Shown here piece by piece: positions 1 through 64,000 of a DNA stretch of 64,000 nucleotides. Position 1 is the first letter of the stretch. Each line of letters starts with the position of its first letter. The notes under the pieces are model-generated. The model saw only the letters and a list, made by a program, of their open reading frames with translations, ran no database searches and was not told where the DNA came from. The translations under genes and the position numbers were made by a program. Origin of the DNA: Thermorudis peleae (GTDB lineage: Bacteria; Chloroflexota; Chloroflexia; Thermomicrobiales; Thermomicrobiaceae); contig NZ_JQMP01000001.1 in the NCBI RefSeq assembly GCF_000744775.1, forward strand, positions 1-64,000. The letters are read 5' to 3'.

Positions 1-2
1 TC

Positions 3-2535
3 AGTGGCGGGCCGGGGAGTGGGCTTTTCCGATCGACTGATGGCGGTGATACCTGGGAAGAACTTTCGCACAAGCCTGGCTTGCCCAAGGGTGTGCTTGG
101 CAAGATTGGCATCGCTCCCTCTCCAGCGAAGGAAGGACGGATCTGGGCGATTATTGAGGCCGAGGATGGAGCGGTCTTCCGTTCCGACGACTATGGTGAA
201 ACCTGGGAGCGGCTTTCCGAAGACCAAAGTCTTCGCCAACGTGCCTGGTACTATCACCACATTGTAGCTGACCCCCAGGATCCCGAAACCGTCTGGGTGC
301 TGAACGTCGAACTTTGGAAGTCAAACGATGGTGGGAAGACGTTTTTCAGTATCCCAACGCCCCATGGTGACCACCACGCGCTCTGGATCGATCCGCACGA
401 TCCCAAACGGATGATCCTTGGCGACGACGGTGGCGCCAGCGTCAGCTTCGATGGGGGCAGAACCTGGTCAGACATCTATAACCAGCCAACGGCCGAAATC
501 TACCACGTGACAGTCGACCGGCAATTCCCGTTCCGGGTCTATGGTGCCCAGCAGGACAATACAACGATCAGCATTCCGAGCCGGTCGCACCGGGGCGCGA
601 TCACCGTTGCTGAGTATGAGGAGGTTGGCGGCGGCGAAAGTGGCTACATCGCCGTCGATCCGCGCAATCCCAATATTATCTATGCTGGCAACTACCTCGG
701 CTACCTCACGCGCTACGACCGAGCTGCCGGCCAAATCCAGAATGTCCAAGTCTGGCCGGAGACGACGCTCGGTGCTGGTGCGGAAGAGGCGAAATACCGT
801 TTCCAGTGGACATATCCAATCGTCATCTCGCCGCATGATCCTGATGTGCTTTACGTCACGTCGAACGTCGTGCACCGCTCACGTGATGGTGGCCAGAGCT
901 GGGAAGTGATCAGCCCTGACCTCACTCGCAACGATCCTGACAAGCTCAAGTCCTCAGGTGGGCCGATTACCAAGGACAATACGGGGGCGGAATATTACTG
1001 CACGATCTTCGCGTTTGCTGAGTCGCCGGTACAGGCTGGGGTACTCTGGGCCGGTTCGGATGATGGACTGGTGCATGTCTCACGTGATGGCGGCGCCACC
1101 TGGCAGAACGTCACGCCGCCGGACTTGCCCGAGTGGGCGACGATTAGCATCATCGAACCCTCGCCACATGATGCTGCGACCTGCTATCTCGCAGCCCATC
1201 GCTATCGCCTTGATGACTTCCGTCCACTGTTGTTCAAGACGACGGACTTTGGTCAGCACTGGCAGCTGATCACCGCTGGTCTGCCGGACGATGAAATTAC
1301 TCGGGTGATCCGCGTCGATCCGCAGCGGCCAGGTCTGCTTTTTGCCGGAACCGAGACGGGGCTTTGGGTTTCCTTTGATGATGGGGGGCAATGGGAACGG
1401 TTCGGGGCAATTGCCGGTTGTTCCCATCCATGACCTCGTGATCACAGGCGACACCTTGGTGCTGGCACGCATGGCCGTGGCTTCTGGTTGCTCGACGACC
1501 TCACGCCCATACGCCAGTTTGCTCCGGAGCAACTTGAACAACCGGCCTGGCTCTTCGCGCTCGGTGACGTGTGCGCTATCGCTCATATCGCGGCTTTGGT
1601 CATGCTGCTCCTGGCCAGATTAGCCATCGTGGCGCTGGCGCGTTCCGTGTCTCGTTCGAGCTTCAGGAGACTGAGACGGGAGAGCGACGGAAATCTTGCT
1701 TGATGCTGCACCAAATCCTCCTGATGGTGCAGTCCTCCGCTACTTTCTCCGTGAGGAGCCAGCAGCTGAGATAACAATCACGATTCATGATGAGGCAGGC
1801 AATGAAATCCGCCGCTTCTCCAGCACGAAGCCGCAGCCTGTACCAGGACAAGAACCGCCACGTGAGCCTGTGCTGCAGAAAACGGCGGGGGTGCACCAGG
1901 TCGTCTGGAACCTGCGCTATCCCGATGCAACACTGGTTAGCGGCGACAAGTCAATGGAATTTGTCCGCGGCGGACTCGCAGGCCCGCTGGTGCCACCGGG
2001 GACGTACATTGCGCGGCTGCAGGTTGGCGATCACGTCGTTGAGCAACGCTTCCACGTGGTGCGGGATCCACGGATTACTGCTCGCGATGCTGACCTGCGC
2101 GAGCAGTTCGAGCTCGCGCTTGCTGTCTGGAAGAAACTCTCCGAAGTGCACGAGGCGGTCAATCGCATCCGCACGTTGCGGCAGCAACTCGAGCCGTGGG
2201 AACGGCGCACAGATCACGAAGCGCTCAGCAGCCAAGCGAAAGCGCTGCGTGAATGCCTGCTCGAGATTGAGGGGGAACTCATCCAGTACCGGGCCAAGAG
2301 CAGCCAGGATTCACTCAACTTTCCAGTCCGCCTCAACGCGAAGTTAGCTGGACTGGCTGGTGCCATCGGCTCAGCAGATGCGCGGCCAACTGCTGCTCAG
2401 CGTGCTGTCTTCGCCGACCTCGTCGCACGGGCTGATGCCCTTCTTGCCCGTTTGCGTGAGGTGATTGAGCGTGACATCGCAGCGTTTAACCAGCAGATCC
2501 GCGAAAGTGATGCAGCCATCATCGCTGCCTCATAG
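3..2535 (+). pseudogene. Sortilin/VPS10-type beta-propeller protein, 5'-truncated by the window and frameshifted
   Basis: The reading frame is open from base 3 and matches, residue for residue, the middle and end of the intact paralogue at 7364-10510. It carries repeated Asp-box-like blades such as SFDGGRTW, SRDGGQSW and SRDGGATW. The propeller frame ends at 1433, and homology then continues through three further frames: PVVPIHDLV near 1411, LLDDLTPIRQF near 1485, FRVSFELQE near 1650, and a C-terminal helical region from 1696 to the stop at 2535. This implies four frame changes between about 1408 and 1695, one of them a clear 1-base loss near 1471. It is either a decaying tandem copy or a stretch of poor sequence. 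The cellular role of the family is not established; sialidase/BNR labels rest on the fold only. Confidence 0.8.
996..1142 (+). repeat. Near-identical tract shared with 8981-9127
   Basis: These 147 bases match 8981-9127 in the intact paralogue with only two differences that I can count, both third-position or silent-like changes. The flanking paralogous sequence is far more diverged. The abrupt edges suggest recent gene conversion between the two copies. Confidence 0.75.
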
Positions 2536-2648
2536 CTCCAAGCCTCTCCGAGCCTTGGCTGCCGAGACCATCCAGACGCACCGACGTGGGGGCAAGATAC
2601 CCCCACGTCGGTGTATGCTTGCAGATGAAGAAGGCGTGAGGGGCGTCC

Positions 2649-3119
2649 ATGGCGAGGGAAGCGCCTCTTATCGTCACACTAAACGGCAAGCCCCCTATTG
2701 CAAACAATGGCATCGACCACCGCTGCCACCGCGCTGGCTTCTCTTCTGGCGTGGCGTGACCAAAGCGCTGCCCCTACTGTGGCGAACGGCGCATCTTCCG
2801 CCGATGGTTTACGCTCGTTGAACGCTGCCCTCGCTGCAACCTGCTCTTCGAGCGCGAGGAGGGATACTGGACTGGATCGATTGCGATCAACACCGTCGTG
2901 ACCGAGTTCGTATTTGCCGTAGTACTCGCCATTTGGGTTGCGCTGACTGTGCCATCGGTACCGATCGCACCGCTCCTCATCACCGGCGTCGCAATGAATG
3001 CGACGTTCCCGCTGGCGTTTCATCCTTTCTCAAAGACGCTCTGGCTTGCGCTTGACCTTGCCTTCCATCCGATTGAGCCACAAGAGGTCGCAACGCTCTT
3101 CGGCAAACCCTTCGGCTAA
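2649..3119 (+). pseudogene. DUF983-family zinc-ribbon membrane protein, two compensating frameshifts
   Basis: After an ATG at 2649 with GAGGGG upstream, the product reads in frame to about 2717, then needs a missing base (a C in the CC run at 2717-2718) to give PPLPPRWLLFWRGVTK. It next needs removal of one A in the AAA at 2762-2764 to give KRCPYCGERRIF and the rest of the protein to 3119. With both repairs the product is about 156 residues: two CxxC pairs (RCPYCG, RCPRCN), GYWTG, then two hydrophobic segments, the typical DUF983 order. As written, an in-frame TGA at 2757 ends translation early. DUF983 proteins are small membrane proteins of unclear function, often near cytochrome oxidase genes. 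The stop overlaps the convergent amidohydrolase gene by 4 bases. Confidence 0.7.
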
Positions 3120-4378
3120 CTCTTCGTGCTGCGATGTCGGGCTCGCTGGCGGAATGGATGGCCGATTTCCGTTATTGGCCGTTGGTGCTCGGCAAGCACT
3201 GCCCATGGTTGAAGCGCTGACTCTGGGACTCGTGGTAGAGGCTGACCATCCTTCAATGTCAGCGTGTTTACAAGCAGCTTGTCGCCTTTTCTGGCCTGCA
3301 TCTCGACATCGTAGAACGTGAAGTCGCCGTCGACGAGTTCGAAGAGCGCAAGGTCAGCGGGAGTGCCGACTGCCAGGGTGCCGAGTTCAGGGCGCCCAAT
3401 AATCCGAGCGGGAGCAACGGTTGCTCGCTCGATCACCTCAGGGAGGCTCATCCCGAGGGCCAAGAACTTCGACAGGGTTGTCGGGAGATCAAACATTGGC
3501 CCTTGGATTGCGAGTTGATGGATATCGCTGCTAATCACGTCTGGCAGCACACCTTGTCGCAGCAGTGCTTCAGCAACGGCAAAGCTAAACGATCCCGCTC
3601 CGTGGCCTATATCCAGCACAAGCCCGCGCTCATGCAATTCGCGAACCTGCGGGTGCAGCGTGCCATCCGGACGAAGGATGCGCATTGAGCCGCCAGTGAA
3701 GCAGTGGGTGAGGATATCACCAGGTCGCAGCAAGGCCGCGACCTCGTCGATCTCTGGTGGCCCCTGACCGATATGGACCATGAGTGGCAGGTTGAGCTGG
3801 TCGGCTAGGTGCCGTGCGAGTTCAAGCGGACGGGTACCGACGCCGCGCGTGGTATTGCGATCGATCCGCGCTTTGATACCGAGGATGAGATCACGATTCT
3901 GCTCAATCATCTGGGCGGCGAGGTCGAGGTCGCAGTAGTCGAGGTTGGCAAATTCCCAGGTTGGTGCGACCAGGCCGATTGCGGAGAGATTTAACAGCGC
4001 GTAGATGCGGACGCGACTTGTCTCGACAATATAGCGACGAAAGCCGGGGAAGGTGTACGCCCCGGCGCTGCCGACATCAAGCCACGTTGTGACACCGGTG
4101 CGTGCCGCGACAGGGTCAGCCTCGATGCCCCAATATGTGACCCCCCAGTAGACATGGGTATGGAGGTCGATGAGACCCGGGGTGACGATCTGCCCCCGTG
4201 CGTCGATGACGCGTTCGGCCTGGACACCCTGCAAGGAAGGAGCAACGGCCGCGACCATGCCGTCCTTGATCGCTACATCAAATCGCCCCACCCGCCCAGC
4301 GCCCGGGTCAATGAACTGCCCACCGAGAATTACGGTGTCATAACGTTCAGTTGAGAAGTCTGGAGCCCTTTCCGACAT
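3116..4378 (-). CDS. Amidohydrolase/deacetylase-family metallohydrolase
   Basis: The 420-residue product is a cyclic-amidohydrolase TIM barrel. It shows the metal motif DLHTHVYWG near residue 75, a lysine in ILGIKARID likely to be the carboxylated bridging ligand, histidines in LMVHIG and ILTHCF, and the aspartate of SSDIH. These are the features of dihydroorotase-like deacetylases (the EF_0837/AHA_3915 type), which act on small N-acyl or cyclic amide substrates. The exact substrate cannot be read from sequence. I start at the ATG at 4378, 6 bases after a GGAG box, rather than the in-frame TTG at 4390. The gene stands alone, divergent from nothing obvious, and converges on the DUF983 gene. 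Confidence 0.8.
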   Translation of the reverse strand: MSERAPDFSTERYDTVILGGQFIDPGAGRVGRFDVAIKDGMVAAVAPSLQGVQAERVIDARGQIVTPGLIDLHTHVYWGVTYWGIEADPVAARTGVTTWLDVGSAGAYTFPGFRRYIVETSRVRIYALLNLSAIGLVAPTWEFANLDYCDLDLAAQMIEQNRDLILGIKARIDRNTTRGVGTRPLELARHLADQLNLPLMVHIGQGPPEIDEVAALLRPGDILTHCFTGGSMRILRPDGTLHPQVRELHERGLVLDIGHGAGSFSFAVAEALLRQGVLPDVISSDIHQLAIQGPMFDLPTTLSKFLALGMSLPEVIERATVAPARIIGRPELGTLAVGTPADLALFELVDGDFTFYDVEMQARKGDKLLVNTLTLKDGQPLPRVPESALQPWAVLAEHQRPITEIGHPFRQRARHRSTKS

Positions 4379-4529
4379 CGTATGCTCCAATCTCGTGTTA
4401 TCGTGGTCATCCTAAAGCGGCGACCTTTGAGTCAATATCGCCGGTCCTCGTGCGACAGTAGCACGCACCTCGTCCATGCGCAACTGCATATGCCGGTTCC
4501 ATGCCAGATTCAAGGAACAGAAGTCCTCT

Positions 4530-5468
4530 TCACGTTTTGAGCAACTGGGCGAATTCTTCGACGCTCTGTGGGAAATGGCCGAGTGGAATGACTGGCAAGC
4601 GGCCCGGCCAGCTCGACTGCATGAGTGCTGCGTGCCCACCAACAACAATCCATCGAGGGCGTACTCTCGGCGATAGACGATCGAGACGCTCGATCGTCTT
4701 CAGGAGCGCAGGGAGATGCTCGGGGTAGACGGCTGCCAGGACGACGAGGGGAGCATGCCAGCGGCGTACCGCGTCGACAATATCGTCGATTGGGGTATTA
4801 GCGCCAAGATAGTGGACAGCATAGCCGAACGATTCAAGCAGGCAAGCGGCCATATAAAGGCCAAGCTCGTGAAGTTCACCTTCAACGCAGGCCGCCACCA
4901 CCGGCTCGCGTGTGATGGTCGGCCGCGGTGTTTGGCTGGTGAGCATCGTTACCAGTTCGCGAATTGCTGCACTCACCTCGTGCTCTTGGCCAATGGTGAT
5001 CTCGCCTCGTGCCCAGCGCTCACCGAGTTCACGCAGGGCTGGAGCAAAGACGTATTCAAAGAGCACTGGCAAAGTCATCCCGCTTTCGACAGCATCGTGC
5101 ATCAACTGTTCGGCTTCGGCTGTGCGTGCCTGCAGCAGTAGCTCAAGCAACTGCGCTGCGAGCTTTGTGGGATCGTGCTGCGCCATCCGCTCGAGGCGTT
5201 CGCGAATCTCGGCAAGCGAGAGGCGAGCGCGCTGCCACCGCTTGATCTGGCGAATCCGCTCGATGTCCTGCAGTGAGTAGAGTCGATGTCCTCCCGGCGT
5301 GCGTTCGGGTGCCAGTAGCCCGATTCGCTCCAAGAACCGAAGGCTCGACATCGTAAGCTCAGGGAATTCTGGCTGCAGTACTTTCACCACTTCCCCGATC
5401 GTCAACCGTGTCAGGGAAGAGGATGGTGATCCGCTCTCGTCCCGTCCAGTAGCGTGTTCATTGGTCAT
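4530..5468 (-). CDS. CarH-like MerR-family regulator with adenosylcobalamin-binding light-sensor domain
   Basis: The 312-residue protein has an N-terminal MerR winged helix (about residues 20-90, including RFLERIGLL and GGHRLYS). A four-helix cobalamin cap (about 100-180) and a Rossmann-type B12 domain (about 185-312) follow. The cap holds W152 followed by E162-H163, and the B12 domain holds the E198-x-H200-x-x-G203 motif. In CarH these are the residues that cover and ligate adenosylcobalamin, so light-driven release from DNA is a reasonable inference. The start at 5468 has AGGAGAGG upstream; a longer in-frame GTG at 5519 lacks one. It is divergent from a small membrane protein gene, and a perfect palindrome lies between them. 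CarH relatives usually repress carotenoid genes; none is visible here. Confidence 0.85.
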   Translation of the reverse strand: MTNEHATGRDESGSPSSSLTRLTIGEVVKVLQPEFPELTMSSLRFLERIGLLAPERTPGGHRLYSLQDIERIRQIKRWQRARLSLAEIRERLERMAQHDPTKLAAQLLELLLQARTAEAEQLMHDAVESGMTLPVLFEYVFAPALRELGERWARGEITIGQEHEVSAAIRELVTMLTSQTPRPTITREPVVAACVEGELHELGLYMAACLLESFGYAVHYLGANTPIDDIVDAVRRWHAPLVVLAAVYPEHLPALLKTIERLDRLSPRVRPRWIVVGGHAALMQSSWPGRLPVIPLGHFPQSVEEFAQLLKT

Positions 5469-5512
5469 CCAACACCCTCTCCTGCTCGCCCAGACCATGA
5501 TCCTGTGCCGGC

Positions 5513-5541
5513 TTGACACCGTCGAGAGGATAGCGTAGACT
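5513..5541 (+). promoter_or_regulatory. Candidate promoter for the small membrane protein gene at 5610
   Basis: TTGACA at 5513-5518 is followed, after exactly 17 bases, by TAGACT at 5536-5541. The palindrome at 5541-5555 sits over the expected start site, a layout suited to repression. Confidence 0.6.
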
Positions 5542-5555
5542 GAAGTTGAACTTCA
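5541..5555. promoter_or_regulatory. Palindromic operator, probably bound by the adjacent CarH-like regulator
   Basis: TGAAGTTGAACTTCA is a perfect 7+1+7 palindrome between the divergent genes. It touches the -10 box of the rightward promoter. On the other strand, TTGAAG (about 5551-5556 read leftward) and TATCCT, 18 bases away, could form the promoter of the regulator gene itself, so one site could control both directions. Assignment to CarH is by position only. Confidence 0.6.
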
Positions 5556-5609
5556 AGTATAAGTTTACCTTCGCTGCGGCGAGGGTGCGAGTGAAAGGAC
5601 AACGCGACA

Positions 5610-5819
5610 ATGGAGACCCTGACCGAGCAACTCCCCCGCAGCACGACGCTCTACACAGCGGCATTTGCCTCAGTTGCCTTGTCGATCCTTGTGTGGCTGT
5701 TACGCCGCGGTGATGACCGAGCTTCTGCCGAGCGCTTTGGCATCTTCGTTGGGCTGTGGGCTCCAACCTTGCTCATCCTCGGCAAAATCGCTGAAGACCG
5801 AGAGCGCACCCGGCTCTGA
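5610..5819 (+). CDS. Small membrane protein under probable B12/light control
   Basis: This 69-residue protein starts at an ATG preceded by AAAGGA. It has a hydrophobic segment at about residues 15-32 (ASVALSILVWLL), a charged loop RRGDDRASAER, and a second hydrophobic stretch GIFVGLWAPTLLILG, so one or two membrane spans are likely. I do not recognise a family. Its place directly downstream of the palindromic control region makes it the most likely target of the divergent CarH-like regulator. Confidence 0.65.
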   Translation: METLTEQLPRSTTLYTAAFASVALSILVWLLRRGDDRASAERFGIFVGLWAPTLLILGKIAEDRERTRL

Positions 5820-5869
5820 GACACCCTCATCGGAGTACGCGTCGCGTTGCGCAGGAGTGGAGAGCGACC

Positions 5870-6214
5870 ATGCAACGACACATCACGCGAATATCATCAC
5901 CAGCTGGAATCGTCTTGCCGGTCTGTGTTCTGCCGTTCCAGGAGTCAAGATTCCGCCTACTCCTGCGCAGAATGATCCGGATTGTTCGCGCTCGCTTGCT
6001 CGGCGTGCCGTTGCTGCGTCCGAGTGTTGATCACGACCTCACGCCATCAGGTGCTGTGCAGCGCAACCTCGTCTGGTTCACGGCCAGCACAACACGACGA
6101 GTGCGCGGCCGTGTCGGTCAGTGGCATCCATGTCCTTCGACTGCCTACGCCGCGGCACGGCGAGCACGTCGCCTCCCGCGTCCTTCAGCGCAGGACTGGC
6201 CGCATGCCGCGTAG
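5870..6214 (+). CDS. Possible arginine-rich hypothetical protein
   Basis: A 114-codon frame begins at ATG 5870 with GGAG about 8 bases upstream, 50 bases after the small membrane protein gene, so it could be cotranscribed. The product is rich in arginine and proline, with no domain I recognise, and other frames are open over the same stretch. It may be non-coding. No other gene is supported in 5820-6362. Confidence 0.3.
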   Translation: MQRHITRISSPAGIVLPVCVLPFQESRFRLLLRRMIRIVRARLLGVPLLRPSVDHDLTPSGAVQRNLVWFTASTTRRVRGRVGQWHPCPSTAYAAARRARRLPRPSAQDWPHAA

Positions 6215-6290
6215 GTATGACCATCCTCACGGCGATCGCGGCGTTTGTTGGTTGCTGTAGCATATCCCGTTCCTGCCCCTCCCCACCCCA

Positions 6291-6325
6291 CCGGCGCTGC
6301 CTCATCCACATCGAGGCAGCGCCGG
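6291..6325 (+). terminator. Strong hairpin followed by T-rich stretch
   Basis: CCGGCGCTGCCTC (6291-6303) pairs perfectly with GAGGCAGCGCCGG (6313-6325) around a 9-base loop. CCATTTTCTCT follows. It reads as a Rho-independent terminator closing the 5.6-6.2 kb unit before the next gene. Confidence 0.75.
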
Positions 6326-6364
6326 CCATTTTCTCTATACTGCATGGTGATAGGGAGGCGAATG

Positions 6365-7135
6365 ATGACGCTTGAGAACCAGCAGGTCCTCGCTGAACAA
6401 ATTCGTGCCAACCTTACCCATGTGCGCCAGCGCATTGTCGCAGCGTGTGAGCGTGTCGGGCGTGATCCGCGTGAGGTGCGGTTGCTGCTCGTAACCAAGA
6501 CTGTGCCGCCCGAGCGCATCCGCTATGCTGTTGAGGCTGGTGAGCGGCTACTTGGGGAAAATCGTGTGCAGGAAGCCCTCCAAAAGATTTCGGCTCTGCA
6601 AGACTTGCCGATTGAATGGCACTTCATTGGCCACCTGCAGACGAATAAGGTGAAGGATGTGTTGACCTTCGCTCAGATGGTGCATTCCGTCGACCGCCTA
6701 GCCCTCGTCACTGCGCTCCACAAGCGCTTGGAGCGGCTTGGCCGCACCCTTGATGTCCTGATCCAGGTCAATACCTCGGGTGAACCGAGCAAGTTCGGCG
6801 TTCCACCCGAGGAAACGCTCGCCTTCGTCCGCCAAGTCGCTGCCTATCCGACGCTGCGTATCCGCGGACTGATGACAATCGGCGCACTGACTGAGGACAC
6901 TGAGCGGATCCGTGCCTGTTTTCGCACGCTACGGCAGCTCCGTGACCTGCTCGTCGCAGCAGACATCCCCGGTGTTGAGCCACAGATCCTTTCCATGGGT
7001 ATGTCCAGCGACTTTGAGATTGCCATTGAAGAAGGCTCGACGCTGGTGCGGATTGGCTCAGCCATCTTTGGTCCGCGGCCAACGCCCCATACCATGTACT
7101 GGCCAGAAGACACGCCGCAAGCCCACTCATGCTGA
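6365..7135 (+). CDS. yggS: YggS/PROSC-family PLP-binding homeostasis protein
   Basis: The 256-residue product is a single-domain PLP-binding TIM barrel. The PLP lysine is K45 in LLVTKTVP. Other family marks are GENRVQEA, EWHFIGHLQTNK, VNTSGEPSKFG, RGLMTIG and the terminal phosphate-binding stretch MGMSSDFEIAI...RIGSAIFG. The family controls free pyridoxal phosphate and affects amino-acid and keto-acid balance; it is cytosolic with no known catalytic activity. Two adjacent ATGs exist (6362, 6365). The GGGAGG box at 6353-6358 spaces best with 6365. It follows a strong terminator, so it probably has its own promoter. Confidence 0.92.
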   Translation: MTLENQQVLAEQIRANLTHVRQRIVAACERVGRDPREVRLLLVTKTVPPERIRYAVEAGERLLGENRVQEALQKISALQDLPIEWHFIGHLQTNKVKDVLTFAQMVHSVDRLALVTALHKRLERLGRTLDVLIQVNTSGEPSKFGVPPEETLAFVRQVAAYPTLRIRGLMTIGALTEDTERIRACFRTLRQLRDLLVAADIPGVEPQILSMGMSSDFEIAIEEGSTLVRIGSAIFGPRPTPHTMYWPEDTPQAHSC

Positions 7136-7280
7136 TTGCGCACGCAACGGGCCGCCCCCCTGTGCGCGGCACCGGTGAAGGGTGCCCGTTCTCGCTACCC
7201 CAGTGCAGCACGAGTGCTCTGTTCCCTTGGCATTTGCGGGACTACGCATGCTCGATGCGCAACGGTGATGCTGCGCGCAA

Positions 7281-7309
7281 TTGACAAGGCGAGTTCGTGG
7301 ATTGAGAAT
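7281..7309 (+). promoter_or_regulatory. Candidate promoter of the intact propeller gene
   Basis: TTGACA at 7281-7286, 17 bases, then GAGAAT at 7304-7309. It lies about 55 bases before the chosen ATG at 7364. Confidence 0.5.
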
Positions 7310-7363
7310 CGCAGGCGGTAAAGCCGGTCGCTGGTGGAACAGGGAAAGGAGCTGTGGTGCGCG

Positions 7364-10300
7364 ATGGCGGTTGAGCAGGTCGTGCAGGCGCTCACGTTTC
7401 GTTGCATTGGCCCCTATCGCGGTGGACGCGTGGTTGCCGTTGCCGGTCATCCGTCAGAGCCAGGCACGTTTTATTTCGGCGCGTGCGCTGGTGGGGTATG
7501 GAAGACGACGAACGGAGGCTCGCACTGGGAGAACATCTCGGATGGTTTCCTCGGCACTGCCGCGATTGGGGCAATTGCCGTCAGCGAGGCCGATCCGAAT
7601 GTGATCTACGTTGGTACTGGTGAGGCCTGCATCCGAAACAACGTCTGCCAAGGGGATGGGGTCTATAAGAGCACGGACGGTGGCCGAACCTGGACGAACG
7701 TGGGATTGCGTGACAGCCGGCATATCGGCAAGATTGTCATTCATCCGCACGATCCTGACATGGTCTATGTCGCGGCGCTTGGCAATGCCTTCGGCCCGAA
7801 TCGAGAGCGTGGTGTCTTTCGCTCGCGGGACGGCGGCCGGACGTGGGAATGTGTTCTCTTTAAGAGTGAGCATACCGGGGCAATCGATATCACGATTGAC
7901 CAGCAGAATCCTCGTATTCTCTACGCTGCGCTTTGGCAAACTCGCCGCTATCCTTGGGCGCTGATCAGCGGCGGCGAAGAGTCCGGTATATGGCGCTCAC
8001 TCGATGGTGGTACGACGTGGGAGGAGATTACGCGCCGGAAAGGATTGCCGAAAGCTGCCGTCCTGGGACGAATTGGCCTTGCTGCTTCGCCAGCGCAGTC
8101 GGGCCGCGTTTGGGCGATTATTGAAGCTGAGGACGGCGGCCTCTTTCGTTCTGACGACTATGGCGAGACGTGGGAACTCTGCACTGATGACCTCGAATTA
8201 CGCCGTCGGCCGTTCTATTACATGCACTTGACCGCCGATCCCGTTGATCCCAACACGATCTGGGTGATGAACCTGCAACTCTGGAAGTCGGTTGATGGCG
8301 GCAAGACGTTTGAAAGTGTGCCCACGCCACACGGTGACAACCACGCGCTCTGGATCGATCCGAAGAATCCGAATCGCATGATCGAAGGGAATGATGGTGG
8401 AGCCTGCATTAGTTTCGACGGTGGGCGTACCTGGACGCTGCCGTTGAACCAGCCGACGGCGCAGTTCTATCACCTCGCCGTTGATCAGGCGACACCCTAT
8501 CGGGTCTATGGGTCCCAGCAGGACAACTGGGCGATCTCGGTTCCGAGCATTGGCACGGAGGGCGCGATCAGCTGGCCCGATTGGGTCGAGCCAGGCGGCG
8601 GTGAGAGCGGCCATTTGGCGATTAGCCCAAAGCCACCCCATGTTGTCTACTGCGGCGCAATCGGCACTGGCTATGGCCATGGTCGGCTAATTGCGTGGGA
8701 TCCGATCACAGGGCAGAAGCGCAATGTGACTGTCTGGCCGGAAGTGCATGGCTCGGGCGTTGGCGCCGAGTATCACAAGTATCGCTTCCAGTGGACGTTT
8801 CCTATTGCTATCTCGCCGCATGATCCCGATGTGCTCTATGCCTGCTCGAATGTTGTCCACCGTTCGCGCGATGGTGGCGAAAGCTGGGAAGTGATTAGCC
8901 CTGATTTGACGCGTAATGATCCCGAAAAACTCAAAGCGTCTGGAGGGCCGATTACTGCGGATAACAGCGGTGCCGAAGTCTACTGCACGATCTTCGCGTT
9001 TGCGGAGTCGCCGGTACAGGCTGGGGTACTCTGGGCCGGTTCGGATGATGGACTGGTGCATGTCTCACGGGATGGCGGCGCCACCTGGCAGAACGTCACG
9101 CCGCCGGACTTGCCCGAGTGGGCGACGGTTGCAACGATTGAGCCGATGCGTGACAACGCTGGTGGATGCTACCTCGTTGCTCACCGCTATCGACTCGACG
9201 ATGACTGGACGCCCTACGTCTATGTGACCACGGATTTCGGGCAGACATGGCGGCGCATTACCAATGGGTTACCCATGCGCGAGATCATCCGCGTTATCCG
9301 CATTGATCCAGCGGAGCCACGGGTACTCTATGCCGGTGGGGAATTTAGCGTCTATGTGAGCGTGGATCAGGGTGAGCACTGGCATGCGTGGCAGGCGAAT
9401 CTGCCGGTCGTGCCTGTGCATGACCTCGCTGTCGTTGGTGATGAACTTGTCGTTGCAACGCACGGCCGCAGCTTCTGGATTTGCGACGATGTCACACCGT
9501 TGCGCCAGCTCGCTCAAGGTGTAGCCCCTGGGCAATCCGCCGCTGTGCTCTTCCAGCCACGCACGACAATTCGATGGCGCATCTATGGCCGTGGCTATAA
9601 CAACGCGACAACCTACACCAATTACAAGATGCTTGGTCCGGTAACGGGCTCCTATCGGGTGCGTGAGACCCCGCTCGGAACCAGAGAGGAAGTCTTCCTT
9701 GATGCTGGACAGAATCCGCCGGATGGCGTGCTGATTCACTACCAGCTTCCGACTGATGCAGAGCGGGTTGAGTTGCGCATCCGAGACGCTGCTGGCAATC
9801 TGATTTGCGCGTTCTCGAGTGCGAGTGAAGAACCACCGCGTCCGCCAGCGACCGCTGGTGTCCATCGGTTTATTTGGGACATGCGCTATCCAGCACCGGC
9901 GAAACTCGAAGGTGAGGCCAAGAAGAGCCGGTTCGAGCAAACACTGGCGACGGCTGTTCGCCCGCGGGCGTTGCCTGGCGAGTACCAGGTGGAGCTTGTG
10001 GTCGGCGATCAGACGGTAACGCAGCACTTCACCATCGTCAAGGATCCGCGCGTGCGTGCGAGTGATGCTGACCTCCGTGCCCAGTTTGAGCTGAAAGTAG
10101 CGATCCGTGACCGGATTGATGAAATCCACCAAGCCGTCAACCGGATTCGCCGGCTGCGGCGCCAGGTCGAAGAATGGGAGGCACGTGCGCAAGGCGCAGG
10201 AAAGATTGAGCAGATCGCTGAGGCAGCTAATGCGCTCCGTGAGCGCTTGACAGCGCTCGAGCGTGAATTCATTCAAGTTGATGCAGAGAAGGCGCAACCT

Positions 10301-10510
10301 GGTCCGACACGTGTGCGCGAGAAGCTCGTTGCCCTCAGCTCGATGATCGACGAATCCGAGGATCGGCCGACACAAGGCGCCTATGCCGTCTACGAACAGC
10401 TTGCGCAGGAGGTCGAGCGCCTGCGCCAGCAACTCGAACATGTCGTTGCCCAGGAAGTAGCAGCCTTCGCAGCCCAACTCAATCGCGTTGGGGTTCCGGC
10501 GTTGGTCTAG
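7364..10510 (+). CDS. Sortilin/VPS10-type beta-propeller protein with C-terminal helical domain (intact copy)
   Basis: This is a 1048-residue protein. About residues 1-690 are built from repeated propeller blades with Asp-box motifs (STDGGRTW, SRDGGRTW, SLDGGTTW, SFDGGRTW, SRDGGESW, SRDGGATW). A beta-sandwich-like stretch follows, and then a helical C-terminus rich in Glu, Arg and Gln (about 890-1040) that is probably coiled coil. There is no signal peptide or membrane segment, so it is probably cytosolic. Such proteins are common in Chloroflexota and are often labelled glycosyl hydrolase from the BNR/sortilin fold, with no proven activity. I prefer ATG 7364 over GTG 7334 because the family start ALTFRCIGPYRGG follows directly. 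It is the paralogue of the broken gene at 3-2535. Confidence 0.85.
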   Translation: MAVEQVVQALTFRCIGPYRGGRVVAVAGHPSEPGTFYFGACAGGVWKTTNGGSHWENISDGFLGTAAIGAIAVSEADPNVIYVGTGEACIRNNVCQGDGVYKSTDGGRTWTNVGLRDSRHIGKIVIHPHDPDMVYVAALGNAFGPNRERGVFRSRDGGRTWECVLFKSEHTGAIDITIDQQNPRILYAALWQTRRYPWALISGGEESGIWRSLDGGTTWEEITRRKGLPKAAVLGRIGLAASPAQSGRVWAIIEAEDGGLFRSDDYGETWELCTDDLELRRRPFYYMHLTADPVDPNTIWVMNLQLWKSVDGGKTFESVPTPHGDNHALWIDPKNPNRMIEGNDGGACISFDGGRTWTLPLNQPTAQFYHLAVDQATPYRVYGSQQDNWAISVPSIGTEGAISWPDWVEPGGGESGHLAISPKPPHVVYCGAIGTGYGHGRLIAWDPITGQKRNVTVWPEVHGSGVGAEYHKYRFQWTFPIAISPHDPDVLYACSNVVHRSRDGGESWEVISPDLTRNDPEKLKASGGPITADNSGAEVYCTIFAFAESPVQAGVLWAGSDDGLVHVSRDGGATWQNVTPPDLPEWATVATIEPMRDNAGGCYLVAHRYRLDDDWTPYVYVTTDFGQTWRRITNGLPMREIIRVIRIDPAEPRVLYAGGEFSVYVSVDQGEHWHAWQANLPVVPVHDLAVVGDELVVATHGRSFWICDDVTPLRQLAQGVAPGQSAAVLFQPRTTIRWRIYGRGYNNATTYTNYKMLGPVTGSYRVRETPLGTREEVFLDAGQNPPDGVLIHYQLPTDAERVELRIRDAAGNLICAFSSASEEPPRPPATAGVHRFIWDMRYPAPAKLEGEAKKSRFEQTLATAVRPRALPGEYQVELVVGDQTVTQHFTIVKDPRVRASDADLRAQFELKVAIRDRIDEIHQAVNRIRRLRRQVEEWEARAQGAGKIEQIAEAANALRERLTALEREFIQVDAEKAQPGPTRVREKLVALSSMIDESEDRPTQGAYAVYEQLAQEVERLRQQLEHVVAQEVAAFAAQLNRVGVPALV
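8981..9127 (+). repeat. Partner of the near-identical tract at 996-1142
   Basis: This is the copy inside the intact propeller gene: 147 bases with two mismatches to the broken paralogue, flanked by clearly diverged sequence. Confidence 0.75.
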
Positions 10511-10532
10511 GCCAAGCCCGTGCCATTGTTGT

Positions 10533-10560
10533 GAGGCACCCGCGTTCCTGCGGGTGCCTC
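10533..10560 (+). terminator. Rho-independent terminator after the propeller gene
   Basis: GAGGCACCCGC pairs perfectly with GCGGGTGCCTC around the 6-base loop GTTCCT, followed by TTTCG. It starts 22 bases after the stop codon. Confidence 0.8.
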
Positions 10561-10682
10561 TTTCGTCGGCTGGATTGCGTCCTGCACAAGTTGTCTCGTC
10601 AGTGGAACATGTGACACAGAGCACAGTATGCGGGAATAGCATGCACACTGTTGCGTTTGCATTCATGTGCGATGATTGAGGA

Positions 10683-10711
10683 CTGAACTGGCGCATCGTG
10701 TTGGGTACAAT
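10683..10711 (+). promoter_or_regulatory. Candidate promoter of the molybdenum hydroxylase gene
   Basis: CTGAAC at 10683-10688, 17 bases, then TACAAT at 10706-10711, 39 bases before the ATG at 10750. The -10 box is good; the -35 is weak. Confidence 0.4.
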
Positions 10712-10749
10712 GCCAGAAAGCAATGCGAAGCGGAAGGGGAGTCTACTAT

Positions 10750-13035
10750 ATGGCTGTCACCACGAGTGTTATCGGGCAACCATTGCCTCGCTTGGATGCA
10801 GCTCCGAAGCTGCAAGGTCATGTCCGCTACGCTGACGACATGCAGCTTCCAGGTATGCTCTATGCTCGTCTTGTGACTGCTCCGTATGCCCACGCAGTCA
10901 TTCGTGGCGTTGACGTTGCTGCAGCGCAGGCGATGCCTGGAGTGGTCGCGGTCTTCACTGGACGCGATCTTTTGCCGGATGGGCCAGAGCCGGCTGAGCG
11001 AGCTCGAGCGCTCCTTGCGCGCGACAAGGTGATCTACTACGGTCAGCCAGTTGCTGTTGTCGTTGCTGAACAGCCAGATATTGCCGCTGATGCTGCTGAA
11101 CAGGTGCATGTTGATTATGAGCCGCTCCCGGTTGTCGTCGACCCAATCGCGGCGATGCGTCCTGATGCGCCGGCGATTCGGCCAAAAGAACTCGAAGGCG
11201 AATGGGCAGAGGCGGGTATGCACGCAACCGTTGGCGGCGGGGAAGAGCTGGATGTCCGTCGGCTGCCCGCCAACATCACGAACGCTGTTCGCTTCCGCCG
11301 TGGCGATGTTGCGCGTGGTTTTGCCGAAGCTGATGCTGTCGTTGAACGTACCTATCGCACGCCGTTCGTCCATCAGTCCTATATCGAGCCGCATGTGAGC
11401 CTTGCCGTGCCCGAGCTCGATGGAAGCCTGACGATCTACACCTCTACCCAAGGCCAGTTTTACTGTCGCAATGTTGTTGCGAGCACGCTTGGGCTCCCAG
11501 CTGACCGCGTAACGGTGGTGCCGATGGAGGTTGGTGGGGGCTTTGGTGGCAAAACAGTACTGCTGGAGCCGCTTGTTGGTGCGCTTGCCCTGCGCCTCGG
11601 ACGGCCGGTCAAGCTGACCTTGACGCGAACGGAGGAGTTTCTGCTCGCTACGCCGGCGCCGGGCGCCATCTTCGAACTCAAGATTGGCGGACGCCGCGAC
11701 GGTACTCTCACTGCGCTGCAGGCCCGGGTCATCTTTGATAGTGGGGCCTATCCTGGTACGCCTGTCAATGTTGCCTTGCTGCTCCTCGGTGGTTACTACC
11801 GTTGCCCAAACTTGCTGCTCGAGGGGTATGAAGTGTTGACGAACAAGCCTGGGGTTGGTGCATACCGGGCGCCGGGTGCCACCCAAGCGACATTCGTTAT
11901 TGAGCAAGCAGTTGATGAATTGGCCCAACGTCTTGGCTGGGATCCCCTTGCGTTCCGACTGCAGAATGCTTCAGATGAGGGTGATCCAATGCCAAATGAA
12001 CAGCCATGGCCGACGATTGGCTTGCGGACAATTCTCGAGCGCATGCAGGCGCATCCGCTCTGGCAGCAGCGGCATAGCTTGCCGCCCCATGAGGGAGTTG
12101 GAATTGCCGTGGGGGGATGGCCAGGAGGCGTTGAGCCGTGCGCAGCTAACGTCCGTTTAAACCACGATGGCACACTCACTGTCACCGTTGGCTCCGTTGA
12201 TATCACTGGAACCAGTACAGTCCTGGCGATGATTGCAGCAGCTGTGCTTGAGCAGCCACTGGAACGGATTCGTGTACGCACCTTGCCGACGAACACGGCG
12301 CCCTATGCCGGAATGAGCGGTGGGAGCAAGATCACCTACACGGTCGGTGCAGCAGTGCAAGCTGCAGCCGAGGATGCTCGTCGGCAGTTGCTCGAGATCG
12401 CTGCCCAGGAACTGGAAGCGGCCGTCGAGGATCTTGAGTTGCAGGATGGGCGCGTGCAGGTGCGTGGCGTGCCCGATCGCTTTGTGACGTTTGAGCGAAT
12501 TGCCCAGCGCAGCATGAGCTTTGGTGCACCATATCCGCCGGTCTACGGTACTGGCCGCTCGGCGATTACCCGCTCATCACCTGGATTTAATGGGCAAATC
12601 GCTCACGTCCGTGTCGACCCTGAGACTGGCGACATCACTGTGCTTCGGCTTGTGGCAATTCAAGATGTCGGGCGGGCATTGAATCCTGCACTGGTGACTG
12701 GGCAGGTGCACGGTGGTGTAGCGCAAGGTGTTGGCTGGGCTCTCCACGAGGGGGTGTACTACGGCGATGATGGCCGACCACTGAATCCCAGTCTGCTTGA
12801 CTATGATGTGCCGAAGGCGCCGAGTGTGCCGCCAATCGAGGTCGAGTTGCTCGAAATCCCGTCGGCCTACGGGCCATTTGGCGCGAAGGGTGTCGGTGAG
12901 CCGCCCGTCGTGCCGACAGCTGGCGCGATCGCAAACGCCATTGCTGCAGCCACTGGTGTTCGCCTAACCGAATTGCCCATCACTGCGCCAAAAGTGCTCG
13001 CTGCTCTCCGTGAGCGATCGAGTACTGCTTCATAA
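10750..13035 (+). CDS. Molybdenum hydroxylase large subunit (xanthine dehydrogenase/CoxL superfamily), solitary
   Basis: The 761-residue product has the aldehyde oxidase/xanthine dehydrogenase a/b hammerhead domain (about 10-125) and the molybdopterin-binding domain. Visible motifs are VGGGFGGK, GAYRAPGATQATF and the C-terminal KGVGEPP, whose glutamate matches the catalytic base of the family. The AYXCSFR loop of true CO dehydrogenase is absent, so the substrate is probably an aldehyde or N-heterocycle. Usually the large subunit is encoded with FAD and [2Fe-2S] subunits; neither is adjacent, so it may borrow partners from elsewhere. The ATG at 10750 has AAGGGGA upstream. It differs from the xanthine dehydrogenase subunit at 58916-61105. 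Confidence 0.85.
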   Translation: MAVTTSVIGQPLPRLDAAPKLQGHVRYADDMQLPGMLYARLVTAPYAHAVIRGVDVAAAQAMPGVVAVFTGRDLLPDGPEPAERARALLARDKVIYYGQPVAVVVAEQPDIAADAAEQVHVDYEPLPVVVDPIAAMRPDAPAIRPKELEGEWAEAGMHATVGGGEELDVRRLPANITNAVRFRRGDVARGFAEADAVVERTYRTPFVHQSYIEPHVSLAVPELDGSLTIYTSTQGQFYCRNVVASTLGLPADRVTVVPMEVGGGFGGKTVLLEPLVGALALRLGRPVKLTLTRTEEFLLATPAPGAIFELKIGGRRDGTLTALQARVIFDSGAYPGTPVNVALLLLGGYYRCPNLLLEGYEVLTNKPGVGAYRAPGATQATFVIEQAVDELAQRLGWDPLAFRLQNASDEGDPMPNEQPWPTIGLRTILERMQAHPLWQQRHSLPPHEGVGIAVGGWPGGVEPCAANVRLNHDGTLTVTVGSVDITGTSTVLAMIAAAVLEQPLERIRVRTLPTNTAPYAGMSGGSKITYTVGAAVQAAAEDARRQLLEIAAQELEAAVEDLELQDGRVQVRGVPDRFVTFERIAQRSMSFGAPYPPVYGTGRSAITRSSPGFNGQIAHVRVDPETGDITVLRLVAIQDVGRALNPALVTGQVHGGVAQGVGWALHEGVYYGDDGRPLNPSLLDYDVPKAPSVPPIEVELLEIPSAYGPFGAKGVGEPPVVPTAGAIANAIAAATGVRLTELPITAPKVLAALRERSSTAS

Positions 13036-13049
13036 GATCATGAAGACTG

Positions 13050-13087
13050 CTGCAGCCCGAGGCCACACGCACTCTCTCGGGCTGCAG
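13050..13087. terminator. 12-bp hairpin between convergent genes
   Basis: CTGCAGCCCGAG (13050-13061) pairs with CTCGGGCTGCAG (13076-13087) around a 14-base loop. No T run follows on the plus strand, while the minus strand continues TCTTCATGATCTT. It may end transcription from one or both sides. Confidence 0.5.
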
Positions 13088-13164
13088 CGCGACCACTCAT
13101 GTCAGCGCAATGCAGCCCTTTGTCCATGCAGCGGCGTCCGCGAGCCGTACTGTATGTGCCTCGT

Positions 13165-13725
13165 TTAGGGGCCTTGCGTGAGGCTACTGAGATCCGGCCA
13201 TTCATAGACCCGTGCCGCGAGCGGCACTCCGCCAATCTCAATGGTCTGGGTTCGCACCCAATGGCCACCGAGCGCCTCGTAAAACCCACAGGCTGGGTTG
13301 GCTTCAAGCACCACGACGACCATCTTGTTCCACCCTCGTGCGAGGAGCTCCCGTGCAAAAGCTGCGACGAGTTGGCGGCCAATCCCGCGCCGTTGGAAAA
13401 GGGGCAGGACGTAGAGCGCATAAAGCTCACCGAGAGACTGCGCGTCTTCTGAGCGTGCTCGACCCCCGGCTGCATAGCCGATGATCCCAGCGACGGCATG
13501 CACAGCAACGATGACGAAGGGCTGGGTAGTATCAGCACAACTCCGTTCGATAAATGTGGCCCAGCGCTTCGTGCGCTCTGCTTCATCCATCGTGTCGAGG
13601 AACGTGTCCGGGACAATACCGCGATACGTCGCTTGCCACGTCTTGACTTGAACGTGGGCGATTGATGCCGCATCTTCAATACGCGCCGGACGGATCGTGA
13701 TCGGCTGGTCAGTGGTTGCTGTCAC
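13165..13725 (-). CDS. GNAT-family N-acetyltransferase
   Basis: The 186-residue product has the GNAT fold: ITIRPARIEDAASIAHVQVKTW at the start, a mid-protein strand FVIVAVH, and the acetyl-CoA loop LPLFQRRGIGRQLV, followed by NPACGFYEALGG. It probably acetylates a small amine or a protein N-terminus; the substrate cannot be told. Its GTG start lies 5 bases after the stop of the heme A synthase fusion gene, so the two are probably cotranscribed. Nothing in the sequence ties it to heme metabolism. Confidence 0.85.
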   Translation of the reverse strand: MTATTDQPITIRPARIEDAASIAHVQVKTWQATYRGIVPDTFLDTMDEAERTKRWATFIERSCADTTQPFVIVAVHAVAGIIGYAAGGRARSEDAQSLGELYALYVLPLFQRRGIGRQLVAAFARELLARGWNKMVVVVLEANPACGFYEALGGHWVRTQTIEIGGVPLAARVYEWPDLSSLTQGP

Positions 13726-13730
13726 ACCGT

Positions 13731-15539
13731 TTAGCCCCAGTGGCTCCGGATCAGCACATCGATGACCATCGCCAAGAAGAGGAGACCAAGATACTGCATT
13801 GAGTAGAAGAAGACCTTCCGGGCAATCCGGTCATCCCGCTCACGAAGCAACTGGGCTGTCAGCCAGATGAAGCGGGCGCCGAGCACGAGTGCAGCTATCA
13901 AGTAGAAAAGCCCAAGCGCGCCAGTGGGATAGAACGCGAGGCTGGCAAGCACCAGAAGCACCGTGTAGAGGAAGATCTGGCGGCGTGTTTCCTCTTCACC
14001 ACGGACGGCGGGCATCATTGGGATCCCGGCGACGGCATAGTCCGTGCGCTTGTAGAGCGCGAGCGCCCAAAAGTGTGGGGGTGTCCAGGCGAACACGACG
14101 AGGAACATGAGCAGCGCGGGCAGGCTAATCGTATGCGTAATTGCGGCCCAGCCGACGAGCGGCGGCACTGCGCCAGCTGCACCGCCGATCACGATGTTCT
14201 GTGGGGTCGTTCGCTTGAGCCAAATGGTGTAGACAAAAACGTAGAACAGGTTCCCAGCGAGTGCGAGGAGTGCGGCAACTGGGTTGACAAACGCGGTGAG
14301 GAGGTAGACGGCCAGCACAGAGAGGGTCACACCGAAAATCGCCGCATGCTCGGGACGCAGCCGGCCTTGCGGCAACGGACGCGTCCGCGTCCGGGTCATC
14401 AACGCGTCGGCGTCGCGATCCCAGAAATGGTTGATCGCTGCAGCTCCGCCGGAAGAGAGCACTCCACCGAGCAATGTCCAAAGCAAGGTATGCCAGGCTG
14501 GCCAGCCGCGTTCGGCAACGAGCATGGCGCAGAACGTTGTCAAAAGCAGCAGGACCATGACGCCTGGCTTCATTAACACCCAGTAGTCACGGAGAACTTG
14601 CGCAGCGCGCCGAACCCGGAACTCTCGACGTACTGGGGCAAGAGCAAGGCCGAGTTGATCAGCTGTCAGGGCAAGCATGAGCAGGGCCCAAAGGAATGCC
14701 GACACTGCAAGGTGGGCAGCACGCACGGCGGGGTTCAGCTGAAACCAGACAGTCGCCGCTCCTACAAACACCTGCGCGATGAACAACGCGAGGGCAGCGA
14801 CTGTGAGCCCAGTGACTAGTGGCGAGACTTCGCGCCGCCACGCGCGCCAGGTTGTCAGAACGAGGAGTAGTAACGTCGCGAGCGCGAGCCATCGATGGAT
14901 GAGCTGGATGTCGACAGCACTCCAGCCCTCTGGTAACCAGCTTTGGCCACATATCGGCCAGTCTGGGCAGGCAAAACCACCTCCTCGAACAGCGGTGTAT
15001 GTCCCACTGACCAGTAAAATGAACAGCATGCCACTTGTGACCCAGCCGAGCCAGCCGAGAACCGGTTTAGCAGGAGCAGGGTGCCGCCGCTGCTCGGTCA
15101 GTGCCCGGGTCGCGAAGATAAGGGTGGTTGCCAAATAGACAAGCGAAACGCCCAGGTGAAGGGCAACTACCGGAGCGCTCAGCCGTGTTCGCACGGTGAG
15201 CGCGCCGAGACCTGCTTGAACAAGGACGAGGCTAAGGGCGAGGAGTCCAAGCCTGCTATACCACCGATCGCGCGCACGGTTCTGCCAGGCGGTGTAGGTC
15301 AAGCCAGCCGTGAGGACGATAACGATGAGAGCCCCAAGACGATGGAGCACCTCGACCCAAGCGAGAAGATCAGCACCGGGTAAGAGTCGGCCGTTGCAGA
15401 GCGGCCAATCGGTACCACAACTCAGTCCAGCTCCAGAAATTCGAACCGCCCCGCCAATGACAATCAGCAGATAGGCCGCGGCTGCCGTTACCCCAGCAAG
15501 CCATTGAAGTCGCCGCTGCCCAGTCTGGGAGGTCGCCAT
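13731..15539 (-). CDS. ctaA-ctaB: Fused heme A synthase (CtaA/COX15) and heme O synthase (CtaB)
   Basis: A 602-residue integral membrane protein. The first half (about 1-300) is heme A synthase: eight hydrophobic segments, an extracytoplasmic cysteine pair in GLSCGTDWPLCNG, a second in FACPDWPICGQ, and paired heme-ligand histidines (EVLHRLGA, QLIHRWLA). The second half (about 315-600) is protoheme IX farnesyltransferase: NHFWDRDADALMTRTRTR, KRTTPQNIVIGG and WTPPHFWALAL. It would convert heme B to heme O and then heme A for an aa3/ba3-type oxidase in the cytoplasmic membrane. The fusion in CtaA-CtaB order is known from Chloroflexota and Deinococcota. No oxidase subunits lie nearby. Confidence 0.93.
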   Translation of the reverse strand: MATSQTGQRRLQWLAGVTAAAAYLLIVIGGAVRISGAGLSCGTDWPLCNGRLLPGADLLAWVEVLHRLGALIVIVLTAGLTYTAWQNRARDRWYSRLGLLALSLVLVQAGLGALTVRTRLSAPVVALHLGVSLVYLATTLIFATRALTEQRRHPAPAKPVLGWLGWVTSGMLFILLVSGTYTAVRGGGFACPDWPICGQSWLPEGWSAVDIQLIHRWLALATLLLLVLTTWRAWRREVSPLVTGLTVAALALFIAQVFVGAATVWFQLNPAVRAAHLAVSAFLWALLMLALTADQLGLALAPVRREFRVRRAAQVLRDYWVLMKPGVMVLLLLTTFCAMLVAERGWPAWHTLLWTLLGGVLSSGGAAAINHFWDRDADALMTRTRTRPLPQGRLRPEHAAIFGVTLSVLAVYLLTAFVNPVAALLALAGNLFYVFVYTIWLKRTTPQNIVIGGAAGAVPPLVGWAAITHTISLPALLMFLVVFAWTPPHFWALALYKRTDYAVAGIPMMPAVRGEEETRRQIFLYTVLLVLASLAFYPTGALGLFYLIAALVLGARFIWLTAQLLRERDDRIARKVFFYSMQYLGLLFLAMVIDVLIRSHWG

Positions 15540-15653
15540 GGTTTCCCCACCTCGCCATTAGCCATTCGTGCCGCCAGCCTCTGCCAGCAGCACGTTCAGT
15601 ATCAATGATACGTCGGCAGATTACAGCGGGAAGGATGGTAGAATGGTGCCCGC

Positions 15654-16136
15654 TTAGCTCGCTGGCGCTTGTGAGCCGATCTTCGATTGAATCGCCTGCA
15701 AGACAACCCGGTCGCGTTCGACCAACGTCTCCAAGTAGCGGCGCAACGTCATGCGCCCGCGCGGGGTGTTGAATTCTTGCTGCCAAACCTCGTCGGGCAG
15801 ATCGCGTACCATTGCAAGCGTCGCCTCGCGCGCTGTCCCGAACTGACTCAAGAGCACGTTGGGGGCAAGTCCAAGCGCGGTCTCATGCAAGGCAACCATG
15901 GCCTCTTGTTCATCGTCACTAAGGGCGGTTTCCCCAGTGCGGATCATCTCTTTAATTGCTTGGGATGCGTTCAACTCGCGGTTGCGGAGCCGATAGAGAA
16001 TCCCAGCCAGTGACTCGGGTTCTCGGATTGGGTCGCCCCACACCTCCCTTTGGGCTAACTTCGGCCGCAGCGTCAGGTTTAGCTCGCGATACGTTGCGAT
16101 CAGCGCGTCAATGACGTCGCGGTCGGCCATGAGCAC
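15654..16136 (-). CDS. DinB-like helical protein
   Basis: The 160-residue, all-helical product has a C-terminal part (ATLAMVRDLPDEVW, then RRYLETLVERD) that resembles DinB/mycothiol-dependent isomerase-type four-helix bundles, but the usual metal histidines are not evident. Function unknown. I use GTG 16136, spaced 5 bases from GAAGGG. An ATG two codons later is also possible, with a longer gap. It lies upstream of the ctaA-ctaB fusion on the same strand, about 115 bases away. Confidence 0.6.
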   Translation of the reverse strand: MLMADRDVIDALIATYRELNLTLRPKLAQREVWGDPIREPESLAGILYRLRNRELNASQAIKEMIRTGETALSDDEQEAMVALHETALGLAPNVLLSQFGTAREATLAMVRDLPDEVWQQEFNTPRGRMTLRRYLETLVERDRVVLQAIQSKIGSQAPAS

Positions 16137-16275
16137 AATATCCCTTCACCCAACTATCCACCTACCTATGCCACTCCAGCGTCCCGGCCACATATCTAGC
16201 TCGAGTATCGCAGACGATCCGCCTCGTGCAAACAGGTTCTTCTCGACTGTCCGGCCGGCATGCATTGCTGGACGT

Positions 16276-16290
16276 GCGATATAGTATCGC
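16276..16290. promoter_or_regulatory. Palindrome GCGATATAGTATCGC upstream of the mutM unit
   Basis: A perfect 6+3+6 inverted repeat whose centre contains TATAGT, a possible -10 element, 33 bases before the ATG at 16323. It is either an operator or chance symmetry; no matching second site was seen. Confidence 0.35.
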
Positions 16291-16322
16291 AGGAAAACGG
16301 TGAGACGGACGGAGAGCATGGC

Positions 16323-16709
16323 ATGCAAATCCATCGCTCAGTCAGCACGCCAATGCGCTGCCCGCTGTGCAGGCGGCCGCTCAGCGATGTCCGTATCCAT
16401 ATTCTTGGTCACGTCACGGCGAAGGTGCCCTGGCAACTTCATGCTGGTCGCTGCCCAGAGCATGGATGGTTTCAGGCTGAGGTGATTAACAAGCCACCAC
16501 GGGAGATTTTCCCGGTCCATCGCCCAGGTGGTGCGACGCGCCGTATTGTGCTCGGTGGCAAAGAACTCTATGCTTTCCCGACTATCTGGAATAGTCTGGA
16601 TACGCGACAAGAAGTCGATCCCTTCGATCCGCGATTCTGGGAAGTCGACTGGGCACGTCTCGGGGTTCGCCCACCAACCCAGCCTTCAGTGGCGGAAGGC
16701 GCCAGCTGA
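16323..16709 (+). CDS. Hypothetical protein with N-terminal zinc-ribbon-like cysteines, coupled to mutM
   Basis: The 128-residue product has MRCPLCRRPL near the start and GRCPEHGWF about 35 residues later. This CxxC...CxxH set could bind zinc. The rest (a PREIFPVHRP segment, then acidic DPFDPRFWEVDW) is unfamiliar. The ATG at 16323 has GGAG 8 bases upstream. Its TGA overlaps the mutM ATG by one base, so translation is probably coupled and the two products may be needed together. No family recognised. Confidence 0.7.
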   Translation: MQIHRSVSTPMRCPLCRRPLSDVRIHILGHVTAKVPWQLHAGRCPEHGWFQAEVINKPPREIFPVHRPGGATRRIVLGGKELYAFPTIWNSLDTRQEVDPFDPRFWEVDWARLGVRPPTQPSVAEGAS

Positions 16710-17653
16710 TGCCTGAATTGCCCGAAGTCGAAGCGGCTCGCCGGGGCATCGCCGAGCAATTGGTCGGCAAGACGCTCGTCGGTTACACGCTCTATCGGCC
16801 AAGCTTGCTGCATGCGCCTGACGGGCTTTCGCTCGACCAACTCGTCGGCCAGCGGCTTGTTGCAGTGAACCGCTGGGGGAAACACCTGTGGCTTACCTTT
16901 GAGCAGCTTGGGTTGCTGTTGCATCTCAAGCTCACTGGCCAGCTCGTTGCTCGCGGTGCGGCAATCCCCGGCTTCGCTGCGGGCCATCCTGTCCCAGCCT
17001 ACGACGCCCCGTTGCCACACAAGTCGACTGCATTACAACTGGATTTCTGTCCCGACGCCCATCTCTATCTCACGGATGTGCGGAGCTTCGCCCGGGCTTG
17101 GCTTTGGCCCCCAGAGGCGATTGTCGCGACGGTGCAAGAGCTAAGGCTTGGTCCAGACCTCCTCTCCCCGGACTTTACCCGTGAGGCCTTTATCCAGCGG
17201 CTAACACGTCGCCGGGAAGGTCAGCTGAAGCCAGTCCTCCTGGACCAGCGTGTGGTCGCCGGCCTTGGCAACATTTACGTCGATGAAAGCCTGTGGCAAG
17301 CCCAGCTTCACCCTGCTCGCCGGGTTGGCACGCTCACCCTGCCAGAAATTGACCGCCTCTATGAGGCGATCAAGACGGTGATGGAGGTGGCTGTGCCGAT
17401 CGGCGGTGCCCGCATCCTGCACGGTAAGGCGTTGCCACCTCCGGGCGAGTTTCCGTTCGTGCATGGAAGAGCTGGGCAGCCGTGCCTGCGCTGCGGCACG
17501 ACAATCCTCAAGATTGTCGTCGGTCAACGGGGAACCTATCTCTGCCCGCACTGTCAGCCTGCGCCTAGCGGACAGCCTGTTACCATGGCAGATGATACAA
17601 AGGCAGAAACGGGCGAAGCCCTGAGCGATGACGCGGATGCAATGGCGGAGTAG
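16709..17653 (+). CDS. mutM: Formamidopyrimidine-DNA glycosylase (Fpg/MutM)
   Basis: The 314-residue product starts MPELPEVE, which gives the catalytic N-terminal proline and glutamate after Met removal. It has the beta-sandwich lysine (NRWGKHLWL), the helix-two-turn-helix (VVAGLGNIYVDESLW) and the terminal zinc finger with CLRCG and CPHC. It excises 8-oxoguanine and formamidopyrimidines and nicks the resulting abasic site. About 30 acidic residues follow the zinc finger, longer than usual. It is translationally coupled to the small upstream gene, and its stop abuts the stop of the convergent HPRT gene. Confidence 0.96.
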   Translation: MPELPEVEAARRGIAEQLVGKTLVGYTLYRPSLLHAPDGLSLDQLVGQRLVAVNRWGKHLWLTFEQLGLLLHLKLTGQLVARGAAIPGFAAGHPVPAYDAPLPHKSTALQLDFCPDAHLYLTDVRSFARAWLWPPEAIVATVQELRLGPDLLSPDFTREAFIQRLTRRREGQLKPVLLDQRVVAGLGNIYVDESLWQAQLHPARRVGTLTLPEIDRLYEAIKTVMEVAVPIGGARILHGKALPPPGEFPFVHGRAGQPCLRCGTTILKIVVGQRGTYLCPHCQPAPSGQPVTMADDTKAETGEALSDDADAMAE

Positions 17654-18628
17654 TCACGCGACCTGCTGCACGCTTGGTGTCGGCGAATGGAGCGGAGCAG
17701 TGAGGTGCGCGAGGCCATTGCCATTCGTTTCGTAGACATCGTGCTTGAGCACGCAAATGAACGGCAGATTGCGGTAGAGTTCGCGATAGTCGAGTCCATA
17801 GCCGACCACGAACTCATTCGGAATCGTGAAACCGACATAGCGTACGGGAACGGGGATAAGACGACGATCAGCCTTGTCGAGCAAGGCGCAAATTTCGAGG
17901 CTGGCCGGCTGACGCGCAAGCAGTGTACGGCGGATAAAGTCGAGTGTTGCCCCAGTGTTGACGATATCCTCAACCAGGAGTACGTGCTTGCCACGAATGT
18001 CAACCGTGAGATCGCGACGGATGGCAACACCAGCGTTGAGGTCGCGGGTGAGCTCGAGATAATCGATCACCAGCGGGCGGGTGATTGCGCGGGCAAGGTC
18101 TGCCAGGAAGAATGTCACGCCCTTCAGCACGCCGACCAAGACAAGAGACTGGCCAGCGTAGTCTTGGGAAATCTGTTGTCCTAGCTCGCGTACCCGTTGC
18201 TCGATCTCAGCCGGGCTCAACAGCACCCGTTCGATTTGATCAGGACGGAGGGCAGTGATATCGACAGCGCCATAACCAAAGCGTGAAAGCAGTTCATAAT
18301 AGTTTTTGCGGTAGACCACAACAATGTTAATGTGGGGATAGAGCTGACGAAGTCGCCGTACTTTGCGGTGCTTCCGCGTCACTAAGCTTTGCTTCATCGT
18401 TGTCAGTTCAACGTAGAGGTCGTAGTCCGGAAGGTAGAAATCAGGGGTGAACATCTCGACGACGTGGCCATCGTGCCAACGGAGTGGAAAGGATTTTGGT
18501 TCATACAACCAGCGGATGCGGAAGAAATCGAGGAATGCAGCGAATTCAGCTTCAGCGGGGTGCGCAAAACGGTGGGGCCGTTGCGATAGTGGCGCTAGCT
18601 GCTCAGCGGAGGCCAGCATTTCTGCCAT
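17654..18628 (-). CDS. hpt: Hypoxanthine phosphoribosyltransferase with N-terminal PD-(D/E)XK-like domain
   Basis: This 324-residue protein is far longer than the usual ~180. Residues from about 145 on are a classical HPRT: GVLKGVTFFLADL, the PRPP loop LLVEDIVNTGATL, and FTIPNEFVVGYGLDY. It converts hypoxanthine or guanine plus PRPP to nucleotide. The first ~135 residues resemble a nuclease-fold domain: MFTPDFYLPDYDLYVELTTM places D and E as in PD-(D/E)XK enzymes, but the expected ExK is ELT, so activity is uncertain. The start at 18628 has AAAGGAG 6 bases upstream. The gene converges tightly on mutM. Confidence 0.88.
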   Translation of the reverse strand: MAEMLASAEQLAPLSQRPHRFAHPAEAEFAAFLDFFRIRWLYEPKSFPLRWHDGHVVEMFTPDFYLPDYDLYVELTTMKQSLVTRKHRKVRRLRQLYPHINIVVVYRKNYYELLSRFGYGAVDITALRPDQIERVLLSPAEIEQRVRELGQQISQDYAGQSLVLVGVLKGVTFFLADLARAITRPLVIDYLELTRDLNAGVAIRRDLTVDIRGKHVLLVEDIVNTGATLDFIRRTLLARQPASLEICALLDKADRRLIPVPVRYVGFTIPNEFVVGYGLDYRELYRNLPFICVLKHDVYETNGNGLAHLTAPLHSPTPSVQQVA

Positions 18629-18690
18629 TCACCGCTCCTTTTCGGACCCTCCTTTGCTTGCCTCTTATTCTTCCCTCCCCATCCTCTTCC

Positions 18691-18696
18691 AGTATA
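18691..18696 (-). promoter_or_regulatory. Extended -10 element for the HPRT gene
   Basis: On the minus strand TGGTATACT gives a TGn-extended -10 box about 65 bases before the HPRT start. No convincing -35 was seen. Confidence 0.4.
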
Positions 18697-18780
18697 CCAC
18701 TCTGTATTCTTGCTGAGTAGATGATCCAAGTAGTGTCTTAGAGGCACAGCATAAAGTACTTTGTGTACGAACAGTGTATG

Positions 18781-19314
18781 CTATGCTGATGGTTCAGGTT
18801 TGGTGCTAAGGCGATAGCGGTTCCTTGTCTTGCTCGTAAGCGTCACAACGAGTTGACCATCTGGGCCAGGCTTCCGCGCGATAAAGCCGCGTTGTGCTTG
18901 TTCAGCTGCCCAGGCCTGGTCAAAGCCGTAGTGCGCTGCCAGTGCCAAGAAGGCATCAGATGGCATTGGTTCCTGTGCGGCAACCTCTGCGTAAAATGCC
19001 CGACGTTGCTGCTCTGAAGGCGTGTTGGCGTCAAGCCGTAGTCGCTCGACTGGCTGCCCGCCCGGTTCTAGCGACGCAAGAATCTCGGGGATATCGCTAA
19101 CCTGGACGCCATGATAAATGATCCTGTCAGGGTAAACGACGATGTTGGGACCAATGTCACAGAGATCGATCGAGTCGCATGTGTTGGCCATCACCTCGGC
19201 GTCCAGCCCGCGACGCTTGAGCTCGATGCGCAAGCGAGCCGCGACCTGCTGCGCCCCTTTTTGACTGCAGTGGTTGGCGGTACAGATAAGCAGATGCTTG
19301 CGGCAGAAGTACAT
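18781..19314 (-). CDS. Thioredoxin-like [2Fe-2S] ferredoxin domain protein
   Basis: The 177-residue product begins with an ~80-residue thioredoxin-like ferredoxin domain. Four cysteines, C11, C16, C46 and C52 (LLICTANHC and TCDSIDLC), are placed to ligate a [2Fe-2S] cluster, and the family end IGPNIVVYPDRIIYHGV is present. The C-terminal ~90 residues are unrelated and Gln/Ala-rich. It is probably a cytosolic electron carrier or cluster sensor. AAAGGAG lies just before the ATG. It sits downstream of cas2 on the same strand, with only a doubtful short frame between. Confidence 0.8.
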   Translation of the reverse strand: MYFCRKHLLICTANHCSQKGAQQVAARLRIELKRRGLDAEVMANTCDSIDLCDIGPNIVVYPDRIIYHGVQVSDIPEILASLEPGGQPVERLRLDANTPSEQQRRAFYAEVAAQEPMPSDAFLALAAHYGFDQAWAAEQAQRGFIARKPGPDGQLVVTLTSKTRNRYRLSTKPEPSA

Positions 19315-19316
19315 GG

Positions 19317-19571
19317 CTATTCTCCTTTACTGTCGGTCTTTCGGCCCTGAGCTTGTCCAAATCCATAACGGGTTGCACTAACACATGCTGAAGCAGCGAG
19401 CCGCTGCGCGGAGCCAAAACCCCGTGTCAATTCAAGGATAACAATCCCATCTTCGGCCCAGCGGACAGACACTGCTTGCGCTGCCGTCGCACGATATGAC
19501 CGGTGTCCTTCTTTGCCTACGGGGCTGGAGGTGTTAGACGAACTGGCTTGGCGCACTCTTGACGTGGCCAA
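19317..19571 (-). CDS. Doubtful short ORF between cas2 and the ferredoxin gene
   Basis: An open frame of up to 84 codons overlaps the 3' end of cas2 and ends 2 bases before the ferredoxin ATG; its last codons contain that gene's ribosome-binding site. A GTG at 19472 would give 51 residues (VRWAEDGIVILELTRG...). No ribosome site and no family recognised. It fills the space in the same direction as its neighbours, which is its only support. Confidence 0.25.
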   Translation of the reverse strand: MATSRVRQASSSNTSSPVGKEGHRSYRATAAQAVSVRWAEDGIVILELTRGFGSAQRLAASACVSATRYGFGQAQGRKTDSKGE

Positions 19572-19797
19572 GCGTAATGCGTTGGGCTACCGAAGACTGC
19601 GGCAGCACGTAGAACTGCACACTGTCTGCTGCAGCGTCGATGGTTTGCGCAAGTTCGCGCTGGAGGCGTTTGAACTGGGCGGCCGTTACCTCGCCTTCGA
19701 AGAGAGAATTTTGCACCCATGTCAGGTAGCGCCGGGCGATTTTCAAGACCCGCGCATTCCGCTCCACGCCAACGTCGTAGGCGAGGATCACATACAT
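19534..19797 (-). CDS. cas2: CRISPR-associated endoribonuclease Cas2 (orphan)
   Basis: The 87-residue product matches Cas2: it starts MYVILAYDVGVERNARVLK with the conserved aspartate D9, has YLTWVQNSLFEGEVT, and ends with the ferredoxin-like strand SVQFYVLP. Cas2 dimers form the core of the spacer-integration complex with Cas1. No cas1, cas4 or array is visible beside it, and the interference genes start 4 kb away beyond trpS. GGGGAG stands before the ATG. Confidence 0.88.
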   Translation of the reverse strand: MYVILAYDVGVERNARVLKIARRYLTWVQNSLFEGEVTAAQFKRLQRELAQTIDAAADSVQFYVLPQSSVAQRITLGHVKSAPSQFV

Positions 19798-19800
19798 TGA

Positions 19801-20293
19801 CGCGCTCCCCGCTCCGCGTGACCCGTCCCCAACGCGATCAATCTAAGCGTGCCAGCATCCCTGCTGACAACGCATGGGCGCTCAATGACCTGACTATCGG
19901 CTGTTCCGCGCGATGTGACACTGCTCCTGTGTCGTGTCCCGAATGTCCGTATCAAAAAGACCACTGCCCAGCACACGTCCATGAGTCCTTGCGTTACTGT
20001 GACAGCAAAGCAATGAGCGACAGGCGGCATGCACCTCTAGTCTAACTGAGGCTTTGCTCAGTAGGCCATGAGCACCACATGATTGCTGCCTGCAGGGTGC
20101 TAGTGACCATCACGCAGCAGATGTGCTCGCCGAGACTGCCGTAACCAATCCTCTTGTAACGTAGCATGACGAACTGCCCAGATCGCGGGATTGGTCCCTA
20201 CATCGCTCGTGCAGCAGCGTGCCACACGGTTGAGAAGGCGATGAGAGATATGAGGCGTGCTTCCCCGGTTGCGGTGGTCATAGCGAGAATAGG
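19801..20293. other. Intergenic stretch without supported genes
   Basis: About 490 bases between cas2 and the FixX-like ferredoxin gene. I looked for direct repeats of CRISPR type and for tRNA-like arms and saw none. Short open frames on both strands have no start signals or recognisable products. It could hold remnants of an adaptation module. Confidence 0.5.
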
Positions 20294-20608
20294 CTAGCCA
20301 TAGCGATACTGAACGCCAAAGCCGCCGCGCGGATAGTGCCACTCAATGTTGTGGAATTCGTAGCAGACGATGCGGCACGTGCCGCATTCGACACAGCCCT
20401 CGTATGAGAAGAGCACATGGCCGTCGGGTTGCAGAGTGTAGCATGCAGCAGGACAACAGTTGACGCATTGCTTCCGTTGACATTGCAGGCAGACGTCGGG
20501 GTCGATAATGCGAATATGTGGCCGGCCTGGGTCAACGTGATAGCTCGTCGTTGCCAGCTTGCGCTCTAGCCCAGCTCGGTCACGGATCGGGTCGATGACC
20601 GCCGTCAT
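20294..20608 (-). CDS. FixX-like ferredoxin
   Basis: The 104-residue product has two cysteine clusters. CLQCQRKQCVNCCPAACY is an altered CxxC set, and CVECGTCRIVCYEFHNIEWHYP is a regular CxxCxxCxxxC site, with the FixX-type ending GGFGVQYRYG. FixX is the ferredoxin partner of electron-transfer flavoprotein:quinone oxidoreductase (FixABCX). No fixA, fixB or fixC is beside it. AAAGGGG lies upstream of the ATG. The gene is divergent from the LOG-family gene. Confidence 0.85.
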   Translation of the reverse strand: MTAVIDPIRDRAGLERKLATTSYHVDPGRPHIRIIDPDVCLQCQRKQCVNCCPAACYTLQPDGHVLFSYEGCVECGTCRIVCYEFHNIEWHYPRGGFGVQYRYG

Positions 20609-20720
20609 TGCTGCCCCTTTCGTCTCTTGGCCCCGAGTCTAGCACAGGCAAGTGGGTTGAGGGGTGTCGTACACTTCACAAGCGCGGCAGTCTTGGGCCG
20701 CGGCAGAGAAGGGACCGGCT

Positions 20721-21335
20721 GTGCAAGGAACAACACCGGCGCGGGCAATCCGGCGGCTTTGCGTCTTTTGCGGTTCAGCGAGTGGTTTTCGACCGGAGTA
20801 TGCAGCGGCAGCGCGTGAACTCGGCATGCTGCTTGCTCAGCAGCAGATTGGCATTGTCTATGGAGGAGGCAGTGTAGGTCTCATGGGCGAGCTTGCCAAT
20901 GCCGCGCTGGCGGCAGGGGGTGAAGTCATCGGCGTGATCCCAGAAGTCCTCATGCGCCGCGAAGTTGCCCACACCACGGTGACCGAATTGCGTGTAGTCA
21001 AGACACTGTTTGAACGCAAGGCGATCATGGCTGAGCTCTCCGATGGGTTCCTCGTCTTGCCAGGTGGACTCGGCACGCTGGATGAGTTGTCAGAGTTTGC
21101 TACCTGGACCCAACTTGGGTTGCACCAAAAACCGCTTGTGCTCATCAATACCTGCGGGTTTTTTGATGACCTGCTGCAGTTTCTCAAGCATGCTGTGGCT
21201 GAAGGGTTCATCCCAGAGATGCATGCAGCGATTGTGCAGGTTGTAGATTCCCCCGCTGCTGCGCTTGATCTCATCCTCTATGGCGCATTGCCGGAGATCG
21301 TGCCACGCTGGGCAGTCAATGAGCAGCGACACTGA
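20721..21335 (+). CDS. LOG-family protein (nucleotide phosphoribohydrolase)
   Basis: The 204-residue product is a Rossmann-type LOG/TIGR00730 protein. It shows RRLCVFCGS at the start, VYGGGSVGLMG, the catalytic FERKAIM arginine/lysine region, and the signature LPGGLGTLDEL. The family cleaves nucleoside 5'-monophosphates to base and ribose 5-phosphate; plant and some bacterial members make cytokinins, but most bacterial ones probably serve nucleotide turnover. I use the GTG at 20721, after GAAGGGA, instead of an upstream GTG at 20664 that would add 19 unconserved residues. Confidence 0.88.
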   Translation: MQGTTPARAIRRLCVFCGSASGFRPEYAAAARELGMLLAQQQIGIVYGGGSVGLMGELANAALAAGGEVIGVIPEVLMRREVAHTTVTELRVVKTLFERKAIMAELSDGFLVLPGGLGTLDELSEFATWTQLGLHQKPLVLINTCGFFDDLLQFLKHAVAEGFIPEMHAAIVQVVDSPAAALDLILYGALPEIVPRWAVNEQRH

Positions 21336-21524
21336 TCAGGCCACAGCCCCACAGGGCAGGATTACGATCATGTTGGGCTGGTGAATGTCTAAAATAGCCT
21401 CTGCCGTAAACTTGTAGGTTTCTGTGCTGTTCCCCTATTAAATAGCAGCTGATACTGCCCTGGGCTGTGCTGTCAGTCCCGACTGGACATCGGGGATGTA
21501 GAAAGACGGTTGCTAACGCCCGCG

Positions 21525-22310
21525 TCACGAGGTTGTGGGGACGAGTGTTAGGCGCAGGCCGTTGAGCGCGAGCGGTGTTGGCCCACTCACCGTTGTGCTC
21601 TGAAGGATGAGTGCAGCTGGACCTGGACGGACAATAACTTGGCTAGCGAGCGGACTATGGGGACCGAGCGGCGCGGCAAGGATCAGCTGGTGTGGGCCAA
21701 GTGTGAAGAGCGCCGTTTCAGCAACGAGCTCCATGTCCTCACCCCGGCCTTCGACTGGCCGATCCAAAATTGCTTCATACTGGGGCACTGCCTCATCGAG
21801 CGAGGGCACGGCGACGATGAGCGCGCCAATGCCAGTGACACCATTCTGGTGTTGGGCAGCGGTTGGAGGGACGCGGACCTCTCGTGGGGTAACGTCTTGG
21901 ATCATGAATGGCAGGGCACCGGTGAGGTCCTCGATTGGTACAAGCAGGCGCCAGGCAACCTTCTCTCCATCGGGGCGAAGTCGGCTGCCATCTTCTGGCC
22001 CGCGGTATGGCAGCCCGTGTATGCGCAGCCGGGCTCGTTCACCGTCAAGGTTGTCGCTGGCAAGACAAAAGTCGATTAGTCCTCCGCCAAGGGCGAGGAA
22101 GCGGTACCAGCGGTGAACATGGCGGCGTTCTGGATGATGGAAGGCAAGGAGTTCAAGGTAAGCGCCATCACGGAAAATCACGAGCGCGTTGTGCGTGCCA
22201 CCAGGGTGCTCACCGCCGATGATGACGTGGAAACCAGCGTCGTGGAATGTTGTTATCGCCTGCTGCAGTTCAGTGACGAGGACAACGATATGATCAATTT
22301 GCGTTAGCAC
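21525..22310 (-). CDS. VOC-superfamily (glyoxalase-like) protein
   Basis: The 261-residue product begins QIDHIVVLVTELQQAI, the first metal-histidine strand of a vicinal oxygen chelate module, followed by GTHNALVIFRDGAYLELLAF. A second beta-alpha module begins GIGALIVAVPSLDEAV. This is the glyoxalase-like domain family seen in putative dioxygenases and lyases; the substrate is unknown. The start is a GTG with AAAGGAT about 10 bases upstream. It converges on the LOG gene across about 190 bases in which I see no gene. Confidence 0.75.
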   Translation of the reverse strand: MLTQIDHIVVLVTELQQAITTFHDAGFHVIIGGEHPGGTHNALVIFRDGAYLELLAFHHPERRHVHRWYRFLALGGGLIDFCLASDNLDGERARLRIHGLPYRGPEDGSRLRPDGEKVAWRLLVPIEDLTGALPFMIQDVTPREVRVPPTAAQHQNGVTGIGALIVAVPSLDEAVPQYEAILDRPVEGRGEDMELVAETALFTLGPHQLILAAPLGPHSPLASQVIVRPGPAALILQSTTVSGPTPLALNGLRLTLVPTTS

Positions 22311-22349
22311 GGTATGGCGATCCTTTGTCCCCCAACCACCTCGCGGGCC

Positions 22350-22598
22350 TTAGCGTCGCGTTGTTGCTTCTGCACGCTTCCGGCGTGCTTCCTCTTGTAC
22401 CTGCCGGCGCGCAGCCCGGGCTCGCAGCAAGGGCAGGAGGTCGTCCGGTGTGGCTGCCACAAGGCCGCGCTTGGTCATGCGAAAGCGCAGCGGACTGCTC
22501 TGCTGCCGGTGTGAAGCACGCGGATTCGGATGGTTACGGCGTGGTGAACGCCGAGCTGCCTTCTCCCGAATCTTGTTGATCGTCGACTGGATTGACAT
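22350..22598 (-). CDS. Small, highly basic hypothetical protein
   Basis: The 82-residue product has a clear AAGGAG box 7 bases before its ATG. It is rich in Arg and Lys (KIREKAARRSPRRN near the start, and a helical, charged end RRQVQEEARRKRAEATTRR). It could bind nucleic acid, but there is no recognised domain. It lies between trpS and the VOC gene, all on the minus strand, and follows trpS by about 60 bases. Confidence 0.6.
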   Translation of the reverse strand: MSIQSTINKIREKAARRSPRRNHPNPRASHRQQSSPLRFRMTKRGLVAATPDDLLPLLRARAARRQVQEEARRKRAEATTRR

Positions 22599-22661
22599 CA
22601 GTGCACTCCTTCTTGCTGCTCCTCGCTCGTCCGGCACTGCAGTGCCGCCGAAAACATGATC

Positions 22662-23708
22662 TTACTGGCTTGACAGGGCTGTCTGCAAGGGCGAGATTGT
22701 GAGTGACTCGAGCCGTGGCAACCCCAGGCCGCAGCGTTCGCGAACAACTGCCATCTTCGCGGCAGCAAGCTCACGAGCACGGGCTGCGCCTTCCGTCAGA
22801 ATGGCAATGACGCGTTCAGGATGTGCGTCATATTCAGCAAGACGAGCCTGAAGCGGTGTCAGCTTTTCGATAATGACCTCGGCAAGATCACGCTTGAACT
22901 CCCCGTATCCTTTGCCGGCGTAGCGCTGTTCCAGCTCCGGAATCGGTATATCAGCAAAGAGTGAATAGATCGTCAGCAAGTTCGAGATCGCCGGCTTGTG
23001 TTCCTCATCGTATCGAATGACGGTTTCAGAGTCAGTTACCGCACGACGGATCTTGCGGCGAATGACATCGGGCGGATCGCGCAACTCGATCCGGCTGTCC
23101 GGATCCGGGTCGCTCTTGCTCATCTTCTTGAGCGGATTGGTGAGCGACATAATGCGCGCGCCCGTCGGCTTGATATCCGGCTCCGGAATGACAAATGTCT
23201 CACCAAAAGTGTGATTGAAGCGGATGGCGAGATCTCGCGTCAGTTCAATATGCTGCTTCTGATCTTCGCCGACCGGTACGTAGGCGGCATCGTAAAGCAA
23301 AATGTCGGCAGCCTGTAAGACGGGATAGAAGAGAATGCCGGCGCCGACGCGCTCATTGCCCTTCGACTTCTCTTTAAACTGCGTCATCCGGCGCAGTTCG
23401 CCGACTGTTGCCAGCGTTCCCAAAATCCAGCACAGTTCGGTATGCTCTCGGACGTCAGATTGCACGAAAAGGACTGAGCGTGCCGGATCAATGCCTGCTG
23501 CCAGTAGGACACTTGCGAGCTCGAGCGTTCGCGCGCGCAACGTCTGGGCATCATACGGCAACGTCATGGCGTGCAGGTCGACAATACAGAAGAGATTGTC
23601 ATATTGGTCCTGCTGTGCAACCCAGTTGCGAATCGCTCCGAGATAGTTTCCGATATGGATGCCGCCCGTCGGTTGAATCCCAGAAAGCACACGTGGCTTG
23701 GCGGCCAT
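22662..23708 (-). CDS. trpS: Tryptophanyl-tRNA synthetase
   Basis: The 348-residue class Ic synthetase shows the HIGH-like motif GGIHIGNYLGAI near residue 18, DLHAMT, the KMSKS loop (KKMSKSDPDPDS) and the helical C-terminal anticodon-binding region. It charges tRNA-Trp. Length is normal. The start at 23708 has GGGGAG upstream. It separates the orphan cas2 from the interference operon and has no functional link to either. Confidence 0.97.
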   Translation of the reverse strand: MAAKPRVLSGIQPTGGIHIGNYLGAIRNWVAQQDQYDNLFCIVDLHAMTLPYDAQTLRARTLELASVLLAAGIDPARSVLFVQSDVREHTELCWILGTLATVGELRRMTQFKEKSKGNERVGAGILFYPVLQAADILLYDAAYVPVGEDQKQHIELTRDLAIRFNHTFGETFVIPEPDIKPTGARIMSLTNPLKKMSKSDPDPDSRIELRDPPDVIRRKIRRAVTDSETVIRYDEEHKPAISNLLTIYSLFADIPIPELEQRYAGKGYGEFKRDLAEVIIEKLTPLQARLAEYDAHPERVIAILTEGAARARELAAAKMAVVRERCGLGLPRLESLTISPLQTALSSQ

Positions 23709-23955
23709 GCTGGACTCCCCTCTATCGCCGAGCGTCTTGCCCCTTTGGGTATTCAGGATACCACCACTGTGCTGTGCAATGTTCGTCGTCAGTTGGTACG
23801 CTGGCGGCTGTTCCTCAGCATTGGCATTGAGCCGGCATATGCCGCAGCGGAACCATTGTATCAGCAGGTTATGACGTGGGTGCGGCTGCTCCTGGCAACG
23901 ATCACTGTGCTCAGTGACACAGAACCGTGATCATGGTGCCATCGAGGGGCCCTGC

Positions 23956-24759
23956 TCATTCGTGGCCGAGGCCTATCGGTCGTGCTTGACCAAAACCTCT
24001 GGTCGTGTTGATGCCCACCCCCGCGTAGTAGGCAAAGTCGCCGAGCAGGTGAAGAACGCTTGCCAGGGCTGGATCATACGGGCGAACAGATAGTTCAAAC
24101 CAGCCGACAGCCCCGTGGAGCTGGCAATCGCCCCAGTTTACCACCCTTGGCTGCAATCCGTAGGCATGGAGCCGGACGTGGTGCTGGAGTGATGCCAGGA
24201 TAGCCGGCTCCAGCACGATGGGCGCAAATGTATTCCAGCGTAGCGCCAAGCGCTCGAGGAGTGATCGTGGATCAACTAGTGGCCATTCCGTATCAGGCTC
24301 ATGCCAGGACGGCGTGAAAAGCCGGAGACGCAGGCGAGCCGGATACCAGGCTGGCGTTAACCACCGTTGCGCAAGATTCACGTAGCGCGCCTGTCGCGCT
24401 AAGGGGTGATTGGTCGGTGGGACGGCCTGCCCTATTCGAAATGGCCAACCTGCGAGAGTCATGAGCGTTGCTGGCGCGATCGCCTGTTGGATCGAGCGTG
24501 CCACGGTGTCATCGAGCATGGTGACACGGAGCCAGAGCGGGCGATCTGGGACAACGGTAGTCATCGGTTGGCCAACCCAGAGGCCATCGTAAAGAACGGC
24601 AACGGTGACCGGCTCGGTGTCGTCTTGAACGCGCGCGAAGATGTCTGGGGCGCTCGTCGCAAGGCGTTCGCCGAGAGCAGCGAAGGCAAACGGCCCGAGG
24701 AATGCTGGCAACGTCGTCGCCTGCTCTGTCCACAGTGGGACAAGATACGCCTGGGGCAT
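23956..24759 (-). CDS. cas6: CRISPR endoribonuclease Cas6
   Basis: The 267-residue RAMP protein is the last gene of the csm operon. The family sign is the C-terminal glycine-rich loop GVGINTTRGFGQARPIG, preceded by FAYYAGVG. Cas6 cuts the precursor CRISPR RNA within its repeats and supplies crRNA to Csm. A histidine-bearing N-terminal domain is expected, but the catalytic residue cannot be assigned by eye. GAGGAG lies before the ATG, and 56 bases separate it from csm5. Confidence 0.88.
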   Translation of the reverse strand: MPQAYLVPLWTEQATTLPAFLGPFAFAALGERLATSAPDIFARVQDDTEPVTVAVLYDGLWVGQPMTTVVPDRPLWLRVTMLDDTVARSIQQAIAPATLMTLAGWPFRIGQAVPPTNHPLARQARYVNLAQRWLTPAWYPARLRLRLFTPSWHEPDTEWPLVDPRSLLERLALRWNTFAPIVLEPAILASLQHHVRLHAYGLQPRVVNWGDCQLHGAVGWFELSVRPYDPALASVLHLLGDFAYYAGVGINTTRGFGQARPIGLGHE

Positions 24760-24815
24760 CGTTTCTCCTCACTCGTTCAGCGAACTGGTGCGGAGGCTTG
24801 TACCACCTCAGGCCC

Positions 24816-26090
24816 CTAGTGAGCAGTAACCGATGCTGGTTCATTGGCGAGTTCAGGAATCCGAATGCGAACCCAGCCGAGCGGGAGCACCGGTTGCCCG
24901 TCCTGTTCGATGTAACGTCGTGTCTTGGGGAACGGGGTGCTACCGCGTTCGCGATCCAGCCGGAAGCGTGTGATGAGTGCTGCGAGGAGTTCCTGTCCAG
25001 GCTGAGTGAGCTTCAGGAGTGGGCCGATGGTCTTGGCATGCCAGCCGGTACCCCAGCCGATCTGGAGATATGCCTCGTTTCGTGGTGCCTGCTTGATGCG
25101 CTGGGCAAGCTCCGCATAGAACGCGGCGATCGCGCTGAATTGTGCGCTAAATGCATAGTCGTATTCGAGTTTGGTAAGACGGTAGGCGAATTCGCGGCTT
25201 GCACGCAGCAGGTATTGGGGGCTTGCGAAAGCATGCAGTGATTCATCCAGTCCGTCGTCTGTGCCGAAGAGACCTTCGTCAATTGACAAGATGAATGTCG
25301 CCTGTGTGTGTGCCGGTAGTACTTCGGCGAAGATACGCGAGGTTACATTGCCGGGCTGTGATCTGCTGTTGCGTGCCGCGAAAATCCCAATCACTTCCAC
25401 AGCCGGGCTTGGTGTTGTGATCGGCGCGCTATCACTGAAGCGGAGCGCGCGCCCCAGGTCGTGATTGGGATCGAATCGCTTGCGTGGCTGAGACGAAGCA
25501 CCGGTGTGCTCAGTCTGGGCTTGCTGTGTTGGCCGCTGAAAGATGGCCTGTTCGAGATCGCGAGCTGCCCATTCTCGTCGCAATCCCTGGGCTTCGAGTA
25601 TACGCTTGATCAGAGAGAGATACTCGGGTTCATGCTCGGGTGAGGGCGTTGCATGCTGAGTCGCCTGCTGCGGTCGCTGGCTCTCTACCCTGTGGCGCAG
25701 TGCCCAATAGAGCAATGCCGTGCGGATTGCGCCTTTCAGGGATCTCCCTGGCAAGTACGGGTGGCCGGTGCTATCGCGTTCCAGCGGCAGAATGTCGCGC
25801 ATCTGGGTGCTCATCGCGCGTGGAGCTGGCAGGCGATAGCGCGCGTAGGCGGGATAATCTTCAGGCCGTAGCAAGCGGTTGATCTGTGGATCAGCACCCC
25901 GCTCAATGTCGTCAAGTGTCATACGCTCGCTGATGACCCGCTCAACGTCAAAGACCCACACCATGCCGCGCCAGAGAGCAGCATCGTAATTAAGGAGCAG
26001 GGGAGGCCCGCCAGCGCCGATATGTACTGGTGTCAGTGTTTCAAGCTCGATCGTGTACTGCCGAAGTGCGATGGCCGTTTTGCGCATCAT
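24816..26090 (-). CDS. csm5: Type III-A CRISPR RAMP protein Csm5
   Basis: The 424-residue product starts with the RAMP strand ELETLTPVHIGAGG and has PYLPGRSLKGAIRTALLYWAL, the Csm5-type glycine-rich/SLKGAIR motif. The long middle insert contains low-complexity Gln/Pro sequence (residues ~150-200). Csm5 caps the 3' end of crRNA in the Csm complex and recruits maturation nucleases. Its start overlaps the csm4 stop by 4 bases. Confidence 0.9.
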   Translation of the reverse strand: MMRKTAIALRQYTIELETLTPVHIGAGGPPLLLNYDAALWRGMVWVFDVERVISERMTLDDIERGADPQINRLLRPEDYPAYARYRLPAPRAMSTQMRDILPLERDSTGHPYLPGRSLKGAIRTALLYWALRHRVESQRPQQATQHATPSPEHEPEYLSLIKRILEAQGLRREWAARDLEQAIFQRPTQQAQTEHTGASSQPRKRFDPNHDLGRALRFSDSAPITTPSPAVEVIGIFAARNSRSQPGNVTSRIFAEVLPAHTQATFILSIDEGLFGTDDGLDESLHAFASPQYLLRASREFAYRLTKLEYDYAFSAQFSAIAAFYAELAQRIKQAPRNEAYLQIGWGTGWHAKTIGPLLKLTQPGQELLAALITRFRLDRERGSTPFPKTRRYIEQDGQPVLPLGWVRIRIPELANEPASVTAH

Positions 26091-27124
26091 CTGCCTCCTT
26101 GTCTGGCAGGAACGGTGAGGGCGAGACCGTATCGGTAAACCGGGTGCAAGTGGGGAATAGCGGGGCGGACGTCAACCAGCGTGCCACGCACGGGCGTGGT
26201 AGCTGGCTGGACGATGACTCCTCCCTCAGTCAGCATCCGAACGGTACGACGACGGTAGCGTGTGCCGTCTGGGGCAGTGATCCAGCCACCACGGACGAGG
26301 AAGTCGTAGCGGGCGCCCGGCCCGAGCACGCCCGCCTCTAGCTCTTCACGCCGTGGGGCATAGAGGGAAAGTAGTACGGCCTGGCTTTCTGCGGGCAGGT
26401 CAGGTAGGATGAGATCCTCACCAACCGTCACGTGAAATGCCCCGTAGCCGATGCTCCGCAGCCCGCCGAGGCCGAGCTCACCGAGTTCTGCCAGCGCGCG
26501 CTCAATTGTGGGTTGCCATTGTCGATCGCGCCACGCGATAAAAAGTGCAAGCCCACACGCTGGGGCAAACTGGAGCCGCCCGGCGAAGTAGAGAGCCGAA
26601 GCATTGCTTGCGCGATCGAGGGTGACACGGGGGACGGCGACACGCCGCCAAAACCAGCCACCGTCGGCAGGAATAGGCGGCAGGTGAGCAGCGGCTGCCG
26701 GTGTAAGTCCAACATCGCCGTCGGCCGTGATCTGCTCTGCAGCTAGTGCTTGCCGTAATGCTGGCTCGTCCCTGCGTACCCACAACGCAAATAGGTCTGA
26801 CGAAATAAAGCGGACAGACTGCCAACGCTTGCGCAGGGCATCGGGGAGTTCCGCTGGGAGGGGGAGCAGAGGTCGTGGCAGGAAGCGTACAGTCCCAGCA
26901 AACGGGAAGCCAAACGAGAGCAAAAAAGGCGGTTCCCCCTGGTGGAAGGCGTCGAGCAGCCGGCCGAGTTCGTTATCGCCCCAGCCTAGCCGTAAGGCCC
27001 AGCAAAGGGCACTGAAGAGGGTATCGGAGTGGGCGAGGTCAGCAGTCTCTTCAATCCCAATGCCTCGTTCGGCCAAATGCACTGGCCCGGTGAAGTGGAG
27101 TTGGTAACACGTTAGCTGTGGCAT
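26087..27124 (-). CDS. csm4: Type III-A CRISPR RAMP protein Csm4
   Basis: The 345-residue product has the Csm4 N-terminus (YQLHFTGPVHLAERGIG, then HSDTLFSALCWAL), a central FAGRLQF strand and the second glycine-rich loop LGLGGLRSIGYGAF. Csm4 binds the crRNA 5' tag and contacts Cas10 at the foot of the complex. It is linked by overlapping codons to csm3 upstream and csm5 downstream. Confidence 0.9.
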   Translation of the reverse strand: MPQLTCYQLHFTGPVHLAERGIGIEETADLAHSDTLFSALCWALRLGWGDNELGRLLDAFHQGEPPFLLSFGFPFAGTVRFLPRPLLPLPAELPDALRKRWQSVRFISSDLFALWVRRDEPALRQALAAEQITADGDVGLTPAAAAHLPPIPADGGWFWRRVAVPRVTLDRASNASALYFAGRLQFAPACGLALFIAWRDRQWQPTIERALAELGELGLGGLRSIGYGAFHVTVGEDLILPDLPAESQAVLLSLYAPRREELEAGVLGPGARYDFLVRGGWITAPDGTRYRRRTVRMLTEGGVIVQPATTPVRGTLVDVRPAIPHLHPVYRYGLALTVPARQGGR

Positions 27125-27954
27125 TATGCCAAGTCCCGTGTCGTGACTAGAATGGTGCTGGTGAGCCAGGCGACTGTCTCATCAAGCTGTTGCAAGAGCG
27201 CATCGACGCTGGGGAATGTGCGCGTTGGGAGTGTCTCACGCGGCTTATCATACTGCTCACGTGGTTTGGCCAGCAGCGTAATGTCAGAGAACGCGACCTT
27301 GCCGCTGCCGCGCGAACCGTAGCCGCCGAGGTAGTCATCTTCGAGCAGTTGGAGCGCGCGGGCAACAATGCGAAACCGCTCGAAATCCTCGGGCTCATAG
27401 ATGGTGTAGACCATCTCACAGGCAAAGCGTGCACCAGCAGGCACGCGTTCGACTTGGCGCGGCGTTGCCGCCGACGTGACTCGGTCAATTGCCGCCTCCC
27501 ATTTGATCTCCGAATAGGGTAGGTCGAGACGGAGGGCCTCAAGCTCGCGGGCACTTTCGTCGATCAGGAAGGCGTCGCGGACAATGAGTCGAGTAGGAGC
27601 ACTGGGAGCCTGATCGCCGGGCACCCCGAAGACGGGACAGACGGGGCAGGTGTGGTAGTTTGGATTCTGACCATTCTGAGCGAGACAGATATGCAGGTAG
27701 ACATTGTTGATGCGCCAATTGCTGACCAGTCCTTCAATGCGCTCGCTCAGTGAGCGGAGCTTGCCCTTCAGGGCTGAGCCAGGAATGTAGGGCTGATTGG
27801 TGAGCGGGTCGCGGACAACAGGGTTGTCAAGTGCGCCGATTGCGAGTGTGCCGGTTGCCCCACCGATACGGAGGCCGGTTACCGCACGCAGCTGGGCAGT
27901 GAGAATGACCCGGCCGAAAATTGTCGCGCGGCGTGTGGCTGTGCTCGTGCTCAT
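27124..27954 (-). CDS. csm3: Type III-A CRISPR backbone nuclease Csm3
   Basis: The 276-residue product carries GLRIGG and LAIGALDNPVVRDP, where D43 is the aspartate that cuts target RNA every 6 bases in Csm3. It also has PYIPGSALKGKLRS and a zinc-type stretch HTCPVCPVFGVPG. The glycine-rich end GGYGSRGSGKVAF is typical. Csm3 forms the helical backbone along the crRNA. All visible key residues are intact, so target RNA cleavage is expected. Confidence 0.92.
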   Translation of the reverse strand: MSTSTATRRATIFGRVILTAQLRAVTGLRIGGATGTLAIGALDNPVVRDPLTNQPYIPGSALKGKLRSLSERIEGLVSNWRINNVYLHICLAQNGQNPNYHTCPVCPVFGVPGDQAPSAPTRLIVRDAFLIDESARELEALRLDLPYSEIKWEAAIDRVTSAATPRQVERVPAGARFACEMVYTIYEPEDFERFRIVARALQLLEDDYLGGYGSRGSGKVAFSDITLLAKPREQYDKPRETLPTRTFPSVDALLQQLDETVAWLTSTILVTTRDLA

Positions 27955-27971
27955 CTGCTCCCCCTTGACCG

Positions 27972-28484
27972 TTATTGTCCACCGTAGGCGCGGTGGTAGG
28001 CGAGGATTGCCTCAAAGAAATCAACGAAGTGTTGGAACCGTGCGCGATCGCGCTCGACGAGCTGGATCGCTGGGTCGAGCACCTTACGGAGATTGGTGAC
28101 GCCACGCCCTGGAGCGCGAGCGGCTTGGTAGGCGAGCTTGGGCCGGAGCAGTTGCAGTTCCCGATAGGTCGTCTCGTCGAGTTCGGCATTGCTTGGAACA
28201 TGGCCCGCGCGGAGGCGCATATCAAGTTCCCGGACTTTGCCAAAGATCGCCCGAATCTGGCTGGTCGCGAGCGCCTCGGGGCTATTTCGTTTCCCTTCAG
28301 GTTGAGCAAGGTCTTTGCCGATTCGTTCGGCAAGCTCGACAAGCACTTTCGGGTCGCCGTCCACAATCACTTTTTGAAGCTCTTCGGAACTTGGTGGCCG
28401 AAAGCTCCATGACTGTGCTCCGCCTGGTCGCGGTGGGTTGCTGGGACCACGACCCGCCGGTGTGCCGTGTGGTGTGCTGCTCAC
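27972..28484 (-). CDS. csm2: Type III-A CRISPR small subunit Csm2
   Basis: A 170-residue, helical product. Its C-terminal ~120 residues match Csm2 (TSQIRAIFGKVRELDMRL, then LLRPKLAYQAAR and FVDFFEAILAYHRAYGG). The N-terminus is Pro/Gly/Ser-rich and probably flexible. I chose the GTG at 28484 because the end of cas10 supplies AAGGGAGA just upstream; an ATG at 28520 inside cas10 is an alternative. Csm2 forms the inner filament that stabilises the crRNA-target duplex. Confidence 0.87.
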   Translation of the reverse strand: MSSTPHGTPAGRGPSNPPRPGGAQSWSFRPPSSEELQKVIVDGDPKVLVELAERIGKDLAQPEGKRNSPEALATSQIRAIFGKVRELDMRLRAGHVPSNAELDETTYRELQLLRPKLAYQAARAPGRGVTNLRKVLDPAIQLVERDRARFQHFVDFFEAILAYHRAYGGQ

Positions 28485-28486
28485 GC

Positions 28487-30982
28487 CTACTCTCCCTTCC
28501 GTGTCCGCAGTTCTGCCCATCGACTTACCATCGCGAGCGTCTCAATTGCCTCGCTCTCGGCTATGTTCAACAATGCCGCATGAATCTCCTCAATCTGCCG
28601 CTTGGCCGTCGGATCGGCGACTCGTTCCGTGATCCGGCTGAGCGCGTAGGCGGCTTGCCACATCCAACGGCCGTAGACGCGTTGGCCAGGCTGAAGGTGC
28701 CCAGTGCGCCGTGCTGCCTCCTGTGCCTCTCGATAAGATTGGGCAATTGTTCGCAAGGTTTGGATGAGGCTACGAGGCACACCACGCTGCTCGACAAGAG
28801 CAACAAGCAGCTCAACACGATCGCGGGCGCGCTCGAATGTTGGCCAGCTGACGGTTTGCCCCAGAAACGTAACAGCGTTCTTGACCACCCGACCATTCTC
28901 GTGTCGGCGCTTGGCCGCCTCGAGCGCCGCTTTGGCATCGTCTGCTGCACGGTAGAGCGGGTGCTCGACGGGCACGAGCGCTAGTCCTCCTGAGAGGTGG
29001 AGTTCGGGATTGTGGCCGGTATAGTCCTGAAAGTCTTGTTGGATCATCAAGGCAACGTCCGGCATCATATCCCAGGCACCGACCAGGAAGAGATCGTCGC
29101 CGCCGGAATAGACGATGTAAACCCGAGGCTGCTCGCGGTTCTGTTGGTGAGCAAGTGCGGCAAGCCAGCCTTCAAAGAAGAGGCGCAGGGATGTGCTCAA
29201 GCTCGCAAGCCGGGACAGCGTTGCTCGGTCTTTAAGGCCTTGGCTGAAGATAGCGCCGAGGTTGTCGACGTCCATCCGCAAGACGCTTAACGCTTTGGCG
29301 CCCTGAGCAGTCTCGGCAATGTGCTCAAAGTCGATCACCTTCCCGTACGCGTCACGTGGGACAACGTTGGCAATGAGGGCGAAGCTCAAGCCAATCGTCC
29401 CACTCGCTTCAGCGACGTCGAGGGCGGGACCAGTGAGAAAGTCAGTGGCATCGAGGCGGAAGAGTGTGCCGGGTCCTTGACTGACGAGACGGCGCAATGC
29501 TTGCTCGTCTGCAAGGAGTTGCACGGCGAATCCCAGCCCATTGAGCAATCCGGTGTAGCGGGCGCGTTCGAGTTCTGAAGCAGGCAACGCTGGTTCGACC
29601 TCACGCAGAAAGAGCCAACGGGCCTGGCAGAGTTGCTCGCCCAGGTCGCGAAAACTGGCGCACCGCGAGCAGAGCACTGTCCCGTCTTCGAGAGTGATTG
29701 CCCCAATCGCCTCGCGTCGGCAACTGCTGCACAACGGCTCGGGGCCACCAGCGCCGTAGGGGGTAAACAGGCTTGTAAACTGCTCAGCTGGTTCGAGGGC
29801 GCTGAACTTCCGGTATTTCTCCTGGCTAAGCGCTGCATGGAGTGCTGCCCATACATCCTTGAGCGCGCCAGCGCGCGTGAATTGGTTGAAGGGGATCGGG
29901 TGGTGCGCGAGTGCTACATAGAGATCGCCGTCGTAGGTGGCGAGGAGCAGGCGATCGAGTGTGCGCCGGAGGTCAGTCAGCTGCTGGTCGCTCAGTGCGG
30001 GCGTGATAAGGTAGAAGCGGCCCCCGCCGGCATAGAGCAGGTTGGTGATCGGCAGCGCGAGTTGGCGTAAGATCCATCGGGCGACGGTCTCGGTCACGAG
30101 CTGCAGGGCAAAGGAGCGGCCACGCAGGCTGCGGGCTGCTCCAGTAGACGTAATGGTGTACAGAAACCGCTGGATACCGGTGATGTCTCCAGCGAGGAGG
30201 GCGATGCGTGCCGTGGCCATGATATCGCTCTGGCGTGTCCACAACGCGTCAAGCGTCGCCTCGTCGACTGCACTGCGGAAGAGTGCCGCGGCAAGGGCGC
30301 AGGTAATGCGGCTATGGTCGTAGAGCGAAATATCTGGCACGGTCCGGTAGTAGGCGGAGGGGATACACCAGGTGTACTTATGCAGCAAGGCAAGCAGCGT
30401 GGTAAACCGAGCGTCGAAGCTGAGTGTAGCGGGGAGTTGGCGGACGTCGTTGATGAAGTCTTGCCAGAGTTTCCGGTAGCATTGTCGCTCGTCCCTGCGG
30501 GATAGCGGTTGCGGGTGGGGAAAGAGCACATCACGACTGACCTGCAGGGGATGAAGGCGCACATAAGTGGGGGAGCTTGCATGCTCATCGTCAAGGTGCA
30601 CGTAGCCGAAGATACTGTGCAATTGTTGTTGGCCGGGCTGCTGCGCGCTCCAGACTTGCCCGCCTCCACGATACTGCGCGCTTGGCTCGCTCTGTTCCTC
30701 GTCTTCGCGCTCGCTTGCTGAGAGGTGGTCAGCCACGGCGACCAGCTTGGTGATCCAGTCTTGCGGCTGGTGGTGCGTGAGGACAGACCAGGCGGCTTCC
30801 TGCCAGTCGGGCAGCCACTGCTCGAGAAAGGCAGCACTCCAGCAGGCATGCTTGCCATGTCGGCCGTACGTTTTGGCGTCAAATTCGGCGTAACGTGGAG
30901 GGACAGGTTCGCCAGTACGCTGCCAGAATTTGCCAATGTCATGGAAAAGGCTTGCAACGAGAAGGCGCTCCCACTCCTGCAT
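28487..30982 (-). CDS. cas10: Type III-A CRISPR Cas10/Csm1
   Basis: The 831-residue product begins with an HD nuclease domain (SLFHDIGKF, H14-D15) for single-stranded DNA cleavage. It has a CxxC...CxxC zinc cluster near residues 416-437 (LCSSC, LCSRC), and the palm polymerase motif SGGDDLF with GGDD at 627-630, which makes cyclic oligoadenylate in type III systems. Both active sites look intact. I start at ATG 30982, 34 bases after a good promoter's expected start point; a longer frame to 31147 has no conserved residues. It is the first gene of the csm operon. Confidence 0.94.
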   Translation of the reverse strand: MQEWERLLVASLFHDIGKFWQRTGEPVPPRYAEFDAKTYGRHGKHACWSAAFLEQWLPDWQEAAWSVLTHHQPQDWITKLVAVADHLSASEREDEEQSEPSAQYRGGGQVWSAQQPGQQQLHSIFGYVHLDDEHASSPTYVRLHPLQVSRDVLFPHPQPLSRRDERQCYRKLWQDFINDVRQLPATLSFDARFTTLLALLHKYTWCIPSAYYRTVPDISLYDHSRITCALAAALFRSAVDEATLDALWTRQSDIMATARIALLAGDITGIQRFLYTITSTGAARSLRGRSFALQLVTETVARWILRQLALPITNLLYAGGGRFYLITPALSDQQLTDLRRTLDRLLLATYDGDLYVALAHHPIPFNQFTRAGALKDVWAALHAALSQEKYRKFSALEPAEQFTSLFTPYGAGGPEPLCSSCRREAIGAITLEDGTVLCSRCASFRDLGEQLCQARWLFLREVEPALPASELERARYTGLLNGLGFAVQLLADEQALRRLVSQGPGTLFRLDATDFLTGPALDVAEASGTIGLSFALIANVVPRDAYGKVIDFEHIAETAQGAKALSVLRMDVDNLGAIFSQGLKDRATLSRLASLSTSLRLFFEGWLAALAHQQNREQPRVYIVYSGGDDLFLVGAWDMMPDVALMIQQDFQDYTGHNPELHLSGGLALVPVEHPLYRAADDAKAALEAAKRRHENGRVVKNAVTFLGQTVSWPTFERARDRVELLVALVEQRGVPRSLIQTLRTIAQSYREAQEAARRTGHLQPGQRVYGRWMWQAAYALSRITERVADPTAKRQIEEIHAALLNIAESEAIETLAMVSRWAELRTRKGE

Positions 30983-31022
30983 GGCTATTCCCGCATTCCC
31001 ATCATCGTCAGTTAGCAGGCGC

Positions 31023-31051
31023 AATCTAGCTGATGATTTGTGTGCTGTCAA
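31023..31051 (-). promoter_or_regulatory. Promoter of the type III-A operon
   Basis: On the minus strand TTGACA (31051-31046), exactly 17 bases, then TAGATT (31028-31023). The ATG of cas10 lies about 40 bases downstream of the -10 box. It is one of the best promoter matches in the window. Confidence 0.65.
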
Positions 31052-31231
31052 GAGCCTGTTGGCCAGCACGTATCGGCGCTGGGTAGAGGAGTCCTGGAAG
31101 TGCTGTGCATGGCTGCGTATGCCGTGTTGAGCACCGAGGCATGGCACAATAGGAGCAGCCGCTGAGTGCGAAAGCGGTGAGGGGGTAGAGCAGCGCGTAT
31201 TCCTTGGTCTATCCGACAGGAGCGGAAGGCG

Positions 31232-31636
31232 ATGGCCGAACGAGCAACCCTGTTTCTCTCCACGCGATTGCCCCCTGAGCGGGCTGCGAAGAAGGCGAAG
31301 GCCCAGCTATCGCCTGAAGACGACTTGGCCCTGCAGGAGCAACGTTGCCGTGCCTATGCCAGCCGCTGGCAGTATCAAGTGACGGATGTCTACCGCGAGG
31401 TGTTGCCGGACTTACCCGAACAGCGGCCTGAGCTGAAGGCGTTGCGTACGGCGATGTGGTTGCGTCGCTACGATGTCGTCGTCGTGTACTCCCCAGACCG
31501 GCTCTACCTTGACCCCGACCGCGTTGCGCGATTCCTTGAAGAAGCCCGCGTGCTGGGCATGCGGGTGGAATTCCTCGACGTTCCTGAGCCATATGTCTGG
31601 GTCGTGAAAGAGCATGGTTGGCCGCGGCGAGAATAG
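31232..31636 (+). CDS. Stand-alone resolvase-domain (serine recombinase-like) protein
   Basis: The 134-residue product aligns with the N-terminal catalytic domain of serine recombinases: LFLSTRL with a candidate nucleophile S10, QEQRCRAYA, RYDVVVVYSPDRLYLDPDRV and LGMRVEFLD. The usual YxRVS start is altered, and the DNA-binding C-terminus is absent. It could therefore be a remnant, a regulator, or a domain that works with another protein. It is divergent from the cas10 operon and precedes the Yip1-type gene by 17 bases. Confidence 0.75.
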   Translation: MAERATLFLSTRLPPERAAKKAKAQLSPEDDLALQEQRCRAYASRWQYQVTDVYREVLPDLPEQRPELKALRTAMWLRRYDVVVVYSPDRLYLDPDRVARFLEEARVLGMRVEFLDVPEPYVWVVKEHGWPRRE

Positions 31637-31653
31637 GGAGTGGAAGTACCAGA

Positions 31654-32184
31654 ATGCTCCTGCGCTGGATTATCGGGGTTATTCGCTTCGATCCCGAGGT
31701 ATACCGCGAGCTCAAGGATGACTACACGGCGACGTTGCCGGCGATCCTCTTTGTCGCGTTGATTGCACTGATCAGCGCCCTGCCGTCGTTCCTGTTCTCC
31801 GGGAAGGGCTTACCGATCTTCTTTCAGACGGCTGCCTCGGCGTTCAGTGCCTGGGTGACGATCGTGCTCCTCGCCTTCATCCTTGGGGCGAAAGCGTTGC
31901 CTGGGCCGGAGACGAATGTAACCGTCGCCGCGTTGGTCCGGACCTTAGGCTTTGCCCAGGCGCCGGGCCTTGTTTTGGTGCTCGCACTTGTGCCAGGTGC
32001 CTCGCTTGGCATCGCCTCGCTCGTGTTGATCTGGGTCTTCTTCACCAACTTGTATGCCTTACGAGAAACGCTGAGCGTCAGCACAAGTCGTGCACTGCTG
32101 GTAACCGTGCTCGCGTTTCTCGGCTACATGTTTGTGCTCGGCCCGATGATCTCAACATTGGTAGCCGGCCCAAATGCTGCCTAA
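31654..32184 (+). CDS. Yip1-domain-like membrane protein
   Basis: The 176-residue product has a short cytosolic start (VIRFDPEVYRELKDD), then five hydrophobic segments across about residues 28-170, the pattern of bacterial Yip1-domain proteins. Function is unknown. An ATG at 31654 with GGAAG upstream is chosen over earlier codons inside the resolvase gene. It is followed after 18 bases by the Lon-like gene, so the two are probably in one operon. Confidence 0.7.
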   Translation: MLLRWIIGVIRFDPEVYRELKDDYTATLPAILFVALIALISALPSFLFSGKGLPIFFQTAASAFSAWVTIVLLAFILGAKALPGPETNVTVAALVRTLGFAQAPGLVLVLALVPGASLGIASLVLIWVFFTNLYALRETLSVSTSRALLVTVLAFLGYMFVLGPMISTLVAGPNAA

Positions 32185-32202
32185 TCCGGGGGAGGAACGA
32201 GG

Positions 32203-34761
32203 ATGACGCAGGGGGATCCGCAGGCCAATCCGGCGATGCTCGCTCAACGCGCCGCGCTCACGCCAGCGCAACTTCGGCGCACGCTTGATCCAGCAACCTT
32301 GCCGTTTACTACCACGGCGGAGGTCGATCCGCTTGAAGGGCTCATTGGCCAGCCGCGAGCGACCGAAGCCCTTGATTTCGGCGTTGGGGTGACTGCGTAC
32401 GGCTATAACCTCTACGTCTCGGGCCGGCCGGGGTCAGGGCGCGAAAGCACTGTACGGCGTTTTCTCGAAGAGTATGCGCAATCGCTACCAACCCCGCCGG
32501 ACTGGGTCTACGTGTATAACTTTGCTGATGCCGATCAGCCACTCGCGCTCGCGTTGCCAGCAGGCCGTGGGGCACAGCTAGCACGCGACCTCGACGAGTT
32601 TATTCGTGCAGCCCAGCGGGTCATCCCCCGCGCTTTTGAGAGCGAAGAGTATGACCGGCGGCGTCAACAGTTGCTCAATCACTTGAACGAGCAGCGTGAG
32701 GCGCGCTGGCGAGCGCTTGAAGAGCTAGCGCGCCAACTCGGGTTTGCCGTCCAAGTCACCCCTGCTGGCGTGGTGACGGTCCCTCTGATCAACGGCCAGC
32801 CGTTGACGCCTGAGCAGTTCCAGCTCTTGCCTCCAGCACTTCAGCAAGACATCGAGCGACGTGGACAGCCGCTGCAGGAGGCGATTGCGCGTACGCTGCG
32901 AGAAGTGCGGCAACTTGAAAAAGACGCAGCTGAGCAGCTCCGCCAGCTCAATCGCAATGTCGCGCTCTTTGCTATCGGTACGCTCTTTGACGAACTCCAC
33001 GAGCGCTATGCCGACTTGCCCGATGTTGCGCGGTTCCTCGAGCAGATTCGTGAAGATATTCCCGAGCATCTTGACGATTTCCTCGTCCAGCAGCCGGCGG
33101 AGGTGCCTGCACCGCTGGCCCAGATGCAACTCCTGCAACAGCAGGAGCATTTAGCGCGCTATCGCGTCAACGTTCTGGTTGACAACAGTACGACGCGTGG
33201 AGCGCCAGTCATCTTCGAGCGCACGCCGGGCTACTACAACCTCGTTGGGCGCATCGAGTATCGCGCCTTGTTCGGGGCTATGGTCACTGATTTCCACCTT
33301 ATCCGGCCGGGAAGCCTGCACCGGGCAAATGGCGGTTTCCTTGTCCTTCACCTAGCCGATTTGCTGCGAGATCCCTTCGCATGGGATGCGTTGAAGCGTG
33401 CGCTCACTACCCGCCAGATCGTGATCGAGAATTTGGGGAGCCAGTACACCCCTGTGCCGACGACGACGCTGCGCCCACAGCCAATACCGCTCTCCGTCAA
33501 AGTCGTGCTCATCGGCACGCCAATGCTCTATAGCATCCTCTCGGCAGTTGATGAAACGTTCAAGGAACTCTTTCGGGTTCGCGCCGATTTCTCGCCCGAT
33601 CTCCCCTGGGACGACGATCATGTCCGTGGCTATGCCGCGTTTATCAGTCGTGTTGTTCGCGAAAATTCCTTGCGCCATTTCGACCGCGGGGCCGTGGCCC
33701 GGGTGATTGAGTACGGTGCGCGGCTCGTTGAGCATCAGCGACGGCTCTCGGCACAATTGCTTGAAATCGCCAACCTCGTCACCGAAGCGAGCTACTGGGC
33801 CGGGCGTGCCGGCCACGAGGTTGTGACCGCAACCGACGTCGACGAGGCCATTCGCCATAAGATCTACCGCTCGAACCTGATCGAGGAGCGCATTCGCGAT
33901 CTCATTGCTGATGACACGATTATGATCGAGACGAGCGGCGCCCGAGTCGGCCAAATCAATGGGCTATCGGTCATCGATTTAGGCGACTATGCCTTTGGTC
34001 GGCCAACTCGGATCACAACTCGCGTCGCCCTTGGGCGTGGGGCGCTGGTGAGCATCGAACGCGAGATTGCGCTCTCCGGGCCGATCCATTCGAAGGGCTT
34101 TCTCATCTTGTCCAACTACCTGATGGGCATGTACGCGCAAGATTTCCCCCTCTCGATTAGCGCCTCGATCACCTTCGAGCAGGCGTACGAGGAGATTGAG
34201 GGCGATTCGGCCTCGTCCGCTGAACTCTACGCCTTGCTTTCAGCCCTGGCCGATGTTCCCATCAACCAAGGCATTGCGGTGACCGGCTCCGTGAACCAGC
34301 ATGGTGAAATCCAGGCCATTGGTGGGGTAAATGAGAAAATTGAGGGCTTCTTTGCCGTCTGTAAGGCGAAAGGACTGACGGGCGACCAGGGCGTGATCAT
34401 CCCCGTTGCGAACGTGCAAAACTTGATGCTCTCGCAAGAGGTCATTGACGCTGTCGCTGCCGGGCAGTTTCACATCTGGGCAGTGCGAACCGTCGATGAA
34501 GGAATCGCGATTCTGACTGGAATGCCCGCCGGTGAGCGCGGCCCAGATGGCTCGTTCCCGGAGGGCACTGTCCACCGGCGAGTCGTTGATCGCCTGCGCG
34601 AGTACGCTGAGCGGCTGCGTGATTTTGGACGCGGGCCGGTAAGCGGCGACCAGCACACTGAGGCTCCCGCTGCCCCTGCTGCATCACCTGCCTCTGAACC
34701 GTCAACTGGCAGCAAATCATCCCTGCGCTTGCGAAGTACGCGGACAGGAGTGCGCGGGTGA
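32203..34761 (+). CDS. Lon-like ATP-dependent protease (LonB-type, AAA_32 family)
   Basis: The 852-residue product begins with an AAA-like domain whose P-loop is SGRPGSGRES (residues ~73-82), with arginine where lysine is usual. A helical insert follows at about 130-300 (Gln/Glu-rich, coiled coil likely). The C-terminal Lon protease domain carries a Ser-Lys dyad: S669 in EGDSASSAE and K712 in GVNEKIEGFF, 43 residues apart as in Lon. There is no N-terminal Lon domain or membrane segment. It probably degrades damaged or regulatory proteins. GGGGAGG stands before the ATG. The C-terminal ~50 residues are low-complexity. Confidence 0.9.
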   Translation: MTQGDPQANPAMLAQRAALTPAQLRRTLDPATLPFTTTAEVDPLEGLIGQPRATEALDFGVGVTAYGYNLYVSGRPGSGRESTVRRFLEEYAQSLPTPPDWVYVYNFADADQPLALALPAGRGAQLARDLDEFIRAAQRVIPRAFESEEYDRRRQQLLNHLNEQREARWRALEELARQLGFAVQVTPAGVVTVPLINGQPLTPEQFQLLPPALQQDIERRGQPLQEAIARTLREVRQLEKDAAEQLRQLNRNVALFAIGTLFDELHERYADLPDVARFLEQIREDIPEHLDDFLVQQPAEVPAPLAQMQLLQQQEHLARYRVNVLVDNSTTRGAPVIFERTPGYYNLVGRIEYRALFGAMVTDFHLIRPGSLHRANGGFLVLHLADLLRDPFAWDALKRALTTRQIVIENLGSQYTPVPTTTLRPQPIPLSVKVVLIGTPMLYSILSAVDETFKELFRVRADFSPDLPWDDDHVRGYAAFISRVVRENSLRHFDRGAVARVIEYGARLVEHQRRLSAQLLEIANLVTEASYWAGRAGHEVVTATDVDEAIRHKIYRSNLIEERIRDLIADDTIMIETSGARVGQINGLSVIDLGDYAFGRPTRITTRVALGRGALVSIEREIALSGPIHSKGFLILSNYLMGMYAQDFPLSISASITFEQAYEEIEGDSASSAELYALLSALADVPINQGIAVTGSVNQHGEIQAIGGVNEKIEGFFAVCKAKGLTGDQGVIIPVANVQNLMLSQEVIDAVAAGQFHIWAVRTVDEGIAILTGMPAGERGPDGSFPEGTVHRRVVDRLREYAERLRDFGRGPVSGDQHTEAPAAPAASPASEPSTGSKSSLRLRSTRTGVRG

Positions 34762-35249
34762 TAGACATACGCTGGGGTGACGTGCTCTTTCTCCTGACGT
34801 TCTTCATCATCCCCTTACTGATTCTGCTTGGTTGCGTGTTGCTCTGGCGTTCCCTCACGCCTCAGACAGGCCAGCATGGGGTACACACTGAGGGTGAAGG
34901 ATTTGGCGCCGTGCAGGAGTTGTCATCCGTGTCCCAGGAGCCGCCAACGGCGACTCCTGCTGAGAGCCAGGATCAGGATGATACAACTGTTCTGCCTGCG
35001 TCAGCGATGCTGACAGAAGCGGGTGCAGAGGAGCAGTCCCCTGAGCCGTCGCCGAACATGGAGTCGGCTGCGTCCACGACGGTGGCCTTCCCTGCAGTGC
35101 CAGCGGAATCGCCTCAGCCGGCTGCTTCGCAACCGCCAGCAAACCAGAATGCGATGCGGCTCGACGCGCAAGCAGTGCGAGTGCGCCGACGCCGGCGAGT
35201 TCGGCGTTCACAGCCAACACCGCGCGAGCATGACCAGCGTACTCGCTAG
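34758..35249 (+). CDS. Single-pass membrane protein with long disordered, basic-ended tail
   Basis: The 163-residue product starts at a GTG overlapping the previous stop (GTGA). It has one hydrophobic span near residues 9-30 (LLTFFIIPLLILLGCVLLW), a Pro/Ser/Glu-rich tail, and a very basic end [14 protein letters not shown]. No family recognised. Overlap suggests coexpression with the Lon-like protease. Its stop overlaps the convergent lysC stop by 4 bases. Confidence 0.65.
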   Translation: MIDIRWGDVLFLLTFFIIPLLILLGCVLLWRSLTPQTGQHGVHTEGEGFGAVQELSSVSQEPPTATPAESQDQDDTTVLPASAMLTEAGAEEQSPEPSPNMESAASTTVAFPAVPAESPQPAASQPPANQNAMRLDAQAVRVRRRRRVRRSQPTPREHDQRTR

Positions 35250-36721
35250 TTCCCTGGAGCGACTGCGCTGCGTGTAACCGGCTCCGTGATGCCAGTTCCG
35301 TGGGTGCTATCCGGCACAGACGCGAGGCCAAAGGCAGCGTGAATCGCTGGGACTGCGCGGGCTACCTCGTGCTCCGCAATCACGAACGAGATGTTGAGCT
35401 CGGAAGAACCTTGGGCGATTGCGACAATGTTGATACCTGCTTGCCCCAAGGTGTTGAAGACACGACCCGCAACACCCGGTGTGCCCTTCATCCCCGCACC
35501 AACGACTGCCACGATTGCGAGCTGTGAATCCTCGCTAATGCGCGCAATCAATCCTTTGTGGAGGTCGAGTTCGAACTCACGGGTAAGGGCAGCGTGTACC
35601 ATTGCTGCCTCGTGCTGCCGGACAGCAAAACCGAGGCTATGCTGAGACGAGGCTTGGAAAATCATGTACACGTTCGCGCCGGTCTTGGCAACAGCTTCAA
35701 AGACGCGTGCTGTCACATCGGCCACGCTCAGGAAGCTGCTACCCTCAACAGTGATGACGCTAATCCCTGGAATGGCAGTGATTGCCTTCACAACTGAGCC
35801 ATTTGGTACCGTTTCCGGCCCAATGCGGGTGCCTGGATGGTCGGGGTTGAAGGTGTTCTTAATCCAGATTGGGATCCCGCGGCTCGCTGCCGGCTGCATT
35901 GTCCGCGGGTGGATGACTTTGGCACCAAAGTAGGCGAGCTCAGCTGCCTCAGCATAGGAAATGGCTGGCAGGGTCCGCGCTTCGGGGACAAGGCGTGGGT
36001 CTGCAGTCATCACGCCGTCCACGTCGGTCCAGATCCACACTTCATCAGCGTCAAGCGCGTAGCCAAGGATTGCCGCTGAGTAGTCTGAGCCACCGCGTCC
36101 TAGGGTTGTCACTGCGCCGTTCAGTGTTGCGCCAAAGTAACCAGTCACGACTGGCAACATGCCGCGCTCGAGCAGGGGGACAAGGATGCTGTGCGCACGC
36201 TCTCGGGTGACGTCAAGTAAGGGAGAAGCGTTGCCGAACTGATCATCGGTGACGATAATCTGGTCAGACTCCACTGGTTCGGCTGGGATGCCAGCCTGAT
36301 TCAATGCAGCGGCAACGAGGACAGCTGCCATGCGTTCGCCGAAGGAGGCAATCCAGTCTTCGGCACGGCGTGAGAGATGGCCAAGCACGTGGACGGATTC
36401 CACGAGGCGGCTGCACCGGTCGGCCAGCGCCGTGATGTGGGCAATGGTCTCGTGCTGGCGCTGCGAGTCAGTGAGCAGGGCAGTTGCCGTGTCGCGATGC
36501 CGCTCGATCAATGCTTGCCGCAGCTGCGTGTGTGCCTGGTCGTTCCCAGCGGCTGCCTGCGCAGCAGCCTCCAGGAGTTGATTCGTCACTCCACTCATGG
36601 CTGAGACAACGGCAGCAACGCGATCCCCCTGACGATAGGCATCGGCGAGGATCTGCGTTACCTGGCGCACTGCGTCGACTGATCCGACCGATGTCCCCCC
36701 GAACTTCATGACACGAAGCAT
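35246..36721 (-). CDS. lysC: Aspartate kinase
   Basis: The 491-residue product has the kinase start VMKFGGTSVGS, the aspartate/ATP site GRGGSDYSAAIL, EVWIWTDVDGVMTADPR, FGAKVIHPRTM, and two C-terminal ACT domains (ISVITVEGSSF... and LAIVAVVGAGM). It phosphorylates L-aspartate at the head of the lysine/threonine/methionine pathway and is likely feedback-controlled through the ACT domains. ATG 36721 has GGGAGGTGG upstream. No other pathway genes are adjacent. Confidence 0.95.
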   Translation of the reverse strand: MLRVMKFGGTSVGSVDAVRQVTQILADAYRQGDRVAAVVSAMSGVTNQLLEAAAQAAAGNDQAHTQLRQALIERHRDTATALLTDSQRQHETIAHITALADRCSRLVESVHVLGHLSRRAEDWIASFGERMAAVLVAAALNQAGIPAEPVESDQIIVTDDQFGNASPLLDVTRERAHSILVPLLERGMLPVVTGYFGATLNGAVTTLGRGGSDYSAAILGYALDADEVWIWTDVDGVMTADPRLVPEARTLPAISYAEAAELAYFGAKVIHPRTMQPAASRGIPIWIKNTFNPDHPGTRIGPETVPNGSVVKAITAIPGISVITVEGSSFLSVADVTARVFEAVAKTGANVYMIFQASSQHSLGFAVRQHEAAMVHAALTREFELDLHKGLIARISEDSQLAIVAVVGAGMKGTPGVAGRVFNTLGQAGINIVAIAQGSSELNISFVIAEHEVARAVPAIHAAFGLASVPDSTHGTGITEPVTRSAVAPGN

Positions 36722-36759
36722 GCGTTCCACCTCCCGCGCACGAACCATTCAAGCCGCCA

Positions 36760-36789
36760 AGGATACTGCGTGACCATGTGGTAAGCCAA
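36760..36789 (-). promoter_or_regulatory. Candidate lysC promoter
   Basis: On the minus strand TTGGCT, 18 bases, then TATCCT, about 39 bases before the lysC ATG. Moderate match only. Confidence 0.4.
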
Positions 36790-36820
36790 GGCGGCAAGGC
36801 CATCGCCCTGTTAACTCTGG

Positions 36821-36826
36821 TATACT
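36821..36826 (+). promoter_or_regulatory. Extended -10 element for the SelW-like gene and thiI
   Basis: TGGTATACT provides a TGn-extended -10 box, about 28 bases before the GTG at 36854. No clear -35 is visible, as is common with extended -10 promoters. Confidence 0.5.
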
Positions 36827-36853
36827 CAGCGTTTTGTGAATAGGAGGGAAGGA

Positions 36854-37123
36854 GTGACCACCGTGGTATCAGTGACGATTGAGTATTGCCGCAGCTGAGG
36901 CTATCGCGAACGTGCCATCCGTGTGATGGAGCAACTGCTCAATGCCTACGAGTTGGTACTTGATCAGATCGTACTCCAGCCATCGTCTGGTGGGCGATTT
37001 GAGGTAACCGTAGGGCATGAGGTTGCGTTCTCGAAAGCCCAGCAGGGGCGCTTTCCAGAAGAGAACGAGGTGGTGGAAGCTGTTGGCCGCCTTCTGGAAA
37101 ACCACGGCACTGATGGCCATTGA
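36854..37123 (+). CDS. SelW/Rdx-family thioredoxin-like selenoprotein with in-frame UGA
   Basis: Starting at GTG 36854 (AGGAGG at 36842-36847), the frame reads SVTIEYCRS, a TGA at 36896-36898, then GYRERAIRVMEQLLN and onward to the stop at 37121. If the TGA encodes selenocysteine, the 89-residue product has C12-x-x-U15, exactly the redox motif of SelW/Rdx proteins (usually IEYCxxC or CxxU). The later FEVTVGHEVAFSKAQQGRFPE also matches the family. A small hairpin, CCATC/GATGG with loop CGTGT (36915-36929), starts 16 bases after the TGA, where a bacterial SECIS would lie. The alternative is a nonsense mutation at the redox position, which would be a striking coincidence. It precedes thiI by 42 bases. 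Confidence 0.8.
36899..36940 (+). promoter_or_regulatory. Possible bacterial SECIS element downstream of the UGA codon
   Basis: A 5-bp perfect stem CCATC/GATGG with a 5-base loop CGTGT lies at 36915-36929, and TGC/GCA just outside can pair across a 2-base bulge. Position and a G/U-bearing loop fit SelB-dependent elements; the structure was judged by eye only. Confidence 0.4.
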
Positions 37124-37165
37124 TGAACGCCCAATGCGTTTGAGGCTCGATTCGTTGTGTGAACC

Positions 37166-38395
37166 ATGGGGATGAGGCAGCGCGCGCGGCATTTGTTCCT
37201 GATTGCTCGTGTCCACGAAGTTGCACTCAAAGGGGCGAATCGCCCCTGGTTTATGCGGACGCTGGTTGGGAACCTTGAGTACGCGCTCAGCGGGCTGCCG
37301 CACGGGCGCATTCAGGTTCGCAACCTGCGGGTACTGGTGCCCCTTTCAGAACTGGAAAGTTGGCCGGCCTTTCGTGAGCGGCTTGATTGGGTTTTCGGGG
37401 TTAGTTCCTACGGGCTCGCACTTGAGACAGGAACGAGTGTGCAGTCCTTGACAGCGGGACTTGACCGGCTACTCGAGCTGACCGGCCCGCCTCCTGGCAG
37501 CTTCTGCGTCCGTGTCAAGCGCACAAACAAGGGATATCCGCTGACGTCGCCCGAGCTTGAGCGGATTCTCGGTCAGCACATCCAAGAGCGCACTGGCGCC
37601 CCGGTAAACTTGACTGCGCCGACCGTAACCTATCGGGTTGACCTGCTCTATGACCGGGCACTCCTGACCGGCGAAGAATACCGCGGGCCTGGCGGATTGC
37701 CGGTTGGCGTGAGTGGCCGCGTCGTTGTCCTGCTCTCCGGTGGGTTCGATTCGCCAGTCGCTGCCTATCGGATGATGAAGCGCGGCTGTTTTTTGACCCT
37801 TGTGCACTGCCATGCCTATCCCTACGTCCGGCCGACGTCGATTGAGAAGGTGATCTCGATTGCCCAGCACCTTGGGCGCTACCAGCCAGGAATGCGCCTC
37901 CATATCGTACCGATTGGCGATGCCCAGCGGGAGATTGCCCTGGCCGCTCCGCCTGAACTGCGCGTTGTACTCTACCGGCGGCTCATGCTCCGCATCGCAA
38001 CGGCGATTGCCCACGAGCAGGGTGCTGGAGCGATCGTAACGGGGGAAAGCCTCGGGCAGGTCAGTTCGCAGACGCTTGAGAATATGCGGGCAATCGGTGC
38101 AGTGACCGACCTGCCGCTGCTACGGCCGTTGGTCGGGTTTAACAAGGATGAGATCATGGCTGAGGCTGTGCGCATCGGGACCGAGCCGATCTCGCGCATT
38201 CGCGATGATGACTGCTGCACAGTCTTCGTCCCGCTGCATCCCACAGCACATGCGACGCTTGAAGAAGCAACCGCTGCCGAACGCCTCTTCGATCCTGCGG
38301 CGTTGGTACAGGCGTGCCTGGCCCGGCGGACAGACTATGATGGTGACCCAGCGACATGGGACGTCAGCGCTGCGTTGCTCGCTGCAACCGGTTAA
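37166..38395 (+). CDS. thiI: tRNA 4-thiouridine synthase ThiI (no rhodanese domain)
   Basis: The 409-residue product has the N-terminal ferredoxin-like start (IARVHEVALKGANRPWF), a THUMP domain (about 60-165), and the PP-loop adenylation site VVVLLSGGFDSPVAAYRMM near residue 190. It also has IVTGESLGQVSSQT and a CC pair in DDDCCTVFVP. It uses ATP and a persulfide donor to make s4U in tRNA and can feed sulfur to thiamine. The C-terminal rhodanese domain of the E. coli enzyme is lacking, as in many bacteria. It is probably cotranscribed with the upstream SelW-like gene. Confidence 0.93.
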   Translation: MGMRQRARHLFLIARVHEVALKGANRPWFMRTLVGNLEYALSGLPHGRIQVRNLRVLVPLSELESWPAFRERLDWVFGVSSYGLALETGTSVQSLTAGLDRLLELTGPPPGSFCVRVKRTNKGYPLTSPELERILGQHIQERTGAPVNLTAPTVTYRVDLLYDRALLTGEEYRGPGGLPVGVSGRVVVLLSGGFDSPVAAYRMMKRGCFLTLVHCHAYPYVRPTSIEKVISIAQHLGRYQPGMRLHIVPIGDAQREIALAAPPELRVVLYRRLMLRIATAIAHEQGAGAIVTGESLGQVSSQTLENMRAIGAVTDLPLLRPLVGFNKDEIMAEAVRIGTEPISRIRDDDCCTVFVPLHPTAHATLEEATAAERLFDPAALVQACLARRTDYDGDPATWDVSAALLAATG

Positions 38396-38514
38396 GGCAT
38401 GGCGTCAGGGTGGGGTCCGATTCGATCACACGCTGGTCAACATGGCACGGTAGCACACGCCCAAGCTGCACCAGACTGCTTCCCAGGCGCATGTGACTGG
38501 TAGGGGTGAAGCAC

Positions 38515-39339
38515 CTAGGCATGGGGTGCTGTCACAGTGTCGATGGAACGGGCAAAGGATTCGCGAATGCGCCGGACAAGCAGCGTGATGCTCACGATGG
38601 CCACGAGCCCGCTCAATGTCTCGGCAAGCAGCCAGCCCATTGGTGAGCTAACTGGCAGCGTTTGAAATGTATCCCATAGGGTATGGAGAATGATCGCGAG
38701 CAGCAGTGCGCGCCAGGTCGCTCCCCGGATGAGCCCATGGCCTGTTTGGGCACGCTCGCGCCAGAGCGTTGCGGTAACGAGGCCGGTCCACGCAGCGTGT
38801 CCGGCGGGCGAGAGCAAGCCCCGGATAAGCAACACAGTCTCAACTAAGCCAACATTACCTCGTGAAGCAAGGAGTGCGACGAAGCCGTAGCCCATCGTCT
38901 CAAGCGCCGCAAAACCCATCCCAGAAGCAACACCAAGTACCAAGCCGGTTGCTTCACTGCGAGAGCGGCCGAAAAGATAGACGACCAATGGCACAATGAG
39001 CTTGCTCAGCTCCTCGATCACCCCAACAGCAATGAGCGGCAGGAAGCCGAGGCTACGGTAGGTATCGTACTCCAGCGTGCCAGCGACCGTCGCACCAAGG
39101 ACGCCGCCCCAAACAAAATTCCAGATAACGACATGTGGTGCCAGCTGTTCCGGCAGCGCGTGCTCATAGAGCCAGAGGACAAAGGTGACAGGCACCAGGA
39201 AGGCACCGATGAGGAGCAGGGCTGGCGCGTAGTTCGGGTTATGCGTTTGCTGAATCGCACGCTGCAGCAAAACAAAGAGGATGAGGCCACCAACAAGGAC
39301 CTGGAACCATCCGCGGAATGGAAGACGGAGAATCCCCAT
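38515..39339 (-). CDS. prsW: PrsW-family intramembrane metalloprotease
   Basis: The 274-residue product has eight or so hydrophobic segments and the PrsW metal motifs: IEELSKLIVPL (EExxK type), FAALETMGYG, SPAGHAAWTGL and IILHTLWDTF. The family cleaves anti-sigma factors or other membrane proteins within the bilayer. ATG 39339 has GGAGGGGG upstream, better than the in-frame GTG at 39360. It lies 49 bases downstream of mprF on the same strand, so both probably serve the cell-envelope response. Confidence 0.87.
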   Translation of the reverse strand: MGILRLPFRGWFQVLVGGLILFVLLQRAIQQTHNPNYAPALLLIGAFLVPVTFVLWLYEHALPEQLAPHVVIWNFVWGGVLGATVAGTLEYDTYRSLGFLPLIAVGVIEELSKLIVPLVVYLFGRSRSEATGLVLGVASGMGFAALETMGYGFVALLASRGNVGLVETVLLIRGLLSPAGHAAWTGLVTATLWRERAQTGHGLIRGATWRALLLAIILHTLWDTFQTLPVSSPMGWLLAETLSGLVAIVSITLLVRRIRESFARSIDTVTAPHA

Positions 39340-39388
39340 GACATCCCCCTCCGAATGCACGATGCGACTGTGGACAATGCACTACCCG

Positions 39389-42097
39389 CTATGATAGCGA
39401 TGATGCAGGGGCTTGTGCCGATACAGCAGTAGAAGACACGCTGAGGCTGAAAGGATCCCAGAGTGGCTCGCCAGGCAGGAAGCGTGCAGCCCGGCGTGGA
39501 TCGTAGGACTCAGTGAGCCGTACGACTGCCAGCGCAATCAGTGGTAGCGCTAGTTCAGTCTCGTAGACGAGGTACCGTGGCTCCCAGACTGGATCAAATT
39601 TGTCCTTGTACTCCCGTAAACCAGTGAACGAGAAGAGCCGGTTCAACCGTGTGTAGAAGAGCTGAATGGCGCGAGCTGTCAAGTCCACCCCGGTTTCAGG
39701 CGTCACACCAGCCAGTGGAGCCAGCCCAAGCGACAGGCTAGTGTAGCCGTGCGCCTGGGCTCGTTCAATGAGCTTGACGAGCAGAAAGTCCATTGCACCA
39801 TTGGGTTCTGGCAGCCGACGCATGAGGTCGAAGGTGAGTTGGCCCGGCACCCCGCTCGGGATCAGGTTCACGAAGGCGACAATCTGCCCGGTTGCGCTCT
39901 CGACCGCAACGATCGGCGTCCACCTGACATAATCATCGCGAAACTGCCCTTGGGTGAAGCTACGTTCACGCCGGTTTAGTCCAGTGAGCCATGTGTCGGA
40001 AACGGCACGAAGATGAGCAAGCAGCGTGTCGTTGTGGGGTGGGGTGTAGTAGACAACGTGATATCCCTCGCGCTCAAGGCGATGCACAATCCATCGGAGC
40101 GGCTTACGGCGCGCGCCCCGGAGCGAGAACGAGCGCAGGTCGAGCACGGCTTCTTCGCCGATCTTGATTGCCTCGAGTCCACGCGCGCGGTATGCCGCAA
40201 GATGTGTCTCAGGCACTTGATGGAAAGCGACCCGCCAGTCGTTCGCGTCGCAGAAGTCGAGGAACTCGTCGAGTACGCGGTCGAAGTCTGCTGGTGTCGC
40301 GGCAACGGGGTCGCCGAGGACAACGGCCGTGTTGAGACTGACGCCATAGGCGATCACGGCCTCGCCGTGTGAGGGAAAGAAGAAGAGCTTATCCGGCCAC
40401 CACTTAAAGAAATCAAGCGAGGAGTTGCCATACCGCTCAATCAGCTGCCGAGCACGCTGACGCTCCTGTGGGTGCGTGCGATAGCGCCAAACGACGGGGC
40501 GGGTGAGGGAGAAAGCCGCGACTGCGAGCGTGGTAATGCCAATCACGGTCAGCGAGTCAAGGAACCACGCGCCGTAGCGGGTGTGGGGGTGAATGGTTCG
40601 TCCGCCGATGCCAAAGTAGGTGGCAAGTGTCTGCTCAATTGCCTCGTGGAAGCGAAAGTGCTCGCCAAACGCGCGTGGGCCGAGCAGTTGGAATCCGAGT
40701 GCGCCGTACACGAGGGCAAAGGCAAAGCTAAACACAGTAAACGCGAGACCACGTTGCAACGTTGGCAGGTCAGAGCGGACATGGTAGTCGTTGTGGCGCC
40801 AGAGCAGAATCGCAATGTTGATGCCAGCCAGTACTGAAATCCATGGGTCGCCCCCGCGTAGACCGTGGATCGGAATCAGGCCAGCCAACAGAGCAAGCGA
40901 GGCAAGCCAGGCTGTGCGCTTGCGACGCCAGAGTTGATAGGCCAGGTACATGAGCAAGAAGCCGAGGACGACGGCGAAGGTACGCGAGAACTCCTGCGGC
41001 TCAAAGAGCGAGTACTCACTCAGCCGGTTCAGCCGTGGAGGGATCATGTGTGGCGTCGTCGCAACCAAAATTGAGAGCAGTCCTGTGAGGAAGAGCACCA
41101 GAGCTGGCAAATGCCGAACGAAACGACGTACCTCGCGGTCTTGCCCAAGGCGGAGTGCGAGCCCAAGCGCGAACGGCAACCAGAGTTCATGCAGGCGGTA
41201 GAGCAACGAGGCCGCGAGGGCGGCAGCCCCGGGCACACCGAGTTGCTCGAGCGCGAGCGTCATCGACAGTTCGACCGCGCCGGTGCCTTGAAAGAGCGGG
41301 ATGACGAAGGCAAAGAGCAAGCCGACCTGATAGCCAATCAGCGCCACGAGCAGCGGAGGATGGACGCCCGTCGCGCGGAGGCAGGCAGCTAACAGCGCGA
41401 CGTTGGCCAGGTCGACTGTCAGCGCAAACAGGAAGGGGAGGCCGAGGTCGCGCACGCGAATGCGCCGGCTGCGCAGGCCGTCGATGAGCTGGCGGACTTC
41501 CTCCGGCAACATACTGACAAGGCGATCGGGCAAAGGTAGGCCGCTGAGCACGAGCGCCGCGCCGCCGATGAATGTGCCAGCAACCAGACTCAGCGCAGCA
41601 ACACCGCTCAACATGAGGGGGGTTAGGGCGTGGTCGAGGATGAGCAAGATGAGCGCAGGGATCAGCAAAAGCACAAACGACGTATAGCCGAGCGCGGCGT
41701 AGAGCCCGAGCGAGAGGAGGGATGCTTCGGTGGGCACCCCGAACTGGGCCAGATCCTGCGTGAAGACGTAGGTGCCAGGAGCGACGCCAAACGGCGTGAC
41801 GGTGCTCACGAGCAAGCGGTGAAGGTCAGCGCGGAATAGTGTGCGAATGGGCAAGGGGTAGCCAAGCCGCGCCAGGATTGTCCGAAGGTTCGCCGCAATG
41901 ACCAGGAGGATGCCCAGCTGAAGCAGGAGCGTCACGAACAACCAACGCGGGTCGGCATGACGCCAGACCAGGGTCAGCCGCACCAGCTCGCGCCGCTGAT
42001 TCACGAAAAAGATGGTTACCAGCCCCAGTAAGACGACTAGCCACGCGCCGCTGGGAAGGCGCTGGAGTTGCTGGATGATTCGTCGCACGAGTCGCAT
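39389..42097 (-). CDS. mprF: MprF-type phosphatidylglycerol aminoacyltransferase/flippase
   Basis: The 902-residue product has about 14 hydrophobic segments in the first ~560 residues. The lysylphosphatidylglycerol flippase part shows STVTPFGVAPGTYVF and PLFQGTGAVELSM. A cytosolic DUF2156 GNAT-like synthase domain follows (about 570-860: KLFFFPSHGEAVIAYG, VALGDPV-like VVLGDPVAATP, GAMDFLLVKLIE, FSFTGLREYKDKFDP). It transfers an amino acid from tRNA to phosphatidylglycerol and flips the lipid, lowering envelope charge. The amino acid cannot be predicted. It heads a two-gene unit with prsW. Confidence 0.9.
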   Translation of the reverse strand: MRLVRRIIQQLQRLPSGAWLVVLLGLVTIFFVNQRRELVRLTLVWRHADPRWLFVTLLLQLGILLVIAANLRTILARLGYPLPIRTLFRADLHRLLVSTVTPFGVAPGTYVFTQDLAQFGVPTEASLLSLGLYAALGYTSFVLLLIPALILLILDHALTPLMLSGVAALSLVAGTFIGGAALVLSGLPLPDRLVSMLPEEVRQLIDGLRSRRIRVRDLGLPFLFALTVDLANVALLAACLRATGVHPPLLVALIGYQVGLLFAFVIPLFQGTGAVELSMTLALEQLGVPGAAALAASLLYRLHELWLPFALGLALRLGQDREVRRFVRHLPALVLFLTGLLSILVATTPHMIPPRLNRLSEYSLFEPQEFSRTFAVVLGFLLMYLAYQLWRRKRTAWLASLALLAGLIPIHGLRGGDPWISVLAGINIAILLWRHNDYHVRSDLPTLQRGLAFTVFSFAFALVYGALGFQLLGPRAFGEHFRFHEAIEQTLATYFGIGGRTIHPHTRYGAWFLDSLTVIGITTLAVAAFSLTRPVVWRYRTHPQERQRARQLIERYGNSSLDFFKWWPDKLFFFPSHGEAVIAYGVSLNTAVVLGDPVAATPADFDRVLDEFLDFCDANDWRVAFHQVPETHLAAYRARGLEAIKIGEEAVLDLRSFSLRGARRKPLRWIVHRLEREGYHVVYYTPPHNDTLLAHLRAVSDTWLTGLNRRERSFTQGQFRDDYVRWTPIVAVESATGQIVAFVNLIPSGVPGQLTFDLMRRLPEPNGAMDFLLVKLIERAQAHGYTSLSLGLAPLAGVTPETGVDLTARAIQLFYTRLNRLFSFTGLREYKDKFDPVWEPRYLVYETELALPLIALAVVRLTESYDPRRAARFLPGEPLWDPFSLSVSSTAVSAQAPASSLS

Positions 42098-42512
42098 TTG
42101 CCGCCGCTCACCTTAGGATGTTGCCACCGTTTGCCGTGTGGCACGCGATTGATGATAGACAAAATGCAGGCACCCTGCGAGTCCCGTTTCCTGCGCGGCC
42201 GTGTCCAGGGCTGTGTAGACCGACAACGCCCTGAGAACGAGCGAGTCGCGTGCGATGCATCAGCTGGTCCCTGCCCAGCGAGCCAATGGCCTCACTGCTG
42301 CATGCCCCGGTAGCGATGGCACTACCCGCGCGAGAAGCTCCCGGCTCACCTTGATGGCCTGTTATCCGCTGAGCTTAGGCGGATTCTAGACGATGAGTGG
42401 AAACACCTCAGGAGAAATCGTCGCGTGTAGCATCGAGAGGTATGGCTAGGGCCTCTCGTTGCCCAGGCTGACGTAGCGGCTTGCCAGTGTCGTGTAAGCA
42501 AGGAGAACATGC
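42098..42512. other. Intergenic stretch between divergent mprF and membrane-protein genes
   Basis: About 415 bases with no supported gene. A 7-bp hairpin, CGAGAGG/CCTCTCG with an 11-base loop, lies at 42434-42458, upstream of the membrane protein gene; it has no T run and may be a leader structure. Promoters for both flanking genes are expected here, but I could not pick convincing boxes. Confidence 0.45.
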
Positions 42513-43016
42513 ATGATGATGACCGATCTCGTCTTTGTCTTACGGCTCCTCCACCTGCTGACTGGCCTCGGCTGGGTCGGGGAAGTATTAACAGTCAACT
42601 TCGTCTTGCTGCCGACCTTACGCCGCGTCGATCCGCAGACCCGGGCACAACTCCTCATCCTCGCTTTCCCACTGGTCTTTCAACTCGCTACTGTTCTCGG
42701 AGGACTCGCTGTGCTGAGTGGCCTTGGGCTGTTCCTCCTGCTTGCTCATGGCCATCCTCTCCTGCTCGTAACGACCGCATGGGGGCACCGCATCCTCATT
42801 GGCGGATCCCTAGGAGGCGGACTCTACCTCTTCCATCTGTTCCAGGAGTCACGAGCGGAGCAGTCACTGGCAGCCGAGATTCTGGCATTGCGTGAACACG
42901 ACGATCCGGTTCGCCTCGCGGCTCTGTTCCGTCATCTGGCGATCTTTCCACGTGTTGGACTCGGCATCCTCCTCGTTGCCGTTGGCTTCATGAGTGCCGC
43001 GGCACGCCTACCGTAG
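42513..43016 (+). CDS. Four-span membrane protein, CopD/DUF2269-like
   Basis: The 167-residue product has four hydrophobic segments. The first, RLLHLLTGLGWVGEVLTVNF, resembles the heme/copper-histidine helix of CopD- and DUF2269-type proteins, and WGHRILIGGSLGG is in the third. Function unknown; a role in metal or redox handling would fit the mercury cluster that follows, but that is inference. AAGGAG is 7 bases before the third possible ATG (42513). Confidence 0.6.
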   Translation: MMMTDLVFVLRLLHLLTGLGWVGEVLTVNFVLLPTLRRVDPQTRAQLLILAFPLVFQLATVLGGLAVLSGLGLFLLLAHGHPLLLVTTAWGHRILIGGSLGGGLYLFHLFQESRAEQSLAAEILALREHDDPVRLAALFRHLAIFPRVGLGILLVAVGFMSAAARLP

Positions 43017-43467
43017 GTCGTCGCATCCCAATGCATTCGCCGATCACTGCCAAGTTCCGTGGGTACTCGTTCCTGCTTGTCACGGTGAAGCAATACAAAA
43101 ACGAAATCGAATCTTCCGTGATCGAGATAGTCTGAAAATGCCACAGAAAATTGTCTCGTTTTTCCTGACTTGTATCTTCATATCCGAATACGATAAAATG
43201 ATTATGTGCCAACGAGCTGCGGCTCGTAGCACTGCAAGTAATAAGACGTGTGGGCATGCCTGAGTCTGTTCCATCTCGCTACGCAGAATGCGAAGGGAAG
43301 AGGTTCCCGTGGTGGAGGCTGATCACTCGCTCAATCAGTTGCATTATTCACGTGTTCCCATCTTCCCGATAACGCAAGTCACTGGCCTGAGCCAGCAACT
43401 CATCAAGCTTGCATTAGCCCTGGACGCAGCGTGAATGTGCCACGTCATGACCAGTAAGGAGAGCGCC
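43017..43467. other. AT-rich leader region of the mercury cluster
   Basis: About 450 bases without a supported gene. The part from roughly 43080 to 43205 is clearly richer in A and T than its surroundings. A possible promoter is TTGTAT (43170-43175), 18 bases, then TAAAAT (43194-43199), with an imperfect TCAT...ATGA symmetry across it, which could be an ArsR-type operator. A 48-codon frame from 43288 has no ribosome site and no recognisable product. Confidence 0.45.
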
Positions 43468-44052
43468 ATGCAAGCGCGTTTGCCAGAACGTCAGAAAGCA
43501 AAGACCGATAAAAGAATGCTTCGTGTGAAGTGGCATTGGGTGGGCACAGGGCTCGAGGGGTTCGCTGCGATCAGCGGACTGGCGCTGAGCGCCATCGCCT
43601 GCTGTACATGGGCGCTTATCCAGTGGCTCGCCCTTGTCCTTTCTGCAGTTGGGGGAGCAGCAGCGTTTACCGTGCTTGCTCGGGCTGAAGCGTTGCTGCT
43701 TGTCATCGCCGCTGGAGCGCTTGGCGTTGCCGCCCGGTTCACTCGTGATCCCCTTAGTCGGACTCTCGACCTCGCGCTGGCTAGCCTGATGCTCCTCCTT
43801 GCTGCCCTGCGTGAGATGTGGTCGATTTCCCCGTTCCTACTTTGGGCTCTTGGCCCCTTGAACTGGCTCTTCGTCCACCGTCAGCAAGTCTTGCTTGTGG
43901 CCATTCTCGCTAACCTCGCCATTCGTATTGGAAGCTGGGCATGGCGCCATAACCAGGGTGCTTCGTCGGGATGCTGTAGCGTGCAGCCGACGAGCGTCTC
44001 GCGGGGCGTCGCTGACGTTGCATGGGAGGAACACGATGGCGTTATCGTCTGA
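43468..44052 (+). CDS. Membrane protein with vicinal cysteines, candidate mercury transporter
   Basis: The 194-residue product has AAGGAG before its ATG and four or five hydrophobic segments. The first contains LSAIACCTWALIQWL, whose CC pair in the first helix recalls MerT-type mercuric transporters, though the rest is not a clear MerT. A second CC is near the C-terminus (SSGCCSVQP). It overlaps the merA start by 17 bases. Import of Hg(II) to MerA is a reasonable but unproven role. Confidence 0.6.
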   Translation: MQARLPERQKAKTDKRMLRVKWHWVGTGLEGFAAISGLALSAIACCTWALIQWLALVLSAVGGAAAFTVLARAEALLLVIAAGALGVAARFTRDPLSRTLDLALASLMLLLAALREMWSISPFLLWALGPLNWLFVHRQQVLLVAILANLAIRIGSWAWRHNQGASSGCCSVQPTSVSRGVADVAWEEHDGVIV

Positions 44053-45712
44053 GTATGAAGTTGTCCTTGTAGTCGATGGTATGACGTGCGCGGCCTGTGA
44101 GCGGCGCGTTGAACAGGCCCTCACACAAGCTGGAGCGCGCAACCCCAGCGCCAATTGGCGCAGCCGCACTGTGACATTTCGTATGCCGGCCGATGCCGAC
44201 CTTGAGCGCTTCCGTCGCGCCGTGGCAGCGGCTGGCGGTTCACGCCACCACTATGTTCCTGGAGAGGCGCGGATGCAGCCACTGCCAGGCGCAGGCGGGA
44301 CTGCACCGGTGAGCGAGCCTGCTGATGTCGATTTCGTGATCCTCGGCAGCGGGTCGGCAGCCTTCGCCGCGGCGATCGAAGCGCGGCAGCTTGGCGCCAG
44401 CGTTGTGATGATTGAGCGAGGCACCATTGGTGGGACATGCGTCAATATTGGCTGTGTGCCAAGCAAGTTCTTGCTTCGTGCAGCTGAAGTTGCCCACGAG
44501 GCGCGCACGAGCCCGTATCAAGCGGTGGTGAGCCGGCTTGAGGGCATCGATCTGGCGGCGCATGTCGCGCAAAAGCGCGCGCTGATTGCCGAGTTACGCC
44601 GGGAGAAGTATGAAGACCTGATCGCATTCTATGGCTGGGAACTGATCCGTGGAGAGGGACGCTTTGTTGATGGCCAAACTGTCGAAGTCAACGGGCGCCG
44701 CATCCGTGCCCGCGCTATCCTCATCGCAACTGGAGCACAGCCAGCTGTTCCTCCTATTCCCGGCTTGAGAGATGTCCCGTTTCTCACCAGTACAACCGCG
44801 CTCGATCTTGACCATATTCCTGCTTCACTCGCGATACTCGGTGCTGGCTACGTTGCCCTCGAGTTGGGGCAAGCGTTCCAGCGACTTGGTAGCGCGGTTA
44901 CCTTGATCCAGCGCCGTCCACGCCTCTTGCCAGAGGCTGAGCCAGAGTTAGCGAGCGCGCTGCAGCAGGCGCTCGAAGCTGAGGGCATGCGCTTTGCCCT
45001 TGGCTCCCACGTGCTTCAGATCGAGCGGGTCGGTGCTGGCGTGCGTCTGACACTCAACCAGTCTGGGCACACGGAGACGATTGAGGCAGACGCCTTGCTT
45101 GTCGCAACCGGTCGCCAGCCTAATACTGACCAGCTCAACCTGAGGGCTGCTGGCGTTGCCGTCGACGATCGAGGTGCGCCAGCACATGATGCAACCCTGC
45201 GGACGACCAATCCGCGGGTCTACGTCGCTGGCGACGTCACACTCGGCCCTCAATTTGTCTATGTGGCTGCCTATGAGGGGCGACTCGCCGCTCGCAACGC
45301 ATTGTTAGGCGAAGCGCGGCCTGCTGACCTGTCAGCTGTGCCTGCGGTCATCTTTACTTCACCGCAAGTTGTATCTGTCGGGCAGACGCGCGCGCAGGCT
45401 GAGACAGCAGGCTACTCTGTCGTGAGTGGTTTTGCTCCAGCAGCAGTCATTGCGCGCGAGCGGGTCAATCTGCAGCCGTATGGAGGCGTTCTGGTTGTCG
45501 CTGACGCTGACTCTGAGCAGATACTCGGCGTCCATGCTGTGGCCACTGCTGCTGGCGAGCTGATCGAAGCTGCGACGTTGGCCGTTGTTCACCGGCTAAC
45601 GCTCGACGATCTCCGTAACCACTTGTCACCATACCTGACCAGTAGCGAGGGATTGCGCCTAGCTGCTCTCGCGGTCACCCAAGACGTAGCCCGACTCTCT
45701 TGCTGTGCGTAG
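44036..45712 (+). CDS. merA: Mercury(II) reductase MerA with N-terminal heavy-metal domain
   Basis: The 558-residue product has an HMA domain with GMTCAAC (C18, C21). A flavoprotein disulfide reductase follows: FAD site ILGSGSAAFAAA, redox pair in GGTCVNIGCVPSK (C135, C140), NAD(P) site ILGAGYVALELG, and a dimerisation domain. The C-terminal vicinal cysteines SCCA hand Hg(II) to the active site. All diagnostic cysteines are present, so NADPH-driven reduction of Hg(II) to Hg(0) in the cytosol is expected. GGAGG lies 6 bases before ATG 44036. A longer upstream extension lies inside the preceding gene and is not used. Confidence 0.96.
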   Translation: MALSSEYEVVLVVDGMTCAACERRVEQALTQAGARNPSANWRSRTVTFRMPADADLERFRRAVAAAGGSRHHYVPGEARMQPLPGAGGTAPVSEPADVDFVILGSGSAAFAAAIEARQLGASVVMIERGTIGGTCVNIGCVPSKFLLRAAEVAHEARTSPYQAVVSRLEGIDLAAHVAQKRALIAELRREKYEDLIAFYGWELIRGEGRFVDGQTVEVNGRRIRARAILIATGAQPAVPPIPGLRDVPFLTSTTALDLDHIPASLAILGAGYVALELGQAFQRLGSAVTLIQRRPRLLPEAEPELASALQQALEAEGMRFALGSHVLQIERVGAGVRLTLNQSGHTETIEADALLVATGRQPNTDQLNLRAAGVAVDDRGAPAHDATLRTTNPRVYVAGDVTLGPQFVYVAAYEGRLAARNALLGEARPADLSAVPAVIFTSPQVVSVGQTRAQAETAGYSVVSGFAPAAVIARERVNLQPYGGVLVVADADSEQILGVHAVATAAGELIEAATLAVVHRLTLDDLRNHLSPYLTSSEGLRLAALAVTQDVARLSCCA

Positions 45713-45738
45713 TAGAGATGATGCGAAAGGAGGAACGC

Positions 45739-46194
45739 ATGGAAGAAGCACATGAGATGCCGGAGGCAGAGGTAATGACACCGGAGCAACCCGCTGAACT
45801 CGGACTGCACCCGCGGGCGGGCCGCCGCGTTGGGCAGGTGAGGCGCAGCGGGAGTGCACGAGCGCTCCCAGATTCTCGTCACACGGCTACGCCAGAACTT
45901 GTTGCCAGGTTGCTTCATGGACTGAGTGACCCAACACGCGTGCGGATCCTTGAGCTTCTGATCCGCGAAGGCGAGCTCCATGTCAGCGCACTTGTCGAAC
46001 GCCTTGGTCAACCCCAAGGCCGAATCTCAGCCCATCTCGGGTGCTTGCGCACCTGTGGGTGGGTCACGGTACGACGGGAAGGCAAATTTGCGTACTACCG
46101 GGTCGTTGACGAACGCGTGCCGTTACTACTGGCACTGGCTAAAGACCTCGCAGCCGATCACGCTGCTGGCGTGCTGGGTTGTCCATTAGCGTAA
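45739..46194 (+). CDS. ArsR/SmtB-family metal-responsive repressor
   Basis: The 151-residue product has an unusual ~50-residue N-terminal tail and then an ArsR winged helix (LLHGLSDPTRVRILELL, GQPQGRISAHLGCLRTCGWV, REGKFAYYRV). C102 and C106 in the recognition-helix region could bind Hg(II); the classic ELCVC motif is replaced by ELHVS. AAAGGAGG precedes ATG 45739, 26 bases after merA. It most likely represses the mer unit in the absence of metal, replacing the usual MerR. Confidence 0.88.
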   Translation: MEEAHEMPEAEVMTPEQPAELGLHPRAGRRVGQVRRSGSARALPDSRHTATPELVARLLHGLSDPTRVRILELLIREGELHVSALVERLGQPQGRISAHLGCLRTCGWVTVRREGKFAYYRVVDERVPLLLALAKDLAADHAAGVLGCPLA

Positions 46195-46220
46195 GTTGCG
46201 CGCACGGAGGGAGTGACGGG

Positions 46221-46589
46221 ATGGAAGGACAACCTCGAGTGAGTTGGAAAACCCTTGGCATCGTCGTTCTCGCTGTGCTCGCCTGCCCTTGCAGCTGGCC
46301 AGGGGTCGCTTTTCTTGTCGGCTGGCTAGGCCGGGCCATTGGCCTGAGCTGGCCGGTCACGCTCGGCCTGGTGGGTAGTGTTGCGCTCGGTAGTGCTGTC
46401 CTCATCGTGCTTCGGCGGCGCGCACGGGCCACTGCCCAGGAAATCGGAGGCTCCTGCTGCGTGTCGCTGAGTACGTCCGCAACGCCCGCCCGGCAGCAGT
46501 CTCAGGCAACACCGGATACGGAGGCAAACGATGTTGTCGACGCGCGACCAGTTCACACTGCACGCTCGTCACGGCCTCTTGCGCGTTAG
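46221..46589 (+). CDS. Small two-span membrane protein with CPC motif, mercury cluster
   Basis: The 122-residue product has two hydrophobic segments. The first contains VLACPCSWPGVAFLVGW, and a CC pair (GGSCCVSLS) follows the second span. The cysteine pattern in a first helix resembles small mercuric ion transporters (MerT/MerF/MerC) without belonging clearly to one. The tail is low-complexity. It overlaps the next gene by 59 bases, so coexpression is certain if both are real. Confidence 0.6.
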   Translation: MEGQPRVSWKTLGIVVLAVLACPCSWPGVAFLVGWLGRAIGLSWPVTLGLVGSVALGSAVLIVLRRRARATAQEIGGSCCVSLSTSATPARQQSQATPDTEANDVVDARPVHTARSSRPLAR

Positions 46590-47430
46590 TACGCTGCTGC
46601 TCGGCTTCACCCTCATTGCTGTTGCGTGTGTGACAGGCAGCGCTACGCCTGTGCAGTCCGGTTCTCCACGTGCTACCCAGCAATCGCTAACGCCGGCGGT
46701 AGCTTCCCCGGCGCCGACAGCCATGCCTCAACTCGGTCAGCCGACATCTGCCACGTCAACCCCAACGGCAGGGCCGGAGACGACTCCAGAAAAGACGTGG
46801 CCAGCGACAACGCCAGTCCCACCAACACCGACCACAACGAAACCAACTGCCCAGACCGCCCTTGAAGCATCGCCATCCGCGGTATCAGCCGAGCAAACGC
46901 TAGCGTCTTCGCCGCACGTAGCAACTCCGACTCCGGCTATAGCAAAGACAACTGTCGCGACCTCGCAGGTAGCAACGTTATCCCCGACAGCGGCCCCAGC
47001 TGCTGACACAGATTTCGCTGTGCGCCTGCTCGATGGGCGGGTGTTCCACCTTGCTGACGCGCGTGGCCGTCCGGTTGTCGTCTTGTCCCTGACCACGGGC
47101 GGTTGTGCAGCATGTACTGCCCAAGCCCAGGCCCTGATCCGCGCTGCGGCCCAGCAACCCACCATCGTCGCACTCGCGCTCGATATCGACCCGCTTGACA
47201 CTCCGCAAGACGTCGCAGCATTTCGTGACTTCCTCGGCGGGACGGCTGTCTTGTGGGCTATTGACAACACAGGAACTTTGGCGCGTCAGCTTGGCCTGCG
47301 TGACATCAACCAAGTCATCGTCATTGCCCCGAATGGCCAGACAGTCTACCGGGGCTCGGCACCAGCTGACCCTGCTCAGTTCCAGCAACTTATTCGTCGG
47401 GCTAGCGTCGGCGCCAACGGGTGTTGCTAA
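46531..47430 (+). CDS. Lipoprotein with Thr/Pro-rich linker and redoxin (TlpA-like) domain
   Basis: The 299-residue product has a signal peptide with lipobox-type IAVAC (C33), about 125 residues of Ala/Thr/Pro-rich linker, then a redoxin domain from about residue 160. Its site is TTGGCAACTAQ (C192-x-x-C195), a CxxC in place of the usual WCxxC. The protein ends GCC. It would be anchored outside the membrane and could exchange disulfides with the CcdA encoded downstream. GGAGG precedes the ATG. Confidence 0.82.
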   Translation: MLSTRDQFTLHARHGLLRVSTLLLGFTLIAVACVTGSATPVQSGSPRATQQSLTPAVASPAPTAMPQLGQPTSATSTPTAGPETTPEKTWPATTPVPPTPTTTKPTAQTALEASPSAVSAEQTLASSPHVATPTPAIAKTTVATSQVATLSPTAAPAADTDFAVRLLDGRVFHLADARGRPVVVLSLTTGGCAACTAQAQALIRAAAQQPTIVALALDIDPLDTPQDVAAFRDFLGGTAVLWAIDNTGTLARQLGLRDINQVIVIAPNGQTVYRGSAPADPAQFQQLIRRASVGANGCC

Positions 47431-47453
47431 GAATGACACAGGAGGCAGCGGCA

Positions 47454-48089
47454 ATGGCGCATCCACCACAGGCGAGAATGCCCACTCCCCGCTCAACCCG
47501 GCAAGCAAGGCGGAAGGCGCGGCAGCCTTTCCCTCTCGGCCGAGTTGTAGCCGGTATCGTACTCGGCCTTGGCCTCGTCGCACTGGCCGTGTTTGTCATC
47601 TTCCCGAAGCATGTAACACAACCGCCGAATATGTCTTCGTCCGGCCCCGTTGCCGTAGGTCAACCCGCCCCCGATTTCTCCTTGACCCTTGTTGACGGTA
47701 CCCCGTTTCGGCTGAGCGAGCATCGGGGCCGCGTTGTGGTCTTCTACACTATGGCAGGGTGGTGCGCCTCCTGCATTCCTGGTACGCGCACCTGGGCCCA
47801 GCTCTATCCCGAATATCACCAGCGCGGTATCGACCTCGTCATGTTATCAGTCGAACCGACCGAAACTCCACAGACGCTTGCTGCCTTCGAACAACAGGCG
47901 GGGATCAGCGGCTCAACGCTGCCGTGGGCCATTGACCGGAACTTGCAGATTGCTCGGTTGCTCGGCGTGCAAAGCCTTGACCAGACGATCATCATTGATC
48001 GACAGGGACGGCTGGCCTACTCAAGTCCAGCCCCGCTCAACGCCGGCCAGCTTCGACAGGTACTTGACCAGGTACTTGGAGGGAAATAA
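47454..48089 (+). CDS. TlpA/ResA-type membrane-anchored thiol-disulfide oxidoreductase
   Basis: The 211-residue product has a basic N-terminus and one membrane span (GRVVAGIVLGLGLVALAVFV). A redoxin domain with VGQPAPDFSLTLVDG and the active site GWCASCIPG (C104, C107) follows. It faces the extracytoplasmic side. GGAGG at 8 bases supports ATG 47454 over ATG 47433. It follows the lipoprotein redoxin by 23 bases and precedes ccdA by 3, making a redox relay likely. Confidence 0.88.
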   Translation: MAHPPQARMPTPRSTRQARRKARQPFPLGRVVAGIVLGLGLVALAVFVIFPKHVTQPPNMSSSGPVAVGQPAPDFSLTLVDGTPFRLSEHRGRVVVFYTMAGWCASCIPGTRTWAQLYPEYHQRGIDLVMLSVEPTETPQTLAAFEQQAGISGSTLPWAIDRNLQIARLLGVQSLDQTIIIDRQGRLAYSSPAPLNAGQLRQVLDQVLGGK

Positions 48090-48092
48090 CCG

Positions 48093-48890
48093 ATGGGAAT
48101 CGTACAAGCCTGGGTAGCCCACTGGCTTTCCGTGCTCGTTGACTGGCTACCGGTTGGCTATGCCTTTGGGGCAGGTATGCTCGCAGCTGTGAATCCCTGT
48201 GGATTTGCGATGCTGCCCGCCTATCTCGCACTCTACCTTGGCGCAGTGCCGCAGGCTGGTCGTTCGCTGCCCCGGCGGCTTGGTGAAGCGTTGGCGGTTG
48301 GCATCGCTGTCTCACTCGGCTTTCTCATACTCTTCGTACTAGCCGGGCTGGTCGTCGCTGCTGGTGGACGGCTTTTGCTCCCCATCATGCCTTGGGTTGG
48401 CTTAACGATTGGCAGCGTGCTCATCATACTCGGCCTTCTGTTACTCCTTGGGCGTACGCTCAATCCCATTATCTTTGAAGAACTTGCCGACCGCCTTGGG
48501 CAGCACGCTCGCATGCAATCGGGTAGCACAAGCCGGAGTACAGCCGAGGCCGCTGATCCCCCTACTAGTGCACTGCGCGCAGCGCAAGGCTTCTTTCTGT
48601 TTGGCCTTGCTTATGGTCTGGCTTCACTCAGCTGCACCTTACCAGTCTTCATGGTTGCAGCGGGGAGCGCGCTTGTCAGCGGTAGCGTGGGGCGTGGGCT
48701 TGTCCAACTCCTCAGTTACGGGCTTGGCATGGCGAGCGTTGTCCTTGCCTTAACGCTCGCCCTGGCATTCGTCAAGACCGGTCTTGTTGCGATACTGCGT
48801 CGGGCCATTCCCTACGTCCAAGTGGCCTCGGCCGGATTGCTCATTTTCGCCGGCATGGCTATTGTCCTTTACTGGTGGCCCCACCTCTGA
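48093..48890 (+). CDS. ccdA: CcdA/DsbD-type thiol transporter
   Basis: The 265-residue product has six or seven hydrophobic segments with two membrane cysteines: C36 in AVNPCGFAMLP and C181 in ASLSCTLPVF. These form the pair that carries reducing equivalents from cytosolic thioredoxin across the membrane. The Pro after Cys in each motif is typical. Directly downstream of two extracytoplasmic redoxins, it is probably their electron source. In this setting the relay may keep mercury-binding cysteines reduced. Confidence 0.9.
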   Translation: MGIVQAWVAHWLSVLVDWLPVGYAFGAGMLAAVNPCGFAMLPAYLALYLGAVPQAGRSLPRRLGEALAVGIAVSLGFLILFVLAGLVVAAGGRLLLPIMPWVGLTIGSVLIILGLLLLLGRTLNPIIFEELADRLGQHARMQSGSTSRSTAEAADPPTSALRAAQGFFLFGLAYGLASLSCTLPVFMVAAGSALVSGSVGRGLVQLLSYGLGMASVVLALTLALAFVKTGLVAILRRAIPYVQVASAGLLIFAGMAIVLYWWPHL

Positions 48891-49715
48891 TAGCGGACAC
48901 GAGGGCACAGTCCGCCGAGTAAGTGGATGCGTCAAAGATAAAATGACGATCGCTATCCATTCCTTGAGGAAGCCCGCAGACCGCTTGCAAGAGCGAGGCG
49001 AGAGGACGAGGCGAAGCGATGAAGGTCCTCACAATGCAATTCTTTGCGTATAAGAATCCTTATCCGCAAAATATTATGCTCGTTCATCCCAGGACAATGT
49101 ATCGTGGCCACTTGGTGTACCGGAGGGTGGCAATGGGTGTTGTCGTTCCTGCCCGCGAGAGCGCAGCAGGATCACGTCGCCACAGAGGTTAGCGCTCTCA
49201 CATGTATTCCAGGCATGCACGGCAGCATGTGTCGGCATTGGTGGATCAGCATGCAACGGCATTCATGCAGTGCTGCCACAGTCCAGCGGCTCATGGTTCC
49301 TTGCTGGCAGGCAGTTGGCGTAATTCGCTGCGCGCATGGCAGCGCGGCAATGCAGCGTGTGTCATTGCCGCAGAGCATACCGTCGGTGAAGCCCGCGCGT
49401 GCAGGCACGAAAGTCTCATCATAGTAGCGATGCTGAGCACGCCGCACCGACAGGTTGCGTCGCGTTGCTCAAAACACTGCGGGATCGATGCTGACGACGA
49501 CGCCGCCGGCATGCTCAGTATCCGCCTGTGTTGCAGTGGCTCGCGGTATCGATGTACGGCAAAGCCCCTTGCCTGTGTCTCGGCAATGCCCCTCATTGAA
49601 GGCAATTAATTATGTCACCTTCAAAATGTCGTGAGAGCACGAACACGGTCCATGGCATAATCGGGAAGTGCGTGGGGTTACCCGAAGGATCAATCTGGGA
49701 GTCGGAGCACAAGTC
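48891..49715. other. Gene desert between the mercury island and the purine cluster
   Basis: About 825 bases with no supported gene: frames up to 135 codons exist on both strands, but their products are Cys/His/Arg-rich without domains or start signals. The stretch around 49195-49300 is dense in GCATGC/GCATG-like words. An AT-rich patch with ATAAG/CTTAT symmetry lies near 49050-49065. No tRNA or CRISPR structure was seen. It could hold a small RNA or the remains of an insertion. Confidence 0.5.
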
Positions 49716-50459
49716 ATGGCTCGCGAGACTGCAATCAGGCGACAAAATGGAGCAGCGCTCGAGCAATCTATCTATGATCTTGTTCGTCGTGCCATCTTTG
49801 AACATCGTTTACCGCCGGGCACGCACTTACCTGAAGAGACGCTCGCCGCCGTTTTCGGTGTGAATCGGCAGCGGATTCGTCGCGTGCTCTTGCGCCTGGC
49901 ACACGATAAGATGGTTGACTTGCGTCCAAACCGCGGCGCGACGGTTGCCCAGCCCTCGCCCAAGGAAGCCCGTGACTTGTTCGCTGTCCGTACAGTGCTC
50001 GAAGAACTCGCGATCCGTGAATTGGTCGGTTCGCTGAGTGCCGAGCAGGCAGCTCGCCTGGCGGAGCATGTTGCTGCCGAGCGTATGGCCTTCGAGCAGG
50101 GTGATCGGCATACGATGATTCGGCTTTCTGGTCAGTTCCATATCCTCTTGGCTAGTCTCACCGGCAATACGGTGCTCGAAGAACTGATCCGTGGACTGGT
50201 TGCGCGCTCGTCGCTCTTGCTTGCACTCTATGGTGGGTCGAATGAAGAGCTCTGCTCACACCTTGAACATCAAGAACTGCTCGATGCGATCATAGCTGGT
50301 GATCAGCAGCGTGCAATCCAGCTTATGGATGCCCATTTGAACGGGATCGCCCAGCGACTGCATCTGAGCGAACCGGCTTCGGCCGCGACGAACCTGCCGG
50401 CAATCTTTCGCGAGCTCATGGCGCTGCCTGCTACGTCTGCTCCACCACCGTTGCGCTAA
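49716..50459 (+). CDS. GntR-family (FadR/FCD) transcriptional regulator
   Basis: The 247-residue product has a GntR winged helix (SIYDLVRRAIFEHRLPPGTHL, FGVNRQRIRRVLLRLAHDKMV) and a helical FCD domain. The FCD domain has the metal-type residues DLFAVRTVLEELAIREL, SGQFHILLA and LEHQELLDAI. It binds a small carboxylate or purine-derived ligand in related systems. Start ATG 49716 follows GGAG by 8 bases. It faces the purine-degradation genes, so control of that cluster is likely. Confidence 0.88.
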   Translation: MARETAIRRQNGAALEQSIYDLVRRAIFEHRLPPGTHLPEETLAAVFGVNRQRIRRVLLRLAHDKMVDLRPNRGATVAQPSPKEARDLFAVRTVLEELAIRELVGSLSAEQAARLAEHVAAERMAFEQGDRHTMIRLSGQFHILLASLTGNTVLEELIRGLVARSSLLLALYGGSNEELCSHLEHQELLDAIIAGDQQRAIQLMDAHLNGIAQRLHLSEPASAATNLPAIFRELMALPATSAPPPLR

Positions 50460-50663
50460 GCTCCCGAGGAGCACGCTCGCCAAGCACAGCCCCACGTGGC
50501 ACACGATACCGTATCCGCTGCCGGCGGTGCACGACGGTAATAGCGGTTACACCAGCAGTGTCCACTGCGCTACCTGCTTCGCTGGCACCCTGCTGCTCTG
50601 CCAGGCAGAGAGACGAATACGGGCGGTGGTGGCCTCCTTTCCAACAGGGTGCATCTGAGGGTG

Positions 50664-51572
50664 CTACGCTGTTGCCGAGTGCTCAGTTGCCGTGGTTCCC
50701 TCGCCAGTAAGCGTGCGATAGACGAGCGCAAGTGCGGCATGGTCAAGTTCAGCCCCGCCGTTTGCAATCAAGCTGTCGAAGAGCGTTGCAACGTGCGCCG
50801 TTGCTGGAAGCGGCGTCGCAAACTCGCGTCCGAGGTTCAGCGCAATCCGCAAGTCTTTGCGATGCAAGCGCGCGCGGAAGCCCGGAGTAAAGGCGTTCTC
50901 GAGCATGCGCTGGCCGTGGACTTCGAGAATGCGGCTGTGGGCAAAGCCACCGAGCAACGCCTGGCGTACCCGCGCTGGGTCAACGCCAGCCCGAGCGGCG
51001 AGCGTGAGAGCCTCAGCAACAGCTTGAATCGTTAAGGCCACGACCATCTGGTTGCAAGCCTTGGCGACCTGTCCAGCGCCCGGTCCACCAACGTGGGTGA
51101 TGTTCTTGCCGAGGACTTGGAAGATCGGCCGAGCGCGTTCGAACGCCGCTTCAGACCCGCCGACCATGATGGAGAGGGTACCTTGCTCGGCGCCAATTTG
51201 TCCGCCCGAGACAGGGGCATCCAATGCCTCCACCTGCCGCTCAGCAAACGCTGCATGGACTGCGCGAGCGACAGCCGGGTCAATGGTTGACATGTCGATG
51301 AAGAGGCTCCCGGGCTTGATCCCTTCGATCACGCCGTTCGGTCCAAGCGCAACCTCCTGCACTTCTGGCGAATCCGGGAGCATAGTGATGACAACAGTGC
51401 TCTGCTCCGCCACCTCGCGCGGATTGCGAGCGCCTTTCGCCCCCTGCTCAACGAATTCAGCGACCGTCGCCTGATTCCGTGTGTAGACCGTGAGCGGGAA
51501 GCCGGCACGCAACAGGTTGCGGGCCATTGGCTTGCCCATAATGCCCAGCCCGATAAACCCGATCTGCTCCAC
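50664..51572 (-). CDS. glxR: Tartronate semialdehyde reductase (2-hydroxy-3-oxopropionate reductase)
   Basis: The 302-residue beta-hydroxyacid dehydrogenase has the NAD(P) loop IGFIGLGIMGKPMARNL, the substrate motif DAPVSGGQIGAEQGTL, and the catalytic lysine in GAGQVAKACNQM. In the glyoxylate route it reduces tartronate semialdehyde to glycerate. The neighbouring hydroxypyruvate isomerase gene and purine genes support this role over other family activities. It ends the minus-strand run; glyoxylate carboligase is not in the window. Confidence 0.88.
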   Translation of the reverse strand: MEQIGFIGLGIMGKPMARNLLRAGFPLTVYTRNQATVAEFVEQGAKGARNPREVAEQSTVVITMLPDSPEVQEVALGPNGVIEGIKPGSLFIDMSTIDPAVARAVHAAFAERQVEALDAPVSGGQIGAEQGTLSIMVGGSEAAFERARPIFQVLGKNITHVGGPGAGQVAKACNQMVVALTIQAVAEALTLAARAGVDPARVRQALLGGFAHSRILEVHGQRMLENAFTPGFRARLHRKDLRIALNLGREFATPLPATAHVATLFDSLIANGGAELDHAALALVYRTLTGEGTTATEHSATA

Positions 51573-51586
51573 CGTTGTCCTCCTGC

Positions 51587-52372
51587 CTAGCGTTGAAAGC
51601 CAGCGGCCTCGATCCAGTCGAAAGCGTGCCAGGTATCAGGAACTGGCACGTACTCAAGTCCAACATAGCCGTCATAGCCAAGATGATCAAGCTCGATGAG
51701 CACGTCGCGCAGCGGAGCGCGGCCGGTGCCGGGTTGATGGCGCCCTGGCACATCGGCAATCTGGACGTGACCAATCAGCGACATGTGTTCGCGGAGAAAA
51801 GCGAGTGGGTCTTCCCCCATCCGCACAGCGTGATAGACATCATACTGGATGCGGAGGTTTGGCACGCCCACGGCTTCAACGATTGGTAGGGCTTCGGCAC
51901 CGGTCCTGATGAAGAATCCAGGAATATCGAGGTCGTTGACTGGCTCGAGGAGCAGCGTTATGCCGTCCTCACCCAGAACGTCGGCAGCGTAGCGGAGGTT
52001 CGCAACGAGCGTGGCAGTTGCGTCCTTGTGTGCTAGCCCTGGCGGAACAATGCCTGCCAAGCAGTTGATGCGTCGCACGCCGAGCGCGCGGGCGTAGACA
52101 CGCGCGCGCTCCACCCCTTGCCGAAATTCCTCCTGCCGCTCTGGGTGAATCGCAATCCCGCGATCTCCAGCAGCCCAGTTGCCTGCGGGAAGATTGAACA
52201 GCACTTGCGTCAGTCCGTGTGCCTGCAGCGTTGTGGCGAGCGTGTGTGGTTCCTCGTCGTAGGGAAACATGTACTCGACGAAGCGAAAGCCTGCCTGGCG
52301 TGCCGCAGCAAAGCGTTCAAGAAACGGCATCTCTGTGAACAGGAAGCTGAGATTGGCGGCGAACCGCGGCAT
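51587..52372 (-). CDS. hyi: Hydroxypyruvate isomerase family protein
   Basis: The 261-residue TIM barrel starts RFAANLSFLFTEMPF, as in hydroxypyruvate isomerases, and has VEYMFPYDEE, ITLLLEPVNDLDIPG, LRIQYDVYHAVRMG, IGHVQIADVPGRHQPG and VGLEYVPVPDT. These glutamate, histidine and aspartate positions are the metal site. It interconverts hydroxypyruvate and tartronate semialdehyde. GGGGGAG precedes the ATG. It lies 14 bases upstream of glxR and 28 bases downstream of the deaminase gene. Confidence 0.92.
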   Translation of the reverse strand: MPRFAANLSFLFTEMPFLERFAAARQAGFRFVEYMFPYDEEPHTLATTLQAHGLTQVLFNLPAGNWAAGDRGIAIHPERQEEFRQGVERARVYARALGVRRINCLAGIVPPGLAHKDATATLVANLRYAADVLGEDGITLLLEPVNDLDIPGFFIRTGAEALPIVEAVGVPNLRIQYDVYHAVRMGEDPLAFLREHMSLIGHVQIADVPGRHQPGTGRAPLRDVLIELDHLGYDGYVGLEYVPVPDTWHAFDWIEAAGFQR

Positions 52373-52400
52373 CGTGCTCTCCCCCTTCCCCTCCCCGGCA

Positions 52401-53768
52401 TTATCGCACAGGCTCACCGCGGACAAGTGCGTGCGCGAGCGCGTTGTGCCGGGCAATGAGTGCAGGCAGATCGAGATCGACAATCTCCCCTTTCCAGACG
52501 CGGATTCGCCCATTCACGACGCTAAAGTCGACGTACGGCGGGTGGCAGAAGACAAGTGCTGCAACCGGATCGTGGACAGCTCCGCCGGCGAGATCGAGGC
52601 TATCGATACGCACGCCGATGAAATCAGCGGCCATTCCTGGGGCCAGCTGGCCAATGTCGTCACGGCCAAGGACTGCTGCCCCACCACGTGTTGCGAGCCA
52701 GAGGACTTGACGTGCAGTCAGTGCACCCGGGTCGCCGGTAATCCGGTGGAGCAGCAACGCGTTGCGTGCCTCGGCCAGCAAGTGTGAGCTGTCATTCGAG
52801 GCTGATCCGTCGACGCCGAGCCCGACCCGTGCGCCAGCCTGGAGCAGCGCGGGTACTGGGGCAATGCCCGACCCCAGGCGCATGTTTGATGTCGGGCAGT
52901 GTGCCACACCCGTTCGCGTGTGGCCGATGCGTCCGATTTCGTCCTCGGTGAGGTGCACCATGTGAGCATGCCAGACATCCGGACCAACCCAGCCAAGTTC
53001 TTCGGCAAGCTCAACAGGCCGCTTTCCAAAGGTTTCACGGCAGTAGGCAATCTCGTCTCGGGTCTCGGCCAAGTGCGTGTGCAGATGCACACCGTAGGCA
53101 CGTGCCAGTTCAGCGCTCTGCCGCATCAAGGTTGGTGAGACCGAGAATGGCGAACAGGGAGCGACGACGATCCGCACCATGGCGTAGCGCGCTGGATCAT
53201 GATAGTGCTCGATGACACGCCGGCAGTCACGGAGAATAGTCTCTTCGTCCTCGACGACCGCGTCCGGTGGTAGACCGCCGCGTGATTCGCCGACCGACAT
53301 TGAGCCACGTGCGGCGTGGAAGCGGATGCCGAGCTGTTGGGCAGCTTCGATCTGATCGTCAAGCCGCGAGCCATTTGGCCAGATGTAGGTATGATCCGCG
53401 GCCGTCGTACAGCCAGAACGGAGCAATTCGGCGATGGCCACCTGCGTGCTTACGCGTATCGCTTCTGGCGTAAGCCGTGCCCAGATCGGGTAGTGATACC
53501 GAAGCCAGGCAAAGAGGCCGACGTCCTGTGCCGCCGGGAGAGCACGGGTGAGGGTCTGGAAGAAATGGTGGTGCGTATTTACTAACCCAGGCAGCACCAC
53601 GTGGTTGGTGGCGTCAATCACGGTATCTGCATGCTCGGGAAGGGCTGTCGTTGGGCCAACAGCGCGGATGACATTGTCTTCAACGTAGATCCCGCCATCT
53701 TCCCATTCGGTCAGCGCATCGTCCATGGTCAGCAAACGACGCGCATGCCGAACCAGCAGGGTTCCCAT
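52401..53768 (-). CDS. 8-oxoguanine deaminase (guanine deaminase-like amidohydrolase)
   Basis: The 455-residue amidohydrolase has the first metal motif LPGLVNTHHHFFQTLTRA, GCTTAADHTYIWP, the HTHLAETRDE strand, VAHCPTSNMRLGSG and LGVDGSASNDSS. The NTHHHxxQTLTR form is that of 8-oxoguanine deaminases, which turn 8-oxoguanine into urate. Deamination of guanine or related pterins is the alternative. Start ATG 53768 has GAAGGGA upstream. It lies between the purine transporter and the glyoxylate genes. Confidence 0.88.
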   Translation of the reverse strand: MGTLLVRHARRLLTMDDALTEWEDGGIYVEDNVIRAVGPTTALPEHADTVIDATNHVVLPGLVNTHHHFFQTLTRALPAAQDVGLFAWLRYHYPIWARLTPEAIRVSTQVAIAELLRSGCTTAADHTYIWPNGSRLDDQIEAAQQLGIRFHAARGSMSVGESRGGLPPDAVVEDEETILRDCRRVIEHYHDPARYAMVRIVVAPCSPFSVSPTLMRQSAELARAYGVHLHTHLAETRDEIAYCRETFGKRPVELAEELGWVGPDVWHAHMVHLTEDEIGRIGHTRTGVAHCPTSNMRLGSGIAPVPALLQAGARVGLGVDGSASNDSSHLLAEARNALLLHRITGDPGALTARQVLWLATRGGAAVLGRDDIGQLAPGMAADFIGVRIDSLDLAGGAVHDPVAALVFCHPPYVDFSVVNGRIRVWKGEIVDLDLPALIARHNALAHALVRGEPVR

Positions 53769-53808
53769 CGCATGGTATCCCTTCACTCTGTCTACCACGA
53801 AAGGCGCG

Positions 53809-54735
53809 TTAGGCCCGTGCTTCACGCCGGTATGGCATGCCAAGAGCCGCCGGAGCACCAAGCCGTTGCCGGGCCACAGCTTGCGTTGTTATGAGGAGGA
53901 CCAGAATAGTCGCTACGTACGGCAGCATATTGAGAAAGAAAGCTGAGACGGCGACGCCAGCTGCCTGGAGCAGAAACTGGGCTGCTTCCACACTGCCGAA
54001 GAGATAGGCGCCGAGGACCGCGCGCAACGGATTCCACGTAGCGAACACAACGAGCGCGACTGCGATCCATCCACGGCCTGCGGTAATGTTCTCTGTCCAC
54101 GACGGATTCGTGCCAAGGGCAATGGCAGCGCCGCCCAGGCCGGCAAACATGCCGCCGACAATGACGGCTACTGAGCGCAGGAGCGGCACACTATGGCCCA
54201 TCGCATCAACCGTTGCAGGGCTGTCGCCAACCGCACGGATCAGAAGCCCGAGGTGAGTGCGGAAGAGCACAATCCAGAGGCCAATCGCAAGCACGTAGGA
54301 CAGGTAGGTAAGTGCGTTTTGGCGGAAGAAGATTGGACCGAGAATAGGGATGTCGGCAAGCAGGGGTAGCGCCATGGCGCGAAACGAGACGGGGGCTGCC
54401 TGGCCAACGAGTGGTTTGCTGAGGAACGAGGCAAGGCCGGTCGCGAAGAGCGTCAGCGCAAGGCCACTGACGATCTGATCAGCGCCAAAGGTAACGGTGA
54501 GCACGGCGTGCAGTGCTGCAAGCAATCCGCCGGCAAAAAGGCTCGCGAGCAGGCCAAGCCAGAGGTTGCCAGTCCACACTGTCGTGGCAAAGCCGGCGAG
54601 AGCTCCGATCAGCATCATGCCTTCCACGCCAAGGTTCATCACGCCAGAGCGCTCAGCCAATACTTCACCAAGTGCCGCAAGCAAGAGCGCTGTCCCAGAG
54701 CTGACGGCAGCTGCCAGTGCTGCGATGAGAATCAT
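53809..54735 (-). CDS. BMP-type ABC transporter permease (second permease)
   Basis: The 308-residue product is a LivH/BPD_transp_2-type permease with about eight spans. It has ALGEVLAERSGVMNLGVEGMML at the start, FGADQIVSGLALTLFATGL, and the EAA-like cytosolic loop RAVGDSPATVDAMG. It forms the channel with the adjacent permease. ATG 54735 with AAGGGA upstream is preferred to a GTG at 54768. Substrate by context: purine nucleosides or bases. Confidence 0.92.
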   Translation of the reverse strand: MILIAALAAAVSSGTALLLAALGEVLAERSGVMNLGVEGMMLIGALAGFATTVWTGNLWLGLLASLFAGGLLAALHAVLTVTFGADQIVSGLALTLFATGLASFLSKPLVGQAAPVSFRAMALPLLADIPILGPIFFRQNALTYLSYVLAIGLWIVLFRTHLGLLIRAVGDSPATVDAMGHSVPLLRSVAVIVGGMFAGLGGAAIALGTNPSWTENITAGRGWIAVALVVFATWNPLRAVLGAYLFGSVEAAQFLLQAAGVAVSAFFLNMLPYVATILVLLITTQAVARQRLGAPAALGMPYRREARA

Positions 54736-54769
54736 CGTCCCTTGCCTTCCGCTCGCTTTACCTGCCACG

Positions 54770-55912
54770 CTACTCGGCTGGTGCTGAAACGGCTGATGCT
54801 GAAGAGGTGCGTTGTCGTGTCCACGTTAGCCGGTAGCGACGAAGAACTTCGGTGCACAGCAAGTAACACAGAATCATCGTGCCCTGGAGCATCGGCGCGA
54901 TGGCCGCTGGAAGTCCGAGGCTCATCTGTAGCTGGTCGCCCCCGACTAAAAGCCCGGCAAAGAGCACTGCAGCGACGATCGTTGCCCATGGATTAAGCTG
55001 GGCGAGCCAGGCAACAATAATCGCGGTATACCCATAGCCTGGCGAGAAATTGCGCTGGAGCTGATGGGCAACTCCAGCAAGCTCACTCATCCCGGCAATA
55101 CCGGCGAGTCCCCCGCTGACAAGCATGACGAGCACAATGTTGCGCGCAACCGGCATTCCTGCGTAGTGGGCAGCGCGCACATTCTCGCCAATGACGCGAA
55201 TCTCATATCCCCAGCGTGTCCAGCGGAACACGGCCCATAGGAGAGCTGCGGCAATAATCCCAAAGGCAAGCCCGAGATGAATGTTGGTCGTGCCGAGCCG
55301 TGGAAGTGACGCCGCGTCTGGAAGTTCGCGTGTGCCAGGGAAGCCATACCCATGCGGGTTTTTCCACGGACCATGCACCAAATATTCGGAAAGGAGGATG
55401 GCAACGTAGTTGAGCATCAGGCTGGTAATGATCTCATTGACGCCTGCCCATGCCCGAAGGAGACCAGGAATGAGCGCCCAGGCTGCCCCGCCGAGAAAGC
55501 CAGCGAGCAGCATGGCCGGAATGAGTATCAGCGCTGGGGCTGTGGGCAGGATGAAGAGGGCTGTGCCGGTTGCGGCGATTGCCCCGAGATAAAACTGCCC
55601 CTCACCACCAATATTCCAGACACGCATGCGGTAGGCAACCCCAAGCCCAAGGGCGATGAGGAGCAGCGGCGTCGCCTTCACGAGTGTTTCTTCTAGGGCA
55701 TAGACTGAGCCGAACGCGCCGAGAACCATTGCGCGATAGACCGTGATCGGGTTAGCACGTAGTGCGAGCAGCACGATGCTGCCGATGAGGAGCGCGAGGA
55801 CAAGGGCGAGGAGCGGAGCAACGACTTGGGTGACGCGTGAGGGGGTGAACCGCCGCTCGATGCGCAAACGTGCCCGCCGCACACTGGGTGTCGTCTGTGC
55901 TGATACAGCCAT
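54770..55912 (-). CDS. BMP-type ABC transporter permease (first permease)
   Basis: The 380-residue product has a basic N-terminus and about nine hydrophobic segments. The signature features are YRMRVWNIGGEGQFYLGA, WAGVNEIITSLMLNYVA, the coupling loop RVIGENVRAAHYAGM and GYGYTAIIVAWLAQLNP. This is the longer of the two permeases in YufOPQ/NupABC-like nucleoside importers. The start (55912 or 55921) overlaps or abuts the ATPase stop; 55912 has AGGA at 8 bases. Confidence 0.92.
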   Translation of the reverse strand: MAVSAQTTPSVRRARLRIERRFTPSRVTQVVAPLLALVLALLIGSIVLLALRANPITVYRAMVLGAFGSVYALEETLVKATPLLLIALGLGVAYRMRVWNIGGEGQFYLGAIAATGTALFILPTAPALILIPAMLLAGFLGGAAWALIPGLLRAWAGVNEIITSLMLNYVAILLSEYLVHGPWKNPHGYGFPGTRELPDAASLPRLGTTNIHLGLAFGIIAAALLWAVFRWTRWGYEIRVIGENVRAAHYAGMPVARNIVLVMLVSGGLAGIAGMSELAGVAHQLQRNFSPGYGYTAIIVAWLAQLNPWATIVAAVLFAGLLVGGDQLQMSLGLPAAIAPMLQGTMILCYLLCTEVLRRYRLTWTRQRTSSASAVSAPAE

Positions 55913-55914
55913 GC

Positions 55915-57483
55915 TCACCATCCTGCCTGCTCAGTGCTTGCTAAGGGTGATGCAGTAACGGTCGTGCCTGGCACGATGCCAGCCATGAGTAGTCCGAGTT
56001 GTTCGCGCTCGGCAGTCTCAGCGGGTACCATGCCAACAAGGCGGCCTTCGTACATGACGCCGATCCGGTCAGACAGCGCAAGAATCTCGTCGAGATCTTC
56101 GGAAATCAGCAGAATGCCAACGCCGGCAGCTCGTTGCTCAAGGAGGAGCTGATAGATCGCCTCAATCGCGCCAATGTCGACGCCGCGCGTTGGGTGCATG
56201 GCAATAAGCAAGCGCGGATGCTGGGCTAGTTCGCGCCCGAGCAGCAACTTCTGTTGATTGCCTCCCGAAAGCATGCCCACGGGTACATCGACACGCGACG
56301 GGACGATCTGATAGATCTGGACGAGGTCCTCAGCGAACCGCCGGATCATTGGGCGGCGCAAGACCGGTCCCTGCGCATAGGGCTGGCGCTGGTACGCGCG
56401 GAGAACGGCATTTTCCCACACCGGTAATCCACCGACTAACCCAGTGCCGAGGCGATCTTCCGGCACATACGCGATGCCAGCGGCGATAAAGTCGCGTGGA
56501 GGGCGGCCGGCCAGTTCGCGATCACCAAGGCGAATTGATCCCCTGGCAACGCGTCGCACACCAGCCAGCGCTTCGGCCAACTCGCGCTGACCGTTCCCTG
56601 CAACGCCAGCGATCCCGACAATCTCTCCTGCATGGATCGTCAGATCAAGGCCTGGAATCGCCAACCGCCCGCGGTCATCGTGCACGTGCAAGTCACGTAC
56701 GGTAAGCAAGGCTGGCCCCGGCGTAGCCGGTGTGCGGCGCTCGGGGAGCACGACGTCGCGGCCAACCATCATGCGGGCAAGTTCGCGTTGGTCGGCCTCG
56801 TGAGCTGCAACCGTGCCAACGACTTGCCCACGCCGGAGCACCGTGATGCGATCAGCGACGGCGAGTACTTCGCGCAACTTGTGTGAGATGAAGATGATGC
56901 AAAGACCCTGTGCGGCCATCGCCCGCAATGTTGTCAGCAACTGAGCAGATTCTTGCGGGGTGAGGACCGCGGTTGGCTCATCAAAGATGAGCACACGGGC
57001 ACCGTAACAGAGTAAGCGCACAATCTCAACCCGTTGCCGTTCGCCAAGCGAGAGTTGCCACACGGGCGTCTCTGGCGCGACTGGCAGCCCGTATTGCTCG
57101 CTTAACTGCCGGAGCTGGCGGCTCACCTTGGCGGTATCAAGCCACAGGCCGTGCTCACGTGCGCCGAGCACCACGTTCTCGGCGACCGTCAGCGCGTCGA
57201 CCAGCATGAAGTGCTGGTACACCATGCCAATGCCAAGGCGGATGGCGTCGCGTGGAGAACGCAGGGTGACTGGCTTGCCGTCGATCAGAATATGCCCAGC
57301 GTCCGGCCGGTACAGTCCCGCAAGGATGCTCATCAGCGTCGATTTCCCAGCCCCGTTCTCACCAAGCAGGGCATGGACTTCCCCAGCCCAAGCCCGAAAG
57401 GAGATCGCATCATTAGCCAGCACGTCTCCAAACCGCTTGGTGATGGTGATCATCTCGACCGCTGGACAGGCTTCACTTGCCAT
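55915..57483 (-). CDS. BMP-type ABC transporter ATP-binding protein, two ATPase domains
   Basis: The 522-residue product has two cassettes. The first has GENGAGKST, LSLGERQRVEI and IFDEPTAVLT. The second has IAGVAGNGQRELAEAL, an altered P-loop, then LSGGNQQKLLLGREL and IAMHPTRGVDIGA. The asymmetric pair is typical of RbsA/YufO-type importers. It powers uptake through the two permeases encoded downstream. GGGGAG precedes the ATG. Confidence 0.95.
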   Translation of the reverse strand: MASEACPAVEMITITKRFGDVLANDAISFRAWAGEVHALLGENGAGKSTLMSILAGLYRPDAGHILIDGKPVTLRSPRDAIRLGIGMVYQHFMLVDALTVAENVVLGAREHGLWLDTAKVSRQLRQLSEQYGLPVAPETPVWQLSLGERQRVEIVRLLCYGARVLIFDEPTAVLTPQESAQLLTTLRAMAAQGLCIIFISHKLREVLAVADRITVLRRGQVVGTVAAHEADQRELARMMVGRDVVLPERRTPATPGPALLTVRDLHVHDDRGRLAIPGLDLTIHAGEIVGIAGVAGNGQRELAEALAGVRRVARGSIRLGDRELAGRPPRDFIAAGIAYVPEDRLGTGLVGGLPVWENAVLRAYQRQPYAQGPVLRRPMIRRFAEDLVQIYQIVPSRVDVPVGMLSGGNQQKLLLGRELAQHPRLLIAMHPTRGVDIGAIEAIYQLLLEQRAAGVGILLISEDLDEILALSDRIGVMYEGRLVGMVPAETAEREQLGLLMAGIVPGTTVTASPLASTEQAGW

Positions 57484-57528
57484 GCAGCGCTCCCCTATCG
57501 TCTGTCGTGCCTGCGGTCGGTGAGAGGC

Positions 57529-58698
57529 TTACTGGGGGATCGTCCCCTCAACGCCCTCAACAAACCAGTTCATGTTGAGAATCTGGTCGCCAGTCATTGA
57601 CTGTCCTTGTGGTATCTTCACCTGGCCTTGTTGATCTTTCAGTGGTCCAGCAAAGACGGTGAAGATTGTTTTCTCACCGCTCTTGAACTTGTTGACCTCC
57701 GCCTCAATCTGTTGCTTGATATCAGCTGGCACCATCGTGTTTAGTGGCGCAAGGTCAACAATACCGTCTTTCCAGCCGCCCCAGTATTGCTCCGATTTCC
57801 AGGTGCCTGCCTTTACTTGCTGCACAAGCTGCGTATAGTAGACACCCCAATGCCAAATTGGGCTCGTCAAGTTGGCATGTGGCGCGGCATTGTGCATGTC
57901 GCTATCATACCCTATGCCGTAAACATTGCGGGCTTCAGCGGCTTGCTGTGTTGCCGGCGAATCTTGATGCTGGGCAACGACATCGGCGCCGCTGTCGATG
58001 AGCGATTCAGCTGCCTGGCGCTCTTTCTGCGGGTCATACCAGGTGTTGGTCCAGACGACTTTGACCTTTGCGGCAGGGTTGACGGCTCGTACGCCAAGCG
58101 TAAATGCGTTGATGCCGCGGATCACTTCGGGGATTGGGAATGCGGCAACATACCCGAGGACGTTGCGTTTTGTCATCTTGCCGGCCAGCATCCCTGAGAC
58201 GTAACGTGGCTCTTCGATCTTGCCGAAAGCTGTCCCGACGTTTTTCGCCGTCTTGTAGCCAGAGATGTGAATGAAGACGGTATCAGGGAACTCTTGCGCG
58301 ACTTTGAGGGTTGAGTCCATGTAGCCGAAGGAGCAGGTCACGATGATCTTGAATCCTTTGCGGGCAAAGTCCCGGATGACGCGCTCGGCGTCCGCTGGAT
58401 TTTCCGGCACATTTTCCTGGTAGGCTGTTTCAATATCGGGGAATTTTTGCTGAATTTCTTGGCGCCCTTGGTCGTGGGCCCAACTCCAACCCGCGTCGCC
58501 GACTGGCGCTGGATAGACAAAGGCGACTTTGAGCTTGCCACTACTTGTGGCCGTGCCACCGCTTGTGCTTGCGGCGGCCTTCGTCGCCGTTGGCGCAGCT
58601 CCACCACTCGCTGGCGTTGGCGTTGGGCTGCTCGCTTGGCCACACGCCGTTGCGACGGTCATGCCGATCATGGCTTTGATGAGGTCGCGACGTTTCAT
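57529..58698 (-). CDS. BMP/PnrA-family substrate-binding lipoprotein
   Basis: The 389-residue product has a signal peptide with lipobox ATAC (C19) and a Ser/Thr/Ala-rich linker. A periplasmic-binding fold of the basic-membrane-protein family follows: VAFVYPAPVGDAGWSWAHDQG, SFGYMDSTLKVAQEFPD, GADVVAQHQDSPATQQAAE and GIGYDSDMH. Members bind purine nucleosides or, in related clusters, bases such as urate precursors. GGAGGAGG lies before the ATG. It is the first gene of the transporter set. Confidence 0.93.
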   Translation of the reverse strand: MKRRDLIKAMIGMTVATACGQASSPTPTPASGGAAPTATKAAASTSGGTATSSGKLKVAFVYPAPVGDAGWSWAHDQGRQEIQQKFPDIETAYQENVPENPADAERVIRDFARKGFKIIVTCSFGYMDSTLKVAQEFPDTVFIHISGYKTAKNVGTAFGKIEEPRYVSGMLAGKMTKRNVLGYVAAFPIPEVIRGINAFTLGVRAVNPAAKVKVVWTNTWYDPQKERQAAESLIDSGADVVAQHQDSPATQQAAEARNVYGIGYDSDMHNAAPHANLTSPIWHWGVYYTQLVQQVKAGTWKSEQYWGGWKDGIVDLAPLNTMVPADIKQQIEAEVNKFKSGEKTIFTVFAGPLKDQQGQVKIPQGQSMTGDQILNMNWFVEGVEGTIPQ

Positions 58699-58883
58699 CG
58701 TCCTCCTCCATCTTCCGGCCCCGTGCTCTGCGCCGTTCTGCTGGTAAGCAGATGAGGGGCCGTGACAGTACGATTGCCCTCACTGTTGTCCGTCATCAGC
58801 AGCGGTCCACATCCCCTATCCAGAGCGTCATGCTGCGTTGGTGGGGCGCGTGATTCCTTGTGATCAGCCGGTGTCCTGCACAT
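58695..58883 (-). CDS. Candidate 62-residue ORF coupled to the binding-protein gene
   Basis: An ATG at 58883 follows a perfect AGGAGG by 7 bases, and the TGA overlaps the binding-protein start as ATGA. The product (MCRTPADHKESRAPP..., ending STGPEDGGGR) is hydrophilic and matches nothing I know. It may be a small protein, a translation-coupling leader, or chance. The region between the xanthine dehydrogenase stop and the transporter has no other gene. Confidence 0.4.
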   Translation of the reverse strand: MCRTPADHKESRAPPTQHDALDRGCGPLLMTDNSEGNRTVTAPHLLTSRTAQSTGPEDGGGR

Positions 58884-58915
58884 CTATCTGCCTCCTGTCG
58901 AATGCAGGCAACTGC

Positions 58916-61105
58916 TTAACGCAGCGCGGGTGCCTGATGATGCTGAGCTGCTCCTAACGCATCTAACACTCGCTCTGGCGTCATTGGCAGGCGTGTGATC
59001 CACACCCCAACGGCATCGTGAATCGCGATCGCGACGGCAGCGGCAAACGGCACCAGTGGCATCTCGGCCATGCCGCGTGCTCCGTAGGGACCATTCGGAT
59101 CGTCATGTTCGAGGATGACCGGGATGATCTCCTCGGGCATGTCGAGCACAGTCGGAAGCAAATATGTGCTGAAGTTTGGTGTCAGGATCTTGCCATCACG
59201 GACCTGGAAGTGCTCGAGCAGCGCGAAGCCGAGTGCCTGGGCAAGGCATCCCTCGATTTGCCCCTCGACTTGCTGGCGGTTGATTGCTCGGCCAACATCG
59301 TGCACACTGATAACACGCACGACACGAACTTGCCCGGTGATTATGTTCACCTCCACCTCTACGGCCTGCGCCGTGTAGCCGTAGCAGTAGTTGGGGATGC
59401 ATTCGCCGGTCTCTGGGTCAAGCGGCGTCGTGCGTGGCGGGCGAAACTGAACGGTGGCGCTAACGTGCTCAGCGTCCGTTTCGTGCCACTTGCGGAGCGC
59501 TTCACGAGCAGCATCGTGTACTGCTCGCCCACCCATCAGTGTCATCCGCGAGGCTGAAGCGCTGCCAGCGTTGGGCGCTTCTGCACTATCGGCGCAGATT
59601 AACTCGATCCGCTCAAGCGGTAAACCGAGTGTTTCAGCCGCAATCTGCCGCAGGATCGTGTGGGCTCCTTGGCCAACGTCAGCTGCGCCAATGCGAACGC
59701 AGGCGCGCTCCAGGTCGCCACGGCCGAAGAGTTCAACGGTGGCCGTAGCCTGTTCGGGATAGCCGAAGGAGTAGCCGAGGTTCTTGATCCCACAGGCCAG
59801 CCCAACGCCGCGGCGGAGATGTGGGGCTGGATGCTCGCGTGGCTGGCCGTAGCCGAGCCGCGCTCGAGCTTCGTCAACACAGCGCTCGAGGACAAGCGGC
59901 GCACTAACGCCTGGTGGTAGCGGATGCCCGGTCGGCTCGATACTGCCTTCATGGTAGATGTTGCGGCGGCGGAGCTCACTCGGATCAATGCCCAGCGCAT
60001 GGGCAAGTTTTGTGACCATGATCTCCGCGGCAAAGTGTGCCTGTGGTGCGCCAAAGCCGCGGAACGCCCCGGTTGGCGGATTGTTTGTGTAGACGGCGTA
60101 GCCGTCAACCCAAATATTCGGCACTTCATAGCAGCCGGAGGCGAAGAGCGCGGCGACTTTGATCACCTCCGCGCTTGTGGAAGCATATGCGCCACCATCA
60201 GCCAGAATGTCTGCCTGCACAGCTGTGATCCTGCCGTCGCGTCGAGCGCCCCAGCGACAGCGAATCCGCACCGGGTGACGCTTATGGTGGCCAATGGTTG
60301 TCTCTTCGCGACTCCAGACGATGGCGACCGGACGGCGCAGCTTCCATGCGGCCAGGGCAAGCAGCGGCTGCACGTTCAAGTCCTCGCGTCCGCCGAAAGC
60401 GCCGCCAATTGCTGCATAACGAATGACTACCTGCTCCTCAGGTAAGCCAAGGATTTTGGCGATCTGCCGTCGATCTTCGTGGAGCCATTGCCCAGCGGTT
60501 TCGACGACAACCCGTCCATGCTCGTCAATGTAGGCAATGCCAGCATCAGGCTGCAGGTAGGCATGCTCTTGCCAAGACGTCTGAAACTCCCCCTCGACTG
60601 TCACATCGGCTTCAGCAAAGCCACGAGCAATATCCCCTTTGCGAATTGGCACATGGAGCAGGAGGTTCGTGCCACGCGCAGGATGGACCAGTGGGGCATC
60701 GGGGTCAAGTGCGCGCTCTGGGTCAGTGATCGCGGGCAAGTCTTCGTATTCGACGATGACACGGCGCGCGCCTTCTTCAGCGGCGTCTTTGCTCTCAGCG
60801 AGCACGAGTGCAACCTTGTCGCCTTCGTAACGGACAACGTCGCTGCAGAGCAATGGCTGGTCTTCGGTGATCAAGCCATAGGCGTTGTATGGCACGTCTG
60901 CAGCAGTGAGCACGGCGACGACGCCGGGATAGGCACGTGCAGCCTGCGTATCGAGCCGGGTGATCCGCGCGTGGACGCGGTGAGCAAAGACCACTTTCCC
61001 GTAGAGCATGCCCGGCCGAACGAGGTCGGCCGGATAGCACGCTTTGCCGGTAACCTTGTCAAGTGCATCGACTCTCGGCAGCGCAGCGCCAATTACTTCG
61101 GACAT
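58916..61105 (-). CDS. Xanthine dehydrogenase molybdenum-binding subunit
   Basis: The 729-residue product has the hammerhead domain (about 1-125) and molybdopterin domains with AAIGGAFGGRED, TGAFRGFGAPQAHFAAE, IGAADVGQGAHTILRQIAAE and the catalytic-glutamate segment GARGMAEMPLV. The GAFRGFG arginine is the residue that orients purine substrates in true xanthine dehydrogenases. It oxidises hypoxanthine/xanthine to urate with the FAD/FeS subunit, whose stop it overlaps by 13 bases. GGAG-type ribosome sites lie inside that overlap. Confidence 0.92.
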   Translation of the reverse strand: MSEVIGAALPRVDALDKVTGKACYPADLVRPGMLYGKVVFAHRVHARITRLDTQAARAYPGVVAVLTAADVPYNAYGLITEDQPLLCSDVVRYEGDKVALVLAESKDAAEEGARRVIVEYEDLPAITDPERALDPDAPLVHPARGTNLLLHVPIRKGDIARGFAEADVTVEGEFQTSWQEHAYLQPDAGIAYIDEHGRVVVETAGQWLHEDRRQIAKILGLPEEQVVIRYAAIGGAFGGREDLNVQPLLALAAWKLRRPVAIVWSREETTIGHHKRHPVRIRCRWGARRDGRITAVQADILADGGAYASTSAEVIKVAALFASGCYEVPNIWVDGYAVYTNNPPTGAFRGFGAPQAHFAAEIMVTKLAHALGIDPSELRRRNIYHEGSIEPTGHPLPPGVSAPLVLERCVDEARARLGYGQPREHPAPHLRRGVGLACGIKNLGYSFGYPEQATATVELFGRGDLERACVRIGAADVGQGAHTILRQIAAETLGLPLERIELICADSAEAPNAGSASASRMTLMGGRAVHDAAREALRKWHETDAEHVSATVQFRPPRTTPLDPETGECIPNYCYGYTAQAVEVEVNIITGQVRVVRVISVHDVGRAINRQQVEGQIEGCLAQALGFALLEHFQVRDGKILTPNFSTYLLPTVLDMPEEIIPVILEHDDPNGPYGARGMAEMPLVPFAAAVAIAIHDAVGVWITRLPMTPERVLDALGAAQHHQAPALR

Positions 61106-62505
61106 GCGACACCTCCGGCTGCCAGCACGGCATCAACAATCTTCCGATAGCCTGTGCAGCGGCAGATATTGCCACTTAACGCCACTCTCACCTCGTCAGG
61201 GGTCGGTTGTGGCCGTTCCTCTAGCAGCATTGCGCTCGCCATGAGCATTCCCGGGATGCAGAAGCCGCACTGCACGGCGCCGTGTTCGATAAAGGCTGCT
61301 TGGACAGGATGGAGGCCGGTTGGTGACGGCCTCGTGCCCGCTAACCCTTCAATCGTGACGATTTCGCCGCCGTGTGCTTGTGGTGCTGGCACAAGACACG
61401 ACATCACCGCTTGTCCATTCAGCCAAACGGTGCAGGCGCCACATTCACCCTCGGCACAGCCTTCTTTCGCGCCCGTCAACCCAGCGTCCTCGCGCAACGC
61501 ATCGAGTAAAGGCTTCGTGGCCGCACTTGGCGGCAAGACAGTGGGCTGGCCGTTGATCGTGACATGGATGGTTCCGTTAAAGGGCACTATCGCTGGGCTG
61601 GGTGTGGGGATTTCCAGTAGCACAGGTCTTGTCGGCCACCCCTGACGTTCTTGCCCGATCGCCAGCTGCTCGAGTCCTTGACGTACAAGTGCGGCGACTG
61701 CCGTGTGTCGGTAACGGGCTGAGCCGCGGATATCGTCGATCGGCGCAGCGTCCTGGCTGGCGAGCTGCGCGGCCTGGTCGATTGTCTCTGGAGTAAGGGC
61801 GCGGCCACGCAGGAATGCCTCGGCGCTGCGTGCACGGATGATGGTCGGGGCTACACTGCCGAGCGCAAGAGCACTTTCGGCGATATGGGCTCCATCGAAC
61901 GTGAGTACGATGGCGACATTGACAACTGAGATCGCCTGCGCCCGTCGTAGCCCGAGTTTGAGGAAGATGCCGCGTTGTGTTGGACGCAGGGCTGGGATGC
62001 GGATTTCACGGACGAGTTCGTTGGGGGCAAGGACCGTTTTCCGGACGCCGGTGTAGAACTCGCGCAATGGCACAACACGCTCATGCTGCAGGCTGGTCAG
62101 TACAACTGCCGCGTCAAGGGCAACAAGCGGGGTGATGGTATCGTTGGCAGGCGATGCGGTGACGATATTCCCGGCGACGGTCGCGCGCGTGCGAATTGCT
62201 GGAGCGCCAACTTCCCAACAGGCCTGGGCAAGCGGGAACGCGCGCTCAATGCATAGTGGTGAGGCAATGACGTCGTTGTGAGTCGTCAGCGCGCCGAGCA
62301 CGAGTGTGCCGTTCTCTTCACGAATGAAGCGCAGCTCCGAGAGCGCTGTGAGGTCGATTAAGGTCGTTGTCGGCCGAATGCCTCGGCGAAGCTCAACGAG
62401 GACATCCGTACCGCCGGCGACGAGGCGTGCTTGTCCTTGGAGAGTGTCAAGCAGCGTAAGGGCGTCGGTCAGTGTCGTTGGGCGATAGTAGTGTTGCCAG
62501 AGCAT
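61093..62505 (-). CDS. Fused FAD-binding and [2Fe-2S] subunit of xanthine dehydrogenase
   Basis: The 470-residue product joins two usual subunits. Residues ~1-285 are the CoxM/XdhB-type FAD domain (QARLVAGGTDVLVEL, IRTRATVAGNIVTASPANDT). Residues ~305-470 are the CoxS/XdhC-type iron-sulfur domain: a plant-type cluster site CAEGECGACTVWLNG...SCL and the second cluster CGFCIPGM...CRCTGY. FAD-then-FeS is the reverse of the FeS-FAD order in single-chain eukaryotic enzymes. It passes electrons from the Mo subunit to NAD or another acceptor. Confidence 0.93.
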   Translation of the reverse strand: MLWQHYYRPTTLTDALTLLDTLQGQARLVAGGTDVLVELRRGIRPTTTLIDLTALSELRFIREENGTLVLGALTTHNDVIASPLCIERAFPLAQACWEVGAPAIRTRATVAGNIVTASPANDTITPLVALDAAVVLTSLQHERVVPLREFYTGVRKTVLAPNELVREIRIPALRPTQRGIFLKLGLRRAQAISVVNVAIVLTFDGAHIAESALALGSVAPTIIRARSAEAFLRGRALTPETIDQAAQLASQDAAPIDDIRGSARYRHTAVAALVRQGLEQLAIGQERQGWPTRPVLLEIPTPSPAIVPFNGTIHVTINGQPTVLPPSAATKPLLDALREDAGLTGAKEGCAEGECGACTVWLNGQAVMSCLVPAPQAHGGEIVTIEGLAGTRPSPTGLHPVQAAFIEHGAVQCGFCIPGMLMASAMLLEERPQPTPDEVRVALSGNICRCTGYRKIVDAVLAAGGVACPK

Positions 62506-62561
62506 ACAGTGTGCACTCCGTTCATCTCATCCGCGTGAAAACCGCCAGGGGCAAGCCTGCG

Positions 62562-62915
62562 TTAACTCCCTCGGTACGTTACGTACGACCATGGTGAGAC
62601 GAGCAGCGGGACATGGTAGTGGGCAGCTGGATCAGCAACTGTGAAGCGCACTGGAACCTGGTCGAGGAACGGCGGCTGGCTTACATCCGGGTGCCCGGCG
62701 AAGTAGTCACCGACCTCGAAGACGAGTTCGTAGGTCCCAGCTGTGAAAGCGTCACCGGCAAGCAGCGGCGCAGATGTCCGCCCGTCGGCATTGGTTCGCG
62801 TCGTGGTGAGCAGCACGCGCTCGCCGCTTGGCGCAATGCGCCAGAGGCTCAGGGCGAGTCCTGCAGCGGGCCGCCCGCGGGCCGTATCGAGTACGTGGGT
62901 GGTAAGTTGGCCCAT
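62562..62915 (-). CDS. uraH: 5-Hydroxyisourate hydrolase (transthyretin-related)
   Basis: The 117-residue product starts [17 protein letters not shown], carries the [10 protein letters not shown] loop and the [19 protein letters not shown] ending. The His, Arg, His and terminal YRGS are the catalytic and signature residues. It hydrolyses 5-hydroxyisourate to OHCU, the step after urate oxidase. GGGGAGG precedes ATG 62915. It lies 14 bases downstream of the urate oxidase gene. Confidence 0.96.
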
Positions 62916-62929
62916 CGCTGAACCTCCCC

Positions 62930-63865
62930 TCATACCGCGCGCTGCACTGTCAGCCGAATGACGCCGTAGGCTGGGAACGGATCTGAACAGACTTTGACCA
63001 TTGGATCGGTTGTGGATTCGGCAATGATCTGGCGCGTACGGTTTTCAGCCACAAGGTGCACACTGCGGAGCTGTGGAAATCGTTCGAGGATGTGCATCCC
63101 CATCTCATGAACGAGTTGCTGAATTGATTCACTCGTGTAGGAGGCGAAAACCGCGCGCGTGAGATCGCGCACTTGCTCAGCTGCAACATAGCGGCCGTGA
63201 TCGGGTGCGAGAAGGTCGTCGGCCGTCTGATACTGCCAGAAGACGTCAAGCTTGATAGCGAGCGGCCGATCACGTGTTTCTGGTAGCGTCGTGTAGTCAT
63301 CGCGAATAAAACCGGTGAAGGCGCTGCCCGAGAGCTTCATCAACAGTTGGTTGACGTAGCCGCATTGGTGCTCAGTAACGAGCGTGTGGCCGCCATCTCG
63401 AGCCAGCGCCAGCGTTGCTGTTGCGTAGGCTCCAGGAGAAGCAGCGAAGGCTATGGTGCTTGATACGAACTGCCCGTTCTGTGGGACGGTCAGCGGCACA
63501 AAGGGGATCTCGCGAGCAGTCAACCGGACATGCTCGACATGCTGGTAGGTTTTCAGGAAGGCCGATCCAAGGAAGAAAAGGAAAGCTTCCTGAGTAGCGC
63601 CATCGAAATCGAGTGAGTGGCGCAGGATAAAGTTCTTCATCGAGTCAGTAGCGATCACGTCGCGATTATCCCCGTCGGTGTAGGAGCGGAGAAACCGCTC
63701 GCCAAACACCTCGAGATCGACTTCATGAAAAAAGGCCATGTTGGTGCGTCCTGTGAACGATGACTCAGGAATGGGGGAAAGACCAGTCAGCGGGCGCGCA
63801 CTGAAGCGATAAACTGGAATGTATGCTTTCCCGTAACTGTGCTGGTACGTTACCATCTCTGTCAT
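62930..63865 (-). CDS. pucL: Urate oxidase (uricase)
   Basis: The 311-residue cofactor-free oxidase has two T-fold modules. It shows [11 protein letters not shown] with the catalytic K13, [11 protein letters not shown] with the catalytic T73, and later [21 protein letters not shown]. It oxidises urate to 5-hydroxyisourate and H2O2. ATG 63865 is the start consistent with family length; AGGAGAAGGG lies upstream. It is downstream of a partial OHCU decarboxylase gene. Confidence 0.95.
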
Positions 63866-63908
63866 GCCTTGTGCCCTTCTCCTGTGATTCCATCCGCTGC
63901 CGCTGTCA

Positions 63909-64000
63909 TTATGTGGTTGCCGCTGACGCATGGGTATCGCTCACGGTATCGACCAACCGGAACCAGCAGATGCGCGTGATCTCGTGTAATGCCTGGCGTA
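63909..64000 (-). CDS. uraD: C-terminus of OHCU decarboxylase, cut by the window edge
   Basis: The frame entering from the right edge reads RQALHEITRICWFRLVDTV and ends at a TAA at 63911-63909. The ALxEIxRIxxFRL ending is characteristic of OHCU decarboxylase, which makes S-allantoin in the step after UraH. With only 30 codons visible the call depends partly on context. Confidence 0.6.
   Translation of the reverse strand, partial: RQALHEITRICWFRLVDTVSDTHASAATT

Follow-up and report, generated by a model that had tools for sequence, protein, structure and literature searches.

A SelW-like Rdx gene with an in-frame UGA, very probably a selenocysteine codon, in Thermorudis peleae

SELENOW-like proteins of the Rdx family with a CxxU motif are listed among the prokaryotic selenoprotein families in a table of one review (PMC9312934), and bacterial SelW-like selenoproteins had been described by 2006 (PMC1794560). 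Curated models exist for the SelW-like Rdx family. A placement of SelW in the phylum considered here was not found in main-text passages of open-licence papers. Bacterial selenocysteine insertion sequences (bSECIS) are described as hairpins with a loop of 3-9 nt, a stem of 4-16 bp, a G within the first two positions of the loop and a distance from UGA to loop of 16-37 nt (PMC13188914).

The locus described here lies in the window, which is the whole stretch of 64,000 nucleotides analysed. It shares with the known bacterial SelW-like selenoproteins (PF10262, CxxU) the family, the motif and the UGA at the second redox position, and differs from them in that the form found in the window is spread through the class, its TGA always at one site and its 5-bp SECIS highly uniform. 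By every feature examined other than the energy limit of the SECIS, selW is a well-supported new member of the established SelW-like CxxU bacterial family. Ordinary gene finding would plausibly skip such a gene or shorten its product to 14 residues. It is a clean addition to the Sec genes, in a form that 65 of 158 examined genomes of the class have in common.

The selW gene and its product

The gene occupies an 89-codon frame on the plus strand, with a GTG start, a closing TGA at 37121-37123 and an in-frame TGA as codon 15. The features of the locus are as follows.

36821-36826, plus strand: TATACT, probable -10 element of the selW promoter (by eye; recurs in orthologues)
36842-36847, plus strand: AGGAGG, ribosome-binding site for GTG 36854 (sequence)
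36849-36854, plus strand: AAGGAG, second ribosome-binding site, which would serve GTG 36863 (sequence)
36854-37123, plus strand: selW-like gene, Rdx family (PF10262 78.6 bits, TIGR02174 62.3 bits; pN < pS downstream of the TGA)
36887-36898, plus strand: CxxU redox motif, TGC CGC AGC TGA (alignment with CxxC/CxxU of homologues, 87 loci)
36896-36898, plus strand: predicted Sec codon UGA (66 homologous genes from 65 loci, the gene of the window included, have TGA here)
36915-36929, plus strand: candidate bSECIS hairpin, CCAUC-CGUGU-GAUGG (5/5 pairs in 61/61 distinct TGA genes; loop position 2 is G)
37166-38395, plus strand: thiI, tRNA sulfurtransferase (PF02568 211.7 bits), the next gene downstream and outside the Sec feature

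Read through the TGA, the product is VTTVVSVTIEYCRSU15GYRERAIRVMEQLLNAYELVLDQIVLQPSSGGRFEVTVGHEVAFSKAQQGRFPEENEVVEAVGRLLENHGTDGH, with the motif C12-R-S-U15 around the Sec site. The AGGAGG lies 6 nt upstream of GTG 36854, and GTG 36863 is closer in the alignment to the start positions of the orthologues. The start may be either 36854 or 36863; in the second case the residue would be U12, not U15. Most same-family orthologues that are nearer to selW have a TATACT or TATAAT box at a similar upstream place (alignment, by eye), and this recurrence suggests that selW has its own promoter; an automatic sigma-70 scan upstream of selW found no full two-box promoter.

With Cys placed at U15, the product scores 78.6 bits against PF10262 (Rdx; cut-off 22.6), with E = 4e-22 across the TGA, and 62.3 bits against TIGR02174 (CXXU_selWTH; cut-off 34.2); against NF041051 it reaches 80.7, under the 88-bit cut-off of that model. 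Because the Rdx match crosses the TGA at E = 4e-22, and TGA stands at the same site in 65 genomes of the class, the frame with its internal TGA is, on sequence comparison, not due to chance. A profile search of the whole genome found no Rdx gene other than selW, which scored 71 bits with one TGA inside. The solved Rdx structures 3dex, 2p0g, 2fa8, 2ljk (human C17orf37/MIEN1) and 2npb (SelW) belong to the same family (E 6e-10 to 0.012) but are remote, and the best two, 3dex and 2p0g, have Cys at the Sec site as far as the displayed alignments go. An AlphaFold model from the single selW sequence, of low confidence (pLDDT 54), places CxxU after the first beta strand, followed by a helix.

The first-pass annotation had described this frame with its AGGAGG and GTG, put the TGA exactly at the second redox residue of CxxC/CxxU and let the frame continue as a SelW/Rdx-like protein. 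The frame stands as described, with GTG 36863 as a refinement; the TGA aligns with Cys or Sec of homologues at 87 loci; and the cut-offs of both PF10262 and TIGR02174 are exceeded.

Selenocysteine decoding and distribution of the TGA form

The gene at 36854 almost certainly encodes a SelW-like selenoprotein (Rdx, thioredoxin-like fold) in which UGA is predicted to be read as Sec. Family membership, TGA position, a complete machinery, a conserved and covarying hairpin and selection downstream were all computed for selW. In the proposed mechanism, SelA and SelD would make Sec-tRNA, SelB would deliver it while binding the hairpin at 36915-36929 just downstream of the UGA, and the Sec-tRNA (selC) would decode UGA 36896. 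The resulting Sec would pair with Cys12 as CxxU, and the protein is expected to be a selenenyl-sulfide thiol oxidoreductase, a redox activity predicted from the motif.

The genome of the window (2.93 Mb in 4 contigs, 97% complete) has selA (559 bits in a profile search), selC (73 bits, above the gathering score) and selD (376 bits). Its selB is full-length, scores 333 bits and contains two winged-helix domains of the SelB type. ARAGORN also reports a tRNA-SeC with the anticodon tca (UCA). In the SelD gene an in-frame TGA (L018:1531-1533) falls within the active-site motif HCAGUAGK, as residue U31 of the part translated. A single in-frame TGA is likewise present in each of two formate dehydrogenase alpha genes (L109/L111, G000:C1:626948-630112; L110/L112, G000:C3:418233-421340). 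Both of the latter probably encode further selenoproteins. Since selW, SelD and the two formate dehydrogenase alpha genes each have a TGA, the genome likely encodes at least four selenoproteins.

That UGA is read here as a standard amino acid, by general reassignment of the codon or by leaky near-cognate read-through, is very unlikely. The inserted residue is predicted from the sequence, which leaves room for such a reading, but selW itself and several homologues terminate in TGA, the genome has the full Sec system, and the TGA falls exactly at the redox Cys site and comes with a SECIS. Furthermore, SelD and both FdhA genes have one TGA each, that of SelD in the active-site motif.

The Sec reading also agrees with the distribution of the gene in 158 genomes of the class. 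Rdx occurs in 82/158 and the form with TGA in 65/158, including a copy in G046 that is cut by a contig end and shows the TGA on reading. TGA is the second redox position of CxxU in every TGA-form copy read. The selA gene is above cut-off in 60 of the 65 genomes with the TGA form versus 59 of the 93 without it (Fisher p = 2.5e-5, kinship between genomes uncorrected). Two further TGA-form genomes have selA in contig-end fragments, and three TGA-form drafts (G106, G148 and G049, 64-78% complete) gave no selA above cut-off and no clear fragment; selA is wholly absent from no near-complete TGA-form genome in the class. G063 and G065-G071 carry Rdx of the Cys type alone and lack selA. TGA-type Rdx is also widespread elsewhere in the phylum, and a peptide-pattern search of named genomes returned a single relative, from a Limisphaerales MAG, in which CxxU and the TGA are the same.

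The protein goes on beyond the TGA in every copy read, with an open frame of 74 codons in the window (median 69, minimum 62). In all 91 same-family pairs pN is lower than pS after the TGA (means 0.24 vs 0.58); by this measure, the protein downstream is under purifying selection in the family of the window. The first-pass annotation had inferred that the organism makes selenoproteins and proposed a search for selA, selB, selC and selD. All four are present, and relatives with TGA and then no protein were looked for among the homologues examined and none was found; with neither of the two opposing outcomes observed, the proposal is supported.

In Cys-type homologues the Sec site aligns with Cys. 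The idea that they are the same gene with Sec replaced by Cys was rejected, since most of them form a subfamily of their own (IELIPW..DG.FDV...HSM), which several genomes (G050, G098, G032, G021, G149) have alongside the TGA form. In G149, two TGA-type Rdx genes lie side by side (L068), the second divergent, and a Cys-type copy stands elsewhere (L067). In G142, the redox pair of a divergent Rdx homologue (L108, 31.9 bits) is replaced by Asn and Arg (NVER).

The hairpin downstream of the UGA

The small hairpin first noted 16 bases downstream has a stem that starts exactly 16 nt past the TGA, and in position and covariation it agrees with the SECIS model with which comparison had been proposed. 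In the window, 36915-36919 (CCAUC) pairs with 36925-36929 (GAUGG), giving a 5 bp stem, a 5 nt loop (CGUGU) and an apical loop 21 nt after the UGA. With the T of TGA as position 1, these are positions 20-24 and 34-30. The complete set of five pairs is present in 61/61 distinct TGA genes versus 0/20 non-TGA homologues in the same register. When the arm was slid by 1 to 6 either way, the count was 0/61 throughout, and shuffled 3' arms reached 42 on average and 50 at most, versus the 61 observed. The outermost and the loop-closing pairs are always C-G in TGA genes, and the inner three vary with compensation (C-G, A-U, U-A; A-U, G-C; U-A, C-G, U-G). The second loop position is G in 61/61 distinct TGA genes.

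The hairpin shares with the bSECIS consensus the 5-bp stem, the 5-nt loop, a G at loop position 2 with U or G next to it on the 3' side, and the apical loop 21 nt after UGA. By its sequence and predicted pairing it is inside all published bSECIS positional limits and covarying. It departs from the consensus in that the core stem is weak alone: as a bare 15-mer it has -4.0 kcal/mol, the weakest of the 61 (folding energies at 37 C only). With flanks the conserved stem reaches -7.0 kcal/mol, against the bSECIS minimum free energy limit of -7.5, and the 37 nt after UGA reach -8.1 kcal/mol by an alternative fold (limit -7.5). With the bases after UGA free, a competing fold wins and the conserved stem has a pair probability of about 0.2; it dominates (0.93) once nine bases after UGA are omitted, as a stalled ribosome would cover them. 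An Rfam scan of the selW region left the hairpin unmatched; a general bSECIS model may be missing from Rfam.

Pairs 22-32 and 23-31 couple codon 8 to codon 11 (UGA being codon 1) through the first and second bases of each. The residue pairs at these codons in TGA genes are Ala:Ala (32), Thr:Val (17), Val:Ala (10, via G-U), Val:Thr (6) and Ile:Met (1, the window), and each is, as read from the aligned codons, dictated by base pairing. Since the hairpin is located within the reading frame, in a part where residues recur, it might be a mere by-product of conserved protein sequence with no role in decoding; this is scarcely credible, as the paired positions switch amino acids jointly and non-TGA homologues are without such pairing, having mostly Leu:Ala and Leu:Val. 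The SECIS alignment is an unusually clear case where RNA pairing sets the permitted amino-acid pairs, and a warning for methods that take residue coupling as 3D contact.

A pseudogene or sequencing error, in which a Cys codon (TGC/TGT, one base from TGA, with Cys homologues in existence) became TGA in this genome, is extremely improbable and is refuted by comparative data, namely the same TGA in homologues from 65 loci, including the unrelated Limisphaerales MAG, purifying selection on the protein past the TGA and a hairpin kept in TGA forms only.

Genomic neighbourhood

Upstream of selW is a divergent aspartokinase. Downstream, thiI follows in 18 same-family loci, that of the window included, and in some of these about one gene's length lies between. 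Because selW stands directly or closely upstream of thiI across the family, the selenoprotein might conceivably serve sulfur or persulfide handling for ThiI (tRNA 4-thiouridine sulfurtransferase), although this is doubtful; if true, the link would make ThiI the physiological partner of a bacterial SelW-like protein.

Farther along the window, on the minus strand, a PrsW-family intramembrane protease (38515-39360) adjoins a lysylphosphatidylglycerol synthase (MprF-like, 39389-42097), both ordinary neighbours. A LonB-like/LonC-like AAA protease is encoded at 32203-34761 on the plus strand.
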